A stretch of 64,000 nt of DNA, from the NCBI GenBank assembly GCA_903822545.1, contig CAIJPN010000069.1:124001-188000 (forward strand). Reading direction: 5' to 3'. This DNA is from an uncultured Anaerolineae bacterium. GTDB lineage: Bacteria; Chloroflexota; Anaerolineae; Anaerolineales; Villigracilaceae. The position numbers and the translations under genes were made by a program. Each line of letters opens with the position of its first letter. The first letter of the stretch is position 1. The notes beneath the pieces are model-generated. The model was not told where the DNA came from, made no database searches, and was given only the letters and a program-made list of their open reading frames with translations. Below are positions 1-64,000 of the stretch, piece by piece.

Positions 1-399
1 GGGGCCGTAGTAGCTAAAAATTGCGCCAAACAAAGCCGTCACCGCGGCTGGCATCATCAGGTTTGGCAGGTAGAAGACTGCCCGCCAAATCCCTTTGGCC
101 TTGATATTGAGTCGGGCATTCGTGAACATAACAGATAATAGCAATGCGAAGCCGATTTGCGGAATAAAATTCAGGCTCCAGATCAACCAGGTATTTCCCA
201 CCGCTTTGATGAAAACAGCATCGGCAAACAAACGTTTGAAGTTATCCAGCCCAATAAATTCGCTGGTCTTTGACATCAGGGTGGTATTTGTGAAGCTCAG
301 CCCGATGGTGTTAAGCACCGGATAGATGCCAAAAACGAGAAAGCCAATGATGAATGGTGCAATAAACAAGTACCCGGTGGGGATTTTTTTGAGCTTCAT
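1..399 (-). CDS. Sugar ABC transporter permease (MalF/UgpA type), partial
   Basis: This is the first 133 residues of a binding-protein-dependent sugar importer permease; the rest lies beyond the window. Reading from the ATG at 399, the protein begins MKLKKIPTGYLFIAPFIIGF, giving a first membrane helix at about residues 8-30. The segment GLSFTNTTLMSKTSEFIGLDNFKRLF follows in shorter blocks typical of this family (LSFTN, FIGLDNF), then a second helix at about 72-92 and a third starting near 110. A GGAGG ribosome site sits seven bases before the ATG. It lies downstream of the binding-lipoprotein gene on the same strand, so the two form one importer. No ATPase gene is visible; such systems often share MsmX-type ATPases encoded elsewhere. 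Confidence 0.85.
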   Translation of the reverse strand, partial: MKLKKIPTGYLFIAPFIIGFLVFGIYPVLNTIGLSFTNTTLMSKTSEFIGLDNFKRLFADAVFIKAVGNTWLIWSLNFIPQIGFALLLSVMFTNARLNIKAKGIWRAVFYLPNLMMPAAVTALFGAIFSYYGP

Positions 400-451
400 G
401 CTGCCTCCGTTTAAGGGCTTTGCCAGCGCCTGATGCGATTGTGAAACTGAT

Positions 452-485
452 GGTGGGTCAGTGTATTAATCTACACTGACCCACC
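452..485 (-). promoter_or_regulatory. Intercistronic stem-loop between binding protein and permease
   Basis: A perfect 14-bp stem (452-465 with 472-485) with a six-base loop lies in the 103-bp gap between the lipoprotein stop and the permease start. No U-tract follows on the minus strand, so it looks like an mRNA-stabilising or attenuating hairpin that keeps binding-protein output above permease output, as known for malE-malF. The same arrangement recurs at 35592-35622. Confidence 0.6.
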
Positions 486-502
486 CATTTTTTACTGCAA
501 GG

Positions 503-1978
503 TTATTTCACGGGAGGTTCGGGGAGAACCAGGTCGGGGTTTTCGTTCCCGACCGCAGTCAAGAAGGCTGCCCACATTTCGGCTTCGGTCATGGTGCCAG
601 CCAGATAAGCGCCCAGCGGATCGCCGAGAGCGCGCTGAATGGCATCATCGGTGCCCTGGATCAAACGGCCGCTGACGTTCGGGGCCATTTCGGCAAAGGC
701 GCCGTAGGGGTTCTGTCCACCCAGGAACTGGGCTGCAGAGGAACCGTCGAAGCTGGGGATGATCTTTTCGACAACAACCTGGCTGGAGACAAAGTCACCG
801 GGGTTGAAGACCAGGCTATCGGGGACGGTCGGATCAATTTCTTTCAGCTTGGCGTTGGTGTAATAGCCTTGCGCCAGTTTGGTCAGGAATTCTTCGTCGA
901 GGCAGCTGAATTTGACGAATTCTTTGGCGAGAGCAGCCTGTTTGCTGCCTTCCAAAGCGCCGATCCAGGTGCCGCCCCACTGGTAGGACATGGGGCCTTT
1001 GACCATGGCCCAGTCGCCGCTGGTGTCGCTGGAGCCGTCTTTGGCTTTGGCATTGTTGATCAAAACATAGGGCAGGCCCCAGGTGGGCAAGAAGTAGCTG
1101 AAGACTTTCTTGGGGGTGCCGTTGGCATCTTTGAGGGTGTCATTCATACCGGCAAACCAACCTTCGGACCACTGACCAGCGCCGGATTCGTAACCATTGT
1201 CACGCATCATCTTGGCGAAATGGACATATTCGACAACTTTGGGGTCGATGACGAGAGCGCCATCCACAACCCAGGGCTGTTCGCGAGTGGTGAAGAACGG
1301 GCTGGAAAGTTCGCCAGCGGTGCCGACCATGTAGTAGTCTTTGGTGCCGCAGTTCTTGATCTTCTCAGCGATTTCAACGAACTTGGTCATGTCAGAAACC
1401 ATGGCCTGCACCTGGGTGGGATCATCGGTACCCAGGCATTCCTTGGCAATGCTGCGGCGATAGAAGAAAGCGCCCGGGGTGGACTCAAAGGTATAGGCTT
1501 TGGTTACGCCTTCGTAGGTGCCAACATCCACACCGGCCTGGTAGCTCTTGAGTTCCTGGCTCAGGGGCAGCAGGTCGCTCTGGTCGGCCAGCAGGCCATC
1601 CGCTTCGACCCACTCGCGCACAAAAGCGGCTTCGAGGGCGACAACATCGGGGGCGTCGGCAGTGCCGGCGGCAGCGCGAACCTTGGTCTGGAATTCGCCA
1701 CCGTTCATCGGGATCATGGTGAATTCGATATTGACTTTGGGGTGGAGTTCTTTGAAGGCGGTCGCGATGACCCAGGTATCATTGGTGAAGGACCAAATCT
1801 TCAGGGTGCCTTCCAATTCGGCGGGAGCTTCAGTGGCGGCAGGCGCTTCGGTTGCAGCAGGGGCTTCAACAGCGGGGGATTCGGTCGCAGCCGGAGCTTC
1901 AGTCGCGGGGGCGCCGCAGGCAGCGAGCAGCATGCTCAAAGCCACTAAAACGGATAGAACGATATATGAGCGTTTCAT
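503..1978 (-). CDS. Sugar ABC transporter substrate-binding lipoprotein
   Basis: This is an extracytoplasmic solute-binding protein of the carbohydrate class (SBP_bac_1/MalE-like), 491 residues. The signal peptide begins MKRSYIVLSVLVALSMLLAAC with lipobox Cys21, followed by a low-complexity Ala/Pro/Thr/Glu linker to about residue 55, then LKIWSFTNDTWVIATAFKE at the start of the binding fold. I chose the ATG at 1978 because the AAGGAG site is ten bases upstream; the ATG three codons earlier would leave one base. It precedes the permease at 1-399 in the same operon. The ligand cannot be read from sequence; the nearby alginate-lyase-like and glucuronidase genes make an oligouronide or other oligosaccharide plausible, which is inference. 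Confidence 0.9.
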   Translation of the reverse strand: MKRSYIVLSVLVALSMLLAACGAPATEAPAATESPAVEAPAATEAPAATEAPAELEGTLKIWSFTNDTWVIATAFKELHPKVNIEFTMIPMNGGEFQTKVRAAAGTADAPDVVALEAAFVREWVEADGLLADQSDLLPLSQELKSYQAGVDVGTYEGVTKAYTFESTPGAFFYRRSIAKECLGTDDPTQVQAMVSDMTKFVEIAEKIKNCGTKDYYMVGTAGELSSPFFTTREQPWVVDGALVIDPKVVEYVHFAKMMRDNGYESGAGQWSEGWFAGMNDTLKDANGTPKKVFSYFLPTWGLPYVLINNAKAKDGSSDTSGDWAMVKGPMSYQWGGTWIGALEGSKQAALAKEFVKFSCLDEEFLTKLAQGYYTNAKLKEIDPTVPDSLVFNPGDFVSSQVVVEKIIPSFDGSSAAQFLGGQNPYGAFAEMAPNVSGRLIQGTDDAIQRALGDPLGAYLAGTMTEAEMWAAFLTAVGNENPDLVLPEPPVK

Positions 1979-2065
1979 CTTTCTCATTCTCCTTGAGAGT
2001 TATGTTATATTTTGGAACTGGAAATCCACTCATCCTTGACCGGGAAGCGGATTTCTTCTCAACAG

Positions 2066-2094
2066 TGACCGGTATCCAGACAGGGTATCGGTCA
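2066..2094. promoter_or_regulatory. Imperfect inverted repeat upstream of the sugar-binding protein gene
   Basis: TGACCGGTATCC and GGGTATCGGTCA face each other across five bases, with 10 of 12 positions complementary, about 90 bp upstream of the binding-protein start. It is the only dyad in the 370-bp gap 1979-2348 apart from the terminator, so it is a candidate operator for the importer. The regulator is unknown and no clear -35/-10 pair was seen beside it. Confidence 0.35.
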
Positions 2095-2291
2095 TCTACT
2101 TTTAGCTGGTTGTCTGCTCTTCAACTTTTATCTGTTCCTGGCAAGTACCTCCTAAAAAAGATGCTGGATATTTTCTACAGAGATGGTTTTGATCAGTGGT
2201 TGGATTACGAAAAACAGTATAGTCTGCCGTCTCCATCCACCCCATCATGCGCAAAGGACAATAAGAGCACAAAAATAGGACAAATACAAAA

Positions 2292-2322
2292 CGAAAAGCG
2301 CGCCGACCTGGCGCGCTTTTCG
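2292..2322 (-). terminator. Rho-independent terminator after the NB-ARC regulator gene
   Basis: A perfect 13-bp stem (2292-2304 with 2310-2322) with a five-base loop, CG-rich at the top and with A4/T4 at the base, lies 26 bp past the stop of the regulator gene. On the minus strand TTTTG follows the stem. It separates the regulator from the downstream sugar importer genes. Confidence 0.8.
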
Positions 2323-2348
2323 TGATTATGGATGGATGCCGTAAAGTG

Positions 2349-4901
2349 TTATTCCACCAGGAACGACTGCTCCAAAGCCCATGCCTGAATTTTTTCGATC
2401 GACAGGGATTGTCCGTGAGCCCAGGATGCCGCGTCAGAGTGAATCCGCGCCTCCGCCAGCGTATCCTTGATAAAGTCACGATGATCCCAATTGAATAACC
2501 GGCCCTTGAAATCCGCCATCATGGCATCCGCTGCGCCGAATAAGATGGCGGCCTGTTGGGGCTGGCGTAGATCGCGAACGACGATCGCCAGGCGCAGCAA
2601 AGACCAGGCAAAACCCCAGCGATCGTTCAAATTTCCAAACAGACGCAGACTCTCGATCAGGTATCCAACTGCCTGACGATTCTGCCCGCTGTCAGACGCC
2701 GCCCTCCCCAGGTTTTGAAGCGCCAGGGCGCAGCCGTCCAGTTCACCAATCTCCCTGAACAGGCGCAGGCTTTCAGAATAGAGCGCCGTGGCCTGGCGGG
2801 AATCGTGACGCAAGATTGCCAGCCGCCCGAGCCGGTCGATGGCGTGGGCCTTTCCGCGTTTGTGATTGAGGGCATCGAATAAATCGCGCGATTCTGAGAA
2901 AAACTGCCAGGCACGCTCGGTTTCCCCTCTTTGCAGGCTGACATCGCCCAGATTAATAAGCACCCACGCGCTGTGCCAGTTATCGCCCAGCGCGCGGAAT
3001 AACTGCAAGCTGGCTTCGAAAATCGGAATGGCCTGCTCCTGCTGGTCTGAGAGATTCAGCGTCTGCCCCAGGTGATTCAGCGCCCAGGCTTCTCCCAGCT
3101 GATTGCCCAATTCACGGAACAGGCGCAGGCTTTCCTGGAGATACACGCTGGCTGCGGGCTGGTCTCCCTGGACTGAAATCAACAACCCGGCGCCGTTGAG
3201 CACTTGAGCGCGTAGTTGCACCGGCAGCGATGGGACTGCGCCGGAACGTTGCAGGATGTCCGTCATCCAGGCCCGGCCTTCGCTCAAATATTCACGCGAG
3301 AGCCAGTACTCCCATAACGCGGCGGACATTCGCAAAGCCATTTCGATGTCGGATGTGCTGCCCCAGGTAAGCGCGGCGCGGATATTATCGTAATCTGCGT
3401 CCAGTCGCTTGAGAGCGAATTCCTGTTCTGCTCCGCGCAGTTTTGGTTCAATCGAAACCACCAGGCGTGTGAAGTAGGCAGCATGCTGCTGGCGCATCAT
3501 ATCCAGTTCGTTGCGGGTGATCAGGCATTCAAAGGCATATTCGCGCAAGATTTCCAGCATGGAAAAACGCGGTTCGCCGTTTACATCTTCATCCTGGCGC
3601 AACAGGCTCTGATCCACCAGGGCAGTCGCCGAGTCTAAAGCCGAAATATCGGTGGCAGGCCGAAGACGTGGATGGGAACCAACTTTTAGCGAGTCGCAGA
3701 CCTCTTCAATCGCATCCAGGGTACAGCCGCCGACAAAGACGCTCAATCGCCTGAACAAAGCCTGCTCCCGTTCATTGAGCAGGTTGTAGCTCCAGTCGAT
3801 GGCCTGGCGGATGGTTTGCTGGCGCGCCGGTAAATCCTGCGCGCCCCCGGCCAGCAAGCCCAGCGCGCCGCCCAGCGCGCCGGTCAGGCGCGCCAGGATG
3901 GCTTGCGGGGAGAGCACCTTGCAGCGCGCCGCCGCCAGCTCGATTGCCAGGGGCAGGCCATCCAGCCGGGCGCAAATTTCAGCCACAGGACGGGCATTCT
4001 CAGCAGTGAGCGCGAATCCGGCTCGCACGGCCTGGGCGCGCTGGATAAAGAGCTGCACAGCGGGCGAGCGCACCAGGGTGACGGGGTCGGCAGCCGGCTT
4101 CAGGTCGGGCACATCCAGCGGCGAGACGACAAATTCGTGCTCACCGCTCAAGCGCAGCACAGCCCGGCTGGTGACCAGCACTTTAACGTAGGCGGTAAAC
4201 ATCAAAAGGTCGGTGATGACTTTGGTAGCCGGTAAAGCCTGCTCGAAATTATCCAGGATGAGCAGGGCTGCTTTTTCATGCAAATACGTGACCAGCAGTT
4301 CATCGTCGCGCTGCTCGCCCAGGGATTTCAGTCCCAAGGCCTGGACGATGGTGGAAAGCACCAGCGCCGGGTCGCGGGCCGGGGCCAGCGAAACGAAAAT
4401 GACGCCATCGGCAAACTTGTCTTTTAATTCAGTCGCCACTTGCAAGGCCAGGTGTGTTTTGCCAATGCCGCCGGGGCCGGTCAATGTGAATAGGCGAATT
4501 CCAGGCTGTTGCAGGGCAGAAATTACCGCCGCAACCTCCCGCTCTCGGCCAATCAACGGGGTCAGCGGCAGAGGGTGATGTTTTACGGGCGTTGGCAAAA
4601 CTTTAGCGGGGTTCGCGCCCGCCGGGGACGAAAAATCACCTGGCTCAACGAGCAAGTTGGGTTGGGCCAGGTGAACGAAACGCGCATAATCTGTCGGGGA
4701 AATTTTGAGATGAAGCGCCAGCAGTTCAATCATGGGTTTGGCGGGGCTGCGCAAATCACCTTCGATTTTATTAATCATCGACTTGGAACAGGCCACCCGC
4801 TGCGCCAGGTTATCCTGGGTTAAACCAAGCGCTTTGCGCTGGTGTTTAACCCATTGCCCAAAAGTAGGATGAGTTTCGTTGGAAGCAGCCTGTCCTGTCA
4901 T
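2349..4901 (-). CDS. XRE/NB-ARC/TPR transcriptional regulator
   Basis: This is an 850-residue STAND-type regulator. An XRE helix-turn-helix lies at about residues 13-65 (LGLTQDNLAQRV, SKSMINKIEGD). After a linker comes an NB-ARC ATPase with P-loop GPGGIGKT at 142-149, Walker B LLILDN at 213-218, and the GLPLAIELAAAR motif typical of AfsR/LuxR-type ATPases. The C-terminal half carries helical TPR-like repeats (about 530-800). In this family ATP binding and a ligand sensed by the TPR region control DNA binding. It lies between the carbohydrate genes upstream and the sugar importer downstream on the same strand, so it may control them, which is inference. The start is supported by an AGGGGG site before the ATG. 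A paralogue is at 27667-30216. Confidence 0.88.
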   Translation of the reverse strand: MTGQAASNETHPTFGQWVKHQRKALGLTQDNLAQRVACSKSMINKIEGDLRSPAKPMIELLALHLKISPTDYARFVHLAQPNLLVEPGDFSSPAGANPAKVLPTPVKHHPLPLTPLIGREREVAAVISALQQPGIRLFTLTGPGGIGKTHLALQVATELKDKFADGVIFVSLAPARDPALVLSTIVQALGLKSLGEQRDDELLVTYLHEKAALLILDNFEQALPATKVITDLLMFTAYVKVLVTSRAVLRLSGEHEFVVSPLDVPDLKPAADPVTLVRSPAVQLFIQRAQAVRAGFALTAENARPVAEICARLDGLPLAIELAAARCKVLSPQAILARLTGALGGALGLLAGGAQDLPARQQTIRQAIDWSYNLLNEREQALFRRLSVFVGGCTLDAIEEVCDSLKVGSHPRLRPATDISALDSATALVDQSLLRQDEDVNGEPRFSMLEILREYAFECLITRNELDMMRQQHAAYFTRLVVSIEPKLRGAEQEFALKRLDADYDNIRAALTWGSTSDIEMALRMSAALWEYWLSREYLSEGRAWMTDILQRSGAVPSLPVQLRAQVLNGAGLLISVQGDQPAASVYLQESLRLFRELGNQLGEAWALNHLGQTLNLSDQQEQAIPIFEASLQLFRALGDNWHSAWVLINLGDVSLQRGETERAWQFFSESRDLFDALNHKRGKAHAIDRLGRLAILRHDSRQATALYSESLRLFREIGELDGCALALQNLGRAASDSGQNRQAVGYLIESLRLFGNLNDRWGFAWSLLRLAIVVRDLRQPQQAAILFGAADAMMADFKGRLFNWDHRDFIKDTLAEARIHSDAASWAHGQSLSIEKIQAWALEQSFLVE

Positions 4902-4963
4902 AGCCCCCTTATTCTACTTCAATTAATTTCTTCGATTGGGATGGGGGAAAATTCAGAGTTCCC

Positions 4964-6214
4964 TTACTTTGCTCCGGCATGAGTCAGGGTTTCGTAAAAA
5001 ATGTTCCAGTCGTTCATCCCGCGCCGCCTTACTTCGGTGGTGATCAGCTTTTCGGTATTGGGCAGGCTCAGGCCCATGCGGTTGTGGTAATGGTTATAGC
5101 CAATTTCCCAGGTATCGTACAAATCAGTGGTCGCGAAATTGTTGACGCAGGTTCCCTGCATGTCCCCGGTCAACATTTGAGCGGCCAAAAGTTCCAGGGC
5201 GGGGATAAAGCGGTTGGATTGTTCAGTGTAGACATCCACACCCTGGTTCCAGGCCACCTCGGCAGCGTGCAGGGCGGACGCCAATCCATACTGGGCATGG
5301 TGGCCGTTATCCCGGCAGGTTTCCTGGGTCAGGCCATCCACCCACAGTGTCGGGTTGCTCCAAAACTTATTGGCATCGCCCCCATCCCCCGCAATCGACG
5401 GAACGCCTCCATCGGATTTTAGGTAAAAATAGGCCGGGAAGCGCGCTTTCATGCGCTGCAACCCCAGGTTGAACTCGGCTTCATCATCATTGAAAACCGC
5501 AATGCTCATCATGGCGTCGATCTGGGTTAAATCGACATTTCCGTTCCAGGTGCTCATCGTATTCAAGACCGGATAAAACTTTTCCCGGAACATGGTCTGG
5601 ACGCTGGCCCGGTCAGCCGGATTCCAGCCTGGATAGCAGCGCATGATTTCAGCCGCCGGCCCCAACAGGGCGCCGATCCAACCGCCCTGCAGCAGGTTTT
5701 GCCCATCCGCAGACGGATACCCGCTGAAAGTTTTCCCCCAGATGTTCAGGATGGCGATCGCGTTTTCCGCATATTTCACATCGCCGGTATAGGCCCAGGC
5801 CAGGGCGTTGGCGTAGGCTTTGCGGGCATCATTTTTCTGGGCAACTTCGGTCGTCGGGGCAGTTGTGCTTTTATTGCGGGTTGCCAGGGTTTTCATTTCA
5901 TTGAAAGCCCGGGCCCATGGATTTTGTCCCGCCGCGATCTGCGTTCTGACGAAATCCAGATCAGTTCGGTTATTGAGCGCGCCGGGATGAATAAACACCC
6001 GTCCGCTGCTCCCGGTGTTGGCAGATGCGCAATCCATGGCTGGAATGCTGCGCGGACTCAGCGAACTGCTTGGGCTGGGGCTGGGCGATGGACTGCTCGA
6101 AGGCGCTGGACTGGGCGCTGAAACAGAATCGGTTGCGGAGCTGCCGCAACCGATCAAAACAAAAACCATCACCGGGATGATGAGCGCTACCAGCGATTTG
6201 GTGTAAAACTCCAT
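4964..6214 (-). CDS. Alginate-lyase-like (PL5 / alginate_lyase domain) lipoprotein
   Basis: This 416-residue secreted lipoprotein has a signal peptide ending FVLIGC (Cys23), a Ser/Pro repeat linker to about residue 55, then an (alpha/alpha) toroid domain of the AlgL/PF05426 type. Family-like blocks are NPWARAFNEM, YANALAWAYTGD, a WNGNVDLTQIDAMM block and ETCRDNGHHAQYGLASAL, where the Asn-His-His cluster matches the catalytic region of alginate lyases. Characterised family members cleave mannuronate-rich polyuronides by beta-elimination; this one's substrate is not proven. It is the last gene of a run with a CBM6-like protein, an aldo/keto reductase and an SDR, which could reduce released keto-uronates. 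The start ATG at 6214 has AGGTGA three bases before it. Confidence 0.75.
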   Translation of the reverse strand: MEFYTKSLVALIIPVMVFVLIGCGSSATDSVSAPSPAPSSSPSPSPSPSSSLSPRSIPAMDCASANTGSSGRVFIHPGALNNRTDLDFVRTQIAAGQNPWARAFNEMKTLATRNKSTTAPTTEVAQKNDARKAYANALAWAYTGDVKYAENAIAILNIWGKTFSGYPSADGQNLLQGGWIGALLGPAAEIMRCYPGWNPADRASVQTMFREKFYPVLNTMSTWNGNVDLTQIDAMMSIAVFNDDEAEFNLGLQRMKARFPAYFYLKSDGGVPSIAGDGGDANKFWSNPTLWVDGLTQETCRDNGHHAQYGLASALHAAEVAWNQGVDVYTEQSNRFIPALELLAAQMLTGDMQGTCVNNFATTDLYDTWEIGYNHYHNRMGLSLPNTEKLITTEVRRRGMNDWNIFYETLTHAGAK

Positions 6215-6231
6215 AACTCACCTTCGCCTTT

Positions 6232-6933
6232 TCAGCGCTCGAGCTCTTTAAAATCCTGCGCACCGTAAAAACGCCCGGTCGGGCCGTCTTTTTCCAGCAA
6301 GGCGGGAACCAGTGCACCCGGTAGGACGGATTCAACCTGCCCCGGGGCATTCGGCCCGCCCAAATCGGTTTGCAGCCAGCCCGGGTCGAGATAGTTCACC
6401 AGCACATTGGTGCCTTTGAACTCGGCGGCCAGATCGCGCGAAAACTTATCTACGGCGGCTTTGGATACACTATAGGCGGCCAGGCTGGGTTGGTCGGCGA
6501 TGCCAGATGTCAGGTTGATGATGCGCCCATAACCGCGTTCACGCATCCCGGGGGCGAAAGCCTGGCAGAGTTTAATCAAGGCCCAGACGTTGATCTGGAA
6601 AACCCGATCCCATTCCGCCTGATCGACGGCAAAAATCGATTGGTATTTAGTCTGAACAGCAGCGTTGTTATACAGGATATCAACCGGACCGGGCGCGGCC
6701 ATGGCCTGTTCGATCACCTGTTTAACGCCAGCGTCTGTGGACAACTCGCCGGTGGCGACATGGGTCTGAACGCCGAAGGTTTTCAGTTTGGCGAGGGTGG
6801 CGTCAAGATTCTTCACATCCCGCCCGTGAACGATGATATTACAGCCGCGTTCGGCCAGTCCCCAGGCAATTTGCTGGCCAATTCCCCGGCTGGAGCCGGT
6901 GACAAGTGCCCATTTGTTTTCCAAGCGTTTCAT
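6232..6933 (-). CDS. Short-chain dehydrogenase/reductase
   Basis: This is a 233-residue classical SDR: NAD(P)-binding TGSSRGIG at 12-19, NNAA at 89-92, and catalytic Ser143, Tyr154 and Lys158 (YSVSK). The ATG at 6933 is chosen because AGGA lies eight bases upstream and the Rossmann start follows at once; a longer frame to 7068 would overlap the neighbouring reductase gene. It sits between the aldo/keto reductase and the alginate-lyase-like gene on the same strand. The 4-deoxy-uronate (DEH) reductases of alginate metabolism are SDRs, so that role is possible here, but nothing in the sequence fixes the substrate. Confidence 0.85.
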   Translation of the reverse strand: MKRLENKWALVTGSSRGIGQQIAWGLAERGCNIIVHGRDVKNLDATLAKLKTFGVQTHVATGELSTDAGVKQVIEQAMAAPGPVDILYNNAAVQTKYQSIFAVDQAEWDRVFQINVWALIKLCQAFAPGMRERGYGRIINLTSGIADQPSLAAYSVSKAAVDKFSRDLAAEFKGTNVLVNYLDPGWLQTDLGGPNAPGQVESVLPGALVPALLEKDGPTGRFYGAQDFKELER

Positions 6934-6989
6934 TTTAATTTTCCTTTTTGAGTGATTGTCCATAAAGTGCGACGCACCCTCGGCTATTT

Positions 6990-7907
6990 TTATGGAAGTT
7001 GGTTTCCGGCGGCCAGGTAAATGGCGTACCATTCCTCGCGGGTCAATTTGACGCCAGACGCCTTGCAAATGTCGCGGACGCGGCCCGGGTTGGTGGTTCC
7101 AACAATCGGCTGCATGTGCGCGGGATGCCGCAGCAGCCAGGCAATCGCAATCGCGGTGTTGGTCACGCCCCAGGCTGCGGCGATCTCGTTGATTTTCTGG
7201 TTCAGTTCCGGGAATTTATCGTTATCCAGGAACGCGCCTTCAAAAAATCCGTACTGGAACGGCGACCAGGGCTGGATGGTGATTTCCTTCAGACGGCAGT
7301 AATCTAAAATGCTACCATCGCGGTTGATCGATGGATCAATTTCCATGTTGACATTCAGCCCGGCATCCATCATCCCGGTGTTGGTGATGCTCAGTTGAAG
7401 CTGGTTGATGATCAGCGGTTGTTTCACGAACTTTGCCAGCAGTTCAATCTGCAGCGGGTTCTGGTTGCTAACGCCAAAATAGCGTACCTTGCCGCTGTTT
7501 TCCAAAATCGTAAACGCCTCGGCCACTTCTTCCGGCTCGACCAGGGCGTCGGGGCGGTGCAGCAAAAGAACATCCAGGCGGTCGGTTCGCAGGCGCTTCA
7601 AGATACCGTCCACCGATGCCAAAATATAATCCTTCGAAAAATCGAAGAAGCCCCGCTGGATGCCGCACTTGCTTTGCAAGATCATCTTTTCCCGCAAGCT
7701 CGAAGGCATCTCCAGCGCTTCGGCGAACTTTGCTTCCGATTGCCCGCCGCCATAAATGTCGGCGTGATCGAAAAAATTGATGCCTTCATCCAGCGCGGTG
7801 TGGATAAGCGTAGCGATTTCCTGCCTGGTCAAATCTGCAATGCGCATACAGCCCAGGGATATCTCTGAAGCATCGAGATCGCACCTGGCGATTTTTACCT
7901 TATTCAT
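6990..7907 (-). CDS. Aldo/keto reductase (YdhF-like)
   Basis: This is a 305-residue AKR with the full catalytic tetrad visible: Asp47 and Tyr52 in FFDHADIYGGG, Lys80 in LQSKCG and His117 in LLLHRPD. The C-terminal part has the NADPH-binding features of the family (WLLRHPAHMQPIVGTTNPGR). It reduces an aldehyde or ketone with NADPH; the substrate is unknown. I prefer the ATG at 7907, with AGGAG eight bases upstream, over the in-frame GTG three codons earlier, which overlaps the ribosome site. It lies between the CBM6-like gene and the SDR, with gaps of 18 and 56 bp, consistent with one operon for carbohydrate catabolism. Confidence 0.88.
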   Translation of the reverse strand: MNKVKIARCDLDASEISLGCMRIADLTRQEIATLIHTALDEGINFFDHADIYGGGQSEAKFAEALEMPSSLREKMILQSKCGIQRGFFDFSKDYILASVDGILKRLRTDRLDVLLLHRPDALVEPEEVAEAFTILENSGKVRYFGVSNQNPLQIELLAKFVKQPLIINQLQLSITNTGMMDAGLNVNMEIDPSINRDGSILDYCRLKEITIQPWSPFQYGFFEGAFLDNDKFPELNQKINEIAAAWGVTNTAIAIAWLLRHPAHMQPIVGTTNPGRVRDICKASGVKLTREEWYAIYLAAGNQLP

Positions 7908-7925
7908 TGAGACCACTCCTTAAAT

Positions 7926-8531
7926 TCACACAAGCTCAAAGTCCAAATAGGCGTAATTCATATTGCCGTTCGAGACGGTATGCAGGGTGAGCACCTGAAT
8001 CCCCTGCTCCAACTGGATTATGGCGATGCCATTCATCCTATTCCAATGATGCCATTGCCGCCAGGGGAGCGGGTCATCCTCCCGGTAGGTGGTTTGGATT
8101 TGAATCGGCCCGGTGACATCGCGGTCATTCACCGAAAGGGCAATCTCGCCGCCCTGGTTGGATGTATAAAAAAGATGGACGGTGTACAAACCGGTTTGCT
8201 TGACTTCCACCGTGTACTTGATCCACTCTCCGGGCGCTGTCCAGCCCACATACAACCTCCCCAGTTCAGGCTCGACGAAATTATAAGGATGGTTATCGTA
8301 CTCGCCATCCTTGGTATAGGTGATATCCACGGCCTCGTTGATCCGAAACTCGTGCAGGTAGCTGCCATCGGCAGGATTCAGCCCCCCGCTGCCATGATTG
8401 ACCGGGTCCGAGTCGTGGTAGGCGACTCCTTCTCCGCCGAAATCATAATACGCGCACATGATCCGCCCCGGAATGATTTGCGGGCCGCCCGGATAGACCG
8501 AATCTTTAAATGGTTTTCCTTGATATTCCAT
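7926..8531 (-). CDS. CBM6-like carbohydrate-binding protein
   Basis: This 201-residue protein resembles family 6 carbohydrate-binding modules. It has the entry YYDFGGEGVAYHD, the aromatic stretch VGWTAPGEWIKYTVEV, and the closing block IIQLEQGIQVLTLHT followed by NMNYAYLDFELV. No catalytic domain and no signal peptide are visible, which is odd for a module normally attached to secreted hydrolases; it may be a separated fragment or an intracellular binding protein. I chose the ATG at 8531 because AGG lies about seven bases upstream; two in-frame ATGs further out lack a ribosome site. It is the first gene of the reductase/alginate-lyase run. Confidence 0.65.
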   Translation of the reverse strand: MEYQGKPFKDSVYPGGPQIIPGRIMCAYYDFGGEGVAYHDSDPVNHGSGGLNPADGSYLHEFRINEAVDITYTKDGEYDNHPYNFVEPELGRLYVGWTAPGEWIKYTVEVKQTGLYTVHLFYTSNQGGEIALSVNDRDVTGPIQIQTTYREDDPLPWRQWHHWNRMNGIAIIQLEQGIQVLTLHTVSNGNMNYAYLDFELV

Positions 8532-8653
8532 GGTCACCTGCCTTTCCCCCATAGTATAGACCATCGCCAGGTTTTATCTACCAGGGCGAAAAGGACAATC
8601 AGAGCACAAAAATTGGACAGAAGGATGGGGTGTTTCGCTGCAAACCAGCTTTG

Positions 8654-9088
8654 TCAAACTGCGACGGAGATAAGATGTACGATCAAAAAGACCATAATAA
8701 AAGCCAGGATCATCCAGCCCAAAACAACGGAGTAATTCTTTGGCTTTATTTGATCATCGCGATCCATTTTGCGGATCAGTGGGAAAAGCCGCCAAAAGAA
8801 AGAAGCAATTGAGAGAACCATTGCTCCGCTGGTAAACAGCAAAGTCTTCTCACTGGCGGTCAGAAGAATAATGATCAAAAGCAGGATGAAAATGAGCTTT
8901 GTCCCGGCAACCCAATTGACCAGGTATCTGACAAGATCATGCACTTCCGGGTCTTGCTTGGATTTTTCCCAGGCCTTGAAAACGCCAACGCCATTGGCAT
9001 ATTTCGAACCTGGGAAAAAATATAGAGTAAAAACATTGCTGGCTTCCAAAAGCAGGAAACCAATTGTTACAATCGTTATTGCATTCAT
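8654..9088 (-). CDS. Four-helix membrane protein of unknown function
   Basis: This is a 144-residue protein with four predicted membrane helices at about residues 3-25, 62-82, 85-103 and 120-143, and a charged loop DRDDQIKPKN before the last. I do not recognise a family. It follows the SDR gene by five bases and is probably in the TetR-SDR operon. Two other small membrane proteins of similar size (11769 and 12257) lie in the divergent operon. Confidence 0.7.
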   Translation of the reverse strand: MNAITIVTIGFLLLEASNVFTLYFFPGSKYANGVGVFKAWEKSKQDPEVHDLVRYLVNWVAGTKLIFILLLIIILLTASEKTLLFTSGAMVLSIASFFWRLFPLIRKMDRDDQIKPKNYSVVLGWMILAFIMVFLIVHLISVAV

Positions 9089-9093
9089 CCAGA

Positions 9094-10011
9094 TTATTCT
9101 CCTTTGAATTTCACCGCCAGATTTGGATCATCAAGCGGATATTTGCGTATCGAAATCAGGCTTTCACTCAACTCCCAGAGCTGCCGCGCAATTTTTTCAT
9201 CATAAGAGATCGGGGCAGATTGGACAGCTTCCCGTTTATCGAAATATTTCCCGGTAATTTTTTCCACAGCTGGCGATGAAGCCAGGTAAATCGAGTTATC
9301 CGCGCCCTGGGCCGGGGTTAGCGAGAAAAAGCTCATCATCCACTTGAGCGGCGGGCCAAAAACCGAAAAGTTGGTTTTCCAAATATCCGTGGCAACGTGC
9401 CCCGGATGCAGCGCGTTGACCGTCACGCTGCCAGCCCCCAAGCGTCGCGCCAACTCGTAGGTGAAGAGCACATTTGCCAGCTTGGAGCGGGCATAGGCTT
9501 TGAAGCTGAAATAGCCGCGTTGGAAACCAAGATCGTCAAAATCCATGGTGTCATATTGATGGGCATCGGATGAAACATTCACAATCCGGGCAGATGCGCT
9601 GGCTTGAATCGTGTCAAGCAACAGGTTGGTCAGCAAAAACGGCGACAAGTGATTGACCAGGAAGGTCATTTCAACGCCAAAGGGCGTAGCATGGCGAGTA
9701 TTGAAAAATGCCCCGGCGTTGTTGACCAGCACATCGAGACGGGGAAATCTATCCTTGAAGGTCGCCGCCAGCGCCCGAACCTGCTCCAGGTCAGAAAAAT
9801 CTGCCAACAGGGAATGAACTGCTTTATTGCCGGTCTCAGATTTAATCTGCCGAACGGTTTGTTCAGTCTTCTGCAGATTGCGCCCGGTGATGATCACATC
9901 CGCACCCAGGGCGGCCAGCGCCGCGGCGGTTTTTTGCCCGATCCCCGCAGTGGCGCCTGTCACCAGGCAGATTTTTCCGTTCATGCTGTTTTTTGTGGGT
10001 AAAGTATTCAT
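9094..10011 (-). CDS. SDR oxidoreductase, retinol-dehydrogenase-like
   Basis: This is a 305-residue SDR with TGATAGIG at 18-25, NNAG at 97-100, Asn120, Ser147/Ser148, and Tyr173 and Lys177 in YARSK. The longer C-terminus and the NVSSDAHQYDTMDFDDL segment are typical of the retinol dehydrogenase/WWOX-like group. The ATG overlaps the upstream TetR stop (ATGA at 10008-10011) with GGAG five bases before, so the two genes are translationally coupled. The TetR protein therefore probably controls this enzyme and the following membrane protein. The substrate is unknown. Confidence 0.87.
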   Translation of the reverse strand: MNTLPTKNSMNGKICLVTGATAGIGQKTAAALAALGADVIITGRNLQKTEQTVRQIKSETGNKAVHSLLADFSDLEQVRALAATFKDRFPRLDVLVNNAGAFFNTRHATPFGVEMTFLVNHLSPFLLTNLLLDTIQASASARIVNVSSDAHQYDTMDFDDLGFQRGYFSFKAYARSKLANVLFTYELARRLGAGSVTVNALHPGHVATDIWKTNFSVFGPPLKWMMSFFSLTPAQGADNSIYLASSPAVEKITGKYFDKREAVQSAPISYDEKIARQLWELSESLISIRKYPLDDPNLAVKFKGE

Positions 10012-10619
10012 TTTTTCTCCAAATATCCCAGCGCCGCCGAGAGAACTTCATCCACCATCTGGTCGCGCAAAGCTGCATCAACCAGTTTCCCGCTGTAGAA
10101 AAAAATAAAGGGAGCATTGACCATCGCCAGCACGGCCCCCGCCGCCAGGAGCGGATTACGCGGCTCGAACGCGCCAGATTCCATGCCTTTTTGCAGCAAA
10201 GTTGCCAACCGTCCGGCGGTCACCTGCATGCGCTGACGACTTTCCGCGGGTGTTTCGCCGCCCACATCTGACATGACCCACGCGATGCGATACAGGTTGG
10301 GGTTTTCGCGTGCAAAAGCGATGAAAAACCGCAACAAATCCTTCACCACGAGAGATATATCTTCTGTTTCAGCGCGTTGACTAAAAAACTGCTGCCTGGA
10401 ATGCCACCTGGTCATCTCTCGCAGACGCAGGGCGCGCAGAATGGCGGCCTGATTCTCGAAATAAGTATAAAGCGACATATGCGCCACCCCCATCCGCTCG
10501 GCGATCGCGCGGCTGGTGATAGCTTCCGGGCCGGATTCCTGCAAAATGGCAAGAGCGGCATCGAGAATCTGCACACGGGCAGATTCAATTTGGGCGGCAG
10601 TTTTTTTGGGTCTGGGCAT
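10008..10619 (-). CDS. TetR/AcrR family transcriptional regulator
   Basis: This is a 203-residue regulator. The N-terminal three-helix DNA-binding domain includes ITSRAIAERMGVAHMSLYTYF (about 34-54, in two blocks), and the rest is an all-helical ligand domain. It is the first gene of a minus-strand operon and diverges from the hydrolase operon at 10748; palindromes between them are likely its operators. TetR proteins usually repress their own operon and a divergent one until a small ligand binds. Confidence 0.9.
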   Translation of the reverse strand: MPRPKKTAAQIESARVQILDAALAILQESGPEAITSRAIAERMGVAHMSLYTYFENQAAILRALRLREMTRWHSRQQFFSQRAETEDISLVVKDLLRFFIAFARENPNLYRIAWVMSDVGGETPAESRQRMQVTAGRLATLLQKGMESGAFEPRNPLLAAGAVLAMVNAPFIFFYSGKLVDAALRDQMVDEVLSAALGYLEKK

Positions 10620-10677
10620 AAAGGAAAAATCCCTTTCGATAAGGGGATAGGGTTTGCGATTTGAATCGCTGATACTC

Positions 10678-10705
10678 TTGACGTAATAATTTTACCATGT
10701 ATAAT
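10678..10705 (+). promoter_or_regulatory. Sigma-70-type promoter for the hydrolase operon
   Basis: TTGACG at 10678-10683 and TATAAT at 10700-10705 are separated by 16 bases, about 43 bp before the hydrolase ATG. The -10 box lies inside a palindrome, so binding there would block RNA polymerase. Confidence 0.7.
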
Positions 10706-10723
10706 TTATACAATGTATACATT
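10698..10723. promoter_or_regulatory. Two adjacent palindromes, likely TetR operators
   Basis: TGTATAATTTATACA at 10698-10712 is a perfect dyad around one central base. AATGTATACATT at 10712-10723 is a second perfect dyad abutting it. Both contain the half-site TGTATA and cover the -10 box of the plus-strand promoter, as expected for a TetR repressor encoded next door. Confidence 0.65.
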
Positions 10724-10747
10724 ATATCATAAAGGATACTATCGAAA

Positions 10748-11767
10748 ATGAAAATCTTCTTAAAATGGCTGGTCATCATTCCTGGAGCACTCGCTACTCT
10801 GCTGGCGCTTTTTATCTGGGTCTATGCACCCATCCGCGCCAAAAACCTGGCAGCACAGTACGAGCAATTCCGCGCAGAACACCAGACCGGGCACGATGCC
10901 ATTGATGCCCAGTTCAACCAGCACGATACGATGGTGAATGGCCTGAAATGGCATTATGTTGAACAGGGCAACCCAAATGGCCCAGTGATCTTGTTCCTGC
11001 ACGGCCTGCCCGAAGGCTGGTATTCGTGGCGCTATGTGCTGCCGCTCGTAGATCAGAACTATCGCCTGATCGCCATTGATATGAAAGGCTACGGCCGCTC
11101 GGATATGCAGGATGATGATTACAACTGGCACACGGTTGCCCAACAAACCCTGGATTTGGTGGACAGCCTGGGCGTCGATAAATTTTACGTGGTCTCGCAC
11201 GATTGGGGTACGATCATCGGCAGCGTTATGGTAGGTGATCATCCCGAACGCATTCTGGGCTATGTGCGTATGGAAGCTGATTTGATCATGAAGGGAAACG
11301 GCACTACCCCGCCCCTTTCAGTCTACCTGACCAAACCCCAATGGCTGCTCTTCCAGAATAACTGGATTGCTTCATACATGTACCAGGATGCGGGTTGGCT
11401 GATCGACACCGTGTATCCCAAGCGGATGTTGACCCAGCTCAAGCCGGAGGATAGGGATTACCTGGTTTACGAATACTCCCGGCCCGGTGTGGCGGCAATG
11501 AACCCCAAATATTTTCTCACCAAGAACTGGGACTTGTACAGCGCCATCGGCAAAATCTGCAAAAACGAATTCCCCTTCCCGGTGCTGCAACTCCAGGCGG
11601 ATAGCGACCCGGCCCAACTGCCAGAAATCTTCGCCAACGCCGCCACCGAATGCCCAAACGTGACCATCGAATGGGTGACAAACGCCAGCCACTTTGACAA
11701 CTTCGACCAGCCGCAGCAGGTGGCCGACGCCATTAATCGCTTTGTCCATGCTCAAGAAGGAAAATAG
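10748..11767 (+). CDS. Alpha/beta hydrolase, epoxide-hydrolase-like, membrane-anchored
   Basis: This is a 339-residue alpha/beta hydrolase with one N-terminal membrane helix (about residues 5-26). HGLPEG at 85-90 supplies the oxyanion region, and the nucleophile elbow SHDWGT places an Asp (152) where lipases have Ser, as in epoxide hydrolases and haloalkane dehalogenases. The C-terminal NASHFDNFDQP gives the catalytic His. The substrate is unknown. It is the first of three genes in an operon under the palindrome-bearing promoter, with AAAGGA before the ATG; two small membrane proteins follow. Confidence 0.85.
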   Translation: MKIFLKWLVIIPGALATLLALFIWVYAPIRAKNLAAQYEQFRAEHQTGHDAIDAQFNQHDTMVNGLKWHYVEQGNPNGPVILFLHGLPEGWYSWRYVLPLVDQNYRLIAIDMKGYGRSDMQDDDYNWHTVAQQTLDLVDSLGVDKFYVVSHDWGTIIGSVMVGDHPERILGYVRMEADLIMKGNGTTPPLSVYLTKPQWLLFQNNWIASYMYQDAGWLIDTVYPKRMLTQLKPEDRDYLVYEYSRPGVAAMNPKYFLTKNWDLYSAIGKICKNEFPFPVLQLQADSDPAQLPEIFANAATECPNVTIEWVTNASHFDNFDQPQQVADAINRFVHAQEGK

Positions 11768-11768
11768 C

Positions 11769-12239
11769 ATGCAAACCATCTTTGAGATCATCCTGCCAGC
11801 CAAAATCGACAACGTCATCCGTGGATCAAAAATCCCATTCTACGTTTTCACCCTGTACGCCATCATCAGCACTGTGCGAAGCTTCATACACCTGCTCGCA
11901 CCCGATGGCGGCGCAGGGACAATCGCCGGAATGGATCTATCTGTGACAGGCGCGGATGGAATTATCTTCGCCTTTGGGTTGTGGGGAAGTTCCCAACTGC
12001 TATTTGCCATTATTCAACTCCTGGTAGTCATCCGCTACCGGTCACTGGTTCCGTTCATGTGGCTGATGCTGGCCCTGGAAGTTCTCCTGCGCGAACTCGT
12101 TGGTAAAATGAAACCCGTCACATTTGCTCACACCCCGCCCGGCGCGATTGGCAACCAGATCCTTCTCCCTCTGGCGCTGGTCATGCTGGCCTGGTCGCTG
12201 TGGAGCGCTTACCGCCAAACCGATAAAGTGCAGCACTAA
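11769..12239 (+). CDS. Small membrane protein of unknown function
   Basis: This is a 156-residue protein with about four membrane helices (near 22-42, 58-90, 93-112 and 128-146). I do not recognise it. The ATG at 11769 is one base past the hydrolase stop, with AAGGA seven bases upstream inside the hydrolase gene, so the two are coupled; an ATG further upstream lies inside the hydrolase frame and lacks this site. Confidence 0.7.
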   Translation: MQTIFEIILPAKIDNVIRGSKIPFYVFTLYAIISTVRSFIHLLAPDGGAGTIAGMDLSVTGADGIIFAFGLWGSSQLLFAIIQLLVVIRYRSLVPFMWLMLALEVLLRELVGKMKPVTFAHTPPGAIGNQILLPLALVMLAWSLWSAYRQTDKVQH

Positions 12240-12256
12240 ATAATACGGAGAGAAAA

Positions 12257-12682
12257 ATGAAAGCAAAGCTGAAAGATATTTACTGGCTGCCCTCGCTTGT
12301 CTTGCTTCTCATCGGTGGATATGATGTACTGCGCGGATTTATGCACACCTTCCTGCTAACCTGGTCGGCCGCCAATTTTGCAAAATTCGACATGGCCACC
12401 ACCCCACAGGACCAGGTATTCTTACTGGGAGTGTTTGGCATCTCCAATTTCCTGACGGGATTCATCTACATCCTGATCAGCCGCAAAGCCCGCGAATTAT
12501 CCCCTCACGTGCTGATCATCATTCCCCTTACATACATTTTAGGGCTGGTAGGAATCTGGTCAGGCAATGTACATGGACAGGCTGCCTTCGATGGAAAATA
12601 TTTTATGATGATCTATTTTGCCGTCTGCATCGTAACATTCATTATTTTTCAGTTTCAGAAAAGAACACAACCTCATATTTAG
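12257..12682 (+). CDS. Small membrane protein of unknown function
   Basis: This is a 141-residue protein with four likely membrane helices (near 10-32, 52-74, 83-102 and 115-134). It follows the previous gene by 17 bp and has GGAG before its ATG, so it is the third gene of the hydrolase operon. No family is recognised. Its size and helix pattern resemble the preceding gene product, but no clear sequence match between them was seen. Confidence 0.7.
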   Translation: MKAKLKDIYWLPSLVLLLIGGYDVLRGFMHTFLLTWSAANFAKFDMATTPQDQVFLLGVFGISNFLTGFIYILISRKARELSPHVLIIIPLTYILGLVGIWSGNVHGQAAFDGKYFMMIYFAVCIVTFIIFQFQKRTQPHI

Positions 12683-12779
12683 TGGATACACGAAGCAAAA
12701 ACAGGTTATTATAGAAAGCTGCAAACTGCCTCACCCTGTTATTTTTAAAGCTTCGTGACATTGGTTCATAGGTGATCTT

Positions 12780-14525
12780 ATGCTTTATCCACAATCGAAT
12801 GCACACCGGCAAAGCATCGACCTTTCAGGCTTATGGGATTTCGTTTTTGATCCTGGTAACCAGGGATACAATTTGGGTTGGGAAAAGGGATTGAGTGAAA
12901 AGCACCCGATCGCTGTGCCTGCCAGTTGGAACGATCAATTTGAAGATCGGAGGGATTACCTGGGGCCGGCATGGTATCAGACGGTTTTTGTCTTACCCTG
13001 GGGCTGGGAGAATCACCGCATCTGGCTGCGCTTTGGATCGGTCAATTACCTGGCCGAAGTGTGGCTGAACGGTTCGTGGCTGGGCCAGCACGAGGGCGGT
13101 CATCTGCCATTTGAGTTCGATATCACTAACTTGATCCAATCCCAATGGAATTGTCTCGTCGTGCGGGTGGATGGCACGCTTGCCCCAAACCGCATCCCCC
13201 CCGGCAATATCACCGGCTCCCCCGAAGACTTTTTCGAAAGCCACGCCGGGAATTTTCCCCAGGCTCAATTCGATTTTTTCCCCTACTGCGGCATCCACCG
13301 CCCGGTCTGGATTTATGCCACAGCCTCGACTGCCATCCGTGATATTACTGTCACCACAGGAATTGAAGGGGAAACCGGCCACGTTCACGTGCGGGCCGAA
13401 ACAGTTGGCACCCCAAATGCACAAATTTGTTTTCGGCTGAGCGGCCATGGAGAAAACCTGAGCGCCAGAACCATTTGCGAGAACCACGCCGCTGAAGCAC
13501 AAATACTGGTTCCCGGGGCAGCTTTCTGGGCTCCTAATTCTCCGAATTTATACACACTGCAAGTCGAATTATCCGAAAATGGGGAAATCGTTGATGCTTA
13601 CAGCCTGCAAGTTGGCATTCGCACAATCAAAATTGAAGGAACCCGTTTGCTCCTGAATGGACAACCCATATACCTCACCGGTTTTGGCCGGCACGAGGAT
13701 TTTCCAATCATAGGACGGGGCTACCTGCCAGCCCTGATCGTCAAAGATTACGCTTTGATGCGCTGGATCGGATCCAACTCCTTTCGCACCACGCACTATC
13801 CATACTCCGAGCCGATGCTGGATTTGGCTGATCGCCTGGGCTTTATGGTGATTGCCGAAACGCCAGCCGTCGGCTTGTTTTTCCATGAAGATGGACTGGC
13901 GCGCCGTACAACCCTCTGCCAACAATATTTGCGTGACATGATCGCACGAGATAAGAACCATCCCAGCGTAATTATGTGGAGCCTCGCCAACGAACCACAC
14001 TCAAAACCACCTCACGCCAGGTCGATTTTTCATGATCTCTACACCACCGCAAAAACCCTTGATCCAACCCGTCCTGTCACATTGGTCAGTTTCCTGGGTA
14101 CGGCAGAAGAAAGTTTTGGTTTTTGCGATGTGCTCAGCTTAAATCGCTATTTTGGCTGGTACAGCCAGAGCGGAGATATGGAATCTGCCCTGAAGTTGCT
14201 ATCAGAAGAGCTGGATGTGCTCCACCAGCTATATTCAAAGCCTTTGCTCCTGACCGAGTTTGGGGCAGATGCAATTGCCGGGCATCATGCCCAGCCGCCA
14301 GAAATGTTCAGTGAAGAATACCAGGCTGAAATGGTGTTGAGCTATATTGCGATCTTGCGCCAGAAATCTTTTGTGGTTGGTGAACATGTTTGGAATCTCT
14401 GCGATTTCAAAACATCGCAAGGGGTTACACGGGCAAGCGCCCTGAACCACAAGGGTGTTTTTACCCGTGACCGGCGACCCAAGCTGGCAGCTCATCGTTT
14501 GCGGGAACGCTGGAAGCAGCGATAA
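12780..14525 (+). CDS. uidA: Beta-glucuronidase (GH2)
   Basis: This is a 581-residue GH2 enzyme close in length and pattern to E. coli GUS (603). The N-terminal sugar-binding domain (LSGLWDFVFDPGNQG) is followed by the TIM barrel with FGRHEDFP, SFRTTHYPYSEPMLD, acid/base Glu405 in SLANEPHS, the SLNRYFGWYSQSGD block and nucleophile Glu493 in LLLTEFGADA. Asn556-His-Lys558 before GVFTRDRRPK matches the N-x-K motif that recognises the glucuronate carboxylate, which separates glucuronidases from galactosidases. There is no signal peptide, so it acts in the cytoplasm on imported glucuronides. The segment after ETPAVG is short, so the long active-site loop 1 of E. coli GUS is absent. AGGTGA precedes the ATG. 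Confidence 0.92.
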   Translation: MLYPQSNAHRQSIDLSGLWDFVFDPGNQGYNLGWEKGLSEKHPIAVPASWNDQFEDRRDYLGPAWYQTVFVLPWGWENHRIWLRFGSVNYLAEVWLNGSWLGQHEGGHLPFEFDITNLIQSQWNCLVVRVDGTLAPNRIPPGNITGSPEDFFESHAGNFPQAQFDFFPYCGIHRPVWIYATASTAIRDITVTTGIEGETGHVHVRAETVGTPNAQICFRLSGHGENLSARTICENHAAEAQILVPGAAFWAPNSPNLYTLQVELSENGEIVDAYSLQVGIRTIKIEGTRLLLNGQPIYLTGFGRHEDFPIIGRGYLPALIVKDYALMRWIGSNSFRTTHYPYSEPMLDLADRLGFMVIAETPAVGLFFHEDGLARRTTLCQQYLRDMIARDKNHPSVIMWSLANEPHSKPPHARSIFHDLYTTAKTLDPTRPVTLVSFLGTAEESFGFCDVLSLNRYFGWYSQSGDMESALKLLSEELDVLHQLYSKPLLLTEFGADAIAGHHAQPPEMFSEEYQAEMVLSYIAILRQKSFVVGEHVWNLCDFKTSQGVTRASALNHKGVFTRDRRPKLAAHRLRERWKQR

Positions 14526-14593
14526 CAGCGGTTTTTAAGCGCAACACCAGATGTGGTATTCCCATGCCAGGCGATATCGCATAAAATTTTCGG

Positions 14594-16201
14594 ATGGATA
14601 CTGACCTGAATCACTCCCTCTTCGCCCGCTTTCAAGAAAATGTTGTGCGCTGCCCAAACAAGCCGGTTTTTATTTTCTCCGGGCACAAACATGCCTGGGA
14701 AACACTCACATACCGGGGGCTGGCCGAACGCGCGGAAATATTTACGCGCGGCTTATACGCCTGCGGCATCCAGCCGGGCATGCGCGCCGTAATGATGTCG
14801 CCTCCCAGCCTGGATTTTTTTGCCCTGGCAATTGCCCTGCTCCAGACGAGGGTTGTCCCGATCATTGCCGATCCATCCATCGGGCTGTTCAACGTTACGC
14901 GCTGCCTGGCTGAATGTGCGCCAGATGTTTATTTTGGTTCGGCGCTCACGCATGGGCTGCGGCTCTTGTTGGGCTGGGGAAAGAACAGCCTGCGCCTGAA
15001 TCTCTCCCTGGCAGATGTGGCGCAAGCCGGCCAAAGCGCGCCGGCTGTTCAATTGCCAGCGATTGACCCACATTCCGAGGCCGCCATTCTGTATACCAGC
15101 GGAAGCACAGGGTTGTCTAAAGGGGTAATTTTCAGTCGTGAAAATTTCGCCGCGCAAATTGAACTATTGCGGAATACCCTGAACGTGCGCGGCGACGAAA
15201 TGGATATGCCCGCTTTTCCAGTTTTTGCCCTGATCGATGCCTTGCTCGGCGTGACAGCGATCATCCCGGATATGCGCTTCCCGCCTCCGGGCCGGGTTGA
15301 CCCGAAACGGATGGTCGAAGCCATCCAGGCCTGGCAGGTGGACACCATGTTCGTTTCCCCGGCGGCGCTGGCGCGGCTGGCGCGTTCAAACTACGCCAGC
15401 AGGTCAAATCTGGCGAGCCTGAGGAAAGTAATCACGGCGGGTGCGCCTGCCCCCATGGATTTGCAGGAGAAATTTATCGAATTGCTATCCCCTGGGGCAG
15501 AGCTTCTGGGAATTTATGGTTCCACCGAAACCCTGCCGGTCTCCATTGTCAACAGCCGCGAGATTTTACAGGAAACCCGTCATCTTTCGGCGCAGGGGGC
15601 GGGGGTTTGCATCGGCAGGCCGGTGGCTGGGGCAGAAGTGGGCATCATTCCCATCAGTGATGATGAATTGACCCTGGCCGGTGCCACACCGCTTCCGGTG
15701 GGCAAAATCGGAGAGATTGCTGTAAAAGGTGCAGCGGTAACGGCAGAATACGTTGGCAGGGAACATGCCAACCGGCTGGCAAAAATCCGGGCAGCGGGTG
15801 GGGAAATCATCCACCGCATGGGTGACCTGGGGTATTTTGATGAAAAAGGGCGTCTCTGGTATTGTGGACGAAAATCGCACCGGGTGATCGCTGCTGCAGG
15901 GACACTTTTTACAGAACCCATTGAGGGTATTTTTAATGCGCACCCGCTGGTGTATCGCACCGCCCTGGTGGGGGTGGAAAAAGGCGGCAGCGTAGAAGCT
16001 TGTCTGTGGGTGGAGTTGCACCCTTCCAGCCGCAAAGCCGACAAAAATAAAATCCGGGCAGAATTATTCGAACTGGCTAAACCGTACGAGGCAGCGCGTT
16101 CCATCCAGAATATCTGGTTTCATCCGGGCTTCCCTACAGATGTGCGCCATAATTCTAAAATCATCCGCGAACAACTCGCACGGCAGGCAACAAGGCGATA
16201 A
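14594..16201 (+). CDS. AMP-dependent synthetase/ligase, OleC-like
   Basis: This is a 535-residue adenylate-forming enzyme: P-loop YTSGSTGLSKG at 167-177, the GIYGSTE motif, MGDLGYFDEKGRLWYCGR in the hinge region, and a C-terminus with HPGFPTDVRHNSKI. The PxDxRHNxKI ending is, to my knowledge, typical of the OleC group (beta-lactone synthetase of olefin biosynthesis and related fatty-acid-CoA-ligase-like proteins). No oleA, oleB or oleD homologue is in this window, so a role in hydrocarbon synthesis cannot be assumed. It follows the glucuronidase gene by 68 bp; no strong ribosome site precedes the ATG. Confidence 0.78.
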   Translation: MDTDLNHSLFARFQENVVRCPNKPVFIFSGHKHAWETLTYRGLAERAEIFTRGLYACGIQPGMRAVMMSPPSLDFFALAIALLQTRVVPIIADPSIGLFNVTRCLAECAPDVYFGSALTHGLRLLLGWGKNSLRLNLSLADVAQAGQSAPAVQLPAIDPHSEAAILYTSGSTGLSKGVIFSRENFAAQIELLRNTLNVRGDEMDMPAFPVFALIDALLGVTAIIPDMRFPPPGRVDPKRMVEAIQAWQVDTMFVSPAALARLARSNYASRSNLASLRKVITAGAPAPMDLQEKFIELLSPGAELLGIYGSTETLPVSIVNSREILQETRHLSAQGAGVCIGRPVAGAEVGIIPISDDELTLAGATPLPVGKIGEIAVKGAAVTAEYVGREHANRLAKIRAAGGEIIHRMGDLGYFDEKGRLWYCGRKSHRVIAAAGTLFTEPIEGIFNAHPLVYRTALVGVEKGGSVEACLWVELHPSSRKADKNKIRAELFELAKPYEAARSIQNIWFHPGFPTDVRHNSKIIREQLARQATRR

Positions 16202-16457
16202 TAAGTGTTCCAATCGCTTAGAAATGCCCATTGGGGTGTTACCCCGGCAAGAGGTGTGGCGGCCTGGCTGACCGGCCAGGATATTCGGCGCGCACCATTC
16301 CGGCCATTTTCGATTTCCTGGCGCGTTTTATTGGTCTGGGCAACGTGGGTAATCACGTGTAGATTGAATCACAAGACAGGCCGCTCACCTGTCCACCCGG
16401 CAATGTCTCATAACCATGTGCAGCTTTTCCAAATTCTGTGGTAAAAAACTAATCGCC

Positions 16458-18221
16458 ATGAACCCCACAGAAGAAACCCAATCCCAACACTCCTCCCAAA
16501 CCACCATCATCATGCGCTGTTTCAGCTACCTGCGCCCGCACTGGAAATTTGTTGCGGGCGTTTATTCATCGATGCTGTTGATCGACCTGATCGCGATGGT
16601 CAACCCTCAGCTCATCCGCTGGACGATTGACCAGGGCATCGCCAAAGGCGACAATTCCCTGCTGGCGATGGCGGTTGGCGCGCTGCTGGTGCTGGTCACC
16701 ATCAAGGGCGTGCTGACCTATTTCGAGGGCATCTGGACCGAAACCGCCTCGCAGAGTGTGGCTTTCGACCTGCGCAACGCCCTCCAGCGCAAAATCACCG
16801 AGCTGTCCTTCTCCTTCCACGACAAAGCCGAAGCGGGCGACCTGCTCTCGCGCGCCATCCAGGATGTCGAGCGCATCCGCTTCCTGACCGGGCGGGCCAT
16901 TTTTCGCATCATCGAAAGCGTGGTGCTGATGACGCTCACCGCCGGGATGATGATCTGGATGAATCCCCGGCTGGGGCTGCTGGCAATGGTCTCGATGCCG
17001 CTGCTGATCTTCCGCTCGATCACCTTCGGGCGGGTGTACCGGCCCCTTTCGCTGCAAATCCAGAAACAGCTTTCGGTTTTGACCACCCGCGTCGAGCAAA
17101 ACCTGCGCGGGATGCGCGTGGTTAAAACTTTCGCGCAGGAAGAGTCCGAAATCCAGCGTTTTAACGTGCAAAACCAGCAGTGGTACGACCTGTCGGCCCA
17201 GTCGGCGCGGATGCAGGCCAACAATATGCCGCTGCTCAACCTGATCGCCAACGTCAGCAGCGTGATCATCCTGCTTTATGGCGGGACGCTGGTCATCAAC
17301 CAGCAGTTGACCCTGGGCGAACTGGTGGCCTTCACCACCTACGTGGCGCAGATTGTCACGCCGGTGCGCTACCTGGGCATGGTGCTGCCGATGATCACCG
17401 TGGCAGGGGTGGCGGGCGAGCGCATTTTTGAGATTCTCGACACCGCCCCGCTGGTCAGGGATGAACCCGGCGCACCCGATCTGACGCTGGAAGGCGGCGA
17501 AGTGGCCTTTGAAAAGGTCTCATTTGCCTACGGGAAGCAGGCCGGGGTGCTGAAAGATATCAGTTTTGTCGCCCAACCCAATCAGGTGATTGCCCTGCTC
17601 GGCACGACCGGCTCAGGCAAAACCAGCGTGGTCAACCTGATCCCGCGCTTCTACGACCCGACCGCCGGGCGCATCACCATCGACGGAACTGACATCCGCG
17701 CCGTCAGCCTGAACTCGCTGCGCGGGCAGATTGGCATGGTCTTGCAGGAAACCACCCTGTTCGCGGCCTCCATTCGCGAGAATATTTCCTTCGGCAAGCC
17801 GGACGCCACGCAGGCAGAGATTGAATCCGCTGCCAGAGATGCCCAGGCGCACGAATTCATCATGCAGATGCCGGATGGCTACGATACCAAAGTCGGCGAG
17901 CGCGGGCGGACGCTCTCCGGCGGACAGAAACAACGACTCGCCATCGCCCGCGCCCTGCTGACCGATCCGCGCATCCTGATTCTCGACGATGCCACCTCCA
18001 GCGTGGACAGCGAAACCGAGCACCTGATCCAGGTGGCGCTCGAGCGGGTGATGCGCGGGCGCACCACTTTTGTCATCGCCCACCGCCTGAGCACCGTCCA
18101 CGCCGCCGATTTGATCCTGGTACTCGACAAAGGCCGCATCGTGGCGCGTGGCCGGCACGAGGAACTGCTGAAATCCTCGCCGCTGTATGGCAGCATTTAC
18201 CAGCAACAACTGAAAAAGTAG
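16458..18221 (+). CDS. Heterodimeric ABC exporter subunit with degenerate ATP site (TM287-like)
   Basis: This is a 587-residue half-transporter: six-helix membrane domain (to about 310) then an ATPase with Walker A GTTGSGKT, Q-loop LQET, signature LSGGQKQR, Walker B LILDDA and H-loop IAHRLST. The catalytic Glu after Walker B is replaced by Asp511, which is the mark of the non-catalytic subunit of heterodimeric exporters. The partner at 18258 has the complementary pattern. The start is uncertain: the ATG at 16458 and one 14 codons upstream both lack a ribosome site. The substrate (drug, lipid or peptide) is unknown. The 256-bp gap upstream holds nothing I could assign. Confidence 0.9.
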   Translation: MNPTEETQSQHSSQTTIIMRCFSYLRPHWKFVAGVYSSMLLIDLIAMVNPQLIRWTIDQGIAKGDNSLLAMAVGALLVLVTIKGVLTYFEGIWTETASQSVAFDLRNALQRKITELSFSFHDKAEAGDLLSRAIQDVERIRFLTGRAIFRIIESVVLMTLTAGMMIWMNPRLGLLAMVSMPLLIFRSITFGRVYRPLSLQIQKQLSVLTTRVEQNLRGMRVVKTFAQEESEIQRFNVQNQQWYDLSAQSARMQANNMPLLNLIANVSSVIILLYGGTLVINQQLTLGELVAFTTYVAQIVTPVRYLGMVLPMITVAGVAGERIFEILDTAPLVRDEPGAPDLTLEGGEVAFEKVSFAYGKQAGVLKDISFVAQPNQVIALLGTTGSGKTSVVNLIPRFYDPTAGRITIDGTDIRAVSLNSLRGQIGMVLQETTLFAASIRENISFGKPDATQAEIESAARDAQAHEFIMQMPDGYDTKVGERGRTLSGGQKQRLAIARALLTDPRILILDDATSSVDSETEHLIQVALERVMRGRTTFVIAHRLSTVHAADLILVLDKGRIVARGRHEELLKSSPLYGSIYQQQLKK

Positions 18222-18240
18222 CGCGAGATAAATCTCGCGC
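18221..18240 (+). promoter_or_regulatory. Intercistronic stem-loop between exporter subunits
   Basis: GCGCGAGAT and ATCTCGCGC form a perfect 9-bp stem with a two-base centre, starting at the last base of the first subunit's stop codon and ending 17 bp before the second ATG. No T-run follows, so it is not a classical terminator; it may affect mRNA stability or relative expression. Confidence 0.5.
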
Positions 18241-18257
18241 CACCAAAGGAACAAACA

Positions 18258-20078
18258 ATGGGTTTTAGCATCGGAGTATCCGGCCCGGGCATGGGCCCGC
18301 GCAACGCAATGGAAACCTTCGCCGAGGGCGGCGACACACGCGGACAGGTTTACAACCCGCGTGTGGTCTCGCGCATGTTGGTTTACCTGCGCCCCTACCT
18401 GAACCTGATGGCGCTGGCCTTCCTCGCCATGCTGGTGGAGTCATCCCTGACCCTTTTGGCCCCCTACCTGCTGAAAGTGACCGTGGACACCTACATCACC
18501 CAGGGCGACCAGGCCGGGCTGATTCGCATCTCCATGTGGACTGCCTCCACCTTCCTCGGGCTGTATCTGGCCACCCGCACCGAGCAGTACCTGCTCTCGA
18601 TGGTCGGCCAGCGCATGCTCGCCAACATCCGCCGCGACCTGTTCCGCCATTTGCAAAACCTGTCGCTCGGCTACCACGACACCCACATCGTCGGCGTGAC
18701 GGTTTCGCGGGTCATGAACGATGTCGCCACCATCAACGACCTGCTCTCTTCGGGGATTATCACGCTGATTGGGGATATGCTGGTGCTGGTGGGGATCATC
18801 GTGGTGATGCTTTTCATGAACCTGAAGCTGGCCCTGCTCGCCTTTACCGTGCTCCCGTTAATGCTGCTGGTCACTGTCTGGTTCTCGCGCCGCGCCCGGG
18901 TGGCCTTCCGCGAGACGCGCACCAGCGTGGCCAAAGTGGTGGGCGGCCTGGCCGAAGATATTGCCGGGGTGCGCGTCATCCAGGCTTTCGGGCAGGAAAA
19001 CACCACCCAGGAAAACTTCAGTGCGGTCAACCAGGTCAACCGCAACGCCAATATCAACGCCATGTCGCTCTCGTTTATATTCCTCCCGGCCATCGAATTC
19101 ATGGGCATCCTGGCGACAGCGATTGTGCTCTATTTTGGCGGGCGCGCCGTCAGCAGTGGGGAAGTGACCCTGGGCGTGCTGGTGGCGTTTCTCTCGTATG
19201 TGACGCGCTTTTTCCAGCCGGTGCAGGAACTCAGCCGGATGTTCACCACCCTGCAATCGGCCATGGCGGGCGGCGAACAGGTGGTCAAGCTGCTGGATAC
19301 TGTCCCGGAAGTGCTCGACCAGCCCGAGGCCATCGACCTGCCGCAGGTTAAGGGCGGAATCCGGTTCGAGAATGTCTCCTTTCGCTATCGCCCGGAACTG
19401 CCGGACGTGCTGCGCAATGTCAGCCTGGAGATTAAGCCCGGGCAAACGGTGGCACTCGTCGGCCCGACCGGGGCGGGGAAAACTTCCATCGGGAATCTAA
19501 TCGCTCGTTTTTACGATGCCAGCTCCGGGGCGGTTTTGATCGACGGGCTGGATGTCCGCAGCGTGAAACAGCGCCAACTCCACCGGCAGATTGGCCTCGT
19601 TCCCCAGGATTCCTTCCTGTTCTCCGGCACAATAGCCGACAACATCCGCTTTGGCCGCCCGGAAGCAACAGATGATGAAGTGGAAACCGCCGCGAAGCTC
19701 GCCAACGCCCACGAATTCATCATTGCGAAACCCGATGGATACCGGACGCGCATCCAGGAAGGGGCATCCAACCTGTCGGTGGGACAGCGCCAGTTGGTCT
19801 GCATTGCCCGCGCCATCCTGACCGACCCGCGCATCCTGATCCTGGACGAAGCCACCTCCAATGTGGACAGCCTGACCGAGAGCTTGATCCAGGACGCCTT
19901 GCGCAAACTGCTGGAGGGCCGCACCGCCGTGGTCATCGCCCACCGCCTGAGCACCATCCGCAGCGCCGATTTGATCTGTGTGGTGGATAACGGGCAGATT
20001 GTGGAGCAGGGCCGGCATGAGGAACTACTGGCGCAGGGCGGGGTGTATGCTGCGCTCTACCAGCGCCAGTTCGCATGA
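18258..20078 (+). CDS. Heterodimeric ABC exporter subunit with catalytic Glu (TM288-like)
   Basis: This is a 606-residue half-transporter with a six-helix domain and an ATPase: Walker A GPTGAGKT, Walker B LILDEA with catalytic Glu531, and H-loop IAHRLST. Its signature is LSVGQ at 506-510 rather than LSGGQ. The functional ATP site therefore pairs this Walker region with the partner's LSGGQ, and the degenerate site pairs the partner's Asp511 with this LSVGQ. A 35-residue N-terminal extension with GFSIGVSGPGMGPRNAM precedes the first helix. AAAGGA lies eight bases before the ATG. It is the second gene of the exporter pair. Confidence 0.92.
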   Translation: MGFSIGVSGPGMGPRNAMETFAEGGDTRGQVYNPRVVSRMLVYLRPYLNLMALAFLAMLVESSLTLLAPYLLKVTVDTYITQGDQAGLIRISMWTASTFLGLYLATRTEQYLLSMVGQRMLANIRRDLFRHLQNLSLGYHDTHIVGVTVSRVMNDVATINDLLSSGIITLIGDMLVLVGIIVVMLFMNLKLALLAFTVLPLMLLVTVWFSRRARVAFRETRTSVAKVVGGLAEDIAGVRVIQAFGQENTTQENFSAVNQVNRNANINAMSLSFIFLPAIEFMGILATAIVLYFGGRAVSSGEVTLGVLVAFLSYVTRFFQPVQELSRMFTTLQSAMAGGEQVVKLLDTVPEVLDQPEAIDLPQVKGGIRFENVSFRYRPELPDVLRNVSLEIKPGQTVALVGPTGAGKTSIGNLIARFYDASSGAVLIDGLDVRSVKQRQLHRQIGLVPQDSFLFSGTIADNIRFGRPEATDDEVETAAKLANAHEFIIAKPDGYRTRIQEGASNLSVGQRQLVCIARAILTDPRILILDEATSNVDSLTESLIQDALRKLLEGRTAVVIAHRLSTIRSADLICVVDNGQIVEQGRHEELLAQGGVYAALYQRQFA

Positions 20079-20473
20079 TTTCAACTTCCTGTCAGGTGAT
20101 ACGGGGGTGAGAAAGTTAATTTAACCCAATCCCATCAACAACAGTGCGAGGCGCTCTGACCTTAAGAAAACCTTGTTTGCTCAATCTAACTGGTTGCCAG
20201 CTATAATATGTAGTGTAGATAAAGTCATATCACTGAACGATTTTCCTCCCGGCCACACCCGCTACTAAATAACCAAACAATTGTAAGCATAAACCCTTAC
20301 CATGAGCATCTACAACCAACTCGATGCTGTACTGGAAGAAATCCTGTAAAAATACTGGTTTTGTCAGAGCAGATGGCTCTTACCAGTTAGCGCATCAAAC
20401 TGAAAGGATACGAGCAAAAGTCGGGTTCACCCAGATTCGTAATTAGCAAGCACATCAACCGCAAAGGAGCCAC
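20079..20473 (+). other. Intergenic region before the CHAT-nSTAND gene
   Basis: This 395-bp stretch has no convincing gene. TATAAT at 20202-20207 with TTGCTC 19 bases upstream is a weak promoter candidate. A 15-codon reading frame at 20302-20349 (MSIYNQLDAVLEEIL) has no ribosome site. AAGGAG stands directly before the next gene's ATG. Confidence 0.4.
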
Positions 20474-23400
20474 ATGCACATCCTCGAAATCACCCTGCAA
20501 CGCAAAGTCGACCAATCGTGGCCGGTGGTGGCACGTCACCAGCCGGGCGAGAACGCCCTGGCCCTGTGGAGCCGCAGCCAGCTGGCGCTCGACCTGGCCG
20601 AATTGGATAACTACCTGCCCACCGACCGCGAATACGGCGAAATGCTTGGCAAAGCCCTCTTCCACGATACCCTGCGCGATGCCTTCACCCGCGCCCTGGC
20701 CGAGGCCAAAACCGCCGGGGAAAGCCTGCGGGTGCTGCTAATCCTCGAAGCCGACGACCTGCGCGGCCTGCGCTGGGAACAAGTCTGCGCCCCCTTTGAC
20801 TTTGGCTGGGACTACTTCAGCCTCAACCAGCAAACATCCTACCAAATCTACCTCCCCAGCCAGATCGAGCGCCGGTTCCCGCCCATCGGCCGTCGCGACC
20901 TGCGCGCCCTGGTGCTGGTTGCCGCGCCCGAAGACCTGGGCAGCGATTACAAGCTCGGCTCTTTTGATGTAGCCGCCACAGTCGAAAGCGTCCGCGCCGC
21001 GCTGGGCGAGATCAAATGCGACGTGCTTTCCAACCTGCCTGGCTCCGCCGCCCGGCCCACGCTCGACGCCCTGTGTGACCAGATCATCGCACAGCCCTAC
21101 ACCCTGCTGCACATCGTCTGTCACGGCGCGTTCAACAAAGCCAACGGCGAAACCATCCTGTACCTGCCCAAAGACGACGCCACCCGCGCACCCGTCAAAG
21201 CCTCCGAGCTGATCACACGCCTCAACCGGCTCAACAGCCCACGCGGGCTGCCGCACTTCACCTTCCTTTCCACCTGCGAATCTGCCAACCCCCAGGCCGA
21301 AAACGGGCTGGGCGGCCTGGGCCAGCGCCTGGTACGCGACCTGGGCATGCCCGCTGTGCTGGCCATGACCGACCGCATCCAGATCAAAACCGCCCAGGCC
21401 CTCGCCAGCGCCTTCTACACCCGCCTGCGCGAACACGGCGAGGTAGATCGCGCCCTATCCGAGTCGCTGGGCAGCCTGCAAGGCAAATTCGATGTCACCG
21501 TTCCGGCCTTGTTCAGCCGCCTGGGCGGGCGACCACTCTTCAGCGATTCGCTCAACCGCCCGCTGACCCTGGCAGAAATCCAATATGGATTGGGGGAACT
21601 ATCGCGGCTGGTAGCAGAACGCGCGCCCGTGCTTTCATCCGAGCTGGCAGGTCACACCGCGCGGATTCAATCCGCCCTGGGGCTGGATTCAGCCACCCTG
21701 GGCGCAGAACTCCGCCAGGAATATGAAACCGCCCTGACCGCCGTCAACCAGATCAGCGGCGAAGTGCTGGATATGTCCTTTGGCGCGCTGGCTCTGGGCA
21801 AAACTGCCCCGGCCTACGATGCGCGCTGCCCCTTCCCCGGCCTGATCGCCTTCCAACCCACCGACAAAGAATTCTTCTTCGGGCGCGAACCGCTGGTCGA
21901 GACTTTGCAACAACGCCTGGCCGAGCACAACTTCCTGGCAGTTCTGGGCGCTTCGGGGTCGGGCAAATCGTCGCTGGTGCTGGCGGGGCTTGTTCCGGCG
22001 CTGGGCGGCGAGATGGCTTACTTCACACCATCCGACAACCCGCTCGAACGCATGAGCGCCGCACTGGAGGCCGCCCCCGCCTCGGCGCTGGTAGTGGCCG
22101 ACCAGTTCGAGGAGCTTTTCACACTCACCACCAGCCACGAAAAACGCCTGGAATTCATCAAAAGCCTGTTGGAACTGGCCCAAAAGCGCCGGGTGGTGGT
22201 GACGATGCGGGCAGATTTCCTCGGCGAGGTGGCTCCTTACGAGTCGATTAAAGCCGAAATCCAGAAACACCAGGAAATCGTGGCCCCCATGAACACCGAT
22301 GAACTGCGCCGGGCAATGGAATTGCAGGCCGCCAAAGTGGGGCTGCGCTTCGAGGCCGACCTGACGCAAGACATCCTGGATAGTGTGCGCGATGAGCCGG
22401 GCGCGATGCCGCTGCTGCAACATGCCATGCTGCTGTTGTGGAATCGCCGTCACGGGCGCTGGCTGCGCACCGAGGAATACCGCGCCATCGGCGGCGTGCA
22501 AAAAGCCATCGCCGGAACCGCCGACGAGTTGTACACCCGCCTTGAAATGGTCGACCGCGAGCGGATGCGCAATATTTTCGTGCGCCTGACGGTGGTGGAC
22601 GATGTTTCGGGCGGCAGCGCGCGCGACACGCGGCGGCGCGTCAATATGCAGGAACTGATCCCGGCGGGCGACGACCCGGCCCCGACGGTAGCGCTGGTGG
22701 CGCGCCTGGCCGATGCGCGCCTGCTGGTGACCGGCGAGAACGCATCCACCGATCAGCAGGATGTGGAAGTGGCGCACGAGGCACTCATCCGGTACTGGCC
22801 CAGGCTGCGGCACTGGCTGGATGAAGACCGCTCCAACCTGCGGCTGCGCGAAACCATCCGCGAGAGCGCGCTGGAATGGGAATCAAACAAAACCGACGAG
22901 AGTTTTATTGAGCATCGCGGCGTGCGCCTCGAAGAAGCTGAAAAACTCAGCCAGCTTCCGCGCTTCCGCCCGAATGCGCTCGAACAGGCCTACCTGGATG
23001 CCTGTGTGAAGTTGCGCGAGGACACCCGCAAGCAGGCCGAGCGCCGCCGCAGGATCACCCTGGGGGTCTCGCTGGTGGCGACCATCATCATGGCAGTGCT
23101 GGGAGCCTATGGCTTCATCCAGGGCCAGGTTGCCACGCAACAGAAAAATGTGGCTGTCACCCAGGAGGCGATGGCCCAGGCCAAAGCCACAGAAGCCTTT
23201 TATGCCCAATCCACCGCCGAGGCGGCCAGCCAGAACGCTGAAACAGCCCGAGTGCTGGCTGAGCAAAAGCAAAAGGAAGCGGAATCCCAAAGCCGCAATG
23301 CCACTGCCGGGCAGCTGGCGCTGCAATCCAAAAGCGTGGCCGAGGATTATCCCATGCGCAGCCTGCTCCTGGCGCTGGAAGCCGTCTACATCAACAAAAA

Positions 23401-26400
23401 CGCCGGGGAGCCGGTTTTGCCCGAAGCCGAAGCCGCCCTGCGCGCCGCCAATGAAACCGTCACCGGGATGGGCCTGCCAGGCTTCCGGCGGCAGGTATCT
23501 GGCATCGCTTTTTCACCAGACAGCCAGTGGATGCTGGCCGCAAGTCATACGGGAGAAGTGAAGATTTGGGATATGAACCAGGTCGCTGGTAGCACATCCA
23601 TCGCCCCCACGTTTGAGAAGGATTTTGGCGATAACGTGACAGATTTCGTTTTTGTGAAAGAAGATGGGCACTGGGTTGGGGTTTCACAGCTGGAAAAAAC
23701 CTACCTGTGGTCTGACAGCAGTTCCAAACGCTATGGCGAGGGCCTGACCCTGGATGGATACTGGTGCGATCTGCCCGGTGAGATTGACCGGCTCATCACC
23801 AGCACGGAAACCCAAACTTTTGTCTGGACGCTCGACCCGGTGAAGCAAAGCATCGTCAGCAGGCAGGTTTTCGACGGGACTATCCTGTTCGTCGGCGCGA
23901 AAAACCGTTTTATCGTGACATATTCGGAGGGGAAAGGCGCGTTATTGTGGGAACTTTCCCCACAGGCCTTGCCGGTTGAACCGAGTCCACTGGACGCTGC
24001 CAAAGTGACTATCGACCGGGAAAGCCCGGATGGCAGCTGGCTGTTGGGCTATTCCGACACCGACACATTTATCTGGAATATCGATCCATCTGGCGCAAAA
24101 GTGACCGGGAAGCAGGCGCTGGCGGGGGCGTTTCGCTTTGTGGATGGGGAAAACCGCTACCTGGTGACCTATTCCCCCGAACAGGGTTCCCTGCTCTGGA
24201 GACTGCCGCTCGGCTCCGGGCAGCCCCAGCCCCAGGTTCTCAGCGCGACGATGGATGTTCTCTCCCTGGAAACCAGCCCGGATAGCCGTTTGGTAATTTT
24301 CAATTCTTACCAATCCGCCAACATGCTAATTTGGCCGCTGGACCAAGACGGCATCCCTGGCAAGGGCATTCTCCTGTCTGATACCAGCGCCTATAGCAAC
24401 TATGCAATATCCAACGATTCGCGCTGGCTGGTCATGAATAACTCTGTCACAGGGAAAACAGAACTTTGGGATCTAGCCGACCTGGAGCAGCCTAAACAGA
24501 TCACTTTGCCGGTTTCGTATCAATTCGTGGCGGGGACTTTTTCAGAAGATGGGAAATGGCTGGTGCTGGTCTCATCGAATGAAATAGGTTTTCTCCCGGT
24601 ATCGGACAACATCCCGACCTATTATCGCTATACCTTCTCATCAGAGCGCGATGAAGGCGTCTACATGGCTGAGTTTGCCAAAAAGCAGCAGATGTTGGGC
24701 GTAGATTTCGCCAGTTCCTATCAATCCGGACACATTTTTTTCAACCTTGCGCTCGAAAACCCGGCGGCCTACACCATAGCAGAAACCCCGGATGTGTTTA
24801 AACCCGCCGCCGCTGTGGAAGAAGCCGGGCAGCCCGCCTCGCGCTGGATCATTCCTGAGCCAGACGGAGATTACCCGACCCTAAGAATCAAGGATAGCCG
24901 CTGCCAGTCTTGCGCAGCCCCGCTTGCGCTGACCGGCCCCGAGGCTTTTGTTGTACTGCACACCATCAGCCCAGACGGGAAATGGCTGGCGGGCGGCACC
25001 GAAGACGGCAACCTGCGCCTGTGGAATATGGAAGAACTGCCCGGACAGCGCCAGTATTCGGGCGACATGCCCGTGACGTATCGTTTTTTTAGCCGCAGCT
25101 ACATGGCCTTCAGCCCGGATAACCAATGGATGGCAACCGGCAATCTCCTGTGGCGGCTGGTCGATGGACACGCGCAAGGTGCGCCCATCCAACTGAGCGA
25201 CAGGGCTGGTATGTTGGCTGTTTTCAGCCAGGATAGCCGCTGGATGGTTTTTGTAAAAGACTCATCGACCGAGGAAGAAGGTTCCGTCACAGTTTACCTG
25301 CTCGATATGCAAAAAATGAACCAGGGCGACCTGCCAACCTTCATCCCGCTCGAAATAGATAAAGCGCAACTCCCCGAAATTATTGCATTCAGCCCAGACA
25401 GCCGCTGGATAGCGATCTCAGGCCAGTCTACGGTTGGGCCCGACGGGCAAAAATCCGTAGAGAGCTACACCTGGAATATTGCTGACCCCGAAAATATCCA
25501 ACGCTATGCCCTGGGGCAAGATGTGTTTGAAATCGCCTTTACAGCAGGTAGCCGCTCCCTGGTTGTCACCGCCGGAGCCGGGGTGCGGGAAACTGCGTAT
25601 TACACCAATATCAGTGTCGCGCAATGGAAACTGCCCGAAGATGGAAGCGCCCCGACCCAGGCTGCAAGTTATGAGATGCGTGGCAGTAATTGGGGCACGC
25701 ACATCAGCACCAATGGCCGCTGGCTGTATTGCGATGATGATGGAATGCTTTGGGACCTGGAAAAAACATTTTCCAGCGGCACACCAAGCAAATTCCAGGT
25801 GGCAGCCCCAGGTTATGTGACAGACAACGATTTCTGGATAAGCTCGACAGGTACTTTTAGCCCGGGCGATCATCAATTGGTGTTAAAGCTGGAAAATGCT
25901 GATTTTACCGGATACACACACACCATTTTTGACCTGAAACCTTATGAAGATGGACAGGCAGCCCAGCCGGTGGAATGGGGAACTTACAAAGCCCCAGACT
26001 ATTATTTACTCTGGGGCAGCCCGGGCGGGAACTGGCTGGTTTACTCTGGTATGTCGCAGGGTATTGGCATAGGCGGCACGGTTTCCTGGGTTGGGGTAAA
26101 TTACGTTACATCCAGCCTGAACGGGCGCGGGTATATTCTCTGGTGGGGCGGTGGCGGTGGTGGGGGCGGCCTTGGCAGTTTCAAAACCGATTTTGCCGCC
26201 ACCCTGATGCAGACCCACGCCAAACCGGCTGGCGACTCGCCCCGTGTGGTTGCCCTGCGCGGGCACGAAACGCAGGTGCAGAGTATGATTTTCAGCCCGG
26301 ACGAAAAATGGGTGGTCACCATCCCCGACCAACAAGAATCCCTGCGGCTGTGGGATACCGCCACCATGTGGGCCAGCCCTGATACGCGTCCCGTGTTGCT

Positions 26401-26650
26401 GCCCTTCCTGGCCGGGAGCTTGAAAAGCATCGGCTTCACCGCCGACAGCCGCTGGCTGGTGCTGGTCACGGATGATAACCTGGTGCACTTCTGGAGCACC
26501 AACATCGATGAGTTGATTTCGCAGGCCTGCCAGGTGGTGGGGCGCAACTTCATCATCAATGAGTGGGAGCGCTACTTCCCCGGACAGGCTTACCGCCAGA
26601 CCTGCCCCAACCTGCCCGCGCACCCATCCACGCTAATGGCCAGCCCATAG
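20474..26650 (+). CDS. CHAT protease - nSTAND NTPase - TM - WD40-like giant protein
   Basis: This is a 2058-residue protein. The N-terminal region is a CHAT (caspase-like) domain with catalytic His217 in IVCHGAF and Cys268 in LSTCESA. Next is an nSTAND1-type NTPase: FFGREPLVETL, P-loop GASGSGKSS at 492-500, Walker B LVVADQFEE at 539-547, and HEALIRYWPRLRHWL. A single membrane helix lies at about 860-881 after RRRR, then an Ala/Gln/Glu-rich coiled-coil to about 950. The remaining 1100 residues form many WD40-like repeats (FSPDSQWMLA, SPDGKWLAGG, DGNLRLWNM), with a run of eight glycines near 1900. CHAT-STAND proteins are often signal-triggered proteases in cell death or defence; here the sensor would lie across a membrane. 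No signal peptide. Stands alone between unrelated operons. Confidence 0.9.
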   Translation: MHILEITLQRKVDQSWPVVARHQPGENALALWSRSQLALDLAELDNYLPTDREYGEMLGKALFHDTLRDAFTRALAEAKTAGESLRVLLILEADDLRGLRWEQVCAPFDFGWDYFSLNQQTSYQIYLPSQIERRFPPIGRRDLRALVLVAAPEDLGSDYKLGSFDVAATVESVRAALGEIKCDVLSNLPGSAARPTLDALCDQIIAQPYTLLHIVCHGAFNKANGETILYLPKDDATRAPVKASELITRLNRLNSPRGLPHFTFLSTCESANPQAENGLGGLGQRLVRDLGMPAVLAMTDRIQIKTAQALASAFYTRLREHGEVDRALSESLGSLQGKFDVTVPALFSRLGGRPLFSDSLNRPLTLAEIQYGLGELSRLVAERAPVLSSELAGHTARIQSALGLDSATLGAELRQEYETALTAVNQISGEVLDMSFGALALGKTAPAYDARCPFPGLIAFQPTDKEFFFGREPLVETLQQRLAEHNFLAVLGASGSGKSSLVLAGLVPALGGEMAYFTPSDNPLERMSAALEAAPASALVVADQFEELFTLTTSHEKRLEFIKSLLELAQKRRVVVTMRADFLGEVAPYESIKAEIQKHQEIVAPMNTDELRRAMELQAAKVGLRFEADLTQDILDSVRDEPGAMPLLQHAMLLLWNRRHGRWLRTEEYRAIGGVQKAIAGTADELYTRLEMVDRERMRNIFVRLTVVDDVSGGSARDTRRRVNMQELIPAGDDPAPTVALVARLADARLLVTGENASTDQQDVEVAHEALIRYWPRLRHWLDEDRSNLRLRETIRESALEWESNKTDESFIEHRGVRLEEAEKLSQLPRFRPNALEQAYLDACVKLREDTRKQAERRRRITLGVSLVATIIMAVLGAYGFIQGQVATQQKNVAVTQEAMAQAKATEAFYAQSTAEAASQNAETARVLAEQKQKEAESQSRNATAGQLALQSKSVAEDYPMRSLLLALEAVYINKNAGEPVLPEAEAALRAANETVTGMGLPGFRRQVSGIAFSPDSQWMLAASHTGEVKIWDMNQVAGSTSIAPTFEKDFGDNVTDFVFVKEDGHWVGVSQLEKTYLWSDSSSKRYGEGLTLDGYWCDLPGEIDRLITSTETQTFVWTLDPVKQSIVSRQVFDGTILFVGAKNRFIVTYSEGKGALLWELSPQALPVEPSPLDAAKVTIDRESPDGSWLLGYSDTDTFIWNIDPSGAKVTGKQALAGAFRFVDGENRYLVTYSPEQGSLLWRLPLGSGQPQPQVLSATMDVLSLETSPDSRLVIFNSYQSANMLIWPLDQDGIPGKGILLSDTSAYSNYAISNDSRWLVMNNSVTGKTELWDLADLEQPKQITLPVSYQFVAGTFSEDGKWLVLVSSNEIGFLPVSDNIPTYYRYTFSSERDEGVYMAEFAKKQQMLGVDFASSYQSGHIFFNLALENPAAYTIAETPDVFKPAAAVEEAGQPASRWIIPEPDGDYPTLRIKDSRCQSCAAPLALTGPEAFVVLHTISPDGKWLAGGTEDGNLRLWNMEELPGQRQYSGDMPVTYRFFSRSYMAFSPDNQWMATGNLLWRLVDGHAQGAPIQLSDRAGMLAVFSQDSRWMVFVKDSSTEEEGSVTVYLLDMQKMNQGDLPTFIPLEIDKAQLPEIIAFSPDSRWIAISGQSTVGPDGQKSVESYTWNIADPENIQRYALGQDVFEIAFTAGSRSLVVTAGAGVRETAYYTNISVAQWKLPEDGSAPTQAASYEMRGSNWGTHISTNGRWLYCDDDGMLWDLEKTFSSGTPSKFQVAAPGYVTDNDFWISSTGTFSPGDHQLVLKLENADFTGYTHTIFDLKPYEDGQAAQPVEWGTYKAPDYYLLWGSPGGNWLVYSGMSQGIGIGGTVSWVGVNYVTSSLNGRGYILWWGGGGGGGGLGSFKTDFAATLMQTHAKPAGDSPRVVALRGHETQVQSMIFSPDEKWVVTIPDQQESLRLWDTATMWASPDTRPVLLPFLAGSLKSIGFTADSRWLVLVTDDNLVHFWSTNIDELISQACQVVGRNFIINEWERYFPGQAYRQTCPNLPAHPSTLMASP

Positions 26651-26671
26651 CAGCAATTTATGGGAACACAA

Positions 26672-26714
26672 CGCCCCCGCCCAATCACACAAATGAGCGG
26701 GGGCGCTTTTATTT
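26672..26714 (+). terminator. Rho-independent terminator of the CHAT-nSTAND gene
   Basis: CGCCCCCGC (26672-26680) pairs perfectly with GCGGGGGCG (26697-26705) across a 16-base loop and is followed by CTTTTATTTT. It begins 21 bp past the stop. Confidence 0.85.
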
Positions 26715-26846
26715 TGAGCCCCAAAGAATCCCGGAATGTTGGTCAATCGCGAGGGCAAGATCCCTTTACGATTTTTGTCTTGGAGTTGGGAATCCGGATC
26801 TAAAAAGGGGGGTATCGCATCAAAAGGATCTCTTTTCCAGGCAAGA

Positions 26847-27554
26847 TTATTCTTTGGCCAGGGTATAGGGAACATTATCAAGGGCTGCCCGACGCGCATC
26901 ACAATTATCACTCGCCGGGTCGTCAACGTAACTGAATGTCAGTGTTTTCCCATCGTATGTATATTTAAAACTCATTGGAACGGAACAACCCATATCATTG
27001 CTCAATTCTGTATAGGTTTGTCCATCCACACGATAAGCTCCCTCGGCTGCGATATTCATGTATTTGTCCCAGGCCTGCCAGGTTTCAGCTTCACTAAAAA
27101 TAAAGCCAACCGGCTCCACCCGATCAGCCCGGGTAAACTTCCCGGTTGGGAAAGGTAGGGATAACGGTGTCAGGATATAGGTCACGTCGTTGAAATCAGC
27201 ATGGCGCCCGTTGCAGGCGACATCATTTTCGGGTTTGTCAACATATTTGAAGTTCAGGTTCACACCATCAAATGTATATTTGAAACCCACGTTCGTTTTA
27301 CAGCCAGCATTATTGGATGTCTCAGTAAAGACATTCCCTTCCACCTTATAACTGGCCGTGACAATCGTGTTCTCACCCTGGAAGACTGAGAATGTTCCAT
27401 CGCTGAATACAAGCCCACCGTCTGTGGTTCCGGATTTGATGAACCTCCCATTTGGAAATTTAGATGCTGTTTGCGTTGGTTCAGGTGCGCCGCAGGCAGT
27501 CAGGATCGATGCGACTAACAGCAAAACCAATAGATACGCACTTTTTTGGGTCAT
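26847..27554 (-). CDS. Lipoprotein with two tandem copies of an unknown domain
   Basis: This is a 235-residue lipoprotein with signal peptide ending ASILTAC (Cys21). The mature part is two copies of a roughly 95-residue unit: FPNGRFIKSG...FKYTFDGVNLNFKYVD and FPTGKFTRAD...FKYTYDGKTLTFSYVD, each with one central and one late Cys, and endings DVTYIL and NVPYTL. The fold looks all-beta and lipocalin-like, but I cannot name the family. I chose the ATG at 27554, with AAGGAG six bases before it. It diverges from the NB-ARC regulator at 27667 and may be controlled by it. Confidence 0.8.
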   Translation of the reverse strand: MTQKSAYLLVLLLVASILTACGAPEPTQTASKFPNGRFIKSGTTDGGLVFSDGTFSVFQGENTIVTASYKVEGNVFTETSNNAGCKTNVGFKYTFDGVNLNFKYVDKPENDVACNGRHADFNDVTYILTPLSLPFPTGKFTRADRVEPVGFIFSEAETWQAWDKYMNIAAEGAYRVDGQTYTELSNDMGCSVPMSFKYTYDGKTLTFSYVDDPASDNCDARRAALDNVPYTLAKE

Positions 27555-27666
27555 AATTTTCTCCTTGTGGCAATTGATTGGTAGATAAGACATATCCAAT
27601 GTATCCAAATGCCGCAGCTGGCATAATGCGAAAAGTGATACAAATAGTGATATAAAACAGGTAATA
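27555..27666. promoter_or_regulatory. Divergent promoter region
   Basis: These 112 bp separate the start codons of the lipoprotein gene and the XRE/NB-ARC regulator gene, so both promoters must lie here. The sequence is AT-rich, but I found no -35/-10 pair or dyad strong enough to assign. Confidence 0.5.
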
Positions 27667-30216
27667 ATGAAAAACAAAAGCTCGTTTGGCGCCTGGTTAT
27701 ATCGTCAACGCCGCTCACTGGATTTGACGCGTAAGGCTCTTGCAAATCAGGTGGGTTGCGCTGAAATCACCTTGCGCCGGATTGAAGACGACTCGCTTAA
27801 ACCTTCCCAAGAACTGGCCAACATCCTGCTGGAAAAGCTCGGCATTTGCGAGAATGAACGCCCGCAATGGGTTCAATTTGCGCGCGGCCTGACAGCGCAT
27901 CCAGAACCACCCGTTGGATATCTCTCTGCCAAACCGCTGAGTAACCTGCCAGCCTTGCTGACCACCTTTATCGGCCGCGACAAAGATCAAGTCGAAATTA
28001 TCCAGCATCTCAAGAAATATCGCCTGGTTACGCTGACGGGTTCTGGCGGGGTTGGAAAAACACGTTTGTCCATAAAAATTGGAGAACAGGTGTTGGCAGA
28101 TTACACCCATGGGGTCTGGTTGCTGGAACTGGCCCCGCTGAATGATCCAGCCCTATTGCCACAATTCATCGCATCAATATTTGGCCTGGTGACATCACCC
28201 AATATTCCTCTCGTCGAAGCACTGGCCAATTTCCTCCGCACAAAAACGATCTTGCTCATTCTTGATAATTGTGAACATTTATTGGAAACCTGTGCCCAAG
28301 TGGCGAATGTTTTGTTGAAGAAATGCCCCAACCTGAAAATCCTTGCCACCAGTCGCGAAGCCCTGGGAATTCTGGGAGAACTCTCCTATCGTGTTCCTTC
28401 GCTTGGGTTGCCAGATACCCAGGGATCACTTGAAGATGGCAGGGCCAGCGAATCGATGCGCCTGTTTGAAGAACGCGCCCAGCTTGCGCGAACAGATTTT
28501 TCACTGAGCCAGGAAAATGTAAAGTCTGTTGCCCAAATTTGCTCACGCCTCGATGGTATTCCACTGGCAATCGAACTTGCCGCTGCGCAAACTGTATTTT
28601 TTTCAACCAGCCAGATAGCGGCACGCTTGAATGAGAGTTTTAATCTAATCACAGGCGGGAATCGCACAGCGCTGCCCCGACACCAGACGATACGCGCTTC
28701 AATCGAATGGAGTTGGAACCTGATTTCCAATGTAGAGCACACCCTTCTGCGCCGCCTGGCTGTTTTTTCGGGCGGATGGACGCTCGAATCGGCCGAGGCA
28801 ATTTGCAGCAGCCATGGCATGAAGGCCCACCAAATCCTGGGGCTGCTGGCCCAACTGATGGCCAAGTCACTGGTGAACGCGCACCAGGAGACAGGACGCT
28901 TCCGCCTTCATGAAGCAATCCGTCAATTCGCGCATGAAAAGCTGGTTGAGGCCAACGAAGTTGAGAACGTTCGCGGCTTGCACCTGCAATACTTTCTTGC
29001 ACTTTCGGCGCAAGATGAGCCTGCTTTGCATGGCGTCCAGCAAGAAGAATGGTTTCGCTGCATCAACGAAGAACGTGGCAATATCCATACTGCTATGGAA
29101 CATGCTTCAAAAACGGATGTAGAAGCGGGGTTGTTGCTCACTGGCAGGTTGCTCCGTTATTGGACTAATTTCGATTTACGCGAAGGCTTACGCTGGACGA
29201 CAGAGTTTGTTCAAAAACCCGAGTCAACACAATACCCACGCAGACGCGCCAAAGCCCTGCTGGCACAGGGGAATATTCTCTGGTATTTACAGCAGTTCGA
29301 GTCCGCGCATTCCATCGCAGATGAGTGCCTGGCGTTATTTCGCGCTTGCGGCGACTATCAGGGCGAGTTCGAAAGCCTGCTGCTGATGGGTTCTGTAATG
29401 CAGTTCCTGGAAGGGATGGAGAAAAAAATCGAATTCCAGCGACAAGCCTTGGTTCTGGCCCAATCGACTGGGGGCTTATGGGAACAGGCACTGGCACTAT
29501 CCGCCCTGGGATGGGATCAGCGTGATGTCGCACAAGCCCGCGCCTGCCGGGAAAAAGCAATTGGCCTTTTTCGCCAGATAGATGATTGGCGCAACCTGGT
29601 GGACACCCTTGGCATTTTAGGCTACACAGTCTTGCTGAATGGTGATGTAGAAGCTGCCCAGGCTTATCTAGATGAAGCGTATGAGATAAATGGGCAGATG
29701 AATGGCAAACGAGGCATGGAATTTATTTTAACTGGCAAGAGCTACATAGCCTTGATGCGCGGTGAATATGACCAGGCATTTGCCTATCTGGAAGAAAACG
29801 CAATTGCCCTCGAAGAAATGGGAAATCGAATGGGATATCTCTGGGCGCGCGCCCGCCTGGGATACGTTGCTTTGTGCGCTGGGAATGTGGCAGAAGCGCG
29901 TCACATCCTTATCGAAACTGTCGAGAGCTTTCATCAGGATCAAAACAAAAGTGGACTTGCCTTTGCTTTGGATAAAATCGCCAGTTTATATGTTGTCACT
30001 GCCAAGCTCGAACCTGCGGCCCGTCTCCTCGGATGGTCAGACAAGGTTCGCCAGGAAATTGGCGATCCACGCGCACTCCTTGAACAGGTGAGCGTGGATC
30101 GCGATGCGGCCACTATTATTGAGAGAATTGGTTCCGGTGGATTTGAATTAGCTTATGATTCCGGGCAGGGAATGACGCTTGATGAAGCCCTCGCGTTGAG
30201 TTTGAGCGAAAAATAA
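27667..30216 (+). CDS. XRE/NB-ARC/TPR transcriptional regulator
   Basis: This is an 849-residue paralogue of the regulator at 2349-4901. An XRE domain lies at about 5-60 (FGAWLYRQRRSLDLTRKAL, LRRIEDDSLKPS). The NB-ARC ATPase has P-loop GSGGVGKT at 125-132, Walker B LLILDN followed by CEH, the TSREALGILGE motif and GIPLAIELAAAQ. The C-terminal 350 residues are TPR-like repeats (ALLAQGNILWYLQQFESAHS, YLDEAYEINGQM). Walker and sensor motifs look intact. It diverges from the duplicated lipoprotein, its most likely target. The ribosome site before the ATG is weak (AGG five bases away). Confidence 0.88.
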   Translation: MKNKSSFGAWLYRQRRSLDLTRKALANQVGCAEITLRRIEDDSLKPSQELANILLEKLGICENERPQWVQFARGLTAHPEPPVGYLSAKPLSNLPALLTTFIGRDKDQVEIIQHLKKYRLVTLTGSGGVGKTRLSIKIGEQVLADYTHGVWLLELAPLNDPALLPQFIASIFGLVTSPNIPLVEALANFLRTKTILLILDNCEHLLETCAQVANVLLKKCPNLKILATSREALGILGELSYRVPSLGLPDTQGSLEDGRASESMRLFEERAQLARTDFSLSQENVKSVAQICSRLDGIPLAIELAAAQTVFFSTSQIAARLNESFNLITGGNRTALPRHQTIRASIEWSWNLISNVEHTLLRRLAVFSGGWTLESAEAICSSHGMKAHQILGLLAQLMAKSLVNAHQETGRFRLHEAIRQFAHEKLVEANEVENVRGLHLQYFLALSAQDEPALHGVQQEEWFRCINEERGNIHTAMEHASKTDVEAGLLLTGRLLRYWTNFDLREGLRWTTEFVQKPESTQYPRRRAKALLAQGNILWYLQQFESAHSIADECLALFRACGDYQGEFESLLLMGSVMQFLEGMEKKIEFQRQALVLAQSTGGLWEQALALSALGWDQRDVAQARACREKAIGLFRQIDDWRNLVDTLGILGYTVLLNGDVEAAQAYLDEAYEINGQMNGKRGMEFILTGKSYIALMRGEYDQAFAYLEENAIALEEMGNRMGYLWARARLGYVALCAGNVAEARHILIETVESFHQDQNKSGLAFALDKIASLYVVTAKLEPAARLLGWSDKVRQEIGDPRALLEQVSVDRDAATIIERIGSGGFELAYDSGQGMTLDEALALSLSEK

Positions 30217-30235
30217 ACAACATCGCTCTGCCTGA

Positions 30236-31297
30236 TCAACGGGCGGAGCGGGCCATCTGGATACCCAGGAATACCACTATGGCACTCCAGGCCAGCTGGC
30301 GAATTACATCAAACCAAATTCCCGCAGGGCCGGAGAAGAAGGAGCCAGGCAGGAAGCTATCCAAAAGCCAGACCAGGGCATAAAAACCCAGGGTGACCAC
30401 TCCGGCCAGCAGGATTTTATCGAGCGAGTCTTTTTCAGCAGCAATGGGTTCAGATGTGCGGAAACGGAGCAACAGGGCCACCATGCCCACCGTGAAGATC
30501 AATATCCAGGCCCAATCCACAACAAAGGTGGGGAGCAGGTTATCGACGATTTGGGATGCGTAGAAAGGGAGCATCCAGACCCCAGTCAGGATTGCCAGCC
30601 AGCGCGCCCAGGCGGGGAAAAATTTCCCGTTTGGAAAGAGCACCAGGAAAAGGGTAATCCCCAATAGGCCAGCTGCGCGCAGGAGGGCATAGAGCCAGTA
30701 AGCATTGAGCCAATTCGCCCCCAAGGGAGCCAGATCGGTCAGGTTGAGGCTGTATGGGAGCAGGAGCAGGATAAAGCCTGTCAGGATGGTAATGGTTTTG
30801 GCACTACCTTTCCAGATGATCCAGGCGCTAAGCCCCAGGAGAATGAGCGGCACGAGCAGGGAAAGGGCAATGTTGTAGTTTTGCAAGAAAGCTACAGACA
30901 GACCGGCAGATGCAACTCGCGTCAAAAATTGTTCGGAGCGGATGATGGTCAGGGATTGTTGGGTTCCATCCACATGACGCACGATGATGGTGACCGGGGT
31001 GCCTAACGGGCCGCGCAGCTGCGCGCTGGTTTCTTCGATGGTGGCACCAGCGGGCAGGTCAACCCCAGCGATGGAAAGCAGGATGTCTCCATCCTGGACA
31101 CCAGCCAGGATTGCTTCACGCCCGGCGATGGGGGAAAGGGTTATTTCCCCGCTTCTGTTTGGTTCCAGCACAACGCCAATGGCGCCGCGCTGCCAATCGG
31201 CGGCGTAAGGAGACAGTCCCATCAACAGGAAAAGCAGGGCAACCAGGGCGGCAAGGCCCCAAATAATGCGGATGGCAAGGAATTGGTTTGGTTTCAT
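30236..31297 (-). CDS. PDZ-domain multi-pass membrane protein
   Basis: This is a 353-residue protein: first helix at about 9-29, a PDZ-like domain at about 38-118 (IGVVLEPNRSGEITL, AILAGVQDGDILLSIAGVDL), then about seven helices between residues 135 and 350. This order matches the sensor part of some Chloroflexota histidine kinases, but no kinase domain is present and the protein ends at the last helix. It follows the MttB-like gene by 24 bp on the same strand, so it may be co-transcribed with the Pot-type importer operon. Its function is unknown. Confidence 0.75.
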   Translation of the reverse strand: MKPNQFLAIRIIWGLAALVALLFLLMGLSPYAADWQRGAIGVVLEPNRSGEITLSPIAGREAILAGVQDGDILLSIAGVDLPAGATIEETSAQLRGPLGTPVTIIVRHVDGTQQSLTIIRSEQFLTRVASAGLSVAFLQNYNIALSLLVPLILLGLSAWIIWKGSAKTITILTGFILLLLPYSLNLTDLAPLGANWLNAYWLYALLRAAGLLGITLFLVLFPNGKFFPAWARWLAILTGVWMLPFYASQIVDNLLPTFVVDWAWILIFTVGMVALLLRFRTSEPIAAEKDSLDKILLAGVVTLGFYALVWLLDSFLPGSFFSGPAGIWFDVIRQLAWSAIVVFLGIQMARSAR

Positions 31298-31321
31298 AAT
31301 GTATTCTCCAAAGGGTATGCC

Positions 31322-32740
31322 CTATTTTACTTTAGCGCGATTGACAATCTCCTGCAGGCGTTTTTTGACATCTTCGGGCAGCGGGGTGGGCTGGTGTTCG
31401 TCCAGTATCTGCTGCACCCGTTCTGATGCGCGCTCGGTCAGGGATTTGCTGCCTTTGGCGGCCCAGTTGGAGTAAATATCGCGCTCGAACAGGCCGGGGT
31501 ACCAGGTGTCTTTGAAATGTTTGCGGGTGTGTTTTCGCCCCAGGTAGCTCCCACCCGGCCCGACGGCGGACACTTCATCCAGGGCCAGGGTTTCATCGCT
31601 GACTTCGATGCCGCGCGTGAAGGTTTTGATCCAGTCCACGATCTGGTCACAAACTGCCAGCTGCGCGAAGGAATAAGTCAGGCCCGATTCGAGATAGCCC
31701 AAATCGTGGATCAAATTCCCGCCCAGCATGACATCTGCCAGCATGGTCAGGGAGGCTTCGGCGGCGGCTTGCTGGTCGGGCAGTTTGGAGTCAGAACATC
31801 CAGCCAGCGATAAAGTTGGGAATCCGTAATGATGCGACAGGGCGCGGATAAATCCGCGTTCGGGATAACCATATGGTGAAACCATCGTTTTCATATCGAG
31901 CGAGGCCGGATCCATCGCGGAAACGATGACAGGCGCGCCTTCATGATTGAGCTGCGCCAGGGTCAGCCCCACCAATCCACCCGCCAGGTCGAGCGCGACC
32001 GCTCCGGCCTGGGTCATCGGGCTGGTGACGCCCGCGTTCGAGCCGGGAATGTAAAGGGTCGGCAGGCCTTTGCCGGAGAGATACATCAGCTTTTGCAAAC
32101 TCTCGGTGTTGTGCGCCGCGCCAGAGACAACGTTGATGTAGCAGGTCAAAATCGGCTTTTCGCGCAGCGCTGCCACGCCGCCCACCACCGCTTCGGACAT
32201 TTCCACCGCATCCACCAGGCCGCGCAAGCCATAGGAAACGTACAAAATGGGTTTGGTGGTGTAAGAAAGAATGGCTTCCATCTGGTACGTGTCGGCGATG
32301 ACCTGATCCACATCCGAAGGCAGCAGCATAGACATCACAAAATCGATGTTTGGCAGGGCGTCGCAGAGCGTAACGGCTTCGATCACATCCTGCAAAACCG
32401 GTTTGCGGCGCTCGCCGGTGCGGTGGTCGATGATGTTCAGGCAGTCCGAGCCGGGGCCAAAGAAACAGCGGTTGCCTTCCAACGGCATGACGGGGTTGCC
32501 AAAGCGATCATGCAGGGTAACTTTTTTGGGCGCGGTCGCCAGCGCTTTTTCGACCAGTTGGTGCGGAACGAAAACCCGCTCGCCCTCCGCGCGCGCGCCT
32601 GCCTTCTTAAGAAGGTCAACCGCTTCCGGGAGGTCGAGCCGCACGCCAATCCTTTCCAGGATTTCCAGGCTGGCGGCATGGATTTTTTCAACCTGCGCGG
32701 TTGAGAGTTGGGTGATGTGAAGGTTGGCGGGAAGTTCCAT
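31322..32740 (-). CDS. MttB-family methyltransferase, non-pyrrolysine
   Basis: This is a 472-residue member of the trimethylamine methyltransferase family (LHITQLSTAQVEKIHAASLE, FGPGSDCLNIIDHRTGERR, LGGNLIHDLGYLESGLTYS). Archaeal MttB needs a pyrrolysine encoded by an in-frame TAG; this gene is open throughout, placing it with the MtgB-like enzymes that demethylate glycine betaine or related quaternary amines to a corrinoid protein. The start at 32740 is preceded by AGGA with eight bases spacing; a frame to 32821 would cross the hairpin and overlap potA. It follows a Pot-type importer in one operon, which suggests the imported solute is the methyl donor. No corrinoid protein gene is in the window. 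Confidence 0.85.
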   Translation of the reverse strand: MELPANLHITQLSTAQVEKIHAASLEILERIGVRLDLPEAVDLLKKAGARAEGERVFVPHQLVEKALATAPKKVTLHDRFGNPVMPLEGNRCFFGPGSDCLNIIDHRTGERRKPVLQDVIEAVTLCDALPNIDFVMSMLLPSDVDQVIADTYQMEAILSYTTKPILYVSYGLRGLVDAVEMSEAVVGGVAALREKPILTCYINVVSGAAHNTESLQKLMYLSGKGLPTLYIPGSNAGVTSPMTQAGAVALDLAGGLVGLTLAQLNHEGAPVIVSAMDPASLDMKTMVSPYGYPERGFIRALSHHYGFPTLSLAGCSDSKLPDQQAAAEASLTMLADVMLGGNLIHDLGYLESGLTYSFAQLAVCDQIVDWIKTFTRGIEVSDETLALDEVSAVGPGGSYLGRKHTRKHFKDTWYPGLFERDIYSNWAAKGSKSLTERASERVQQILDEHQPTPLPEDVKKRLQEIVNRAKVK

Positions 32741-32771
32741 TTTTGTTTTCCTGTGTGTAATTTTTACGCAA

Positions 32772-32799
32772 AACATCCCGAAGCAACCTTCGGGATGTT
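32772..32799 (-). promoter_or_regulatory. Stem-loop between potA and the methyltransferase gene
   Basis: A perfect 12-bp stem (32772-32783 with 32788-32799) with a CAAC loop lies in the 77-bp gap. On the minus strand the stem's terminal TT runs into TTGCG, giving TTTT, a weak U-tract. It may be a partial terminator that lowers methyltransferase expression relative to the importer. Confidence 0.5.
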
Positions 32800-32817
32800 G
32801 CAGATGGTCAACCAGGC

Positions 32818-33918
32818 TCAATCTGTCAACAGGTGGGCATCTTCCGGCGACCAGATTACTCTGACTTGATCGCCTTTTTCGAATCCGACCACTTCGCTGC
32901 CGTAACCGTTCTGGACGCGCACGATGACGGTCTCGCCGGAAGGCAGCGCCACCAGGTAGCGCGTGTCAGTGCCGATGTAAACCTTATCTTGCACAATGCC
33001 AGTTAAACCCTCGCCATCGGGTTTGCCGAGCGCGATCTTTTCGGGGCGGATGGTAAATGTCACGGGTTGGTCAATCTTCGGGTGGATGGATTCAGCCTGG
33101 AGGGCGACCGTTTCCGGGCCGATTCTCAGGGTGAGCTTGCCACCGTTATCCGAATCCACCACCCCGCTGATGAAGTTGCTCTCCCCGATGAAATCTGCCA
33201 CAAACTTGTTGGCTGGTTTTTTATACAGGGTCAGTGGGTCGCCCAACTGCTGGATGACGCCATCTTTCATCACGGCAATCGTGTCGGACATGGTGAGCGC
33301 TTCTTCCTGGTCGTGGGTAACGTAAACGAACGTGATGCCGACCTGCTCCTGGATGTGCTTCAACTCGAACTGCATGGCTTTGCGCAGTTTCAAATCCAGC
33401 GCGCCGAGCGGCTCGTCGAGCAGGAGCACTTCGGGGCGGTTGACCAGGGCGCGGGCCAGTGCCACGCGCTGCTGCTGCCCGCCGGAAAGCTGCGAAGGCT
33501 TGCGGTCGCCCATATCCGCCAGTTTGACCATCGCTAAGGCTTCACGCACCAATTGCTCCCGTTCGGCGGCTGGCGTGTGCTTGATTGCCAACCCAAAGCC
33601 GACATTTTTGGCAACGGTCATGTGCGGGAAGAGCGCATAATTCTGGAAGACGGTGTTGACCGGGCGCATGTTGGGCGGAACTTTGCTCATCGGCTTGCCC
33701 TGGATGAACACCTCGCCAGAACTGGGCGACTCGAAACCGGCAATCAGCCGCAGGGTGGTGGTTTTCCCGCAGCCGCTGGGGCCTAACAGCGTAAAAAACT
33801 TCCCGCGCGGAATCGTCAAATTGGTTTCTTTCAACGCGTAGACCGTCTCGACCTTTTTTATCCCGCGCGAAGAAAATACCTTGCTAACGTTTTGGAATTC
33901 GACAGCGAAATTCGTCAT
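32818..33918 (-). CDS. potA: Spermidine/putrescine-type ABC importer ATPase
   Basis: This is a 366-residue ATPase: Walker A GPSGCGKT at 46-53, Q-loop Gln92 (VFQNYALFPHMTV), signature LSGGQ at 144-148, Walker B LLLDEP at 165-170, His202 in VTHDQEEA, and a C-terminal TOBE region from about 240. The PotA-like ATP-binding subunit energises uptake through PotB/PotC. The ATG is four bases past the potC stop with AAAGG upstream, so expression is coupled. It is the fourth gene of the D-B-C-A operon. PotA-type ATPases serve polyamines, betaines and other cationic solutes, so the substrate is open. Confidence 0.93.
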   Translation of the reverse strand: MTNFAVEFQNVSKVFSSRGIKKVETVYALKETNLTIPRGKFFTLLGPSGCGKTTTLRLIAGFESPSSGEVFIQGKPMSKVPPNMRPVNTVFQNYALFPHMTVAKNVGFGLAIKHTPAAEREQLVREALAMVKLADMGDRKPSQLSGGQQQRVALARALVNRPEVLLLDEPLGALDLKLRKAMQFELKHIQEQVGITFVYVTHDQEEALTMSDTIAVMKDGVIQQLGDPLTLYKKPANKFVADFIGESNFISGVVDSDNGGKLTLRIGPETVALQAESIHPKIDQPVTFTIRPEKIALGKPDGEGLTGIVQDKVYIGTDTRYLVALPSGETVIVRVQNGYGSEVVGFEKGDQVRVIWSPEDAHLLTD

Positions 33919-33921
33919 AGC

Positions 33922-34722
33922 TTATGCCTTTGGCGTGGGAGTTTGTCCAACGCGGCGCAGCCACTCGGAGAGCAGCATCACCGCCATTGTAATGGTCATC
34001 AGGATGGCAGCCAGCGCAACCACCATCGGCAGGCGGGTTGGGAAGCGCAGCTGCGAATACAGATAAACAGGCAGGGTCGCATCGGTACCAACGAGGAAGG
34101 ACGAAATGGAAAATTCGTCAAACGACATGGTGAAGCACAGCAGGAAGGCTGCCAGCAGGGCGGGCGAACAAATCGGGATGGTCACACGCAGCAGCGCGCC
34201 CCAATAGGATGCGCCCAAATCCATGGCAGCTTCTTCGAGATTGTCGGGAAAGCCCACCAGCCGCGAAGAAACAATCAGCATGGCGTAGGGAATGCTGATG
34301 ACGACATGCGCCATACCCGCCGCAAAGGATGAGAGCGGCACTCCGACTTCGTTGAAGAGAATCAGCAGGGAGACGCCGAGGATTACGTAGGGGATGACGA
34401 GGGGCAGGGCAGCCACCGAGAGAAAAAGCCCCCGCCCCGGCAGTTTAAACCGGACGATGGCAATCGCTCCCATCGTCCCGAAAATGGTCGCCACCAGCGA
34501 AGAGCCGAGTCCAATCACCAGGCTGTTGCCGACCGCTTTTAGCAATTCGCTGTTTTCGAACAGCTGGCCGTACCATTTCAGGGTGAAGCCTTTGAGCGGG
34601 AAAACCAGCGCGGTGGCGTCATTAAACGAGAAGATAATCAGCAGCAGGATGGGCAGGTATAACACTGCGCAAATTGCCAGGTAATAGACCGAACCGAAAG
34701 ATGGAAGTTTGAACCTGGACAT
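33922..34722 (-). CDS. potC: Spermidine/putrescine-type ABC importer permease
   Basis: This is a 266-residue permease with six helices; the EAA-type loop EEAAMDLGASYWGALLRVTI contacts the ATPase. It has PotC-like features (IFSFNDATALVFPLKGFTLKWY in two parts). Its ATG is one base past the potB stop, with AGGG seven bases upstream inside potB. It works with PotB as the membrane channel. Confidence 0.9.
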   Translation of the reverse strand: MSRFKLPSFGSVYYLAICAVLYLPILLLIIFSFNDATALVFPLKGFTLKWYGQLFENSELLKAVGNSLVIGLGSSLVATIFGTMGAIAIVRFKLPGRGLFLSVAALPLVIPYVILGVSLLILFNEVGVPLSSFAAGMAHVVISIPYAMLIVSSRLVGFPDNLEEAAMDLGASYWGALLRVTIPICSPALLAAFLLCFTMSFDEFSISSFLVGTDATLPVYLYSQLRFPTRLPMVVALAAILMTITMAVMLLSEWLRRVGQTPTPKA

Positions 34723-34723
34723 G

Positions 34724-35575
34724 TTAGAACCCTGCCAATTCCGAAAGATTTCCCAGGCGGGACAGGATGAAAACCAGCAGTAAAACGATTACCAGCATCG
34801 CCAGACTCATCACCGAGCCCATTGGCCAGTTGAGGGCGCGCATAAACTGATCCTGGATCAGGTTGCCATACATCGAACCCGATGCGCCGCCAACCAGCAG
34901 TGGCGTGACGAATTCTCCCAGCGTTGGGATGAGCGCAAAGAAGAATCCGGCCAGCACACCGGGCAGGCTCAGCGGCAGCGTGACGTGTAAAAACGCTTCC
35001 CAGGGCTGGCAGCCCAAATCAGCGGCGGCTTCGAGCAGGTTTTTGTCGATCCGCTCCAGGGCGGCGAAGATGGGCAGCGCCACAAACGGAACCCAGACAT
35101 ACACCAGCGTGACAATCACCGCGCCGCGGCTGTAAATCAAGATTGGCGAGGCAGTTTCGATGATCCCTGTGGCAAGCAGCAGGCTGTTCAGCACGCCGCT
35201 GGAACCGAGGATCAGTTTCCATGAAAAGATGCGCAGCAGGTAACTTGTCCAGGTGGGGATGATGAGCAGGGTCATCAGGGTCATTTTGTTCGCGCCCGCC
35301 TGGAATACCAGGTAATAGGCCAGCGGATAGGCCAGCAAAGTTGAGATTAATGCGATTGTGAAAGCGATTGTGGCAGAACGCCACAGCAAACGATGAAAAT
35401 TGGAGTTCGCCAGGAAACTTTGATAGTTGGCAAGTGTGAAGGTATCATGCGCCGCGCCTGAGATACCGGCGCGGAAGCTGTAGGCGAACATCAACCCCAT
35501 GGGCAACAGGAATATCAGGAACAAATACAAGGCTGGAGGGCCAATCAGGGACGCAAATCGACCACGATTTTCCAT
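34724..35575 (-). CDS. potB: Spermidine/putrescine-type ABC importer permease
   Basis: This is a 283-residue permease with six helices and EAA loop LLEAAADLGCQPWEAFLHVT. The periplasmic FTLANYQSFL segment near residue 45 is typical of PotB. I chose the ATG at 35575: AAAGG lies eleven bases upstream, while the in-frame GTG three codons earlier is too close to it. It is second in the operon, separated from the binding protein gene by a strong hairpin. Confidence 0.9.
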   Translation of the reverse strand: MENRGRFASLIGPPALYLFLIFLLPMGLMFAYSFRAGISGAAHDTFTLANYQSFLANSNFHRLLWRSATIAFTIALISTLLAYPLAYYLVFQAGANKMTLMTLLIIPTWTSYLLRIFSWKLILGSSGVLNSLLLATGIIETASPILIYSRGAVIVTLVYVWVPFVALPIFAALERIDKNLLEAAADLGCQPWEAFLHVTLPLSLPGVLAGFFFALIPTLGEFVTPLLVGGASGSMYGNLIQDQFMRALNWPMGSVMSLAMLVIVLLLVFILSRLGNLSELAGF

Positions 35576-35591
35576 AGGCTGCACTGCCTTT

Positions 35592-35622
35592 CAGCGCCTT
35601 CGGGAAAATCCCGAAGGCGCTG
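35592..35622 (-). promoter_or_regulatory. Stem-loop between potD and potB
   Basis: CAGCGCCTTCGGGA (35592-35605) pairs perfectly with TCCCGAAGGCGCTG (35609-35622) around AAA: a 14-bp stem with a three-base loop. It starts 15 bp past the potD stop and has no following U-tract on the minus strand. Its position after the binding-protein gene matches the hairpin at 452-485 and fits mRNA stabilisation of the binding-protein message. Confidence 0.7.
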
Positions 35623-35637
35623 TTGTGTGATATCAAC

Positions 35638-36765
35638 TTATTTGGATGTTTTTACTTCCGACCAGGTGTTGGTCCACGAATCGCGCTGTTCAGGCGTGAG
35701 ATACTTGTAGAACACTGTGCGCGAAATGATGTTCTGATCTTCCAGCGAAAGCAGCTTGACCGTATCGGGGTTGACGAGCGGGATGGCAGCGGTGTTGGAA
35801 ATGCCGTAGCCGTAATCATTCGCCAGTTTCGCCTGGGAAGACTGGGCCAGGTAAGCATCGATCATCGCCAGCGCCAGATCGTAATTCTTTGAAGTAGCCG
35901 GGATGGCAAAGCCGCACAGGTATCCGCCGCGACCTTCCTTCGGGTCGATATAAACCACATCCACTTTTTGGTTGAGCAGCCCCACGTAGGAAGCATTCCA
36001 CGCGCTGGCGGCAACCCACACATCACCAGACGCAATCAACTGATCCAGTTCAGTCTGGCTGCTCCAGATGGTCAGCACGTTGGGCATGAGTTCCAACAGC
36101 TTTTGTTTGATCTGCTCATCCTGTTCGGGGGTGGTGTTCCACGGGTCAGGAAATCCCAACGCCAGCGCACCGATGATATGCGCGGTTTCGCCGGAATCAT
36201 AAAGGGCGATGTGTCCCTTATATTCGGGATTCCAAAGGTCTGCCCATGAGGTGGGAACGGTTGTCACAAGGTCTTTGCGAACGAGAATGGATTCAAAACC
36301 CCAATCCCACGGAGCCCAATATTGCTTGCCGTTAAATTCGCCCTGTTTGGCAAGCGCAGGGTTAATATCTTTCCAGTTACTGAGTTTGGAAGTATCCAGC
36401 GGCTGGAGCATATTTTCATCCACCATGATCTTCCAGAAGTTGCTGCACGGATGCACCAAATCGGCTGCGAAGCCGCTCTTCATCTTGGCGTAAGAATCCG
36501 CGCTCTCGGACATGAAGCTGAAATCGACTTTCACATCGGGATACTTCGCGGCGAAATCACTCCAGAATTCAGGCAGTTCATAACCCGACCAATCCAGCAG
36601 GGTCAGGCTGCCGGTCACCTTTGCCGGTGGGGCCTCGGTAGCCGGTGCAGTGGTTGGTACTTCTGTGGCAGGGGGCGGGGTTGCGCCTGGGCTACAGGCA
36701 CCCAGGAGCAAGGCGCAGGCAATCAGCAGAGACAGGGCAATGGAACTCTTTTTGGTGATACGCAT
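35638..36765 (-). CDS. potD: Spermidine/putrescine-type substrate-binding lipoprotein
   Basis: This is a 375-residue lipoprotein with signal peptide ending LLLGAC (Cys24), a Pro/Thr/Ala linker to about 50, and a PotD-like fold (LTLLDWSGYELPEFWSDF, KYPDVKVDFSFMSESADSYA, WAPWDWGFESILVRKD, ALAMIDAYLAQSSQAKLAN). It captures the solute outside the membrane and delivers it to PotBC. It is the first gene of the operon; the 239-bp gap upstream (36766-37004) must hold the promoter, but I saw no convincing boxes or riboswitch fold. Given the MttB-like enzyme downstream, a methylated amine or betaine is an alternative to polyamine. Confidence 0.9.
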   Translation of the reverse strand: MRITKKSSIALSLLIACALLLGACSPGATPPPATEVPTTAPATEAPPAKVTGSLTLLDWSGYELPEFWSDFAAKYPDVKVDFSFMSESADSYAKMKSGFAADLVHPCSNFWKIMVDENMLQPLDTSKLSNWKDINPALAKQGEFNGKQYWAPWDWGFESILVRKDLVTTVPTSWADLWNPEYKGHIALYDSGETAHIIGALALGFPDPWNTTPEQDEQIKQKLLELMPNVLTIWSSQTELDQLIASGDVWVAASAWNASYVGLLNQKVDVVYIDPKEGRGGYLCGFAIPATSKNYDLALAMIDAYLAQSSQAKLANDYGYGISNTAAIPLVNPDTVKLLSLEDQNIISRTVFYKYLTPEQRDSWTNTWSEVKTSK

Positions 36766-37004
36766 TTTTCCTCCGAAATCTGTTTGTTTTTATGGCGCAG
36801 GCGCGCCCTTTTCACAAGATTCGTGATCGAAAAAACGAGATCATTCTGACTATCAATCGCCAACGCGCACATGCCAAACTCTGTAAAAACACCCCCCGAG
36901 CATGAGCGTGCAGATGTAAATTTGCATTTCAGTAAAGTATACCGCCAATAAGCATAAGTTTCCCTGTGTCCTATGAAGCAAATTATTCTACGACGCGCCA
37001 AAAA

Positions 37005-38591
37005 TCAAAGCCTTGTCACCGGGATCATGCGCCCGGTGCCGAAGGATTTTTCGCTGACCTTGAGAATGATGCCAGCCTGCCAGCGTTTGTGCTCGGACTG
37101 GCGCATGGCGGCGTTGCTCTGGTTGGATTGCACCAGCGACTCCAGTTCGGGGCTGACAGCAGCATAATCAAAGGGATCGACCTGCCCGGGGCGCAGTTCT
37201 GCCGAGGGCGGGCGCTCCAGCACAAAGCGCGGGATCAGGCCGTCGAAACGGGTGTTCACCCAACGGGCAAGCGCATACACTTCAGGTTTGGTCAAATCTC
37301 CAAGCGGGGAGAGAGTCCCGGCCAGGTCGCCATATAGGGTGGAGTAGCCGATCGTCAGTTCGGTTTTGTTGCTGGTATTGAGCAGGAATCCGCCAAATTT
37401 GTTGACATATGCCATCAGGATCAGGGCGCGCAGCCGCGCCTGGATATTTTCCGCGCCGGTGCCGCTCTCTAGCAGTGGGGCCAGGGCCGTTTCGGCGGTT
37501 TTGTGCAGCGGGTCCAGTTCGACTGTCTCGAAGTGGATGCCCAGGCTGGCAGAGAGTTCGCGGGCTGACGTGGTGGAGCGCGGGTCGGTGTAGCGCGAGG
37601 GGATGGCAATACCGGTGACGTTCTCCGCGCCGAGGGCCTGCGCGGCCAGCACCGCCACCAGGGATGAATCGATGCCGCCGGAAAGGCCGAGGAAGGCGCG
37701 TTTTAGCCCATTTTTGCGGGCAAAGTCGCGGATGCCGAGTGCCAGGGCGGAGAAAAGTTCTTCATAACGGGAGGCAGGCGGCAGGGCGGTCTGTTCCGGG
37801 GCGGAATCAAGGCCGGGGAGGTCGATCAGGGCCAGGTCATCGGTGAAAGCTGTTAGCGTTTGTGAAAATCTATTTTCCCTCACCCCTGACCCCTCTCCCG
37901 GTGGGAGAGGAGAATACACAAAACTACGGCCATCGAAAATCAGTTCATCGGTGGCGCCGACCAGGTTGGCGTAGATGATGGGCAGTCCGGCGCGCGCGGC
38001 GTGGCGCAGGCGCTTTTGCACGATGCCGTGACGGTAAGGTGAGGCGGCCAGGCACAGCAGGGTTTGCGCACCCGCGGCGGCGAGTTCGGCGGGCGGATGG
38101 ATGGGGTAGCCGTCGTCCCACAGGTCTTCGCAGATGAGCACGCCCAGGCGCTGGCCTTTGATGGTGATGGGCGGCATGAACGGGCCGGGGACGAACCAGC
38201 GCGGCTCGTGGAAAACGTCGTAGGCCGGGAGCAGGCGTTTGGCGGCGACCAGTTCGGCGCGGCCATGCTGGATGAGGATGGCGGCGTTGTAAAGGTTGGG
38301 GTGATCGGGCTGGCGGGTGGGAGCCGGGGCGAGCGAGCCGACCAGCAGCGGAGGCAGGCCCGCGGCTTCGGCAGCGAGTCCGCCGGTGGCGGCAGCCACA
38401 GCGCGGGTGAAGTTTTCATCCAGCAGGATGTCGCGCGGAGGGTAACCGGGGATGGTCAGTTCGGGGAATAACACCAGGTCGGGGGAGTGGGCGGCGGCCT
38501 GCCGGGCGGCGCCCAGGATGCGCGCCAGGTTGCCGTCGAGGTCTCCAACGGTGGTGTTGATCTGGGCAATGGCAATGCGGAGGTTGGGCAT
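37005..38591 (-). CDS. nadE: Glutamine-dependent NAD(+) synthetase
   Basis: This is a 528-residue two-domain enzyme. The N-terminal nitrilase-type amidase has the triad Glu44 (LFPELTIPGY), Lys118 (AAKRLLPAYDVF) and Cys154 (LICEDLWDD), releasing ammonia from glutamine. The synthetase domain has the PP-loop LSGGIDSS at 303-310, NTSNKTELTIGYSTLYGD, and the usual ending VSEKSFGTGRMIPVTRL. It makes NAD from deamido-NAD. Residues about 227-242 (YSPLPPGEGSGVRENR) come from a palindromic repeat inserted in frame between the domains. The start ATG at 38591 has no clear ribosome site. It follows the VWA/PLP/pyruvate-kinase-like genes on the same strand, across a long palindrome. Confidence 0.93.
   Translation of the reverse strand: MPNLRIAIAQINTTVGDLDGNLARILGAARQAAAHSPDLVLFPELTIPGYPPRDILLDENFTRAVAAATGGLAAEAAGLPPLLVGSLAPAPTRQPDHPNLYNAAILIQHGRAELVAAKRLLPAYDVFHEPRWFVPGPFMPPITIKGQRLGVLICEDLWDDGYPIHPPAELAAAGAQTLLCLAASPYRHGIVQKRLRHAARAGLPIIYANLVGATDELIFDGRSFVYSPLPPGEGSGVRENRFSQTLTAFTDDLALIDLPGLDSAPEQTALPPASRYEELFSALALGIRDFARKNGLKRAFLGLSGGIDSSLVAVLAAQALGAENVTGIAIPSRYTDPRSTTSARELSASLGIHFETVELDPLHKTAETALAPLLESGTGAENIQARLRALILMAYVNKFGGFLLNTSNKTELTIGYSTLYGDLAGTLSPLGDLTKPEVYALARWVNTRFDGLIPRFVLERPPSAELRPGQVDPFDYAAVSPELESLVQSNQSNAAMRQSEHKRWQAGIILKVSEKSFGTGRMIPVTRL
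37878..37912. repeat. GC-rich palindromic repeat inside nadE
   Basis: A C-rich block leads into CCTCTCCC (37892-37899) and GGGAGAGG (37903-37910) around GGT. The whole element is read in frame as PLPPGEGSGVRE within NadE. This sequence type is familiar to me as a dispersed repeat in many bacterial genomes. It lies in a linker between the two enzyme domains, so it can be tolerated. Confidence 0.7.
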
Positions 38592-38630
38592 CAAAAGGTG
38601 GGGTTTTTAATCAGGGATGAACAGTTTCCC

Positions 38631-38741
38631 CGCCCTGAGCGGAGCCACACAGGGTTTGTGTGGCGTAGTCGAAGGGCATTTTAGTGGCGAAATGCCCTTC
38701 GACTACGTTCCTCGCTGCCGCTCGTCAATCCGCTCAGGGCG
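38631..38741. repeat. Compound palindromic repeat upstream of nadE
   Basis: This is a 111-bp element. Outer arms of 13 bp (38631-38643 with 38729-38741) enclose an 8-bp hairpin (38644-38651 with 38657-38664) and an 18-bp stem (38664-38681 with 38690-38707, loop of eight). The arms contain GCCCTGAGC and TCGAAGGGC, which I recognise as a common dispersed palindrome type. It fills the gap between the pyruvate-kinase-like gene and nadE and may also end transcription. Confidence 0.75.
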
Positions 38742-38751
38742 ATGATGCAAA

Positions 38752-39645
38752 TCAATAATCGAATTCGCGGGCCAGGGCTTCGAGCAGGTTGAGGGCGGCC
38801 AGGACGGATTCGCGTTTGAAGCAGATGTCGTCGCCGAGCATGAAGGTGCGGTAGCCGAGCGAGAGCAGGAAGGCGGCATCGCCGATGTCGGCGCTGGATG
38901 GGACGGGCTGGTAGGCCAGCGAGTTGAACAGCCGGCTGGCGACGATGGCCTGCGGGTCGGCGGCCAGGATGTCGCGCAGGGCCGGGATGATGCGGTGCGG
39001 ACGCAGCACTTCCACGTACAGGTCACCGCGCGCCGCCATCAGGCGTCCGTGGGCTGATTTGTGTGTGCGGGCAAAGGACAGGCCGCGCTGGCTCTCGATT
39101 TTGAGCACAATTTCGGCATCTGGCAGCAGGGATTTGACTTCGGATGCATCTGATGGGCGCTCGACGTAGGAGAGCATGACTTTCGTCAGCCCGGCGGCGC
39201 GCATGGCAGCCAGGTAAGCGCGGTCGGTCTCGGTGAGGGTGCCGTCGATTTCGAGCGAGGGATGGACGATGTTAATCGACTCGCCGGGGCCGATCAGGCG
39301 GCGCGGGCCGTCTTCCAATATCAGGCGGTCGCCATCCACAGCGGCGATGCGGGCGATTTCGTTGCCATCTGAAAGGAAAGCATCTACCGGTGTCTGGACA
39401 TGAATCGGGTGGCTGATGCAGATTTCGGTGTAGGGTGGGATGGCCGCGCCAACCACACGCAGTTGGCGGCCTTTCAAATCCACCCACAGCGGCTGGCCGA
39501 ACTTCGAGAGCCGTTCCAGCGCTTCTGTCGGGCCTTCGCGCAACGGCATGACGGTATTCAGCCGCAATCCGCTGACAATGGGGTGGGCAGCCACTTCGTG
39601 GAGAAAAGGCGCGTAAGGCGGGGCGGTGACAATCGCTGAGATCAT
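38752..39645 (-). CDS. Minimal pyruvate-kinase-like protein
   Basis: This 297-residue protein follows the pyruvate kinase A and B domains and then stops: RLN at 28-30, WVDLKGRQLR at 54-63 (compare the LDTKGPEIR block), a B-domain-like segment to about 130, KIES at 182-185 and ARGDL at 205-209 (Mg ligands Glu184 and Asp208, catalytic Lys182), then SSADIGDAAFLL and TFMLGDD. The allosteric C-domain of normal enzymes (about 470 residues) is missing, and the N-x-S-H element after RLN is replaced by TVMP, so ATP synthesis may not occur. A HpcH/HpaI-type aldolase is a looser alternative. Its ATG follows the PLP-enzyme stop with no gap (TAGATG), so the two are coupled. Confidence 0.7.
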   Translation of the reverse strand: MISAIVTAPPYAPFLHEVAAHPIVSGLRLNTVMPLREGPTEALERLSKFGQPLWVDLKGRQLRVVGAAIPPYTEICISHPIHVQTPVDAFLSDGNEIARIAAVDGDRLILEDGPRRLIGPGESINIVHPSLEIDGTLTETDRAYLAAMRAAGLTKVMLSYVERPSDASEVKSLLPDAEIVLKIESQRGLSFARTHKSAHGRLMAARGDLYVEVLRPHRIIPALRDILAADPQAIVASRLFNSLAYQPVPSSADIGDAAFLLSLGYRTFMLGDDICFKRESVLAALNLLEALAREFDY

Positions 39646-40725
39646 CTAAAACCCGTCGATAGGCCACACATCCCGCACAGTTTCATTTTCCACCACATAA
39701 CAGGTGCGATGATGGTTGACGGTTGTGCAGACGTGGGATGGAACCAGCAAAACCTTCTGCCCCAGCCTGGGAAGCGGCCCGTCGCCGGTCACGTTCCATT
39801 GAACGTGCTCTTCGCTGTAAGATTGGAACTCAAGCTGCGGATACGAATTCACTTCCGGGCTGGAGAATTCCGTCCCCATCGATTTTAATCCGCCATCCAT
39901 GATGAATCGTCCCGGCAGGGGCTGGCTGAGTACGGCCGCAAGCACGAACAAGGCTGGTTGGTATTGCGGTGTCAGGCTGCGGTAGGTGGTGTCAGAGTAG
40001 ACATACGTTCCAGATTGGATCTCGGTCAGGGTGCCGTATTCCATCATCAGGGCAGAACTGCCCGTTCCGGCGCCGCTGACGCGGGGAATTTCACACAGCG
40101 TCCTGACCTGTTCCGCCGCTGCGAGGGTCTTTTCATCGCTCAGTTTGCAGCGGCGGGCGCGTTCATCCATAGATTGGTGATAATTGTCGCTGCCGTTATA
40201 GGCCTGGATGCCGCCAAAGCGCAGGGAGGTGCTGTCGAGCACCATCTGCGTAAATTGCAGGGCTTCGGCTGGCGATTGCGCCCCGCAGCGGCCTCCACCG
40301 CAATCGACTTCCACCAATACTTCAAATTTGACGTGTTTTTCACGGGCAAACTGGTCGGCAATGGTGATCCCGGCAGCGCTATCCACCACGAATTTGACAT
40401 TGGCGTGTTCCAGCAGCGCCGCAACACGCGCCAATTTATCAGGTGTCACCAGCTGGTTGGCGATCAAAATATCACGGATGCCGGCAGCAGCCATTGCTTC
40501 GGCTTCGCCCACGGTGGCGCATGTCACGCCGATGGCGCCTTTTTCCAGCTGGAGCCGGGCCAGCTGGCTGCACTTGTGGGTTTTGACGTGCGGCCTGAGC
40601 GCTTTGCCGTAGCTATCAGCGGCGGCCTGCATGGCAGACAGGTTGGCCTGCAAAAGCGGCCAATCCACCACCAGTGCGGGCGTTGGCAAATCCTGGATGT
40701 GCTTACCAATCAAAGGATGGGTCAT
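39646..40725 (-). CDS. D-threonine aldolase / D-serine dehydratase family PLP enzyme
   Basis: This is a 359-residue fold-type III PLP enzyme (alanine-racemase-like barrel). PTPALVVD opens the barrel, Lys48 in RPHVKTHK should hold PLP, and EVDCGGGRCG and GAGTGSS follow. The C-terminal PSHVCTTVN has His331 and Cys333 matching the metal site of DSD1/DTA enzymes. Members cleave D-threonine-type beta-hydroxy amino acids or dehydrate D-serine. The ATG overlaps the VWA gene's stop (TAATG) and the next gene starts directly after its own stop, so three proteins are made together. The true substrate is unknown. Confidence 0.85.
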   Translation of the reverse strand: MTHPLIGKHIQDLPTPALVVDWPLLQANLSAMQAAADSYGKALRPHVKTHKCSQLARLQLEKGAIGVTCATVGEAEAMAAAGIRDILIANQLVTPDKLARVAALLEHANVKFVVDSAAGITIADQFAREKHVKFEVLVEVDCGGGRCGAQSPAEALQFTQMVLDSTSLRFGGIQAYNGSDNYHQSMDERARRCKLSDEKTLAAAEQVRTLCEIPRVSGAGTGSSALMMEYGTLTEIQSGTYVYSDTTYRSLTPQYQPALFVLAAVLSQPLPGRFIMDGGLKSMGTEFSSPEVNSYPQLEFQSYSEEHVQWNVTGDGPLPRLGQKVLLVPSHVCTTVNHHRTCYVVENETVRDVWPIDGF

Positions 40726-41687
40726 TATATTTTCAGCGTGGTGCCGCAGTAGGTGCATTTGAACATGCCGCCCGCCGAGGTCGGGATGGGCGCGCCGCAG
40801 CGCGGGCAGATCATTTCCAGCGGCTTGCTAACCTGGCGGACTTTGTTCTCATCCTGGCGGGCACGCATGTTTTCCTGGAAGTTGCCAAAATAACCCCAGG
40901 AACGCGCCACCAGGCCCATGGCGTAATCCACGGCACGTTGTTCATCCTCAATGTGGAAAATTTTCTGCTTGCCGATGGCTTCCGCCCACTGCACATCCAC
41001 CTGGTCGCCTGTTTTGCCGGTGGGACGGCGCAGGAACCAGGTATTCCACTTGCGGCTGAGATTTTGCCAGGAGCGCAGCGAATCGACATCGCCCTGGGGG
41101 TTGTCTCCCAATACCTTTTCAATTTGCCAGGCTGGGATTTCCTTGTGCATGGTCACATCGCCAAAAACGATCAGGAAAGGCGTTTCCTGGGCATTGGGGA
41201 CTTGCACATGGGTATTGACCCAATGCGCGAACAGCCCGTAGCTTTCGGGGGCATCCCCGCCGCCGCCTTCACCGTGCAGCGAGCCGAGCAGCTGCTCCAG
41301 GTCGAATCCGCTGGCAAAAGTGGTGACTTGCAGCGGCCAGCTGTCGTAGGATGCATCGCCAATCGCCGCGAAACAGATTTCCAGGTCGGGGCGGTACTGC
41401 GAGAGGGTGTTGAAGAGCAGCGGCAGGCGGTCGAAAATCTCAGCGGGCCAGGAGGCCATCGAACCGGTTACATCCACAACGATGATGAGCGGGTTGGCTG
41501 ATTCGCTGCGGACAGTCTTTTTGGGGTCGATGATCTTTTCGTTCGGGCCGGCACCTTTGACGTAGGTGCGCGGGCCGGCAGCCTTGGCGCGCTCGGCAGA
41601 GGCGGCGCGGGCGGGCGCGGCGGCGGGGGCATAGGCGTATTTTTTCTCGCCGTACCACTTGCTGGTATCTTCATCCCATGAGTACAT
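40725..41687 (-). CDS. VWA-domain protein with C-terminal zinc ribbon
   Basis: This is a 320-residue cytoplasmic protein. An Ala/Pro-rich segment (20-40) precedes a von Willebrand A domain with MIDAS-like Asp72-Val-Thr-Gly-Ser76, and GDVTMHKEIP later in the fold. The C-terminus carries a zinc ribbon with Cys294, Cys297, Cys311 and Cys314 (CPRCGAPI, CTYCGTTL). Such proteins are usually metal-dependent interaction partners. AAGGAG stands eight bases before the ATG. It is the first gene of the PLP-enzyme operon; its link to amino-acid chemistry is unexplained. Confidence 0.82.
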   Translation of the reverse strand: MYSWDEDTSKWYGEKKYAYAPAAAPARAASAERAKAAGPRTYVKGAGPNEKIIDPKKTVRSESANPLIIVVDVTGSMASWPAEIFDRLPLLFNTLSQYRPDLEICFAAIGDASYDSWPLQVTTFASGFDLEQLLGSLHGEGGGGDAPESYGLFAHWVNTHVQVPNAQETPFLIVFGDVTMHKEIPAWQIEKVLGDNPQGDVDSLRSWQNLSRKWNTWFLRRPTGKTGDQVDVQWAEAIGKQKIFHIEDEQRAVDYAMGLVARSWGYFGNFQENMRARQDENKVRQVSKPLEMICPRCGAPIPTSAGGMFKCTYCGTTLKI

Positions 41688-41841
41688 GCTGGCTTCTCCT
41701 TATGTTTTAAAAATCAGGTTGGTTGTAGAAAAACAGGGATTTGCCCGCAATGTGGGCAATCGTGATTGGGGCTGAATAAAAAATTTGTTGGCCTAGCAAG
41801 TAGTTTATAACAATAACGACATTGTTAGAACCAGAATGTTT

Positions 41842-42198
41842 TCACTCAAGGTTGCGGGGTTCTGTAAGCAATTGGAGGCCTGCCAGGATTTGGTTAACCC
41901 TGCGTTCCGACAATTTGCCGATAAACTCACCAAGTTGTGATTTATCTACTGTGAAAACCTGGGAAACCAAAACTACGCTCGGCTTGGGCAAATTTCCTTC
42001 GCCCAGTTCCAGTAAAACATTTCCGGGCGCTTGCGCTCGCTTCACATTTGAAGTTAAAGCACAGACAATCACCGTATTGATTTTGCTGGCGTTAAAGACA
42101 TTATTCTGGATCACAACATGCGGATGGCTATAACCAGGTTCAGAACCAGAAAGTTCATCCAATTCTACCCAATAGATGTCCCCCTGGCTGATTACCAT
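41842..42198 (-). CDS. mazF: PemK/MazF-type toxin
   Basis: This is a 118-residue protein with the MazF barrel pattern: QGDIYWVELDEL, EPGYSHPHVVIQNN, VCALTSNVKRA, SVVLVSQVFTVDKSQL. MazF toxins are mRNA-cleaving endoribonucleases. The residue aligned with the catalytic Arg of B. subtilis MazF (VRPVLVIQND) appears to be His here, while the Thr of the TSN segment is kept, so activity should be checked. The gene overlaps the antitoxin by seven bases. Confidence 0.85.
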   Translation of the reverse strand: MVISQGDIYWVELDELSGSEPGYSHPHVVIQNNVFNASKINTVIVCALTSNVKRAQAPGNVLLELGEGNLPKPSVVLVSQVFTVDKSQLGEFIGKLSERRVNQILAGLQLLTEPRNLE

Positions 42199-42449
42199 TC
42201 GCCCTCCACTAACTTGCGATGCGATTTTCGCATTGTGGAAAGACGAACGGTTTCTGTTGCATCAGGTTCATCAGAATAAGCCTGATTAATTTCATCCAAC
42301 AATTTTTGACTTTGATGGTTTTTGACAAACGTTTCAATCGCCAACCCAAAAAGGGTGCTGCGCGAAATATTGAGTTGCTGCGCGAGGGTTTCAGCCTGCT
42401 CAAAAAGCGATTTTTGGATGGAAATAGCGGTTTTTACAGTGGTTGCCAT
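42192..42449 (-). CDS. Ribbon-helix-helix antitoxin
   Basis: This is an 85-residue protein with an N-terminal RHH motif (TVKTAISIQKSLFEQAETLA, then LNISRSTLFGLAIETFV) and an acidic tail ending LVEGEW, typical of MazE/CopG-type antitoxins. It lies before the toxin with a seven-base overlap. A promoter with a dyad over its -10 box sits upstream, consistent with autorepression by the complex. Confidence 0.85.
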   Translation of the reverse strand: MATTVKTAISIQKSLFEQAETLAQQLNISRSTLFGLAIETFVKNHQSQKLLDEINQAYSDEPDATETVRLSTMRKSHRKLVEGEW

Positions 42450-42451
42450 TG

Positions 42452-42481
42452 GTTATACCTTTCTTCACTTTTTAGTATAAC
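42452..42481. promoter_or_regulatory. Inverted repeat over the toxin-antitoxin promoter
   Basis: GTTATAC (42452-42458) and GTATAAC (42475-42481) form a 7-bp dyad with a 16-bp spacer. One arm covers the -10 box and the other lies at the ribosome-site region. It is the likely binding site of the RHH antitoxin. Confidence 0.55.
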
Positions 42482-42502
42482 TATTTCGCTGTTCAAAGTC
42501 AA
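42474..42502 (-). promoter_or_regulatory. Promoter of the toxin-antitoxin operon
   Basis: On the minus strand TTGACT (42502-42497) and TATACT (42479-42474) are separated by exactly 17 bases, 25 bp before the antitoxin ATG. This is close to the sigma-70 consensus. Confidence 0.75.
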
Positions 42503-42600
42503 TTACCCGTTGCGCCAGGGAGAAGTTAACAATGCGCGGTATACGGCAAAAATCCTGAAAAACAGCCAACCTACAGAATAAATCCTAGCCAGTTCAAACA

Positions 42601-43155
42601 TCAGGAAACGTTTGAGTCTGTCAGAACGGTGGATAGGGTTTGCAGGCCGAATTCGCGCCGGAAGCGTGTGTCCAGGCCGTTTTGGATGATGTAGGCGGCA
42701 ATTTTTTCGGGAACCAGGCTTTTCCAGCCATCGCCACGGGCCATTTCGCGGCGGACGAGCGTGCCATCGACCGGGGTCCGCGCTTCGGGTGGCACAAATT
42801 CCACGGGGCGGATGATTTTGTAATCGTTTTTGAGCAGGCTGGCGACGTAGGGGTTATCGGTGACAAAGCAATCGAGCGGACCAAGCAAATCGAGCAGCAT
42901 CACCCTCCAGCGCGGGCCGTCATCCAGGTCGGGCACAGGAATCAGCCGGTAATTGGCGAAGCCCTCCAGCGCAAGACCAAGCATATCCTGCGTTTCTTCC
43001 AGCGTAAAGGGATTGCGCAGGTTGTAACGGTTGGAACTGCCAATGCCAATCAGCACCTCCCCGCCATGCTCGCACAGCGCGCGCAGCACCGGCAGCTGCC
43101 CATTATGGACAGGCCGCCAGCGCGCCACCATGCCAATGCGAGAATAACGCTGCAA
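42601..43155 (-). CDS. NMN-adenylyltransferase-like nucleotidyltransferase
   Basis: This 184-residue protein has the NadM-type fold: RIGMVARWRPVHNGQ at the start (family pattern GRFQPxHxGH), GIGSSNRYNLRNPFT (compare IGSA...NPFT), and GTLVRREMARGD near 133 in place of SGTEVRR. The second His of the HxGH nucleotide-binding motif is Gln20. It may be an NMNAT, an FMN/other adenylyltransferase, or inactive. The TTG at 43155 is used as start because GGAAGGG lies eight bases upstream, within the end of the alpha-glucosidase gene. nadE lies 4 kb downstream on the same strand but not in the same operon. Confidence 0.75.
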   Translation of the reverse strand: MQRYSRIGMVARWRPVHNGQLPVLRALCEHGGEVLIGIGSSNRYNLRNPFTLEETQDMLGLALEGFANYRLIPVPDLDDGPRWRVMLLDLLGPLDCFVTDNPYVASLLKNDYKIIRPVEFVPPEARTPVDGTLVRREMARGDGWKSLVPEKIAAYIIQNGLDTRFRREFGLQTLSTVLTDSNVS

Positions 43156-43160
43156 ATCGT

Positions 43161-44795
43161 CTACCCTTCCAGCGCCAGGATGACGCCCTCGAATGGCCGC
43201 AGCGAAATGGTTTCTAGCGTTTCATGCCGGTCTAAATGGGTGGAAAGGAGGATTTTCCCACGCCGGGCATTGGGCAGGCTGACCTGGCGATTCTCGGCTG
43301 AGAAATTGAGCGCCACGATACATTCCGCCCTGTCGCTGGTTCGCCGGTATACAAAACAATTTTCGGCGCTGACAGTGACCGGGCTGTAGCTGCCCACTGC
43401 CAGGGCGGGGGTTTCCCGCCGCAGCTGTAGCAGCCGCCGGTAGAGAGTCAGCATGGAGGCCGGGTCATCTGCCTGGGCATTCATATTCCGCGTTTGGAAA
43501 TCTGCCGAAACCGGCAGCCACGGCTCGTTGGGTGAAAATCCTGCAAATGGGCTGTCATCCCACTGCATCGGCGTGCGGCACACATCGCGCGTGCGCGCAT
43601 GACCGAGATTTTTGCCCTGCGGGTCCACCACCTTCTCGGGCGGGATGTAACCGTTTTCCATGCCAAGTTCATCGCCGTAGTAAAGGGTGGGCGTACCGCG
43701 CAGGGTCAACAGCAGCATGGCTGCCAGCCGGGCCTGCGATTGTCCGCCAAAACGGGTAGCCAGGCGCGGCTGGTCGTGGTTGCCAAGCACGTAATTGGGC
43801 CAGGCAAACGGCGGCAGGGCTGCTTCGAGCTCATCCACTGACCCACGGATGCCCTCCGCGCTGAACGGCACCCACATCAGGCGGAAGTTGAAGGGGAGGT
43901 GCAGTTCGTCACCATTCTGGCCGTAGTAGCGCACCCAGCGCGGCAGCGGCCCCCACAATTCGCCAATGCCGCAGCGATCGTCGAATTCATCCAATACACC
44001 ACGGATTTGGCGGATCAACTCATGCACATCGTCCTGGTCAAGGTTGTATTTTTCCAAAAGGCGGCCATAAATGTCGTTGGGCGGCAGGTTGGGGCTGGCG
44101 TTGGGGTTGGTCGGATTGTCGCGCAGTTCTTTATCTTTGACGGTCATGGCGATGACATCCATGCGAAAGCCATCCACACCGCGCCGCAGCCAGAATCGCA
44201 ACGTCTCAAACATGGCGGTCTGCACTTCGGGGTTACGCCAGTTAAGATCGGGTTGTTCTTTGACGAACTGATGCAGGTAATATTGGCCGGTGTGCGGATC
44301 AAACGTCCAGGCCGGGCCGCCAAAGACGCTGCCCCAGTTGTTGGGCAGCCCATCTCCTCCCAAATTCTCCGAATTTTGGGAGAGCGAGGGGGAGCGCCAG
44401 ATATACCAATCGCGTTTGGGATTATCGCGGCTGGAGCGAGATTCTTTGAACCAGGGGTGCTGGTCGGATGTATGGTTGGGCACCCAGTCGATGATGATTT
44501 TCAGCCCGCGAGCGTGGGTTTCACGCACCAGCCGGTCAAAATCATCCAGGCTGCCAAAGAGCGGGTCCACATCACAGTAATCGGCGATATCGTAGCCGAA
44601 ATCAACCATTGGCGATGGGTAAAACGGGCTCAGCCAAATGGCCTGTACTCCCAGGTCGCGGATGTAATCCAGCTTTTCAATGATGCCATTCAAATCACCG
44701 ACACCATCACCGTTCGAATCTTTGAAACTGCGCGGGTAAACCTGGTACACCACGCAGCTTTGCCACCAAGGTTTGGAATTTGGAGAAGTGTGCAT
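43161..44795 (-). CDS. Alpha-glucosidase / oligo-1,6-glucosidase (GH13)
   Basis: This is a 544-residue GH13 enzyme: YQVYPRSFKDSNGDGVGDL, IIDWVPNHTSDQHPWF, nucleophile Asp213 (GFRMDV), acid/base Glu279 (IGELWG), His340-Asp341 (LGNHDQ). The DSNGDG loop binds Ca in relatives. The lack of a signal peptide points to cytoplasmic hydrolysis of maltose- or isomaltose-type oligosaccharides. Between YIWR and PNNWGS relatives have a short proline/glycine loop; here residues about 135-149 (SPSLSQNSENLGGDG) come from a palindromic repeat. The start is ATG 44795 with no clear ribosome site. The nucleotidyltransferase gene follows five bases after its stop. Confidence 0.92.
   Translation of the reverse strand: MHTSPNSKPWWQSCVVYQVYPRSFKDSNGDGVGDLNGIIEKLDYIRDLGVQAIWLSPFYPSPMVDFGYDIADYCDVDPLFGSLDDFDRLVRETHARGLKIIIDWVPNHTSDQHPWFKESRSSRDNPKRDWYIWRSPSLSQNSENLGGDGLPNNWGSVFGGPAWTFDPHTGQYYLHQFVKEQPDLNWRNPEVQTAMFETLRFWLRRGVDGFRMDVIAMTVKDKELRDNPTNPNASPNLPPNDIYGRLLEKYNLDQDDVHELIRQIRGVLDEFDDRCGIGELWGPLPRWVRYYGQNGDELHLPFNFRLMWVPFSAEGIRGSVDELEAALPPFAWPNYVLGNHDQPRLATRFGGQSQARLAAMLLLTLRGTPTLYYGDELGMENGYIPPEKVVDPQGKNLGHARTRDVCRTPMQWDDSPFAGFSPNEPWLPVSADFQTRNMNAQADDPASMLTLYRRLLQLRRETPALAVGSYSPVTVSAENCFVYRRTSDRAECIVALNFSAENRQVSLPNARRGKILLSTHLDRHETLETISLRPFEGVILALEG
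44350..44390. repeat. Palindromic repeat inside the alpha-glucosidase gene
   Basis: CTCCCAAATTC (44357-44367) pairs with GAATTTTGGGAG (44371-44382), one bulged T, around TCC, with C/T- and G/A-rich flanks. It is read in frame as part of SLSQNSENLGGD in a surface loop of the GH13 barrel. It is the second in-frame palindrome in a gene of this window. Confidence 0.65.
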
Positions 44796-45216
44796 TGGAA
44801 GGATTTTCTCAACTTAATTGGGGGAATTTAGCAAAAAACTACCGGGTTCGCTGCAAAAACCATTAACCGCTGAGAACGCGGAACGTGGAGATAAAAAGCA
44901 AAAAATCGACGAAGGGTCAACCTTTTACCTGCGGAATCTCTGAAAATCTCGGCGCGCCCTGCGGCAACTACCATTTTGCGGGAGAGACACTCCTGCAATC
45001 ATATCAGCAAATGGGATTTGGATAAACGGTTACCGCGCAGTTTAGGGGGAAGATCGCGAATTTCTTTTGTTAAAGAAATTTACTTAAGAATATTTCCAGT
45101 TTCCTGGTTGTAAGGGTGGAATTTGTTAAGACTGGGGTATAATGTTTTAACGTTAATGGCTGAACAGGGTCAGCTGTTTTTTTTGTAAACTTCTCAGGAG
45201 AGCCGGGAACCAAATT
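44796..45216 (+). other. Intergenic region with leader of the response-regulator-like gene
   Basis: This 421-bp stretch has no gene. TATAAT at 45138-45143 is the best -10 candidate for the gene at 45217, but no matching -35 box lies 15-19 bases upstream. A small hairpin followed by eight Ts lies in the presumed leader. The first 250 bp show nothing assignable. Confidence 0.45.
45159..45184 (+). terminator. Possible leader terminator (attenuator)
   Basis: GCTGA (45159-45163) and TCAGC (45170-45174) form a short stem, and eight Ts follow at 45177-45184. It lies between the TATAAT candidate and the start codon of the following gene. The stem is only five base pairs, so the call is tentative. 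Confidence 0.35.
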
Positions 45217-45876
45217 ATGTCACCAGCCACAATTTTAATTGTCGAAGGCAAGAAAACAGAAAAACCATCTTTTGCAGCACAGTTGCAAAAGAAAGGTTTT
45301 ACTGTTTTTACAGCCATTAACGGCAGTGATGCGGTGACCCGTCTCAATGAGATGGGGCCAGATGTGGTGGTGGTAAATGCGGCTTCGCTCGGCTCAACCG
45401 GTGTGCGCATCTGTCAATCGATTCAGGCCAAGCAGGAAGAGCACCTGCCTATCTTGCTGATCCTGGATGCCGGGAAAACGGTGGACAAACGGGCAGCCGA
45501 TGCGGTGCTCAACCTGCCGTTTACGGTGCAAAAACTGGCAAATCGGATTAAACCCTTCCTGCCAGGCGATGACGCCAATGTCATTCATGCCGGGCCGATC
45601 CGGTTGGATGTGGAACACCGGCGCGTAAAATGCCTTGGGAAAAATGGCAAGCTGACCCCGAGGCTTTCGATGCTGCTCCAGGTGTTGATCCAGCACCGGG
45701 GCGAGGTGATCGACCGGGAAGAGTTGTTCAAAAAAGTCTGGGATACGAACTACACCGGTGATACACGCACGCTGGATGTGCATATTTCCTGGCTGCGCAA
45801 GGCGCTGGAACTTGACCCCGATCATCCCAGGTTTTTGCATACCATCCGCGGGGTGGGATATCGGTTGGATGTGTAA
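45217..45876 (+). CDS. OmpR-like transcription factor with pseudo-receiver domain
   Basis: This 219-residue protein has a receiver-like domain (1-115) and a winged-helix DNA-binding domain (about 128-219; LTPRLSMLLQVLIQHRGEVI, RTLDVHISWLRKALE, TIRGVGYRLDV). The phosphorylation site is lost: Asn54 in PDVVVVNAAS replaces the acceptor Asp, the acidic pair is Glu10-Gly11 (ILIVEGKK), and the conserved Lys of the KPF motif is Leu (LNLPFT). It cannot be a normal phosphorelay target and no histidine kinase is adjacent. The GAGAGCC before the ATG is a modest ribosome site. It probably acts by dimerisation or ligand sensing. Confidence 0.85.
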   Translation: MSPATILIVEGKKTEKPSFAAQLQKKGFTVFTAINGSDAVTRLNEMGPDVVVVNAASLGSTGVRICQSIQAKQEEHLPILLILDAGKTVDKRAADAVLNLPFTVQKLANRIKPFLPGDDANVIHAGPIRLDVEHRRVKCLGKNGKLTPRLSMLLQVLIQHRGEVIDREELFKKVWDTNYTGDTRTLDVHISWLRKALELDPDHPRFLHTIRGVGYRLDV

Positions 45877-45880
45877 ACAC

Positions 45881-45911
45881 GAAGGCCAGCGATTATGCTG
45901 GCCTTCTGTTT
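45881..45911 (+). terminator. Rho-independent terminator
   Basis: GAAGGCCAGC (45881-45890) pairs perfectly with GCTGGCCTTC (45897-45906) around six bases, followed by TGTTT. It lies five bases past the stop of the regulator gene and between convergent genes, so it may serve both. Confidence 0.8.
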
Positions 45912-45935
45912 CGCGCAAAGATCGTGCGGTTTCGA

Positions 45936-47252
45936 TTAAGGTGGAGTAATGACAACCTGGAATTCTTCTCCCTGGTTGGAGATCAACCGGATGCCAATGG
46001 GGCGTCCGGTTTTTGCTTGGGGCAGGGGCAGGGTGGTGGGCAATTCGCCACCACGCACTGGCAAAACAGCCTGGGCAGCGCTGTGAAAAGTTTGCCCATC
46101 GAAACCCGGGTCAACTTCCCAGTAGCGGATAAATTCGCGGCTGGCAAGGCGGATTTGGCGGGGAGAAAGCTCGAAGGTGAGTTTGCCCACAGGCGCATCA
46201 CACCATACAGCCCGGAATGATCCTGGCGAGGGGCTTTTCTCGGGGCCAGGAAAAACACCCTGCAACAACATGGGGTGGCGCCCGGACTGCGGCGTATCCC
46301 AAAGCTCGAACGGGGCCGTACCCTGGCGGACGAGTCGCTCGCGGGCGGTGTGGATGGCGCGAAAGGTGGTATCCGTGGCGAGGAAGCGCCGTCCGTGGCG
46401 GGCGGCGACGAGCGGGGTGGTGCCAGAGCCGCAGAAAAAATCGGCGACAAGGTCACCGGGGTTGGAGGAGGCCAGGATGATGCGTTCAAGCAGGGCTTCG
46501 GGCTTTTGGGTGGGGTAGCCGGTGCGTTCGTTGTGCAGGCGGGCGACAACCGGGAAGTACCACCAGTCTTCGGGGACTTTTCCACGCTGGAGATCGGGGA
46601 TTTTGCCAAAACCAGCCTTGGTGGAGGCGGCAAAGGTTTTGACGGTGGTGGGATCGTAAGGCACGCGCACAGAGTCAGCGTTGAAGGTGTAGCCGGGGCC
46701 TTTGGTGCAGGCCAGGATGGTATCGTGTTTGCGGTTGAAGGCGGTTCGGATGGGGGATGGGCCGTGGTAGGCCCAGATTATCTCGTTGAGCAGGGATTCG
46801 GGGCCGAAGATTTCATCAAGCAGCAGGCGGGCGTAGGCATCGGCGTGCCAGTCGAGGTGCAGGTAGATGGTGCCGTTGGGGGCCAGCAGGCGGTGCATGA
46901 GCGACAGGCGTTCGTAGAGAAACTGGATGTAATCATCCAGGCTGTGCCAGTTGTCGGCGTAGCCTTCGGCCAGCAGCCAGTCTTTGGGTTTGCGCGAGTC
47001 TTCACCGCGCCCAATGCGGGCGGGGAATTTCCGGTTGGTGAAGAAAGGCGGGTCGGTGTAGATCAGGTCGATTTTTCCGGCATATTCGGGCAGGAGGGCG
47101 GCCATGATGGTCAGGTTGTCGCCGAGGTAGAGCCGGTTTGACGGTGAATTTTGCGGGTTGGGGCTGCCTTGCGGGGTGATAACTGCATCTCGAAACGGCG
47201 AGGCAGGCTGTGGGGCGGGTAAATCCTTGTTGGGCCAGGTGAGGGTGGGCAT
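45936..47252 (-). CDS. Orphan DNA methyltransferase (N6-adenine/N4-cytosine, beta-type order)
   Basis: This is a 438-residue enzyme of the N6_N4_Mtase family. The catalytic motif DPPF lies at 67-70 (LIYTDPPFF) and the SAM-binding FCGSGTT at 273-279, after GYPTQKP at 245-251, so the catalytic motif precedes the SAM motif as in the beta class. A C-terminal extension of about 130 residues may help target recognition. No restriction endonuclease is adjacent, so it is likely regulatory or a decayed system's survivor. I chose the ATG at 47252, just before the PTLTWPNKDL start, because longer frames overlap the upstream gene. Its target sequence is unknown. Confidence 0.85.
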   Translation of the reverse strand: MPTLTWPNKDLPAPQPASPFRDAVITPQGSPNPQNSPSNRLYLGDNLTIMAALLPEYAGKIDLIYTDPPFFTNRKFPARIGRGEDSRKPKDWLLAEGYADNWHSLDDYIQFLYERLSLMHRLLAPNGTIYLHLDWHADAYARLLLDEIFGPESLLNEIIWAYHGPSPIRTAFNRKHDTILACTKGPGYTFNADSVRVPYDPTTVKTFAASTKAGFGKIPDLQRGKVPEDWWYFPVVARLHNERTGYPTQKPEALLERIILASSNPGDLVADFFCGSGTTPLVAARHGRRFLATDTTFRAIHTARERLVRQGTAPFELWDTPQSGRHPMLLQGVFPGPEKSPSPGSFRAVWCDAPVGKLTFELSPRQIRLASREFIRYWEVDPGFDGQTFHSAAQAVLPVRGGELPTTLPLPQAKTGRPIGIRLISNQGEEFQVVITPP

Positions 47253-47305
47253 GAAGTTCCGGGTTGTTGGATCAGGCCAGGGTTTGGGAAAGGATCCCCA
47301 TTTCC

Positions 47306-48352
47306 CTATGACGTGATGATAATTTTTGTGCCGTAGCCTTTGCGATCCATGGTGGCTGGGTTGAGTTCGCTCATGGCGGCGCTGGGCAGGCACCAGCGGA
47401 AGAGCCATTGGGCTTCTTCGGTGCGCATGTTGATGCAGCCGCTGGACATGGGGACGCCGAAGTTGTCGTGCCAGTAGGTGCCGTGGAAGGCGTGGCCCTG
47501 AACGGTGAAGAAGGCTGTCCAGGGGACGCCGGGAAGTTCGTAAGCTTCGATGTCTGCGGCGAGGGAGCCATTGCCCATGTGTTTGGATGGCATTTTTACG
47601 CGCACGTTGAACTCGCCGATGGGGGTGCGGGTGGGGATGCCGTTGGGCCCGGGCTGGCTGCTAGGGCGGCCGGATGAAATGATGGTGGTGAAAACGGGCT
47701 GATCGTATTCGTAGCAGGTCAGGCGCTGGGTGCTGAGGGAAACTTCGATGCGTTTGTTCTGGAAGGGTACTTCGGGGCTGATGGGGGCCAGGTCTTCATC
47801 TTTGATCAGGCGAATGTGGGGCGCGGGTACGTAGTAGATGACTTCCAGCAGTTCGTCTTTGATGCCGTACCAGGGTTTGCCATCGGGGCCGGGGGCAATG
47901 CTATCGATCCAATGGATGGTGCCGTAGTACAGGCGGTAGGAAATTTGCCAGGTTTTACCGATAAGCCGCATGGCCTGGGTGAACGGGACGGTGACTTCGC
48001 CAATCTGGGCGTCTTTGCGCAGGGAGCTGGCCACCGGGTTGAGCAAGGCTTTGACTTTGACCACGCGGGCGCGGTGCAGGTAGCCGCCCCAAACGCGGTA
48101 CCAGACCGGGTTGTAGCCCGGCGTGGTGGCGGTGACTTCTTCGTATATGTGGACGATTTCGTCGCGGAAGCGCTGGCCGACAATGGAGCTGGTGTCGTCT
48201 GGGCGGCTGTAGACGCTGAGTTGGGTGGTGGCGACGCGTCCCAGCAGGCCATCGTCGAAGCTGTCGTAGGGCGGCTGGTAGGGCGCAAATGCCAGGCCAG
48301 CCAGTGAGATACCGGTAAGTTTGAGAAAGTCGCGGCGGGAAAGTTGGGTCAT
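47306..48352 (-). CDS. L,D-transpeptidase (YkuD), Tat-type signal
   Basis: This is a 348-residue protein. The N-terminus SRRDFLKLTGISLAGLAFA is a twin-arginine signal. The first half has two SH3-like segments (LSVYSRPDDTSSIVG, VWYRVWGGYLHRARVV). The YkuD catalytic domain ends with HGTYWHDNFG at 290-299 and SSGCINM with nucleophile Cys306. Such enzymes make 3-3 peptidoglycan cross-links or attach proteins to the wall. A Tat-exported transpeptidase is consistent with the Chloroflexota assignment. It precedes the DNA methyltransferase by 53 bp. Confidence 0.9.
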   Translation of the reverse strand: MTQLSRRDFLKLTGISLAGLAFAPYQPPYDSFDDGLLGRVATTQLSVYSRPDDTSSIVGQRFRDEIVHIYEEVTATTPGYNPVWYRVWGGYLHRARVVKVKALLNPVASSLRKDAQIGEVTVPFTQAMRLIGKTWQISYRLYYGTIHWIDSIAPGPDGKPWYGIKDELLEVIYYVPAPHIRLIKDEDLAPISPEVPFQNKRIEVSLSTQRLTCYEYDQPVFTTIISSGRPSSQPGPNGIPTRTPIGEFNVRVKMPSKHMGNGSLAADIEAYELPGVPWTAFFTVQGHAFHGTYWHDNFGVPMSSGCINMRTEEAQWLFRWCLPSAAMSELNPATMDRKGYGTKIIITS

Positions 48353-48408
48353 GGGTTTATTTTACCTGAACCGGAGGATTAACATCCATAAATTGGCTTA
48401 ATTGGATT

Positions 48409-48441
48409 GCCCCGCCCGGATGTTCCGCATCTGGGCAGGGC
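48409..48441. repeat. Imperfect inverted repeat
   Basis: Two 14-base arms (48409-48422 and 48428-48441) pair at 13 positions counting one G-T wobble, around TTCCG. It lies in the 181-bp divergent gap between the transpeptidase gene and the YiiX-type gene. Its function is unclear. Confidence 0.4.
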
Positions 48442-48533
48442 TGAAAGGTGGTAAAGACCAATTAATGAGAAGCCTGCCCAAAACAAGAAACTCCCAGGGC
48501 TAGCTGGCGTATAATGATTACGGAGAATTTTGT

Positions 48534-49109
48534 ATGATATACACATATACCATCAACGGCATCCCGGTGCAAACCGGGGATATTATCTGCACAATGAACG
48601 GCAAACCAAACGTCTTGCCAGGCGAATTTTGGCGATTGGTGGGGCGGCTGGTGCCTGGCGATGTGGATCACATAGCAATGTATCTCGGCCCGGATGGGCG
48701 CTGTGTGGAGGCGGGTGCGCTGGGGGTTTCACTGTTCGAAATCCATGACGGCGTATGGGATTCAGAGCATGTGATGATGGATCGCGGTACACTGGTGGAT
48801 ACGTTCTATGGTGTCGCATACCCGCTCGGCGATCTGGAATTGAGCGATGATGAGGAAGCTCACATGCGCCAGAAGGTGGCCGATTACTGCCTGAGTCACC
48901 TGGGACGCCCATACAACCTGAACTTCCTGAACCCCGATACGGATGAAGCCTTTTATTGCAGCCAGTTGGCTTACAAGGCTTATCTCGAAGTGGGCATCAA
49001 CCTGAATACTGGCATGTTCATGGAACAACTGCCGGGCACAAACCAGATCATTTATCCACAGGAGATCGCACAAGCTTGCAAGTTCGTGAAAGCTCTGAAA
49101 TTCCATTAG
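48534..49109 (+). CDS. YiiX/YebB-type permuted NlpC/P60 hydrolase
   Basis: This is a 191-residue papain-like amidase of the circularly permuted group. VQTGDIICT opens the domain, His46 lies in VDHIAMYLG, Glu59 in CVEAGALG, and the catalytic Cys142 in FYCSQLAYKAY after RPYNLNF. Family members cleave peptide or lipid amide bonds. No signal peptide is visible. GGAG lies eight bases before the ATG, and TATAAT at 48510-48515 is a possible -10 box. It diverges from the transpeptidase gene. Confidence 0.82.
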   Translation: MIYTYTINGIPVQTGDIICTMNGKPNVLPGEFWRLVGRLVPGDVDHIAMYLGPDGRCVEAGALGVSLFEIHDGVWDSEHVMMDRGTLVDTFYGVAYPLGDLELSDDEEAHMRQKVADYCLSHLGRPYNLNFLNPDTDEAFYCSQLAYKAYLEVGINLNTGMFMEQLPGTNQIIYPQEIAQACKFVKALKFH

Positions 49110-49143
49110 TGTTCCCTTTTAATTGTGTGAGCCACCTCTCTTC

Positions 49144-49176
49144 AACCCGTCTGCGGTTTTCAGCATCAGACGGGTT
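49144..49176 (+). terminator. Stem-loop after the YiiX-type gene
   Basis: AACCCGTCTG (49144-49153) pairs perfectly with CAGACGGGTT (49167-49176) across 13 bases. The T-tract is missing (GCTAAATC follows), so termination is likely but weaker than usual. Confidence 0.55.
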
Positions 49177-49251
49177 GCTAAATCTCGTAATAATTTCGGG
49201 CGCCGACAGATTCTCTGATCTCACTAAAATTAGCTGGCCTGGAGATAAGCA

Positions 49252-50304
49252 ATGCCACATCTTTTTGACTCACTAACCATCAAGGATATTACCCTCCGCA
49301 ACCGAATCGGCGTTTCGCCAATGTGTATGTACAGTTATACCGATGGCTTTTCGAACGATTGGCAGGTAGCACATTTGGGCGCCCGCGCGGTTGGCGGCGC
49401 AGGGCTGGTAATTGCCGAAGCCACCGCCGTTGACCCGCTTGGCCGCATCACACCCTGGGATGCAGGCATCTGGTCGGATGCGCAGATTGAGCCCCTGGGA
49501 CGGGTCACCCGCATTATCAAAGAAAATGGCGCAGTGGCAGGCATCCAAATTGCCCATGCTGGCAGGAAAGCCGGTTCCAAACGGCCCTGGGAAAGCAAAG
49601 AGCCCGAGCGGCCAGGCTGGCAAGGGGTTGCCCCCAGCCCGATCGCCTTCAATCCAGAAGCGCTGGTTCCGCGCGAATTGAGCGTGAAGGAAATCAAGGA
49701 AGTCCAAGATTCCTTTCGCGCCGGAGCTGTACGCGCCCTGGCTGCCGGTTTTGAGTGGCTGGAAATTCACGCCGCGCATGGCTACTTGATCCACAGCTTT
49801 TATTCCCCGCTCTCGAACCTGCGCAGCGATGAATACGGTGGCAGCTTCGAGAATCGCATCCGGTTTTTATTGGAAACCGTGCGCGCCATCCGCCCGGTCT
49901 GGCCTGAGCGCCTGCCGCTGACCGTGCGCATCTCCGGCACTGACTGGGTGGACGGTGGCTGGGGCGTGGAGGACTCGGTTGAATTGGCCCGGCGGCTGAA
50001 AACGGAAGGCGTTGACCTGGTGGATTGTTCCTCTGCCGGGGCAGTAGCTACGGCTCGGATTCCTGTGGGCGCGGGTTACCAGGTGCCCATTTCTGAAGCA
50101 GTTCGACGCGGAGCCGATATTCACACCGCCACGGTCGGGCTGATCACCGCCCCGGCGCAGGCTGATGAGATCATCCGCAACGGGCGGGCCGACCTGGTTT
50201 TGCTGGGGCGTGAAATGCTGCGCGATCCATACTGGGCTTTGCACGCAGCCCAGGCTCTCAGGCAGCCCTTGCCAGTCCCGCCACAATACCTGCGCGCTTT
50301 CTAA
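49252..50304 (+). CDS. namA: NADH:flavin oxidoreductase, Old Yellow Enzyme (YqjM/NamA class)
   Basis: This 350-residue FMN enzyme belongs to the thermophilic-like OYE class: Cys25 and Tyr27 in SPMCMYSY modulate FMN, and His173 and His176 in EIHAAHGYLIHSF bind the substrate carbonyl. RSDEYGGSFENR and LGREMLRDP are typical. It reduces alpha,beta-unsaturated carbonyl compounds with NAD(P)H. GGAG lies seven bases before the ATG, and a terminator follows the gene. Confidence 0.92.
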   Translation: MPHLFDSLTIKDITLRNRIGVSPMCMYSYTDGFSNDWQVAHLGARAVGGAGLVIAEATAVDPLGRITPWDAGIWSDAQIEPLGRVTRIIKENGAVAGIQIAHAGRKAGSKRPWESKEPERPGWQGVAPSPIAFNPEALVPRELSVKEIKEVQDSFRAGAVRALAAGFEWLEIHAAHGYLIHSFYSPLSNLRSDEYGGSFENRIRFLLETVRAIRPVWPERLPLTVRISGTDWVDGGWGVEDSVELARRLKTEGVDLVDCSSAGAVATARIPVGAGYQVPISEAVRRGADIHTATVGLITAPAQADEIIRNGRADLVLLGREMLRDPYWALHAAQALRQPLPVPPQYLRAF

Positions 50305-50313
50305 AAACACCGG

Positions 50314-50344
50314 CAAAACTCCGTCAGGCACTGGCGGAGTTTTG
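50314..50344 (+). terminator. Rho-independent terminator after the OYE gene
   Basis: CAAAACTCCG (50314-50323) pairs perfectly with CGGAGTTTTG (50335-50344) across 11 bases, starting ten bases past the stop. The T4 lies inside the stem. The remaining 200 bp before the next gene show nothing further. Confidence 0.7.
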
Positions 50345-50544
50345 ATTCCACGAATCTGCATGCCTGACTTTCCGCGCCGCAAAGAGAACCAGGTTTTAAT
50401 GGCGGCAATTGCGACTCAAAGCTGCTTCTTGTAATGACTACAAAAAGCCCTGCCAGGCGCTGCTCTTGGCTTGATATTTTTAGTCAACAGGTGCTAAACT
50501 AGCCGTAAGTGATCACGAAATTGGGCTTGCGAAAGGAGTTTTCA

Positions 50545-51103
50545 ATGACAGGGCAAGACAAATTCCATTGGGCAAAGCGGGTTTCCCGCAGGGATATTCA
50601 ACGCTTGTATGAGAGCGATGCGCAGGGGGTGCTGGATGAAGAACTACTCGATCAGGTTCATTTCGCCATCCATGCGCGGGTGAGCGATATGTTTGATGTG
50701 CGCGAAGCCCAGCAAACCGGGCGGGTCAAATGCCGGGAGTGCGGCGAGTATGCGCGCGAACCGCTGCGATATAATGCAAGGGGTGGCACGAATGCCGGTC
50801 GGGGAGAATGTCATCCAGGGAAACACTGACCAGGTGCGTGAACTGATTGAAACCCTGGCGGGCGGCCCAGGGGGCACACCCGGACTGTCATCGCTGGATG
50901 TGTGGCGTTCGGTCTATTACGATCCGGTGCGCCTGTTTAAGCAGTCCCATTCTCACAGCGAAGTGCAAAAGATTGCGGCCCAGCTTGGGATCAAGGGACG
51001 CAGCCAGATGTCCGAGGATGAGTTGATCCCTGAAATACTGCGGCTGGCTCCCGAACTAGCCGAAAAGCAGAAGCCAGCCGCAAGCTTGAGGGAGGTTCCA
51101 TGA
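50545..51103 (+). pseudogene. Broken zinc-ribbon protein gene with internal deletion and frameshift
   Basis: An N-terminal part starts at ATG 50545 (AAGGAG six bases before) and reads TGQDKFHWAKRVSRRDIQR through to VKCRECGEY, then ends out of frame at 50829. From about 50774 a different frame reads PVGENVIQGNTDQVRELIE, SSLDVWRSVYYDPVRLFK and a SAP/Rho-N-like LGIKGRSQMSEDELIPEI to 51103. I recall these two blocks as ends of one family in Anaerolineae whose centre holds the rest of a zinc ribbon; the centre is missing here. The simplest reading is one gene that lost its middle. Two short separate genes are the alternative. Confidence 0.55.
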
Positions 51104-51291
51104 CAATTAATTGGCAGGAAATCAACCAGGCGCTGTTTCCGCTCAAAGGCTACGAAGATGCCTGCCAGCGTTTCCGGGAATCCTTCGGGTATGCGAAAAC
51201 CAAACAGCTTAAACGGTTTTCCCCTGGAAAGCTATTTGAATCGCACTCACAAGGATTTTCAGATGATGACTTTCCAAGACGCAACAGTTAA
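51100..51291 (+). CDS. Small protein of unknown function, possibly truncated
   Basis: This is a 63-residue frame beginning MTINWQEINQALFPLKGYED. Its ATG overlaps the preceding frame's stop (ATGA) and has GGAGG four bases upstream, so translation is likely. The first 30 residues look like a protein start and the rest is basic and unremarkable; it overlaps the DUF2891 start by 29 bases. It may be the stub of a longer partner gene of the broken gene before it. Confidence 0.4.
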   Translation: MTINWQEINQALFPLKGYEDACQRFRESFGYAKTKQLKRFSPGKLFESHSQGFSDDDFPRRNS

Positions 51292-52300
51292 TCTGGGCGA
51301 GGTGGCCCCCATTTATGTCCCGGCGCTCATCCGCGTGGTGCAGCAGGAATTTCCCAACCAGATGCAGCACTTGACCACCGGCCCGGAGGATCGCCCAACG
51401 CCGCGCGAACTGCATCCGGCTTTTTATGGATGTTTTGACTGGCACTCCAGCGTGGAGATGCACTGGGCACTCATCCGCCTGCTGCGCATGGCGCCGGAGA
51501 AATTCGATCCCACACCTGTCCTGATGGTACTGGATGCTCATCTCACCGAACCGGCCTTAGCACAGGAAACCCGCTACATGCTAGCCCGGCGCAGTTTCGA
51601 GCGTCCTTACGGCTGGGGCTGGGCTCTGACATTCATCCACGAACTGACGCTGTGGGAAGACGACCACGCAGGGAAATGGCTGGAAGCCTGCCGCCCACTT
51701 GCGGATGCCATTACCAGCCTCATGCTGGACTGGCTTCCCAAAGCCACCTATCCCATTCGAGTGGGAATGCACAGTAACAGCGCTTTTGGCCTGGCGCGCT
51801 CAATCCCCTGGGCGCGATCCCTGGCAAAACAAGGTGATGAGCGCTTGTTGACCGCTATCACCCAGAAAGCAATTGACTGGTATGGGGATGACCGGAACTA
51901 TCCGGCTCACTATGAACCCGGCGGGAGTGATTTCCTCTCACCTGCCTTAACCGAAGTGGACCTAATGAGCCTGGTTCTAAACCGGGAAATTTTTCTCACA
52001 TGGTTGGACGGGTTTCTACCCGGACTTCCAACAGGCGAGCCTCGATCAATCTTCCAACCCGCCCATGTTTCTGACCCAACCGATGGGCAGCTAGCCCACC
52101 TGCACGGGCTGAACCTGTATCGAGCCTTTATCTGGAAACATCTCAGCAGGATCCTGCCAGCCGACGACAAGCGCAGACCCTATTTGGAGACAGCAGCCAG
52201 CATTCATGCCCAGGCAAGCATGAGCGCTGTGACCGGTTCTCATTACATGGTAGAACACTGGCTGGCCTGCTATGCTATGCTCTACCTGAGCGGCGGCTAA
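51263..52300 (+). CDS. DUF2891 family protein
   Basis: This is a 345-residue protein of the DUF2891 family: LHPAFYGCFDWHSSVEMHW, RSFERPYGWGWALTF, YPIRVGMHSNSAFGLA, WYGDDRNYPAHYEPGGSDFL and an ending with SHYMVEHWLACYAMLYL. The pattern of conserved Trp, His and Glu and all-helical repeats resembles a toroid enzyme of the glycoside hydrolase or lyase type, but no activity is known to me. I chose the ATG at 51263, with AGGA seven bases before, over an earlier ATG at 51158. It is intact, unlike its neighbours on both sides. Confidence 0.85.
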   Translation: MMTFQDATVNLGEVAPIYVPALIRVVQQEFPNQMQHLTTGPEDRPTPRELHPAFYGCFDWHSSVEMHWALIRLLRMAPEKFDPTPVLMVLDAHLTEPALAQETRYMLARRSFERPYGWGWALTFIHELTLWEDDHAGKWLEACRPLADAITSLMLDWLPKATYPIRVGMHSNSAFGLARSIPWARSLAKQGDERLLTAITQKAIDWYGDDRNYPAHYEPGGSDFLSPALTEVDLMSLVLNREIFLTWLDGFLPGLPTGEPRSIFQPAHVSDPTDGQLAHLHGLNLYRAFIWKHLSRILPADDKRRPYLETAASIHAQASMSAVTGSHYMVEHWLACYAMLYLSGG

Positions 52301-52319
52301 ACGTAACCTGTCTCACATC

Positions 52320-52904
52320 TTGACCCAAACACGAGGATTTTATGTTCAATTGGAATTAGAAAAACCAACCTTCCTGGGGCACTCCATGGGAGCAATTACA
52401 TCGCTCGTCCTGGCGGGTCTATTCCCAGACCTGCCGCGCGCCATTTTGCTGGAAGACCCGCCCGCCTTCTGGATGCCATCCCCAGGGCGGAACGAGGCCT
52501 TTCTGCAAGGTTTCTATGCCTGGCTTGAATCCAACAAGCGTAAGACCCGTGACGAGCTGCTTAACGAGTGCCGCACCCAAAAACCGGGCTGGCCTGAAGC
52601 AGAATTCAACCCCTGGGCAGATTCCAAGCACCGATTCAGCCTGCGCGTTGCAGGCTTGATTGATCCACCGGACATGGTTTCCATCAATTTCCCCGAGCTT
52701 CTCAAGCACATTTCCTGCCCGGTACTCTTCATCAGCGCCGATCCAGAGCGTGGAGCGGCATCCAATGAAGATGCAATTGCCCAACTAAAGGAGTATGTTC
52801 CGCAGCTCCAGGTGGCTCATATTCCGCAAGCCGGACACAATATCCGGTGTGATCAACCCACCCGCTACCTGGAAGTTGTCCAGCAGTTCCTGAATGGTTT
52901 ATAA
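52320..52904 (+). pseudogene. 5'-truncated alpha/beta hydrolase
   Basis: The frame encodes the C-terminal two thirds of an alpha/beta hydrolase: the nucleophile elbow GHSMGA appears within about 20 residues of the start, followed by PVLFISADPERG (acid region) and AGHNIR (catalytic His). The first 80 or so residues, including the oxyanion strand and HG motif, are missing. There is no ATG before the elbow and no ribosome site; only a TTG opens the frame. It probably lost its 5' end in a deletion and is not functional. Confidence 0.7.
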
Positions 52905-52986
52905 GCAGCTCAACGCAAGGGCATTCTTTGTCAGCTGTATGTTAGCTGGAAATTACTACACGCTACGCCGGTCAAATAAAATATGA

Positions 52987-53256
52987 TTTAACGGCAGCGC
53001 ACCACATATATGGTATGTCATCGCTGACGTACATGCCACCTCACGGGCCGATGGTTCCCCACTCCAGTATGATCGCTGCGAAGGCGGCGGTTCGTTTTTC
53101 TTACAAACCAGGGATGGTTGGGTTCATATGCCTGAGGGTTATTTTCCAGAACTCATCGGCTTTTGGATGAAGGTATTCGGGCTGGCCGGGCCAGGACAGG
53201 CCACACCATCGACAAATTGGCCCAAAACTGGGTTCACCAGGCACTGCCAGGGCTGA
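52987..53256 (+). pseudogene. Orphan coding remnant
   Basis: After a TGA at 52984 a frame stays open for 89 codons without a suitable start. It reads as credible protein: WYVIADVHATSRADGSPLQY, EGGGSFFLQTRDGWVHMPEG, YFPELIGFWMKVFGLAG. I do not recognise the family. It lies in the 419-bp gap after the truncated hydrolase and is most likely the 3' part of a lost gene. The rest of that gap holds only the terminator at its end. Confidence 0.5.
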
Positions 53257-53268
53257 GCGAAGAATGAC

Positions 53269-53306
53269 ATGAAAACAGCACCCAATTTACAGGATGCTGT
53301 TTTCAT
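53269..53306 (-). terminator. Terminator between the remnant and the efflux operon
   Basis: ATGAAAACAGCA (53269-53280) pairs perfectly with TGCTGTTTTCAT (53295-53306) across 14 bases. It lies 17 bp past the adaptor gene's stop and closes the minus-strand efflux operon; the A4/T4 in the stem makes it usable in both directions. Confidence 0.7.
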
Positions 53307-53323
53307 ATAAAAGGTTGGAGCTT

Positions 53324-54499
53324 CTACTTACTAAAACGCACTTCGACGCTCATCCCGGCGCGCAGGGTTGCCGGGGGATTTTCCAGCGTAACCTTGGTTC
53401 TATAAACTACATCCCCACCCAGGGTGTTGGCCAGGGGCGAGATCGATTCCACTTTGCCAGGAATTTCAACGTTAAGCGATTCAACGAACACAATCACGGG
53501 TTGACCAACTTCCACCTGGGGAACATCACGCTCGCTCAGGTCAGTGGTTTCAACATGCAGGGTTGCTACATCACTGATAACGACCACCACCTGCCCGGGA
53601 GAGACAAATTCACCGGGAACCAGGCTGAAGGTAATAACCGTTCCATCGATAGGAGCCAGCAAACGGGTTTGGTCAAGCCGGTATTGGGTAGCGGTCAGGG
53701 CATCACGGGCCTGTTCCAGCTGCGAAAGACGCGGGCCAGTAGCTTCCGGCGGAAGTTGTTCACCTTTCAGGGCAGAGAGATACCATTGAGCTTCCTGGAA
53801 ATCCGCCTTGGCGGTTTCCAGATTGGCATTCGCCAGGGCTGCGTCCACTTCCGAAGCTTTGCCTTCATACCAGTTCAGCTTGGAGATCAGACTGTCGAGA
53901 TAAAGTTGGGCATTGGTGTAGTTCACCAGGGCCGCGGCCTTCTTGGGATCGCCATCTGCCAGCCTGGCAACCTGCCTGTAAGCATCGGCAGCACGAGTCA
54001 GGGCCTGTTGGGCCAAATCAATCTCACCCTGAGTCTTATCGCGCAGCGTATCTGAAGCGCGGGGATAATTCAGCCGATTGGCTTCCTTCTGGGCATCTTC
54101 CAGGTTTTTACGTGCAGTTGCCACCGCCTGCCCAGCAGCTGCCACAGCAGTTGGGGAAGTCAGATCGCGTAAGGTGCGCTCAGCTTGGGCGATATCCAGC
54201 AGGATGGAGGTATTATCCAGCTCGATGAGCATGTCACCAGCTTTGACAAGCTGACCCTCAGCAGCGTTCACCCTGGCAACTTTTCCACTCACTGAAAATG
54301 CCAGCTGGGCATCCTGGGCCGGGAATACATTCCCGGAGGCTGTCACACCCGACACAGACAGCAGCCCACCCCCGCCAGCATCAGGAGAATCACCACCATC
54401 CAATGAAACAGTTGGAAGGGCCGTCGGCTGGCCGGAAGTTGTTCCGCAAGCCGCCAGGGCAAAAGCCAGGATCAAAATCAGGATCATATTTCTCTTCAT
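53324..54499 (-). CDS. HlyD/RND-type efflux adaptor lipoprotein
   Basis: This is a 391-residue membrane fusion protein. The signal peptide ends FALAAC (Cys18). The lipoyl half-motifs flank a long coiled coil of about 130 residues (LEDAQKEANRLNYPRASDTL to LSQLEQARDALTATQYRLDQ); DGTVITFSLVPGEFVSPGQV and the beta-barrel region follow. It links the FtsX/ATPase complex to the outside. I chose the ATG at 54499 (GGAG seven bases before). It is the last gene of the TetR-FtsX-FtsX-ATPase operon but has its own upstream dyad. Confidence 0.87.
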   Translation of the reverse strand: MKRNMILILILAFALAACGTTSGQPTALPTVSLDGGDSPDAGGGGLLSVSGVTASGNVFPAQDAQLAFSVSGKVARVNAAEGQLVKAGDMLIELDNTSILLDIAQAERTLRDLTSPTAVAAAGQAVATARKNLEDAQKEANRLNYPRASDTLRDKTQGEIDLAQQALTRAADAYRQVARLADGDPKKAAALVNYTNAQLYLDSLISKLNWYEGKASEVDAALANANLETAKADFQEAQWYLSALKGEQLPPEATGPRLSQLEQARDALTATQYRLDQTRLLAPIDGTVITFSLVPGEFVSPGQVVVVISDVATLHVETTDLSERDVPQVEVGQPVIVFVESLNVEIPGKVESISPLANTLGGDVVYRTKVTLENPPATLRAGMSVEVRFSK

Positions 54500-54565
54500 A
54501 CGTTCTCTCCGAATCTTTTTTGGATAGTTCAATTTGTGCCGACAAATCAAAGCCAGGTCGGACAT

Positions 54566-54602
54566 TTTTGTACAACAATTGTCAAGATTTTATTGTACAA
54601 AA
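54566..54602. promoter_or_regulatory. Twin TTGTACAA palindromes before the adaptor gene
   Basis: Two identical palindromic boxes TTGTACAA (54568-54575 and 54593-54600) lie 25 bp apart, extended to a 10-bp inverted repeat. A minus-strand TTGACA (54585-54580) sits between them, without a clear -10 box. This suggests a regulated internal promoter for the adaptor gene. Confidence 0.45.
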
Positions 54603-54630
54603 CCTATCGAAAACTATCCATTCTGCCTGA

Positions 54631-55317
54631 TTATTGGCTGGTTTTATCTTCAGCAATCAAACCATCACGCAGGGTGACCACGCGCCGGGCGTATTTGATG
54701 ACGCGCGGATCGTGGGTGGCAAAAACAAAGGTGACGCCGGTCTCTTTGTTCAGGCGGGTCATGATTTCCATGACCTGTTCGCCGTTGGTGCTGTCGAGGT
54801 TGGCGGTCGGTTCGTCAGCCAGGATCAGGGCTGGTTTGGGGGCCAGGGCGCGGGCAATGGCGACGCGCTGCTGCTGGCCGCCGCTCATCTGGTCGGGGCG
54901 TTTGTGGGCCTGTTCGGTCAGCCCAACGGCCTGGAGCAGTTCTTCCACCCGGGCCTTGCGGTCAGCGGCGCTGTGACCGTTGAGCAGCAGCGGCATTTCG
55001 ATGTTTTCGTAAGCCGTCAGGGTGGGAATCAGCGCAAAGAATTGGAAAACAAAGCCGATGTGGCCTTTGCGCATGTCGGCGCGCTGGTTACGATTCAGCG
55101 TGGTGACATCTTTTCCATCCACGAAGACGCGGCCAGCGGAGGGCTGGTCGAGGCAGCCGATCATTTGCAGCAGGGTGGTTTTCCCTGAGCCGGAAGGCCC
55201 CACCAGGGCGGTAAATTCCCCATTTTGGATGGAAAGGTTGACGCCGCGCAGGGCCTGGGTTTCGATTGTCCCGAGTTTGTAGGTACGGGTGACATTTTCA
55301 ATTTTTACGACTTCCAT
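54631..55317 (-). CDS. MacB/LolD-type ABC ATPase
   Basis: This is a 228-residue ATPase: Walker A GPSGSGKT at 40-47, Q-loop [16 protein letters not shown], signature MSGGQQQR, Walker [13 protein letters not shown], His in ATHDPRV. Length and sequence fit the LolD/MacB ATPases that power FtsX-type permeases by mechanotransmission. I chose the ATG at 55317 with AAGGAG seven bases upstream; an extended frame would run into the palindrome. It acts with the two permeases upstream. Confidence 0.92.
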
Positions 55318-55334
55318 TGTAGTTCTCCTTAACC

Positions 55335-55416
55335 GCCCCCTCCCGGCCTCCCCCATTTTCCGCTGAAGTTCGCGGAAAATGGGGGAGGTGGCCCTGCGAA
55401 GCGGGCCGGAGGGGGC
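55335..55416. repeat. Large palindromic repeat inside the efflux operon
   Basis: An outer arm pair of 13 bp with one bulge (55335-55348 with 55404-55416), a perfect inner 15-bp stem (55349-55363 with 55372-55386) and a small GGCCC/GGGCC hairpin (55390-55407) make an 82-bp element. It fills the gap between the second permease gene and the ATPase gene, ending 17 bp before the ATPase ATG. Confidence 0.75.
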
Positions 55417-55424
55417 AGAATAAT

Positions 55425-56639
55425 TTATTTTTCAGCCCGCAGCGCTTGCACTGGTTCCATGCGGGAGGCCAGGTGGGCGGGATAGTAAGACGCCAAGATG
55501 GTGATAACAAAGGTGGTAATGGTCAGGTCGATGACATCTTCGAGCATCAGGTAGGGGAAGATGCGGTCATCCATGATCAACCCGCTGCTCAGGCCAAGGT
55601 CGCCAAAGTAGATGCCGACCTGCCCAAAGTAGGCTGAAAGCGCCCCACCTGCCAGCAGGCCAACGGCGATTCCGCCCGCCGCAAGCAGAACCGCTTCTGC
55701 CAGGAATAGGATGATGATCTGCCAGCCTTTCATGCCCAGCGAAGCCAGGATGCCGATTTCGCGGGTGCGCTCGAAGACGGCCATCAGCATGGTATTGACG
55801 ATGACGGTCACGGTCACGCCCAGGATGATCAGGCTCAGGATGCCGATGTAGGCATCGGAAAAGTCGTTTACCAGCACCAGTAGTTGGTTCAGTTCCGCCC
55901 AGGTTTTGACCGAATACGCCGAGCCGGTAATGGATGCGGCTACGGAGGCTGCCTGTTCGCGGTCGTTCAGCATGACGAAGATTATGCTGGCATGATTCCC
56001 GGCGCCCGAAAAAGCCTGGGCTTTGGCGAGCGGGAGCAGGATAATGCCCTTGTCGTAGGCGCTGGAACCGGTGGAGAAGATGCCCCGCACGGTGAAGGGT
56101 TGCTCATCGACACTCCCTTCAGCCGTGTTGACCAGTAAATTGATCGTATCGCCCACCCCGAGCTGGAGTGTATCAGCCAGCGGCGCGCCGATCAGGATGC
56201 CATCGCGGTCATCCGCGGCCGGGAACTGGCCCGAAACCACCTGATATGGCTCATTGGCCGGGGAGGCGGGGTCAACGCCCATGATTTGCACCCCGGTCGA
56301 GGCATCGCCTGATGCCACAATTCCACTGGCAAACAGGCGCGGGGTGGCGAATTTGACCTGCGGCAAGGCCGCGATTTGGGCGGCGATTTGCTCCGGGTTT
56401 TCCACCAGGTATTCCCAGGCCACGCTGAGTTTATCGGGATCGTAATTGGCGTTGGCGACCTGGATGTGGCCGCTGTTCAGCCTGAGCGTATCTTCCATCG
56501 AAGTGCGCATCTCGCCTTTGAAAAAGGTGGCCATGAAAATCAGCAAGGTCAGCGAAACCGAGAGCGCCAGCGCAGAGAGCGCCGAGCGTCGGCGGTGACG
56601 CAATAGATTGCGAAAAGCCATTTTGAAATAATTAAACAT
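55425..56639 (-). CDS. FtsX-like ABC permease
   Basis: This is a 404-residue MacB/LolCE-type permease: first helix at about 17-40 after [19 protein letters not shown], a long extracytoplasmic MacB-core domain (45-265), then three helices near 275-300, 320-350 and 370-395 with [20 protein letters not shown]. The ending [20 protein letters not shown] is typical. I chose the ATG at 56639 with GGAGG six bases before. It is a paralogue of the adjacent permease, and the two probably form a heterodimer. Confidence 0.9.
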
Positions 56640-56649
56640 GACTGGCCTC

Positions 56650-57879
56650 CTAGACGTGATGCAGCGCCGTCGCCGGTTCACGCATGGATGCGTCGCGGGC
56701 GGGCATTAGCGCGGCCAGGGTGGCGATGACCAGCACGGTGATGCCGTGCTGGAGAACCTTCATCGGCACCATCTGCGAGTAGATGCGACCGCTGATCAGG
56801 GCGGTATATTCCGTCAGGTCGGCAAACTGGCTGTAGTCAAGGCCATAATAAGCCAGCGCGCCGTTGACCAGCGTCCCCAGGATCGCGCCGATGATTGCGC
56901 CCATCACGCCGATCAGCGTGCCTTCGAGCAGGAAGAGCAGCATTACGCCGCCGGGTTTCATCCCCAGCGCGCCCAGCACGCCAATTTCGCGGGTGCGCTC
57001 AAAGACCGCCATCATCTGCGAATTCAGGATGCCGATGGCTGCCACGCACAACATGATGATGCCGAAAACACCCATCACGCCGCTCTTCATATCCATCGTC
57101 TGCTTGAGATCGGGGAAGGAATTGATCCAGGTGTTGACTTCGTACCCGGTAACGCGGCTGTTGATGTAGCTGACCACGCCTGCTTCCTGCCCGATCTGTT
57201 CGAGTGAGATGACCACTTCCGTCACCTGCCCATCCAGGCTAAACAGGCTTTGGGCCTCGGCCAGCGACATGTAAATGGTGGTCTTTTCCACGCTCGGCAC
57301 GCCGACATCGTAAATGCCGATCACTTCCAGCGTGCGCTGGCGGGTCTGCTCGTGTGTGGATTGCGCCACCATAGTGATGCGGTCGCCCACGCCAATATCC
57401 ATGGCGGTTGCCAGGCCCTGGCCGATGACGATGTAATCGCCCGCTTCAGAACTGAGATAGCGCCCCTGGCTGATATTTTGCGCCACCGGGCTGATGCTTG
57501 CTTCTTTCTCGGGTTCAATCCCGATCACCGCCACCGAGAACGCGCCCTCGCGGTTGGTCACCAGCCCGCCAGTATTGATGCGTTTGGCAGCCAGCACCAC
57601 ATCCGCATGGCCTTCGGCGGCCTGGATGAGCGCATCCGGGTCGGTAAGCGGGATTAACGGTTTGCTGCCCACTTTTTCGTTATATCCCGGCGCATGCACC
57701 TGGATATTGCCACCCAAAAGCTGGATGGCATTGCCATAGATGGCCTGCTCGAAACCGCCAATCAAGCCATCATATAAAACCAGCATCGACATCATCACAC
57801 CCATCGCAATTGCGATAATGAGTGTGCGGCGTCTCTGCCTCCACACATTGCGCCATGCAAGGCGCAGGTAAAGTTGCAT
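56650..57879 (-). CDS. FtsX-like ABC permease
   Basis: This is a 409-residue permease of the same class: WRNVWRQRRRTLIIAIAMGV at the first helix, an external domain at about 45-275, [20 protein letters not shown] between late helices, and an ending with PARDASMREPATALHHV. I chose the ATG at 57879 with AAGGAG five bases before. Its stop is ten bases from the next permease's start. It is the second gene of the operon, after TetR and a palindromic repeat. Confidence 0.9.
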   Translation of the reverse strand: MQLYLRLAWRNVWRQRRRTLIIAIAMGVMMSMLVLYDGLIGGFEQAIYGNAIQLLGGNIQVHAPGYNEKVGSKPLIPLTDPDALIQAAEGHADVVLAAKRINTGGLVTNREGAFSVAVIGIEPEKEASISPVAQNISQGRYLSSEAGDYIVIGQGLATAMDIGVGDRITMVAQSTHEQTRQRTLEVIGIYDVGVPSVEKTTIYMSLAEAQSLFSLDGQVTEVVISLEQIGQEAGVVSYINSRVTGYEVNTWINSFPDLKQTMDMKSGVMGVFGIIMLCVAAIGILNSQMMAVFERTREIGVLGALGMKPGGVMLLFLLEGTLIGVMGAIIGAILGTLVNGALAYYGLDYSQFADLTEYTALISGRIYSQMVPMKVLQHGITVLVIATLAALMPARDASMREPATALHHV

Positions 57880-57901
57880 TGTTGCTCCTTTTCTCAATCA
57901 A

Positions 57902-58017
57902 TTGTCATTGCGAACGAGCGTAGCGAGTGAAGCAATCTGATGAAGGTCAGGAATACCCGTTTAACGGGATTTTTCCAGGGGGGGGGGAGATTGCTTCGCG
58001 GAAATCGCTCACAAAGA
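57902..58017. repeat. Degenerate palindromic repeat with G10 tract
   Basis: GAAGCAATCT (57929-57938) and AGATTGCTTC (57988-57997) are inverted arms of the common TCATTGCGA...AAGCAATCT dispersed repeat, the left end intact (57905-57938) and the right end degraded. Between them lie a CCCGTT/AACGGG hairpin and a run of ten Gs (57978-57987). It occupies the gap between tetR and the first permease gene. Confidence 0.65.
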
Positions 58018-58021
58018 CACT

Positions 58022-58708
58022 TTACGGCGCTTCCAGCCATTCCTTCAGCATTTCCGCATCGCCAACCGGAAGCGAGCCGGGCGGCGCGCCCAAAAGCCGC
58101 TCCATCGAGTCGGAATACGCGCCCATCACTGCGGTCAGTTGCTCCAGCGCGTCGGGTGGGGGCTTGTCTGCCAGCAGCAGGTCAGAAATCGTATCCTCGA
58201 AACCGCGCGAGATGCCCAGAATCATGTTCCCGAACTGTTCGGGGTACTGCGTCGTGAACACCCCCTCTGCGATGCCCTGGTGGATGATCTGCGCCAGCAT
58301 CGGGGCGATGCGCTTCATGGCGGCGGATTCCTGCTTGTGACGCATCAACGAATTCGAATCGGCTCGCCAGGCGCGCAGGATGCCAATCATCAGGGCTTTT
58401 TGGGCGGTTTTCCAGCGTCCGCCGGTGTCGAAATAACGGCGGAACTTTTCCAGGGCGGGCAGGTCGGCATTCACGATGGGGCGCATCACCAGTTCGGCTT
58501 CGTCCAGCATCCGGTTAATCATCCCGTCGAGCAGGGCTTGTTTCGAGTCGAAATAGTGGTAAAAAGCCCCCTTCGAGATTTTCAGCGCATCCAGGATGTC
58601 CTGGATGGACATCGCATCGTAGCCTTTGGTATACACCAACTGGCGGGCGACATCCAAGATCTCATTGCGGTGCGCAGCATAATCTTCTTCTTTGAAAATT
58701 CTTGCCAT
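58022..58708 (-). CDS. TetR family regulator of the efflux operon
   Basis: This is a 228-residue regulator with the HTH MSIQDILDALKISKGAFYHY (about 33-52) and an all-helical ligand domain. It is the first gene of the efflux operon. A 21-bp perfect palindrome just upstream, over the start of transcription, is almost certainly its own operator. The ligand is probably a toxic compound exported by the system. The ribosome site AAGGA lies close to the ATG (two to three bases). Confidence 0.9.
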   Translation of the reverse strand: MARIFKEEDYAAHRNEILDVARQLVYTKGYDAMSIQDILDALKISKGAFYHYFDSKQALLDGMINRMLDEAELVMRPIVNADLPALEKFRRYFDTGGRWKTAQKALMIGILRAWRADSNSLMRHKQESAAMKRIAPMLAQIIHQGIAEGVFTTQYPEQFGNMILGISRGFEDTISDLLLADKPPPDALEQLTAVMGAYSDSMERLLGAPPGSLPVGDAEMLKEWLEAP

Positions 58709-58722
58709 ATTCCTTCTCTTTT

Positions 58723-58743
58723 ATAAACCGACTGTCGGTTTAT
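58723..58743. promoter_or_regulatory. TetR operator, 21-bp perfect palindrome
   Basis: The core AAACCGACTGTCGGTTT is symmetric around one central T, and symmetry extends two bases further on each side. It lies ten bases downstream of the -10 box, covering the expected transcription start, and 15 bases before the tetR ATG. Confidence 0.85.
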
Positions 58744-58752
58744 TTATCAAAA

Positions 58753-58781
58753 ATTATATGCCTCCTGAACACAAATGTCAA
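58753..58781 (-). promoter_or_regulatory. Consensus sigma-70 promoter of the efflux operon
   Basis: On the minus strand TTGACA (58781-58776) and TATAAT (58758-58753) are both perfect consensus boxes, separated by exactly 17 bases. It drives tetR and the export genes and would be shut by repressor at the adjacent palindrome. Confidence 0.88.
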
Positions 58782-58801
58782 GAATTCGCGCGTAAAAGAA
58801 G

Positions 58802-58839
58802 AAAGGGCAGCGTTCGTTTTTCAACGCACGCTGCCCTTT
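58802..58839 (-). terminator. Rho-independent terminator of the surface-protein gene
   Basis: AAAGGGCAGCGT (58802-58813) pairs perfectly with ACGCTGCCCTTT (58828-58839) across 14 bases; on the minus strand CTTCTTTT follows. It lies 22 bp past the stop of the gene at 58862. Confidence 0.8.
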
Positions 58840-58861
58840 GGAAGGAATACAATGCGAGCAA

Positions 58862-60694
58862 TTAACGCTGCACCAACACAAACCGTCCCAAAAAGTTGAC
58901 GCTCACCTGCTCAACCTGGAAATCCTTGTACTCGATATGCTGGACACCGCTCAAAACTTTACGCAAATCTTCCTGGTCGCTGGGGTTGAGCATGAAAATG
59001 CGCGGGCCGCCTTGCCGGTTCCAGATGAAATTATTTAGCAGGAGCCATTGTCCCTGGGTTTCGTCCCAATACAAAATTCCCAGGTTGCTGCCACCTGTGG
59101 GGCTGGCAAAAGAAGCCTGCACGTAGCCGGTTGTTGGGATGACTGCCCAGGCTAAATCATCTTTGATGATTTCAACACGATAGCCGGAAATGTATTGGTA
59201 ATTCTCTGCCGATAAGTCTGCCGAAATTTCGGCCACATCCAGCCGCGAGATGCGCGCTTCGCCGCTGAGCGGGCAGAACAGCTCCACGCGGTCTCCATTG
59301 GGCAGCAGCACGGGGAAGCTGGAACGCTTGCTGCAATCCAGGATCAAACGATATTCTTCCTGATCCGGCGGGAAGTAGAGTGGGGCAAGTTCACCGCCAC
59401 CTTGGGTCACGATCGTCTCTTCGCCGCTGCAAGAAATGAGTTTGGCTTCCTGGGCACGAAAATCCTGGGAGTTGCCGTTGAAATTGACACAATCCAGGGT
59501 CAGGGTGTCGCTGGAAGTGCTCAAGCCGCTCTCAGCGTTGCCGGCGAAGGTGCTTTTTGAAACATACACCCTGCCAGGTGTATTGACAAATGCCCCCTGT
59601 TCACTATTGGTGAAAGAACTGCCAATAATACGAACTTCACCGCCAGAAACAGCCACCAATGCAATGCTGCCCGGAGCGCTGAAGTTGCTGTTATTGATTG
59701 TGATGGTGCCACCTGTCTGGATATAGGCCCCATTGGTCAGGGAGTCGATGTTGTTGACGGTGATGTTGCCGTTCCAATTGAGCAAGGAAAGCTGTCCACT
59801 AAGGGTTGTTTGCCCGGAAAGCCCATAGGATGCATCCATTAGCCCATTCCATCCGCCCTGGATGGTCAGGTTGGTGAGGCCAGCCATATCGTTGTGGTTA
59901 AACGTCACATCATAGTCAGAGTAGGTGGCTGTAAAGTACACGGTCCCGCTGCCGGTCTGGTTGGCAAGGTAGGCGGTAAGTTCAGTTAAGGTGGTGAAGT
60001 TTTTGCAACTGGCGAAGACAGAGCCATCACCGGGGTTGCTGATGGGATCGCCAGGACACCACATTGGGTCGCCATCTGCAACAGCCTGGGCGGCGGCGAT
60101 TGTGGCGAGCGGTTCACTCGTCCCGGCACTGTTGACCACAACTACGGATGTATCGGCAGGGATGGTCTCGAGCAGGGGGGCTGGCTCTGCCAGGGCGGTT
60201 TCGGTGGGGGTGGCGGTAGGTTCGGCGGTGGGGGAGCTCTCTGGGGTGATGGGGGTTGACATATCGAGCGTGGGGGTAGCGGTGGGTTCACGCTCTTGAC
60301 GCGTGGGGCTGGGCAGGGCAGAGGGTGTCCCGGTTGGAATGGGGCTTTGGAGCGGCTCTGGGCTGGCAGGTGTTTCGGTTTCGGTAGGTGTTTCGGCGTC
60401 AGGAGGTGTTTCGGTTTCGGTAGGTGTTTCGGCGCCAGGAGGTGTTTGGGTAGCTGGCAGGCTGGGGGTAGCCTGGGCTGTCTCAGATGGCAGGTTGGTG
60501 GCGGTCGATTCCAGCGTTGGTTCGATTGTTTCGGTAGCGGAAGGCTCGGCCGGGGCGGATGTGGGGGTCATCTCCACCAGTGTTGGCGTGGTGGTGATTT
60601 CGTCCTGCGCTTGTGCCCGCAGTGGAGCATTGGCAAATACAAGGATCAGGCTGGCAAGCGCCAACAGGAAAAGGTTGTGGGAGATATGTTTCAT
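58862..60694 (-). CDS. Secreted beta-helix surface protein with Pro/Thr/Glu linker
   Basis: This is a 610-residue exported protein. A signal peptide (LFLLALASLILVFANAPLRA) is followed by about 150 residues rich in Thr, Pro, Glu and Ala, including the tandem unit TPTETETPPDAE, a likely wall-spanning or glycosylated linker. Then comes a parallel beta-helix-like region (LTNLTIQGGWNG, TITINNSNFSAPG, VRIIGSSFTNSEQGAF) and a C-terminal domain ending VNFLGRFVLVQR. I chose the ATG at 60694, with AAGGA eight bases before. It follows the larger surface-protein gene by 16 bp, so the two are co-expressed. Function is unknown; adhesion or cell-surface binding is plausible. Confidence 0.8.
   Translation of the reverse strand: MKHISHNLFLLALASLILVFANAPLRAQAQDEITTTPTLVEMTPTSAPAEPSATETIEPTLESTATNLPSETAQATPSLPATQTPPGAETPTETETPPDAETPTETETPASPEPLQSPIPTGTPSALPSPTRQEREPTATPTLDMSTPITPESSPTAEPTATPTETALAEPAPLLETIPADTSVVVVNSAGTSEPLATIAAAQAVADGDPMWCPGDPISNPGDGSVFASCKNFTTLTELTAYLANQTGSGTVYFTATYSDYDVTFNHNDMAGLTNLTIQGGWNGLMDASYGLSGQTTLSGQLSLLNWNGNITVNNIDSLTNGAYIQTGGTITINNSNFSAPGSIALVAVSGGEVRIIGSSFTNSEQGAFVNTPGRVYVSKSTFAGNAESGLSTSSDTLTLDCVNFNGNSQDFRAQEAKLISCSGEETIVTQGGGELAPLYFPPDQEEYRLILDCSKRSSFPVLLPNGDRVELFCPLSGEARISRLDVAEISADLSAENYQYISGYRVEIIKDDLAWAVIPTTGYVQASFASPTGGSNLGILYWDETQGQWLLLNNFIWNRQGGPRIFMLNPSDQEDLRKVLSGVQHIEYKDFQVEQVSVNFLGRFVLVQR
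60369..60440. repeat. Tandem repeat, 2 x 36 bp
   Basis: A 36-bp unit made of two related 18-bp halves (GGTGTTTCGGTTTCGGTA and GGTGTTTCGGCGTCAGGA) occurs twice with one mismatch, and a diverged part follows. It encodes the Glu-Thr-Pro linker of the surface protein and is expected to vary in copy number. Confidence 0.8.
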
Positions 60695-60710
60695 GGTTTC
60701 CATCCTTGCG

Positions 60711-63700
60711 CTATGGTATGAGTAGCAGGCTGCCGCCATCAAACCAGGCAGTTCCAGCGGTTTTTGAAAAGACGATGCGCACCCAGATTTTGGTGTATGG
60801 CCCAGGCGCTTTGAACGATTGGCTGAATAGCTGCCAGGGGTGACTGTCGGACGTAAACGACAGGATCGGTTTGTATTTGTAGGGGATTGTGCCGTTGAAA
60901 AACCAGATTTCAACCTGGTAGAGGCCTGTTGAGCCTACTTTTTCGGCTTTGCTCCACAATTTGAATGTGAAGGTATCGGAGGCCAGGCCTGGGCCTTCAA
61001 TGGATTGGGACAGGTATTTTGACTTGGATGTGGAGGTTGGTGTAAAACGACCAAACTGCCATGAGTAGGTACCAAATTTGGGGATGGAGACTAGTTTGTC
61101 GTAGTTCTTGTCATAGTTGGCTGTAATCACCCAGGATGTTGGGATTTTGTTGGCACCGATGGTTTCAAACGAGCCGTTTTTGAGCAGCTCTTTTACGACG
61201 GACCAGGTGTAGGTTGCCGGTGTGGGTTCGATATCATCGATGTTCCCTAGCAGGGTATTCTGGTGGATGACCAGGCGCGCCTGGAGGGTATGCCGTCCTG
61301 GGTCGACCTTGTATCTGTCTGCGCAGGCGCTCCATGCGATGGCATTGTCCAGTTTGCACTGGTACTCCAGTTTCAGGTTGCCAGGCAGTGAGACACTGTT
61401 GCCGAACGTGAAGACAGCCTCGGTGGAAGGTGTGATCACGGCAGGCCGCTTGGTGATGATGGTGTTGGGGATGATGATCTTGGCAGCAGGTGAAGCCAGG
61501 TTACCATTCCCGGCGCGGTCTTCGATCTTGTTTTCTGGGATGGAGACGATCAGTGTGCCGCCAGTGGCATTATTGATGGTAAGCAGGTATTCGGTGTCAC
61601 TGCCGCTGATGCTGTACTCTGTGACTGCGGCTGTTCCAGAAAAAGCCAGGCTGTCTTTCCCGAAGAATTTGGGCGGTTCTGTGAATTTGATGTCGAAACT
61701 GATCGGGAATTTGCTGGTTACAAGCGCTTGTAAGGCACTTGGGCTAAGTACCTGGATGGCCGGACGGACATTATCAAAAACAATGGCGTTGTCCCCGCTG
61801 GATGAGGCCGTGTTCGAGTTATTAAGGTCATCGTAGGCCACTCCCTCTGGGACGGTGGCGATGACGTTACCTGAGCCGGTGAGACCGCTCACTGAAAGGA
61901 TGTAGGTTGTACCGCTGCCAGTGATTGTTTGGGTCGCGGATGATCGATTGGCGGTTCCGGTGAGAATCACATCATTGGCTGAAAAACCAGTGACCGGCTT
62001 GGAAAATTCTACTTTAAAACGAATGGGATTCTGGTTGGTTGGATCAGCTTGTCCGGTATCGCGATTGATCACCACGCCGGGGCGGGTGGCATCATAATTG
62101 ACTGAGTTGTCGCTGAAGCTGGCAGGTGAAGCATTCGATATGCCCAACGAGTTTTGCGCCACCCCAGCCGGGATGGAAACCACCACACTGCTTGGGGTGG
62201 GCATATTCCAAACCTGCACCGTGTATGTTGTGCCATTGCCAGATGGCACAACTGTTACAGTACCAGCGGTGCTCAAAACATCTGCGCTGGTGAACCCGGT
62301 AACAGGGTCGGTAAATTGAACCGTAAACAAAATCGGGTTGGCATTGGTTGGATCACCCTGCCCGGAAGCCTGGTTGATGGTTACGGAGAGCGGGTAGGTG
62401 TCTACTGGTGTAACTTCAAAAGCGCCAATATCACAGCCTGCACCCTGGGGACGAGACTTTCCACGCTGGTCAGTGACCGGGCAGACGGCAGCATTGCCAG
62501 CATCAAAAGCCGAGCTACCAGGTAGCAGCGGAATGGTTGGGGTGGGGCCGCCGTAATTCCCGAGCGTGCCAAGCTGGATGGATGCTGACCTGGCAAAGCC
62601 CGCAGAAGTTGCACAGGAGCTATCATCCGAAAGGTTATTAGCGCCGGTGAGCACACCCGCGCAATTGGAGCCGCTACCCTGCACAAGCAACGTATTCTGG
62701 ACAGTAAACGTACCCTGCACATTCTGGATTCCACTGGATGTGAGATCATTTTTGCCAGAAATGGTGCTATTTGTCAGCGTGGTTGCGCCGCGATTGACAA
62801 TCCCGCCACCAAAGACGGCGCTGTTCCCTGAAAAAGTGCTGTTGCTCACGGTTGCAGCGCCACTGAAAACATAAACCCCGCCACCAAAACCAACGGTGGC
62901 AACATTGTCAGAGAAGGTGGAATTCTTTACGTCCAGCTGTCCGCTGGAGTAAATGCCACCGCCAAAACCAGCAGTGTTTCCAGAAAAAGCGCTGTCAAGG
63001 ATATTCACAGAGCTGGTTCCGGCGGCATAGATGCCCGCGCCATTGTCGCTATTACCATTCACCACGCTGATACCTTGCAGGTTGAAAGTTACACCGGGAT
63101 TGACGTTGAACACCCGGACTGCATTACCACCACTGATAGCGATCGTATGCCCTGCGCCATTGATGGTCATGCTTCGGGGGATGATCAATTCGCTGGCAAG
63201 GGTGATAGCGTAATCATTATCAAATGTGATGGCACTGCCCGCACAAATATCGGCAACCGCCTGGCGCAGGGAGCCTGCGCCACGATCAGCATTATTGGTT
63301 ACGGTGATTGGCGCGAGGCAGGATGTTGTGAAGGTGCGATCAGCGCCATAGTTTGTCCCGACAAGATTGGTGGCAGCCACACGGTAATGGTATGTGGTGT
63401 TGGATGGCAGCCCGTTGATGGCCTGGCTGATCGCTGTGTTGGTGGTACCTGTTACCGTGATGGCAGATGTGGTTGCGCCATAACCGGTGGTCAGGCCATA
63501 TTCAAAAATCGCAGTGGTTACTGCGTTATTGGCATTGACCGTGCCGTGTACGATGACATCGTTAAGGGTAATGTCTGTAGCCGGGTCGGTTAGCACAGTT
63601 GGCCCACTGCGGTTTTCAAGGGAAAAAGTAACATTGGGGGCCCCCATCATGCTGGCTGTCACAGTATACACGCCAGGAATACTGTTGGCGGTGGGCAAAT

Positions 63701-64000
63701 ATGAAATGGCCCCAGTGGAAATGGTAACAGCCTGGATCGCAGGGTTAAGGCTTGCGCCACTGCCAGGAGCAGTAAAAGTGACCATCCCGCCATCCACTGG
63801 CTCCGCAAAAGCACTCGCTATTTCCAGCGTGAGAGGGTTCGAGAAGGCTGAACCGGTTTTTGCATACTGACTATCTCCGCCGGTTTTTGTGAGAGTAAAG
63901 CCTCGCGACTCGAACGCGCCGATATCACAGGCGGAAGGACGTGTCACACCGCGCTGGTCGGAGGAAAGACAAAAAGCTGCATTCCCTGCGCCGATGGCGG
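60711..64000 (-). CDS. Large choice-of-anchor/Ig-repeat surface protein, partial
   Basis: The frame is open to the window edge (first full codon at 63998), so the N-terminus is missing; 1096 residues are visible. In order: the end of a repeat with DQRGVTRPSACDIGAFES; an Ig-like domain; a fibronectin-III-like segment (GLPSNTTYHYRVAATN); a parallel beta-helix with repeated STFSDN/STFSGNSAVFGGG units and a second DQRGKSRPQGAGCDIGAFE; three Ig-like repeats starting DPTNANPILFTVQF, DPTNQNPIRFKVEF and FPISFDIKF; and a C-terminal CBM4_9-like jelly roll (LLKNGSFETIGANKIPTSW ... FDGGSLLLI). This is a secreted or surface-attached protein, probably for adhesion or polysaccharide binding. Confidence 0.85.
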   Translation of the reverse strand, partial: AIGAGNAAFCLSSDQRGVTRPSACDIGAFESRGFTLTKTGGDSQYAKTGSAFSNPLTLEIASAFAEPVDGGMVTFTAPGSGASLNPAIQAVTISTGAISYLPTANSIPGVYTVTASMMGAPNVTFSLENRSGPTVLTDPATDITLNDVIVHGTVNANNAVTTAIFEYGLTTGYGATTSAITVTGTTNTAISQAINGLPSNTTYHYRVAATNLVGTNYGADRTFTTSCLAPITVTNNADRGAGSLRQAVADICAGSAITFDNDYAITLASELIIPRSMTINGAGHTIAISGGNAVRVFNVNPGVTFNLQGISVVNGNSDNGAGIYAAGTSSVNILDSAFSGNTAGFGGGIYSSGQLDVKNSTFSDNVATVGFGGGVYVFSGAATVSNSTFSGNSAVFGGGIVNRGATTLTNSTISGKNDLTSSGIQNVQGTFTVQNTLLVQGSGSNCAGVLTGANNLSDDSSCATSAGFARSASIQLGTLGNYGGPTPTIPLLPGSSAFDAGNAAVCPVTDQRGKSRPQGAGCDIGAFEVTPVDTYPLSVTINQASGQGDPTNANPILFTVQFTDPVTGFTSADVLSTAGTVTVVPSGNGTTYTVQVWNMPTPSSVVVSIPAGVAQNSLGISNASPASFSDNSVNYDATRPGVVINRDTGQADPTNQNPIRFKVEFSKPVTGFSANDVILTGTANRSSATQTITGSGTTYILSVSGLTGSGNVIATVPEGVAYDDLNNSNTASSSGDNAIVFDNVRPAIQVLSPSALQALVTSKFPISFDIKFTEPPKFFGKDSLAFSGTAAVTEYSISGSDTEYLLTINNATGGTLIVSIPENKIEDRAGNGNLASPAAKIIIPNTIITKRPAVITPSTEAVFTFGNSVSLPGNLKLEYQCKLDNAIAWSACADRYKVDPGRHTLQARLVIHQNTLLGNIDDIEPTPATYTWSVVKELLKNGSFETIGANKIPTSWVITANYDKNYDKLVSIPKFGTYSWQFGRFTPTSTSKSKYLSQSIEGPGLASDTFTFKLWSKAEKVGSTGLYQVEIWFFNGTIPYKYKPILSFTSDSHPWQLFSQSFKAPGPYTKIWVRIVFSKTAGTAWFDGGSLLLIP

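Follow-up and report, generated by a model that had tools for sequence, protein, structure and literature searches.

A predicted single-pass receptor from an Anaerolineae genome joins a CHAT protease and an nSTAND1 NTPase to a WD40-like ectodomain related to that of TIR receptors

The protein described here, 2058 amino acids long and encoded on contig C69 of the 5.5 Mb genome of an uncultured Anaerolineae bacterium, is best explained as a single-pass receptor with its N-terminus in the cytoplasm, in which an nSTAND1 switch gates a CHAT protease and whose gene arose by the replacement of one half of an existing receptor. We regard this explanation, which is built from sequence comparisons, as probable. 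The window is the whole stretch of DNA that was analysed, 64,000 nucleotides in length, and all coordinates refer to it. The open reading frame is uninterrupted from 20474 to 26650 on the forward strand and is preceded by an AGGAG ribosome-binding site. Its start codon lies 395 bp from the end of the upstream neighbouring gene, in a region with 57-base partial matches at most elsewhere in the genome. After the stop codon a GC-rich hairpin and a T-rich run, read from the sequence and also seen as a partial hit, form a probable terminator, in keeping with an earlier proposal that this is a single gene with a terminator of its own. The features of the gene are as follows.

20474..26650, + strand: the whole gene, CHAT-nSTAND1-TM-stalk-WD40 protein of 2058 amino acids (ORF analysis, Pfam)
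20633..21472, + strand: CHAT protease domain, residues 54-333 (Pfam PF12770, E 5e-19)
21122..21124, + strand: codon of the catalytic His217 (motif HIVCHG, conserved in homologues)
21275..21277, + strand: codon of the catalytic Cys268 (motif STCES, conserved in homologues)
21830..22900, + strand: nSTAND1 NTPase, residues 453-809 (Pfam PF20703, E 1e-104)
21947..21973, + strand: Walker A, GASGSGKSS, residues 492-500 (intact in the sequence; homologue alignment)
22088..22114, + strand: Walker B-like LVVADQFEE, residues 539-547 (intact in the sequence; homologue alignment)
22856..23038, + strand: juxtamembrane helical module, residues 795-855 (can be aligned both to nSTAND1 proteins and to TIR receptors)
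23054..23119, + strand: predicted transmembrane helix, residues 861-882, with a run of Arg before it (hydropathy, charge, alignments)
23120..23353, + strand: helical stalk or coiled coil, residues 883-960 (model secondary structure; sequence)
23354..26518, + strand: WD40-like ectodomain, residues 961-2015 (homologous lengthwise to TIR-TM-WD40 receptors)
26147..26170, + strand: Gly-rich loop (sequence; glycine run kept at the same place in TIR receptors)
26528..26605, + strand: C-terminal module with Cys2019 and Cys2044, predicted disulphide (tail comparison)
26672..26715, + strand: hairpin and T run, probable terminator (sequence, approximate ends; partial match)

The domains are far above chance expectation and their coordinates are exact. 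The CHAT domain scores 69 bits against a curated cut-off of 24, which places it in the peptidase family, and the nSTAND1 domain scores 352 bits over profile positions 1-378 of 379 and is hence full length, with both Walker motifs present. Pfam finds WD40-type repeats at residues 1001-2010, within an ectodomain of about 1050 amino acids, and among the Pfam families reported for the protein there is no peptidase C14 caspase, no NACHT domain and no TPR region. The preliminary description had read the same architecture from the DNA, namely a CHAT domain with His217 and Cys268, an intact nSTAND P-loop and Walker B, one membrane helix near 860-881, a coiled coil and some 1100 residues of WD40-like repeats, and each of these elements was recovered.

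Residues 861-879 are the only 19-residue stretch to reach the hydropathy of a transmembrane segment, with a mean Kyte-Doolittle value of 2.13 against 1.32 for the next best. Hydropathy was combined with flank charge as a simple test of topology, in which the sequences, being related, do not count as independent trials: with 15-residue flanks, 48 of the 50 related proteins have more Arg and Lys ahead of the helix than behind it, the bias holding for 34 of 35 nSTAND1 proteins (4.9 Arg plus Lys per 15 residues before the helix and 1.6 after), for nine of ten STAND proteins from two-gene loci and for all five TIR receptors. The C-terminal tails, tallied by eye (a regular expression mis-parsed a few of them) and likewise non-independent, contain two cysteines in 32 cases, none in two cases from one genus and a single cysteine in no case, and the first cysteine has two alternative sites, one ahead of a conserved (N)LTxxE segment and one immediately behind it. 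Disulphides form outside the cytoplasm, and a pair whose members are retained or lost together matches what a disulphide predicts, which argues for an extracytoplasmic C-terminus.

Further support comes from other proteins that share the chassis of nSTAND1 followed by a transmembrane helix. The genome encodes eight strong nSTAND1 proteins; wherever the reading frame continues beyond the switch, a hydrophobic helix follows at a short distance. At the N-terminus these proteins have CHAT, trypsin or a Ser/Thr kinase, the kinase with or without HTH, and in relatives TIR, BTAD transcription activators and HTH are found there as well. At the C-terminus they have WD40, FGE-sulfatase or WD40 with a PnrA/Bmp-type solute-binding protein, to which the relatives contribute two further Bmp domains and a right-handed beta-helix. 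An extracytoplasmic PnrA-type binding protein thereby forms the C-terminus of three chassis-mates in total, one of them an HTH/kinase-nSTAND1-TM-WD40-Bmp protein of this same genome. Kinase and DNA-binding domains work in the cytoplasm and PnrA/Bmp proteins outside it, so the membrane should separate the two ends of these proteins.

Together these observations strongly indicate a single-pass protein with the protease and NTPase inside and the WD40 ectodomain outside, the single helix and N-in/C-out orientation, both by prediction, being those of single-pass receptors with extracytoplasmic WD40 domains. The placing of protease and NTPase on one side of a membrane and of the presumed sensor on the other, as initially proposed, is in this way supported by prediction. 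The STAND and WD40 proteins that have been studied are mostly cytosolic, and the protein could likewise be wholly cytosolic, its hydrophobic segment being either a buried helix or one that inserts into the membrane only after activation, but this is very unlikely given that a hydrophobic segment with a basic N-flank is found in essentially every relative, that chassis-mates end in solute-binding proteins and that the two cysteines are retained or lost in concert. An AlphaFold2 model of low confidence, made with four sequences, contains one unbroken helix through the transmembrane segment and stalk, followed by beta strands; for the ectodomain, with a mean pLDDT of 50, it did not confirm the propellers or the disulphide.

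The outer half of the protein has a different set of nearest relatives from the inner half. A search of genome contigs with the whole protein found, in addition to one nSTAND1 relative, only relatives of the ectodomain: three contigs that matched residues 795-2058 and that encode TIR_2-TM-WD40 proteins of 1318-1371 amino acids without a STAND domain. Scans of the phylum added two more (record G019 appears to be the same as L043), and these TIR receptors are from related Anaerolineae. The ectodomains of the TIR receptors align end to end with that of the window protein at 27-32% identity and share with it the glycine run and a GRNFIINEWERxFP...YR.TC tail. By BLAST, a paralogue encoded elsewhere in this genome is the nearest relative of the CHAT domain (55% identity), the nSTAND1 domain (65%) and residues 795-850 (54%), but for the helix and ectodomain the TIR receptors are nearest (ectodomain 366 bits, against 58 to the paralogue), the switch falling between about residues 850 and 862. 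Such a change of nearest relative at the start of the helix points to a naturally occurring exchange of effectors at the membrane, for which the juxtamembrane module, alignable over residues 795-849 in both nSTAND1 proteins and TIR receptors, offers a recombination site. Computed from these alignments, the gene is a mosaic of a CHAT-nSTAND1 cytosolic half and a TIR-receptor helix and ectodomain, with its junction at the start of the helix.

From the genomes compared, the CHAT-nSTAND1 half belongs to a small family of Chloroflexota and cyanobacterial plasmids. It occurs in five of 400 genomes of the phylum, this one included (E<=1e-100), and on cyanobacterial plasmids, twice in Nostoc and once in Planktothrix, the relatives all being 47-58% identical to the window protein over the aligned part; the nearest is the paralogue, on contig C144, with 57% identity over residues 3-947. 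One copy (G295) has a frame break that divides it, the Planktothrix copy is interrupted by an IS1634 element, and another (G267) has five hydrophobic helices in place of the WD40 repeats. Weak nSTAND1 matches were also seen in four unannotated gut phage records.

A related arrangement splits the protein into two genes. At five loci in this genome and eight loci in six relatives, a gene for a CHAT protein of about 685 amino acids is placed immediately 5' of a STAND-TM-WD40 gene, the gap being -22 to +17 nt, and at a sixth locus of this genome the two genes are 1.4 kb apart; one of the two-gene examples also has a SIR2-like domain. The pairing of CHAT with STAND-TM-WD40 is, on this computation from gene order, recurrent, and since the pair exists both as two genes and as one, there is good reason to think that the CHAT protease is under the control of the STAND-TM-WD40 protein. 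An intact CHAT site in close homologues had been set beforehand as a test, and His217 is present in eight of eight and Cys268 in nine of nine of the fused homologues that cover each site, with the dyad also in all 13 of the two-gene CHAT proteins aligned. A protease-dead CHAT domain that serves as a mere scaffold accordingly has little to recommend it and is highly improbable.

In the mechanism that we propose, the WD40-like ectodomain would bind a ligand or a cell-surface partner outside the cytoplasmic membrane, and the resulting change would be relayed through the stalk, the helix and the juxtamembrane module to nSTAND1. The switch would then exchange nucleotide, oligomerise and gather the CHAT domains, whose His217/Cys268 protease would cleave cytosolic targets, possibly the receptor itself or another protein. 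Oligomerisation of nSTAND1 and activation of the protease are modelled on known STAND and CHAT proteins, from which we infer them. On this explanation the gene itself originated when one half of a receptor was replaced, with CHAT-nSTAND1 joined at the helix start to a TIR-type helix and ectodomain.

Around the gene lie a glycosidase, an AMP-ligase, an ABC exporter pair and a small predicted lipoprotein, with an HTH/NB-ARC/TPR regulator, MTTB, an ABC importer and NAD synthase as further neighbours; the immediate flanks are one half of the exporter and the lipoprotein, which has no Pfam match. These neighbours are metabolic, and beside the gene there is no defence system or defence island and next to it no gasdermin or obvious protease substrate, nor are there CRISPR genes among the ten flanking genes scanned. 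Among the curated defence models of PADLOC the protein matched only mad8/mad3, weakly, with an E of about 0.002 over the P-loop region; a separate mad3 match at window positions 32818-33918 proved to be an ordinary ABC ATPase. The paralogue, in contrast, has a DISARM core (WYL-DrmA-DrmB-DrmC) 0.6 kb away in divergent orientation. Exporter pairs stand beside both the gene and the paralogue but, at only 24-28% identity and in different orientations, they are taken as a coincidence.

A suicide protease triggered from outside had been suggested for this gene; the outside-in topology is well supported by prediction, whilst suicide or defence would be a tentative reading, given the metabolic neighbours and the versions of the chassis with kinases and transcription factors. 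Since the chassis also carries such domains, the output need not be death, and the same outside-in receptor may use CHAT for a regulated, non-lethal cleavage, as in the release of a regulator or in surface or stress signalling. This is only a little short of an even prospect: the Ser/Thr kinase, HTH and BTAD versions, the neighbours of the window copy and the signalling repertoire suggested by eight strong nSTAND1 proteins all speak for it, but the same ectodomain is carried on TIR, a typical NADase or defence effector, the closest paralogue adjoins the DISARM core and the sporadic, plasmid-borne distribution resembles that of conflict genes. The DISARM core and the TIR domains are the indirect pointers from which a defence role may be suggested. 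In its specific form, an abortive-infection receptor against phages or predators with its trigger at the cell surface, this is somewhat unlikely. It would fit the domain kinship with STAND defence proteins, the paralogue's position, the sporadic occurrence in five of 400 genomes and the cyanobacterial plasmids, where, as on contig C190 of the genome described here, a C25-like peptidase adjoins a STAND-TM-WD40 gene and is 49-57% identical across the three. Against it are the absence of a defence island at the window copy, the weakness of the PADLOC matches and a pattern-limited scan of viral contigs that found no relative; to our knowledge, moreover, the bacterial STAND defence proteins studied by experiment, the antiviral ones included, sense inside the cell.

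Several parts of this picture are already published, namely the nSTAND1 family, kinases with WD40 in the periplasm and metacaspase-NACHT-WD40 proteins. Prokaryotic metacaspase-NACHT-WD40 proteins likewise combine a caspase-fold protease, a STAND-type NTPase and WD40 in one chain, and for some members an intracellular protease with an extracellular sensor has been proposed (PMC2853523, PMC3501461), whereas the window protein has CHAT and nSTAND1, a single helix between switch and sensor and an ectodomain in common with TIR receptors. The nSTAND1/EACC1 conflict systems share nSTAND1, caspase-superfamily peptidases, a membrane link and, occasionally, an extracellular periplasmic-binding-protein domain (PMC8195603, PMC7159879), but here protease, switch and sensor are on one polypeptide and neither flanking gene is EACC1 (PF19953 was unmatched genome-wide, though the control was silent too). 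The membrane Ser/Thr kinases of Planctomycetota are also single-pass proteins with a cytosolic effector and WD40 predicted outside (PMC11032199), their effector being a kinase and not a protease with a STAND switch. In Craspase (TPR-CHAT with the type III-E gRAMP) a CHAT protease is similarly restrained until its sensor is triggered (PMC9729208, PMC10028731); unlike it, the window protein has no TPR or CRISPR partner and is predicted to be membrane-bound with an extracytoplasmic sensor. STAND proteins with diversified lectin sensors join nSTAND1 or NACHT to a C-terminal sensor, some predicted periplasmic (PMC10907252), where the window protein has WD40 and no diversity-generating retroelement came to light in the present analysis. 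The same domain order, for which a search in other genomes had been proposed, is found in the Nostoc plasmid proteins WP_224095578.1 and WP_224095579.1 (RefSeq 'CHAT domain-containing protein'), about 50% identical over CHAT-nSTAND1 but with a different ectodomain and in an operon with a C25-like peptidase. Neither the CHAT-nSTAND1-TM-WD40 family nor its split form nor the TIR-receptor swap was found in the open-licence papers that were searched, which is weak evidence of absence.

It is tempting to extend these findings to a modular Anaerolineae system, akin to Toll-like or death receptors, in which giant WD40 ectodomains sense attack from outside and recombination at the helix start plugs in either TIR or a STAND-gated CHAT. 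This extension is unlikely as matters stand; were it true, one outside signal could trigger different suicide chemistries. Support is nonetheless good for the window protein and its relatives as a case in which an extracytoplasmic sensor is tied to a STAND switch and a caspase-like protease, and they come with a natural experiment, as the same sensor is found on TIR in sister lineages and the CHAT-STAND pair is also found as adjacent genes. Transmembrane control of a death-type protease in bacteria thereby becomes directly testable, and the receptor, whose outer half is common to TIR-carrying receptors, suggests that bacteria assemble such alarm receptors from exchangeable parts.

Just downstream of the CHAT-nSTAND1-TM-WD40 gene (20474-26650) lies a gene for a large AfsR/HaaT-like regulator. 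The 57% identical paralogue on another contig of the same genome has a complete DISARM core beside it (WYL regulator, DrmA, DrmB and DrmC), which is divergently orientated and separated from it by 0.6 kb.

Neighbours and related architectures (L-numbers are the DNA stretches examined; C144, C22 and C199 are contigs of the same genome)
window 27667-30216 (+): AfsR/HaaT-like regulator (HTH, NB-ARC-like NTPase, TPR region)
L044 17799 to L045 6205 (C144): DISARM core, divergent from the paralogue
L064 2582-4231, L065 16655-18331, L085 3599-5323: C25-like peptidases
L064 1235-2551, L065 7581-8903: 438/440-aa proteins
L053 2966-5020 (C22): two-gene-form CHAT protein with SIR2-like domain
L057 1-2937 (related genome G267): CHAT-nSTAND1 without WD40
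L090, L096 (N-terminal regions): BTAD/SARP activators fused to nSTAND1-TM-WD40
L046 2299-8064 (C199): kinase-nSTAND1-TM-WD40-PnrA/Bmp, 1921 aa

A STAND-TM-WD40 gene is found close to all three C25-like peptidase genes. Their products, encoded on cyanobacterial plasmids and in this Chloroflexota genome, share 49-57% identity and are possibly a downstream protease or substrate. The plasmid CHAT-nSTAND1 genes (L064, L065) also adjoin the 438/440-aa proteins, which are 58% identical to each other and have no Pfam match.

The SIR2-like domain of the C22 protein, with weak ThsA/STALD matches, may join a protease to an NAD-related activity on a single polypeptide, and in G267 five predicted transmembrane helices replace the WD40 repeats. 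The BTAD/SARP fusions are predicted to be membrane-tethered transcription factors. The C199 protein is a single chain running from an N-terminal kinase with an HTH-like start to a C-terminal PnrA/Bmp solute-binding domain: a receptor whose extracytoplasmic ligand-binding domain can be recognised.

Follow-up and report, generated by a model that had tools for sequence, protein, structure and literature searches.

A TM_ECO-type repeat very probably inserted in frame into nadE of an Anaerolineales bacterium whose repeat copies do not avoid genes

In the genome of an uncultured Anaerolineae bacterium a short C/G-rich palindrome is read through in frame by nadE. Is it a dispersed repeat which has lengthened a protein, and do its other copies stay outside genes? 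A first-pass annotation had proposed the former and had called the repeat otherwise intergenic. The source genome (5.5 Mb, a 237-contig assembly, completeness rated 100%) is that of a presumably free-living member of the Anaerolineales; the window is the whole stretch of 64,000 nucleotides that was analysed. Very probably, a TM_ECO-type repeat has been inserted into a β-hairpin turn of NadE, in a lineage whose copies lie in genes about as often as random DNA.

The element in nadE and its host protein

The following features were assigned.

37005..38594, minus strand: nadE, fused glutamine-dependent NAD synthetase, 529 aa (PF00795 and PF02540; nearest structure 3n05)
37877..37912, minus strand: TM-type repeat, single unit, 36 nt (assigned by sequence, dispersed copies, and stem and third-strand scoring)
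37903..37912, minus strand: C-rich hairpin arm CTCCTCTCCC, complementary to the G arm at 9/10 positions
37900..37902, minus strand: hairpin loop ACC, 3 nt
37890..37899, minus strand: G-rich hairpin arm GGGAGAGGGG
37887..37889, minus strand: spacer TCA, 3 nt (CCG, TTA, CCA, CTG etc. in other copies)
37877..37886, minus strand: putative third strand GGGGTGAGGG, mirror of the G arm
37878..37910, minus strand: repeat-encoded loop, codons of NadE residues 229-239 (PLPPGEGSGVR); net gain of 10 residues versus most homologues

The nadE ORF reads ...PLPPGEGSGVRE... at 37877-37912. In full the minus-strand copy is CTCCTCTCCC-ACC-GGGAGAGGGG-TCA-GGGGTGAGGG, i.e. a 10-nt C strand, a 3-nt loop, a 10-nt G strand, a 3-nt spacer and a 10-nt third strand. 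The stem scores 9/10 and the putative third strand 10/10, all its positions being G*G, A*A or T*A matches. The hairpin part by itself is weak evidence for repeat identity: CCTCTCCCNNNGGGAGAGG (up to 3 mismatches) had one match in the 64-kb window versus 0.31 expected by shuffling, and at least one match was present in 27 of 100 shuffles of the window. A longer pattern had a single match in the window, with 0 mismatches, versus 0.06 expected.

The layout is that of TM_ECO, with which E. coli boxC is presumably identical. TM_ECO is an intrastrand triplex motif of E. coli described in a 2015 paper (PMC4666352). It is reported there from 262 proteobacterial genomes, with 23 copies in E. coli MG1655 which are "always located intergenically". 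It forms a stable triplex in vitro, stable formation in vivo is called unsupported and the neighbouring DNA unstable; inverted pairs occur in E. coli, often mixing spacer types, and TM_ECO was found not to be tied to mobile elements (PMC4666352). The same source gives the example CCCTCTCCC-TGT-GGGAGAGGG-CCG-GGGTGAGGG-C and reports that boxC was found by a search tool for intermolecular triplexes (PMC4666352). With TM_ECO the Chloroflexota copies share the order of parts (C arm, 3-6-nt loop, G arm, 3-nt spacer, third strand GGGNGAGGG), the spacer variants TTA and CCG and the inverted pairs. They differ in that the arms have 10 nt instead of 9 nt (one extra triad) and in that most examined copies of the source genome are in genes, whereas those of E. 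coli are intergenic. The window copy falls under the definition of the triplex motif, which allows one mismatch, but with 10-nt arms. Judged by its sequence the repeat belongs to the TM_ECO type, with triplex folding as a prediction only. When one repeat pair was searched by blastn, no match came up in E. coli genomes, possibly because of the low-complexity filter; the TM_ECO link therefore rests on the published sequences.

NadE has both expected domains, an N-terminal carbon-nitrogen hydrolase (PF00795, residues 6-229, E 7.8e-20) and a C-terminal NAD synthase (PF02540, residues 282-497, E 1.2e-53). Its score against NF010588 was 459.9 bits, below the cut-off of 479; the closest solved structure, by sequence and by fold, was 3n05. 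The protein was aligned with 91 homologue rows, 11 from genes of relatives and 80 from GTDB contigs, at least four genes being present in both collections and so counted twice; another homologue (L128) was dropped from the alignment because of an in-frame stop in the matched range. Ten extra residues after IFDGRSFVYS were found in the window protein only, and the others have a short turn (0/91 rows with the insert). The nearest protein compared was about 65% identical, and none came from the same species or genus. The absence of the insert from the NadE of relatives, which the first-pass annotation had predicted, was thus observed, and conservation of the segment in distant NadE proteins, looked for as evidence to the contrary, was found in no row.

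In an AlphaFold model of NadE (42 sequences, mean pLDDT 86.7) residues 229-241 connect strands 225-228 and 242-246; mean pLDDT is 55 over residues 231-240 versus 90 in the preceding block. According to the model, the repeat follows residue V226 and occupies the turn of the last β-hairpin in the amidase domain. The location originally given needs correction, since the element is not strictly between the two domains. The insert peptide alone had no meaningful match in the PDB (best E 1.2).

The source genome encodes a second, complete NAD synthetase system, a split amidase of 283 aa and a synthetase of 276 aa (L091 1273-2124 and 2121-2951 on contig C48; the genes overlap by 4 bases). Synthetase-only and amidase-only matches of the split type were present in most relatives searched. 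NadE may therefore be dispensable in the source genome, which weakens its description as an essential gene.

Linkers in the NadE of relatives differ in length and composition. The fused NadE of several relatives (L117, L105, L036, L037, L038, L039) carries other tandem-repeat-like insertions in the same linker and elsewhere, e.g. EARGKGQEARGKGQ, ASCILHPASCILHP and TKDEGRKT; more than one repeat type thus seems to enter this gene. Directly upstream of nadE, at 38631-38741, is another, different inverted repeat. It has 18-nt perfect arms at 38664-38681 and 38690-38707 (CGTAGTCGAAGGGC...) inside 13-nt outer arms, and its core GCCCTTCGACTACG was found twice in the window versus 0.01 expected.

Copies in the source genome, their reading frame and their host genes

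That the nadE element (37877-37912) is a copy of a dispersed repeat was confirmed. A 34-nt pattern (up to 2 mismatches) had 71 matches in the whole source genome and the reversed control had 0; with this number the repeat also has the many copies per genome by which the triplex motif is defined. A 23-nt pattern had 87+77 matches versus 45+37 for its reversed control. Because the reversed 23-nt pattern also fits stems, the copy number was taken from the 34-nt pattern. Structure and location were surveyed in 98 copies at 74 sites (up to 2 mismatches), drawn from the first 100 of 164 places listed. The loop had a length of 3 in 92 of these 98 copies; stems averaged 9.2-9.3 of 10 and third strands 9.3-9.5 of 10. 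Inverted (-,+) pairs made up 20 of the 74 sites and, as in the REPIN/BIME definition of two inverted units at fixed spacing, 17 of these 20 had 32-38 nt between the 23-mers. The copy in nadE is a single unit and not a pair.

Next to structure, location was examined. A site was considered to be in a gene when it was crossed by a single open frame whose codon usage was typical, 180 bp being scored on each side. Among the matches listed (up to 2 mismatches), 47 of 74 sites (64%) passed as in frame inside coding ORFs. Random positions in the same loci passed in 1536 of 2346 cases (65.5%; binomial P 0.72). In a simulation that placed the repeat at random positions in the window, 0.5% passed with 34 nt, 0.4% with 35 nt and 41% with 36 nt. 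Therefore, passing the test means that the frame is kept. In the source genome the repeats do not avoid genes; the reading frame alone is kept. The initial description as otherwise intergenic had to be abandoned in view of this genome-wide count. In-gene calls depend on codon statistics; Pfam matches, read from the Pfam tables, lay across or on both sides of 37 of the 47 in-gene sites, and 10 were without such support on both sides. Two of 44 ORFs scanned had no Pfam match at all. At most three of the other 27 sites resembled genes broken by a repeat. The 64 in-gene copies occupied five of the six frames (21, 18, 16, 7 and 2 copies) and the frame with a built-in TGA was used by none, a result partly imposed by the open-frame filter. 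The stems of in-gene copies were kept as well (mean 9.31/10) as those of the others (9.21).

The functions of the host proteins are unrelated to each other. Hosts include LeuRS, AlaRS, GlyRS, chorismate synthase, shikimate dehydrogenase, NAD kinase, UvrA, a UvrD-type helicase, GlnE, a Mur ligase, dihydroorotate dehydrogenase, UDP-GlcNAc 2-epimerase, an FtsJ methyltransferase and a ThyX-like protein, the last identified through its Pfam match only, with weak PDB matches. For AlaRS, LeuRS and chorismate synthase one full-length gene each was found in the source genome, each with a repeat; other ORFs hold two short matches in addition, one to AlaRS and one of the LeuRS-editing kind. The claim that such repeats enter essential genes is better borne out by these three than by NadE. 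Most homologues of the host proteins lack the inserts. In LeuRS the repeat-encoded residues form an insertion in a chain which otherwise aligns well with solved structures, and in chorismate synthase a repeat-derived segment of 17 residues takes the place of a shorter loop in solved homologues. The best PDB alignment of AlaRS ends before the insert, and the evidence there is therefore a comparison with 29 relatives; chorismate synthase was compared with 29 relatives as well, and both comparisons showed gaps at residue level.

Repeat-like inserts at the same AlaRS hairpin were seen in L270 (G007, another genus) and in L285 (G066, another family of the order), namely RALIPGPSPVGGRESPSPFGRGARGEGG and a longer one. 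This suggests that a tolerant AlaRS loop was used repeatedly. The chorismate synthase loop is variable, and other relatives have other insertions there, e.g. the repeat-looking FDQAQGKRST in L242 (G033) and KPALSAAEGS in L246 (G029). The site is thus permissive in general.

Relatives within Chloroflexota and known repeat families

The repeat was present in 111 of 150 genomes in a sample of the host's family and in 41 of 251 genomes in a sample of the phylum, where its distribution was very uneven. In a complete relative assembled in one contig (G057) 11 of 22 sites were in genes, against a background of 59%. When one locus was tested from each of 29 further genomes of the family, 14/29 were in genes, with a background of 56% (30 loci were tested and 14 passed; the thirtieth, L186, is the source genome itself and failed). 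Two genomes from two other Chloroflexota families, G362 and G306, with more than 100 copies each, had 0/14 and 1/10 distinct sites in genes, whereas random positions passed at 0.652 and 0.715. These two genomes, which double as a negative control for the in-gene test, have a completeness of 82-84% and include many short contigs. The 15 loci of G362 corresponded to 14 distinct sites, and the 15 of G306 to 10 after two contig-edge loci had been dropped and overlaps merged. The in-gene share of the source genome differed from that of G362 and G306 together with a Fisher P of 1.5e-7. We read this as a lineage-specific shift of the triplex repeat out of extragenic DNA and into protein-coding sequence.

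How does this compare with known repeats? The label of a classical GTAG/CGTC REP was rejected; the tag is missing from the foot of the hairpin, whose flank is formed by the third strand (GGGGTGAGGG / CCCTCACCCC). Nonetheless, the repeat behaves like a REP. According to PMC3733652, GTAG and CGTC REPs, dimers included, occur in frame inside uvrA, uvrD-type helicases and tRNA synthetases. Most REPs are intergenic in that account, GTAG repeats are reported in Chloroflexi and CGTC REPs are without a dedicated transposase (PMC3733652). The likeness is that short hairpins sit in genes for UvrA, a UvrD-type helicase and tRNA synthetases, as in the source genome; the differences are the absent GTAG/CGTC tag and the lack of gene avoidance here, whereas REPs are mostly intergenic. 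The palindromic elements of Rickettsia likewise sit in frame in conserved genes for many unrelated proteins, as described in PMC2229807 and PMC10969869. Those of the RPE-1 type have about 105-150 bp, another sequence and obligate intracellular hosts; the 36 nt found here argue against the RPE-1 type.

Thus, in-frame palindromic repeats are known already, as is the repeat type itself. In the open-licence PMC literature we found no prior report of this triplex motif in protein genes, nor of an extragenic-to-intragenic switch within one phylum. We therefore count as new the TM-type repeat in protein genes and its lineage-specific switch to protein-coding.

Insertion, retention and other explanations

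Most likely, and most simply, the repeat would insert widely across the genome. In nadE a TM-type copy would have entered a surface β-hairpin turn of the amidase domain with the frame kept and without a stop, and the inserted DNA would be translated as a flexible Pro/Gly/Glu-rich loop which the NadE fold tolerates. Elsewhere, frame-breaking insertions in needed genes would be purged, and in-frame copies in surface loops would persist, the Pro/Gly/Glu/Ser-rich peptide that they encode being flexible and harmless. We infer arrival by insertion and not, for example, by gene conversion of a pre-existing loop. The host proteins are presumably made and active, and the purging of frame-breakers would account for the kept frame. 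However, random insertion followed by purging predicts about 24-41% in genes (a rough estimate with an assumed coding density), and the observed share was 64% (P 8e-5 or less). Since the latter exceeds the estimate, something beyond plain purging is needed. Faster intergenic loss, an insertion bias to transcribed genes or to whole-codon lengths, or a benefit of the loop are candidates.

Could the in-frame copies have a more trivial origin? An ordinary low-complexity insertion in NadE which resembles the repeat by composition alone might be suspected from the hairpin matches in shuffled windows and the variable linkers of the relatives. The copy number, against 0 for the reversed pattern, and the structure of the window copy with its matches in stem and third strand have already refuted this reading, and we give it hardly any probability. 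If the hosts were pseudogenes or assembly chimeras, in-frame copies would be meaningless, and the fragmented assembly as well as the split system that backs up NadE fit such a view. Yet the frames stay open and show codon bias on either side, the AlaRS, LeuRS and chorismate synthase genes with inserts are the sole full-length copies, the one-contig relative has half of its sites in genes, and a similar insert sits at the same AlaRS hairpin in another genus (L270); this explanation is very improbable. In some mitochondria hairpin inserts are bypassed by ribosomes. By analogy the segment might be skipped in translation or removed from the mRNA or protein, and no protein sequence would be added. 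But a skipped insert needs no frame, and 47 frame-keeping sites were counted versus at most three possibly frame-breaking ones; the unused TGA frame points in the same direction, although this argument is partly circular owing to the open-frame filter. Ribosome bypass is disfavoured, and skipping or removal in general is scarcely more credible than the low-complexity reading.

Two further explanations concern how copies arrive and why they stay. A RAYT might move the repeat as it does the GTAG REPs, which would make it a classical REP and its in-gene copies by-catch. This would agree with its size, its hairpin and the REP/REPIN-like inverted pairs, and Y1_Tnp genes are present in the source genome. 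There are four, and no copy (up to 4 mismatches) was found within their loci of 2.4-3.4 kb each. Furthermore, the repeat has neither a GTAG nor a CGTC tag, and TM_ECO was found not to be tied to mobile elements (PMC4666352). We regard RAYT mobilization as unlikely, about one chance in a few. In-gene copies might also be kept because they are useful, as flexible linkers or as DNA or RNA structures in genes, beyond mere tolerance. In favour are the in-gene share above the rough neutral-purge estimate, the in-gene stems which are as intact as those of other copies, and the repeat-like AlaRS hairpin inserts in several genera. On the other hand, the unrelated host functions and the many homologues without inserts speak against usefulness, and equal stem integrity may reflect recent arrival in a search whose pattern favours well-kept copies. 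Usefulness is doubtful, less likely than a RAYT and considerably more likely than pseudogenes or skipping.

For the spread of the repeat itself we tentatively consider, at somewhat less than even chances, that it has become a protein-coding mobile element in one Anaerolineales family, spreading with no avoidance of genes by a process that produces whole codons or is filtered for them, and that it stays strictly outside genes in other families of the phylum. If this is true, dozens of enzymes, essential ones included, share repeat-encoded Pro/Gly-rich loops. A single phylum offers, for the same triplex repeat, lineages that keep it in intergenic DNA alone and a lineage that does not. This comparison makes it testable what admits a structured DNA repeat to genes, be it the way it inserts, selection or the tolerance of proteins. 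Also testable is whether the loops that repeats encode in single-copy tRNA synthetases are neutral. For annotators, such loops are repeat DNA and not features of a protein family.

Other arrangements of copies were seen as well. At L064 1519-1627 (contig C183) of the source genome there are three direct tandem copies, 43 bases apart, with no gene running through. In G306 many contigs (C25, C133, C470, C479, C513 and others) start within a few bases of a copy, as if the assembly breaks at repeat copies. These contig ends often carry two overlapping copies on opposite strands which share one hairpin and have a third strand on both sides.
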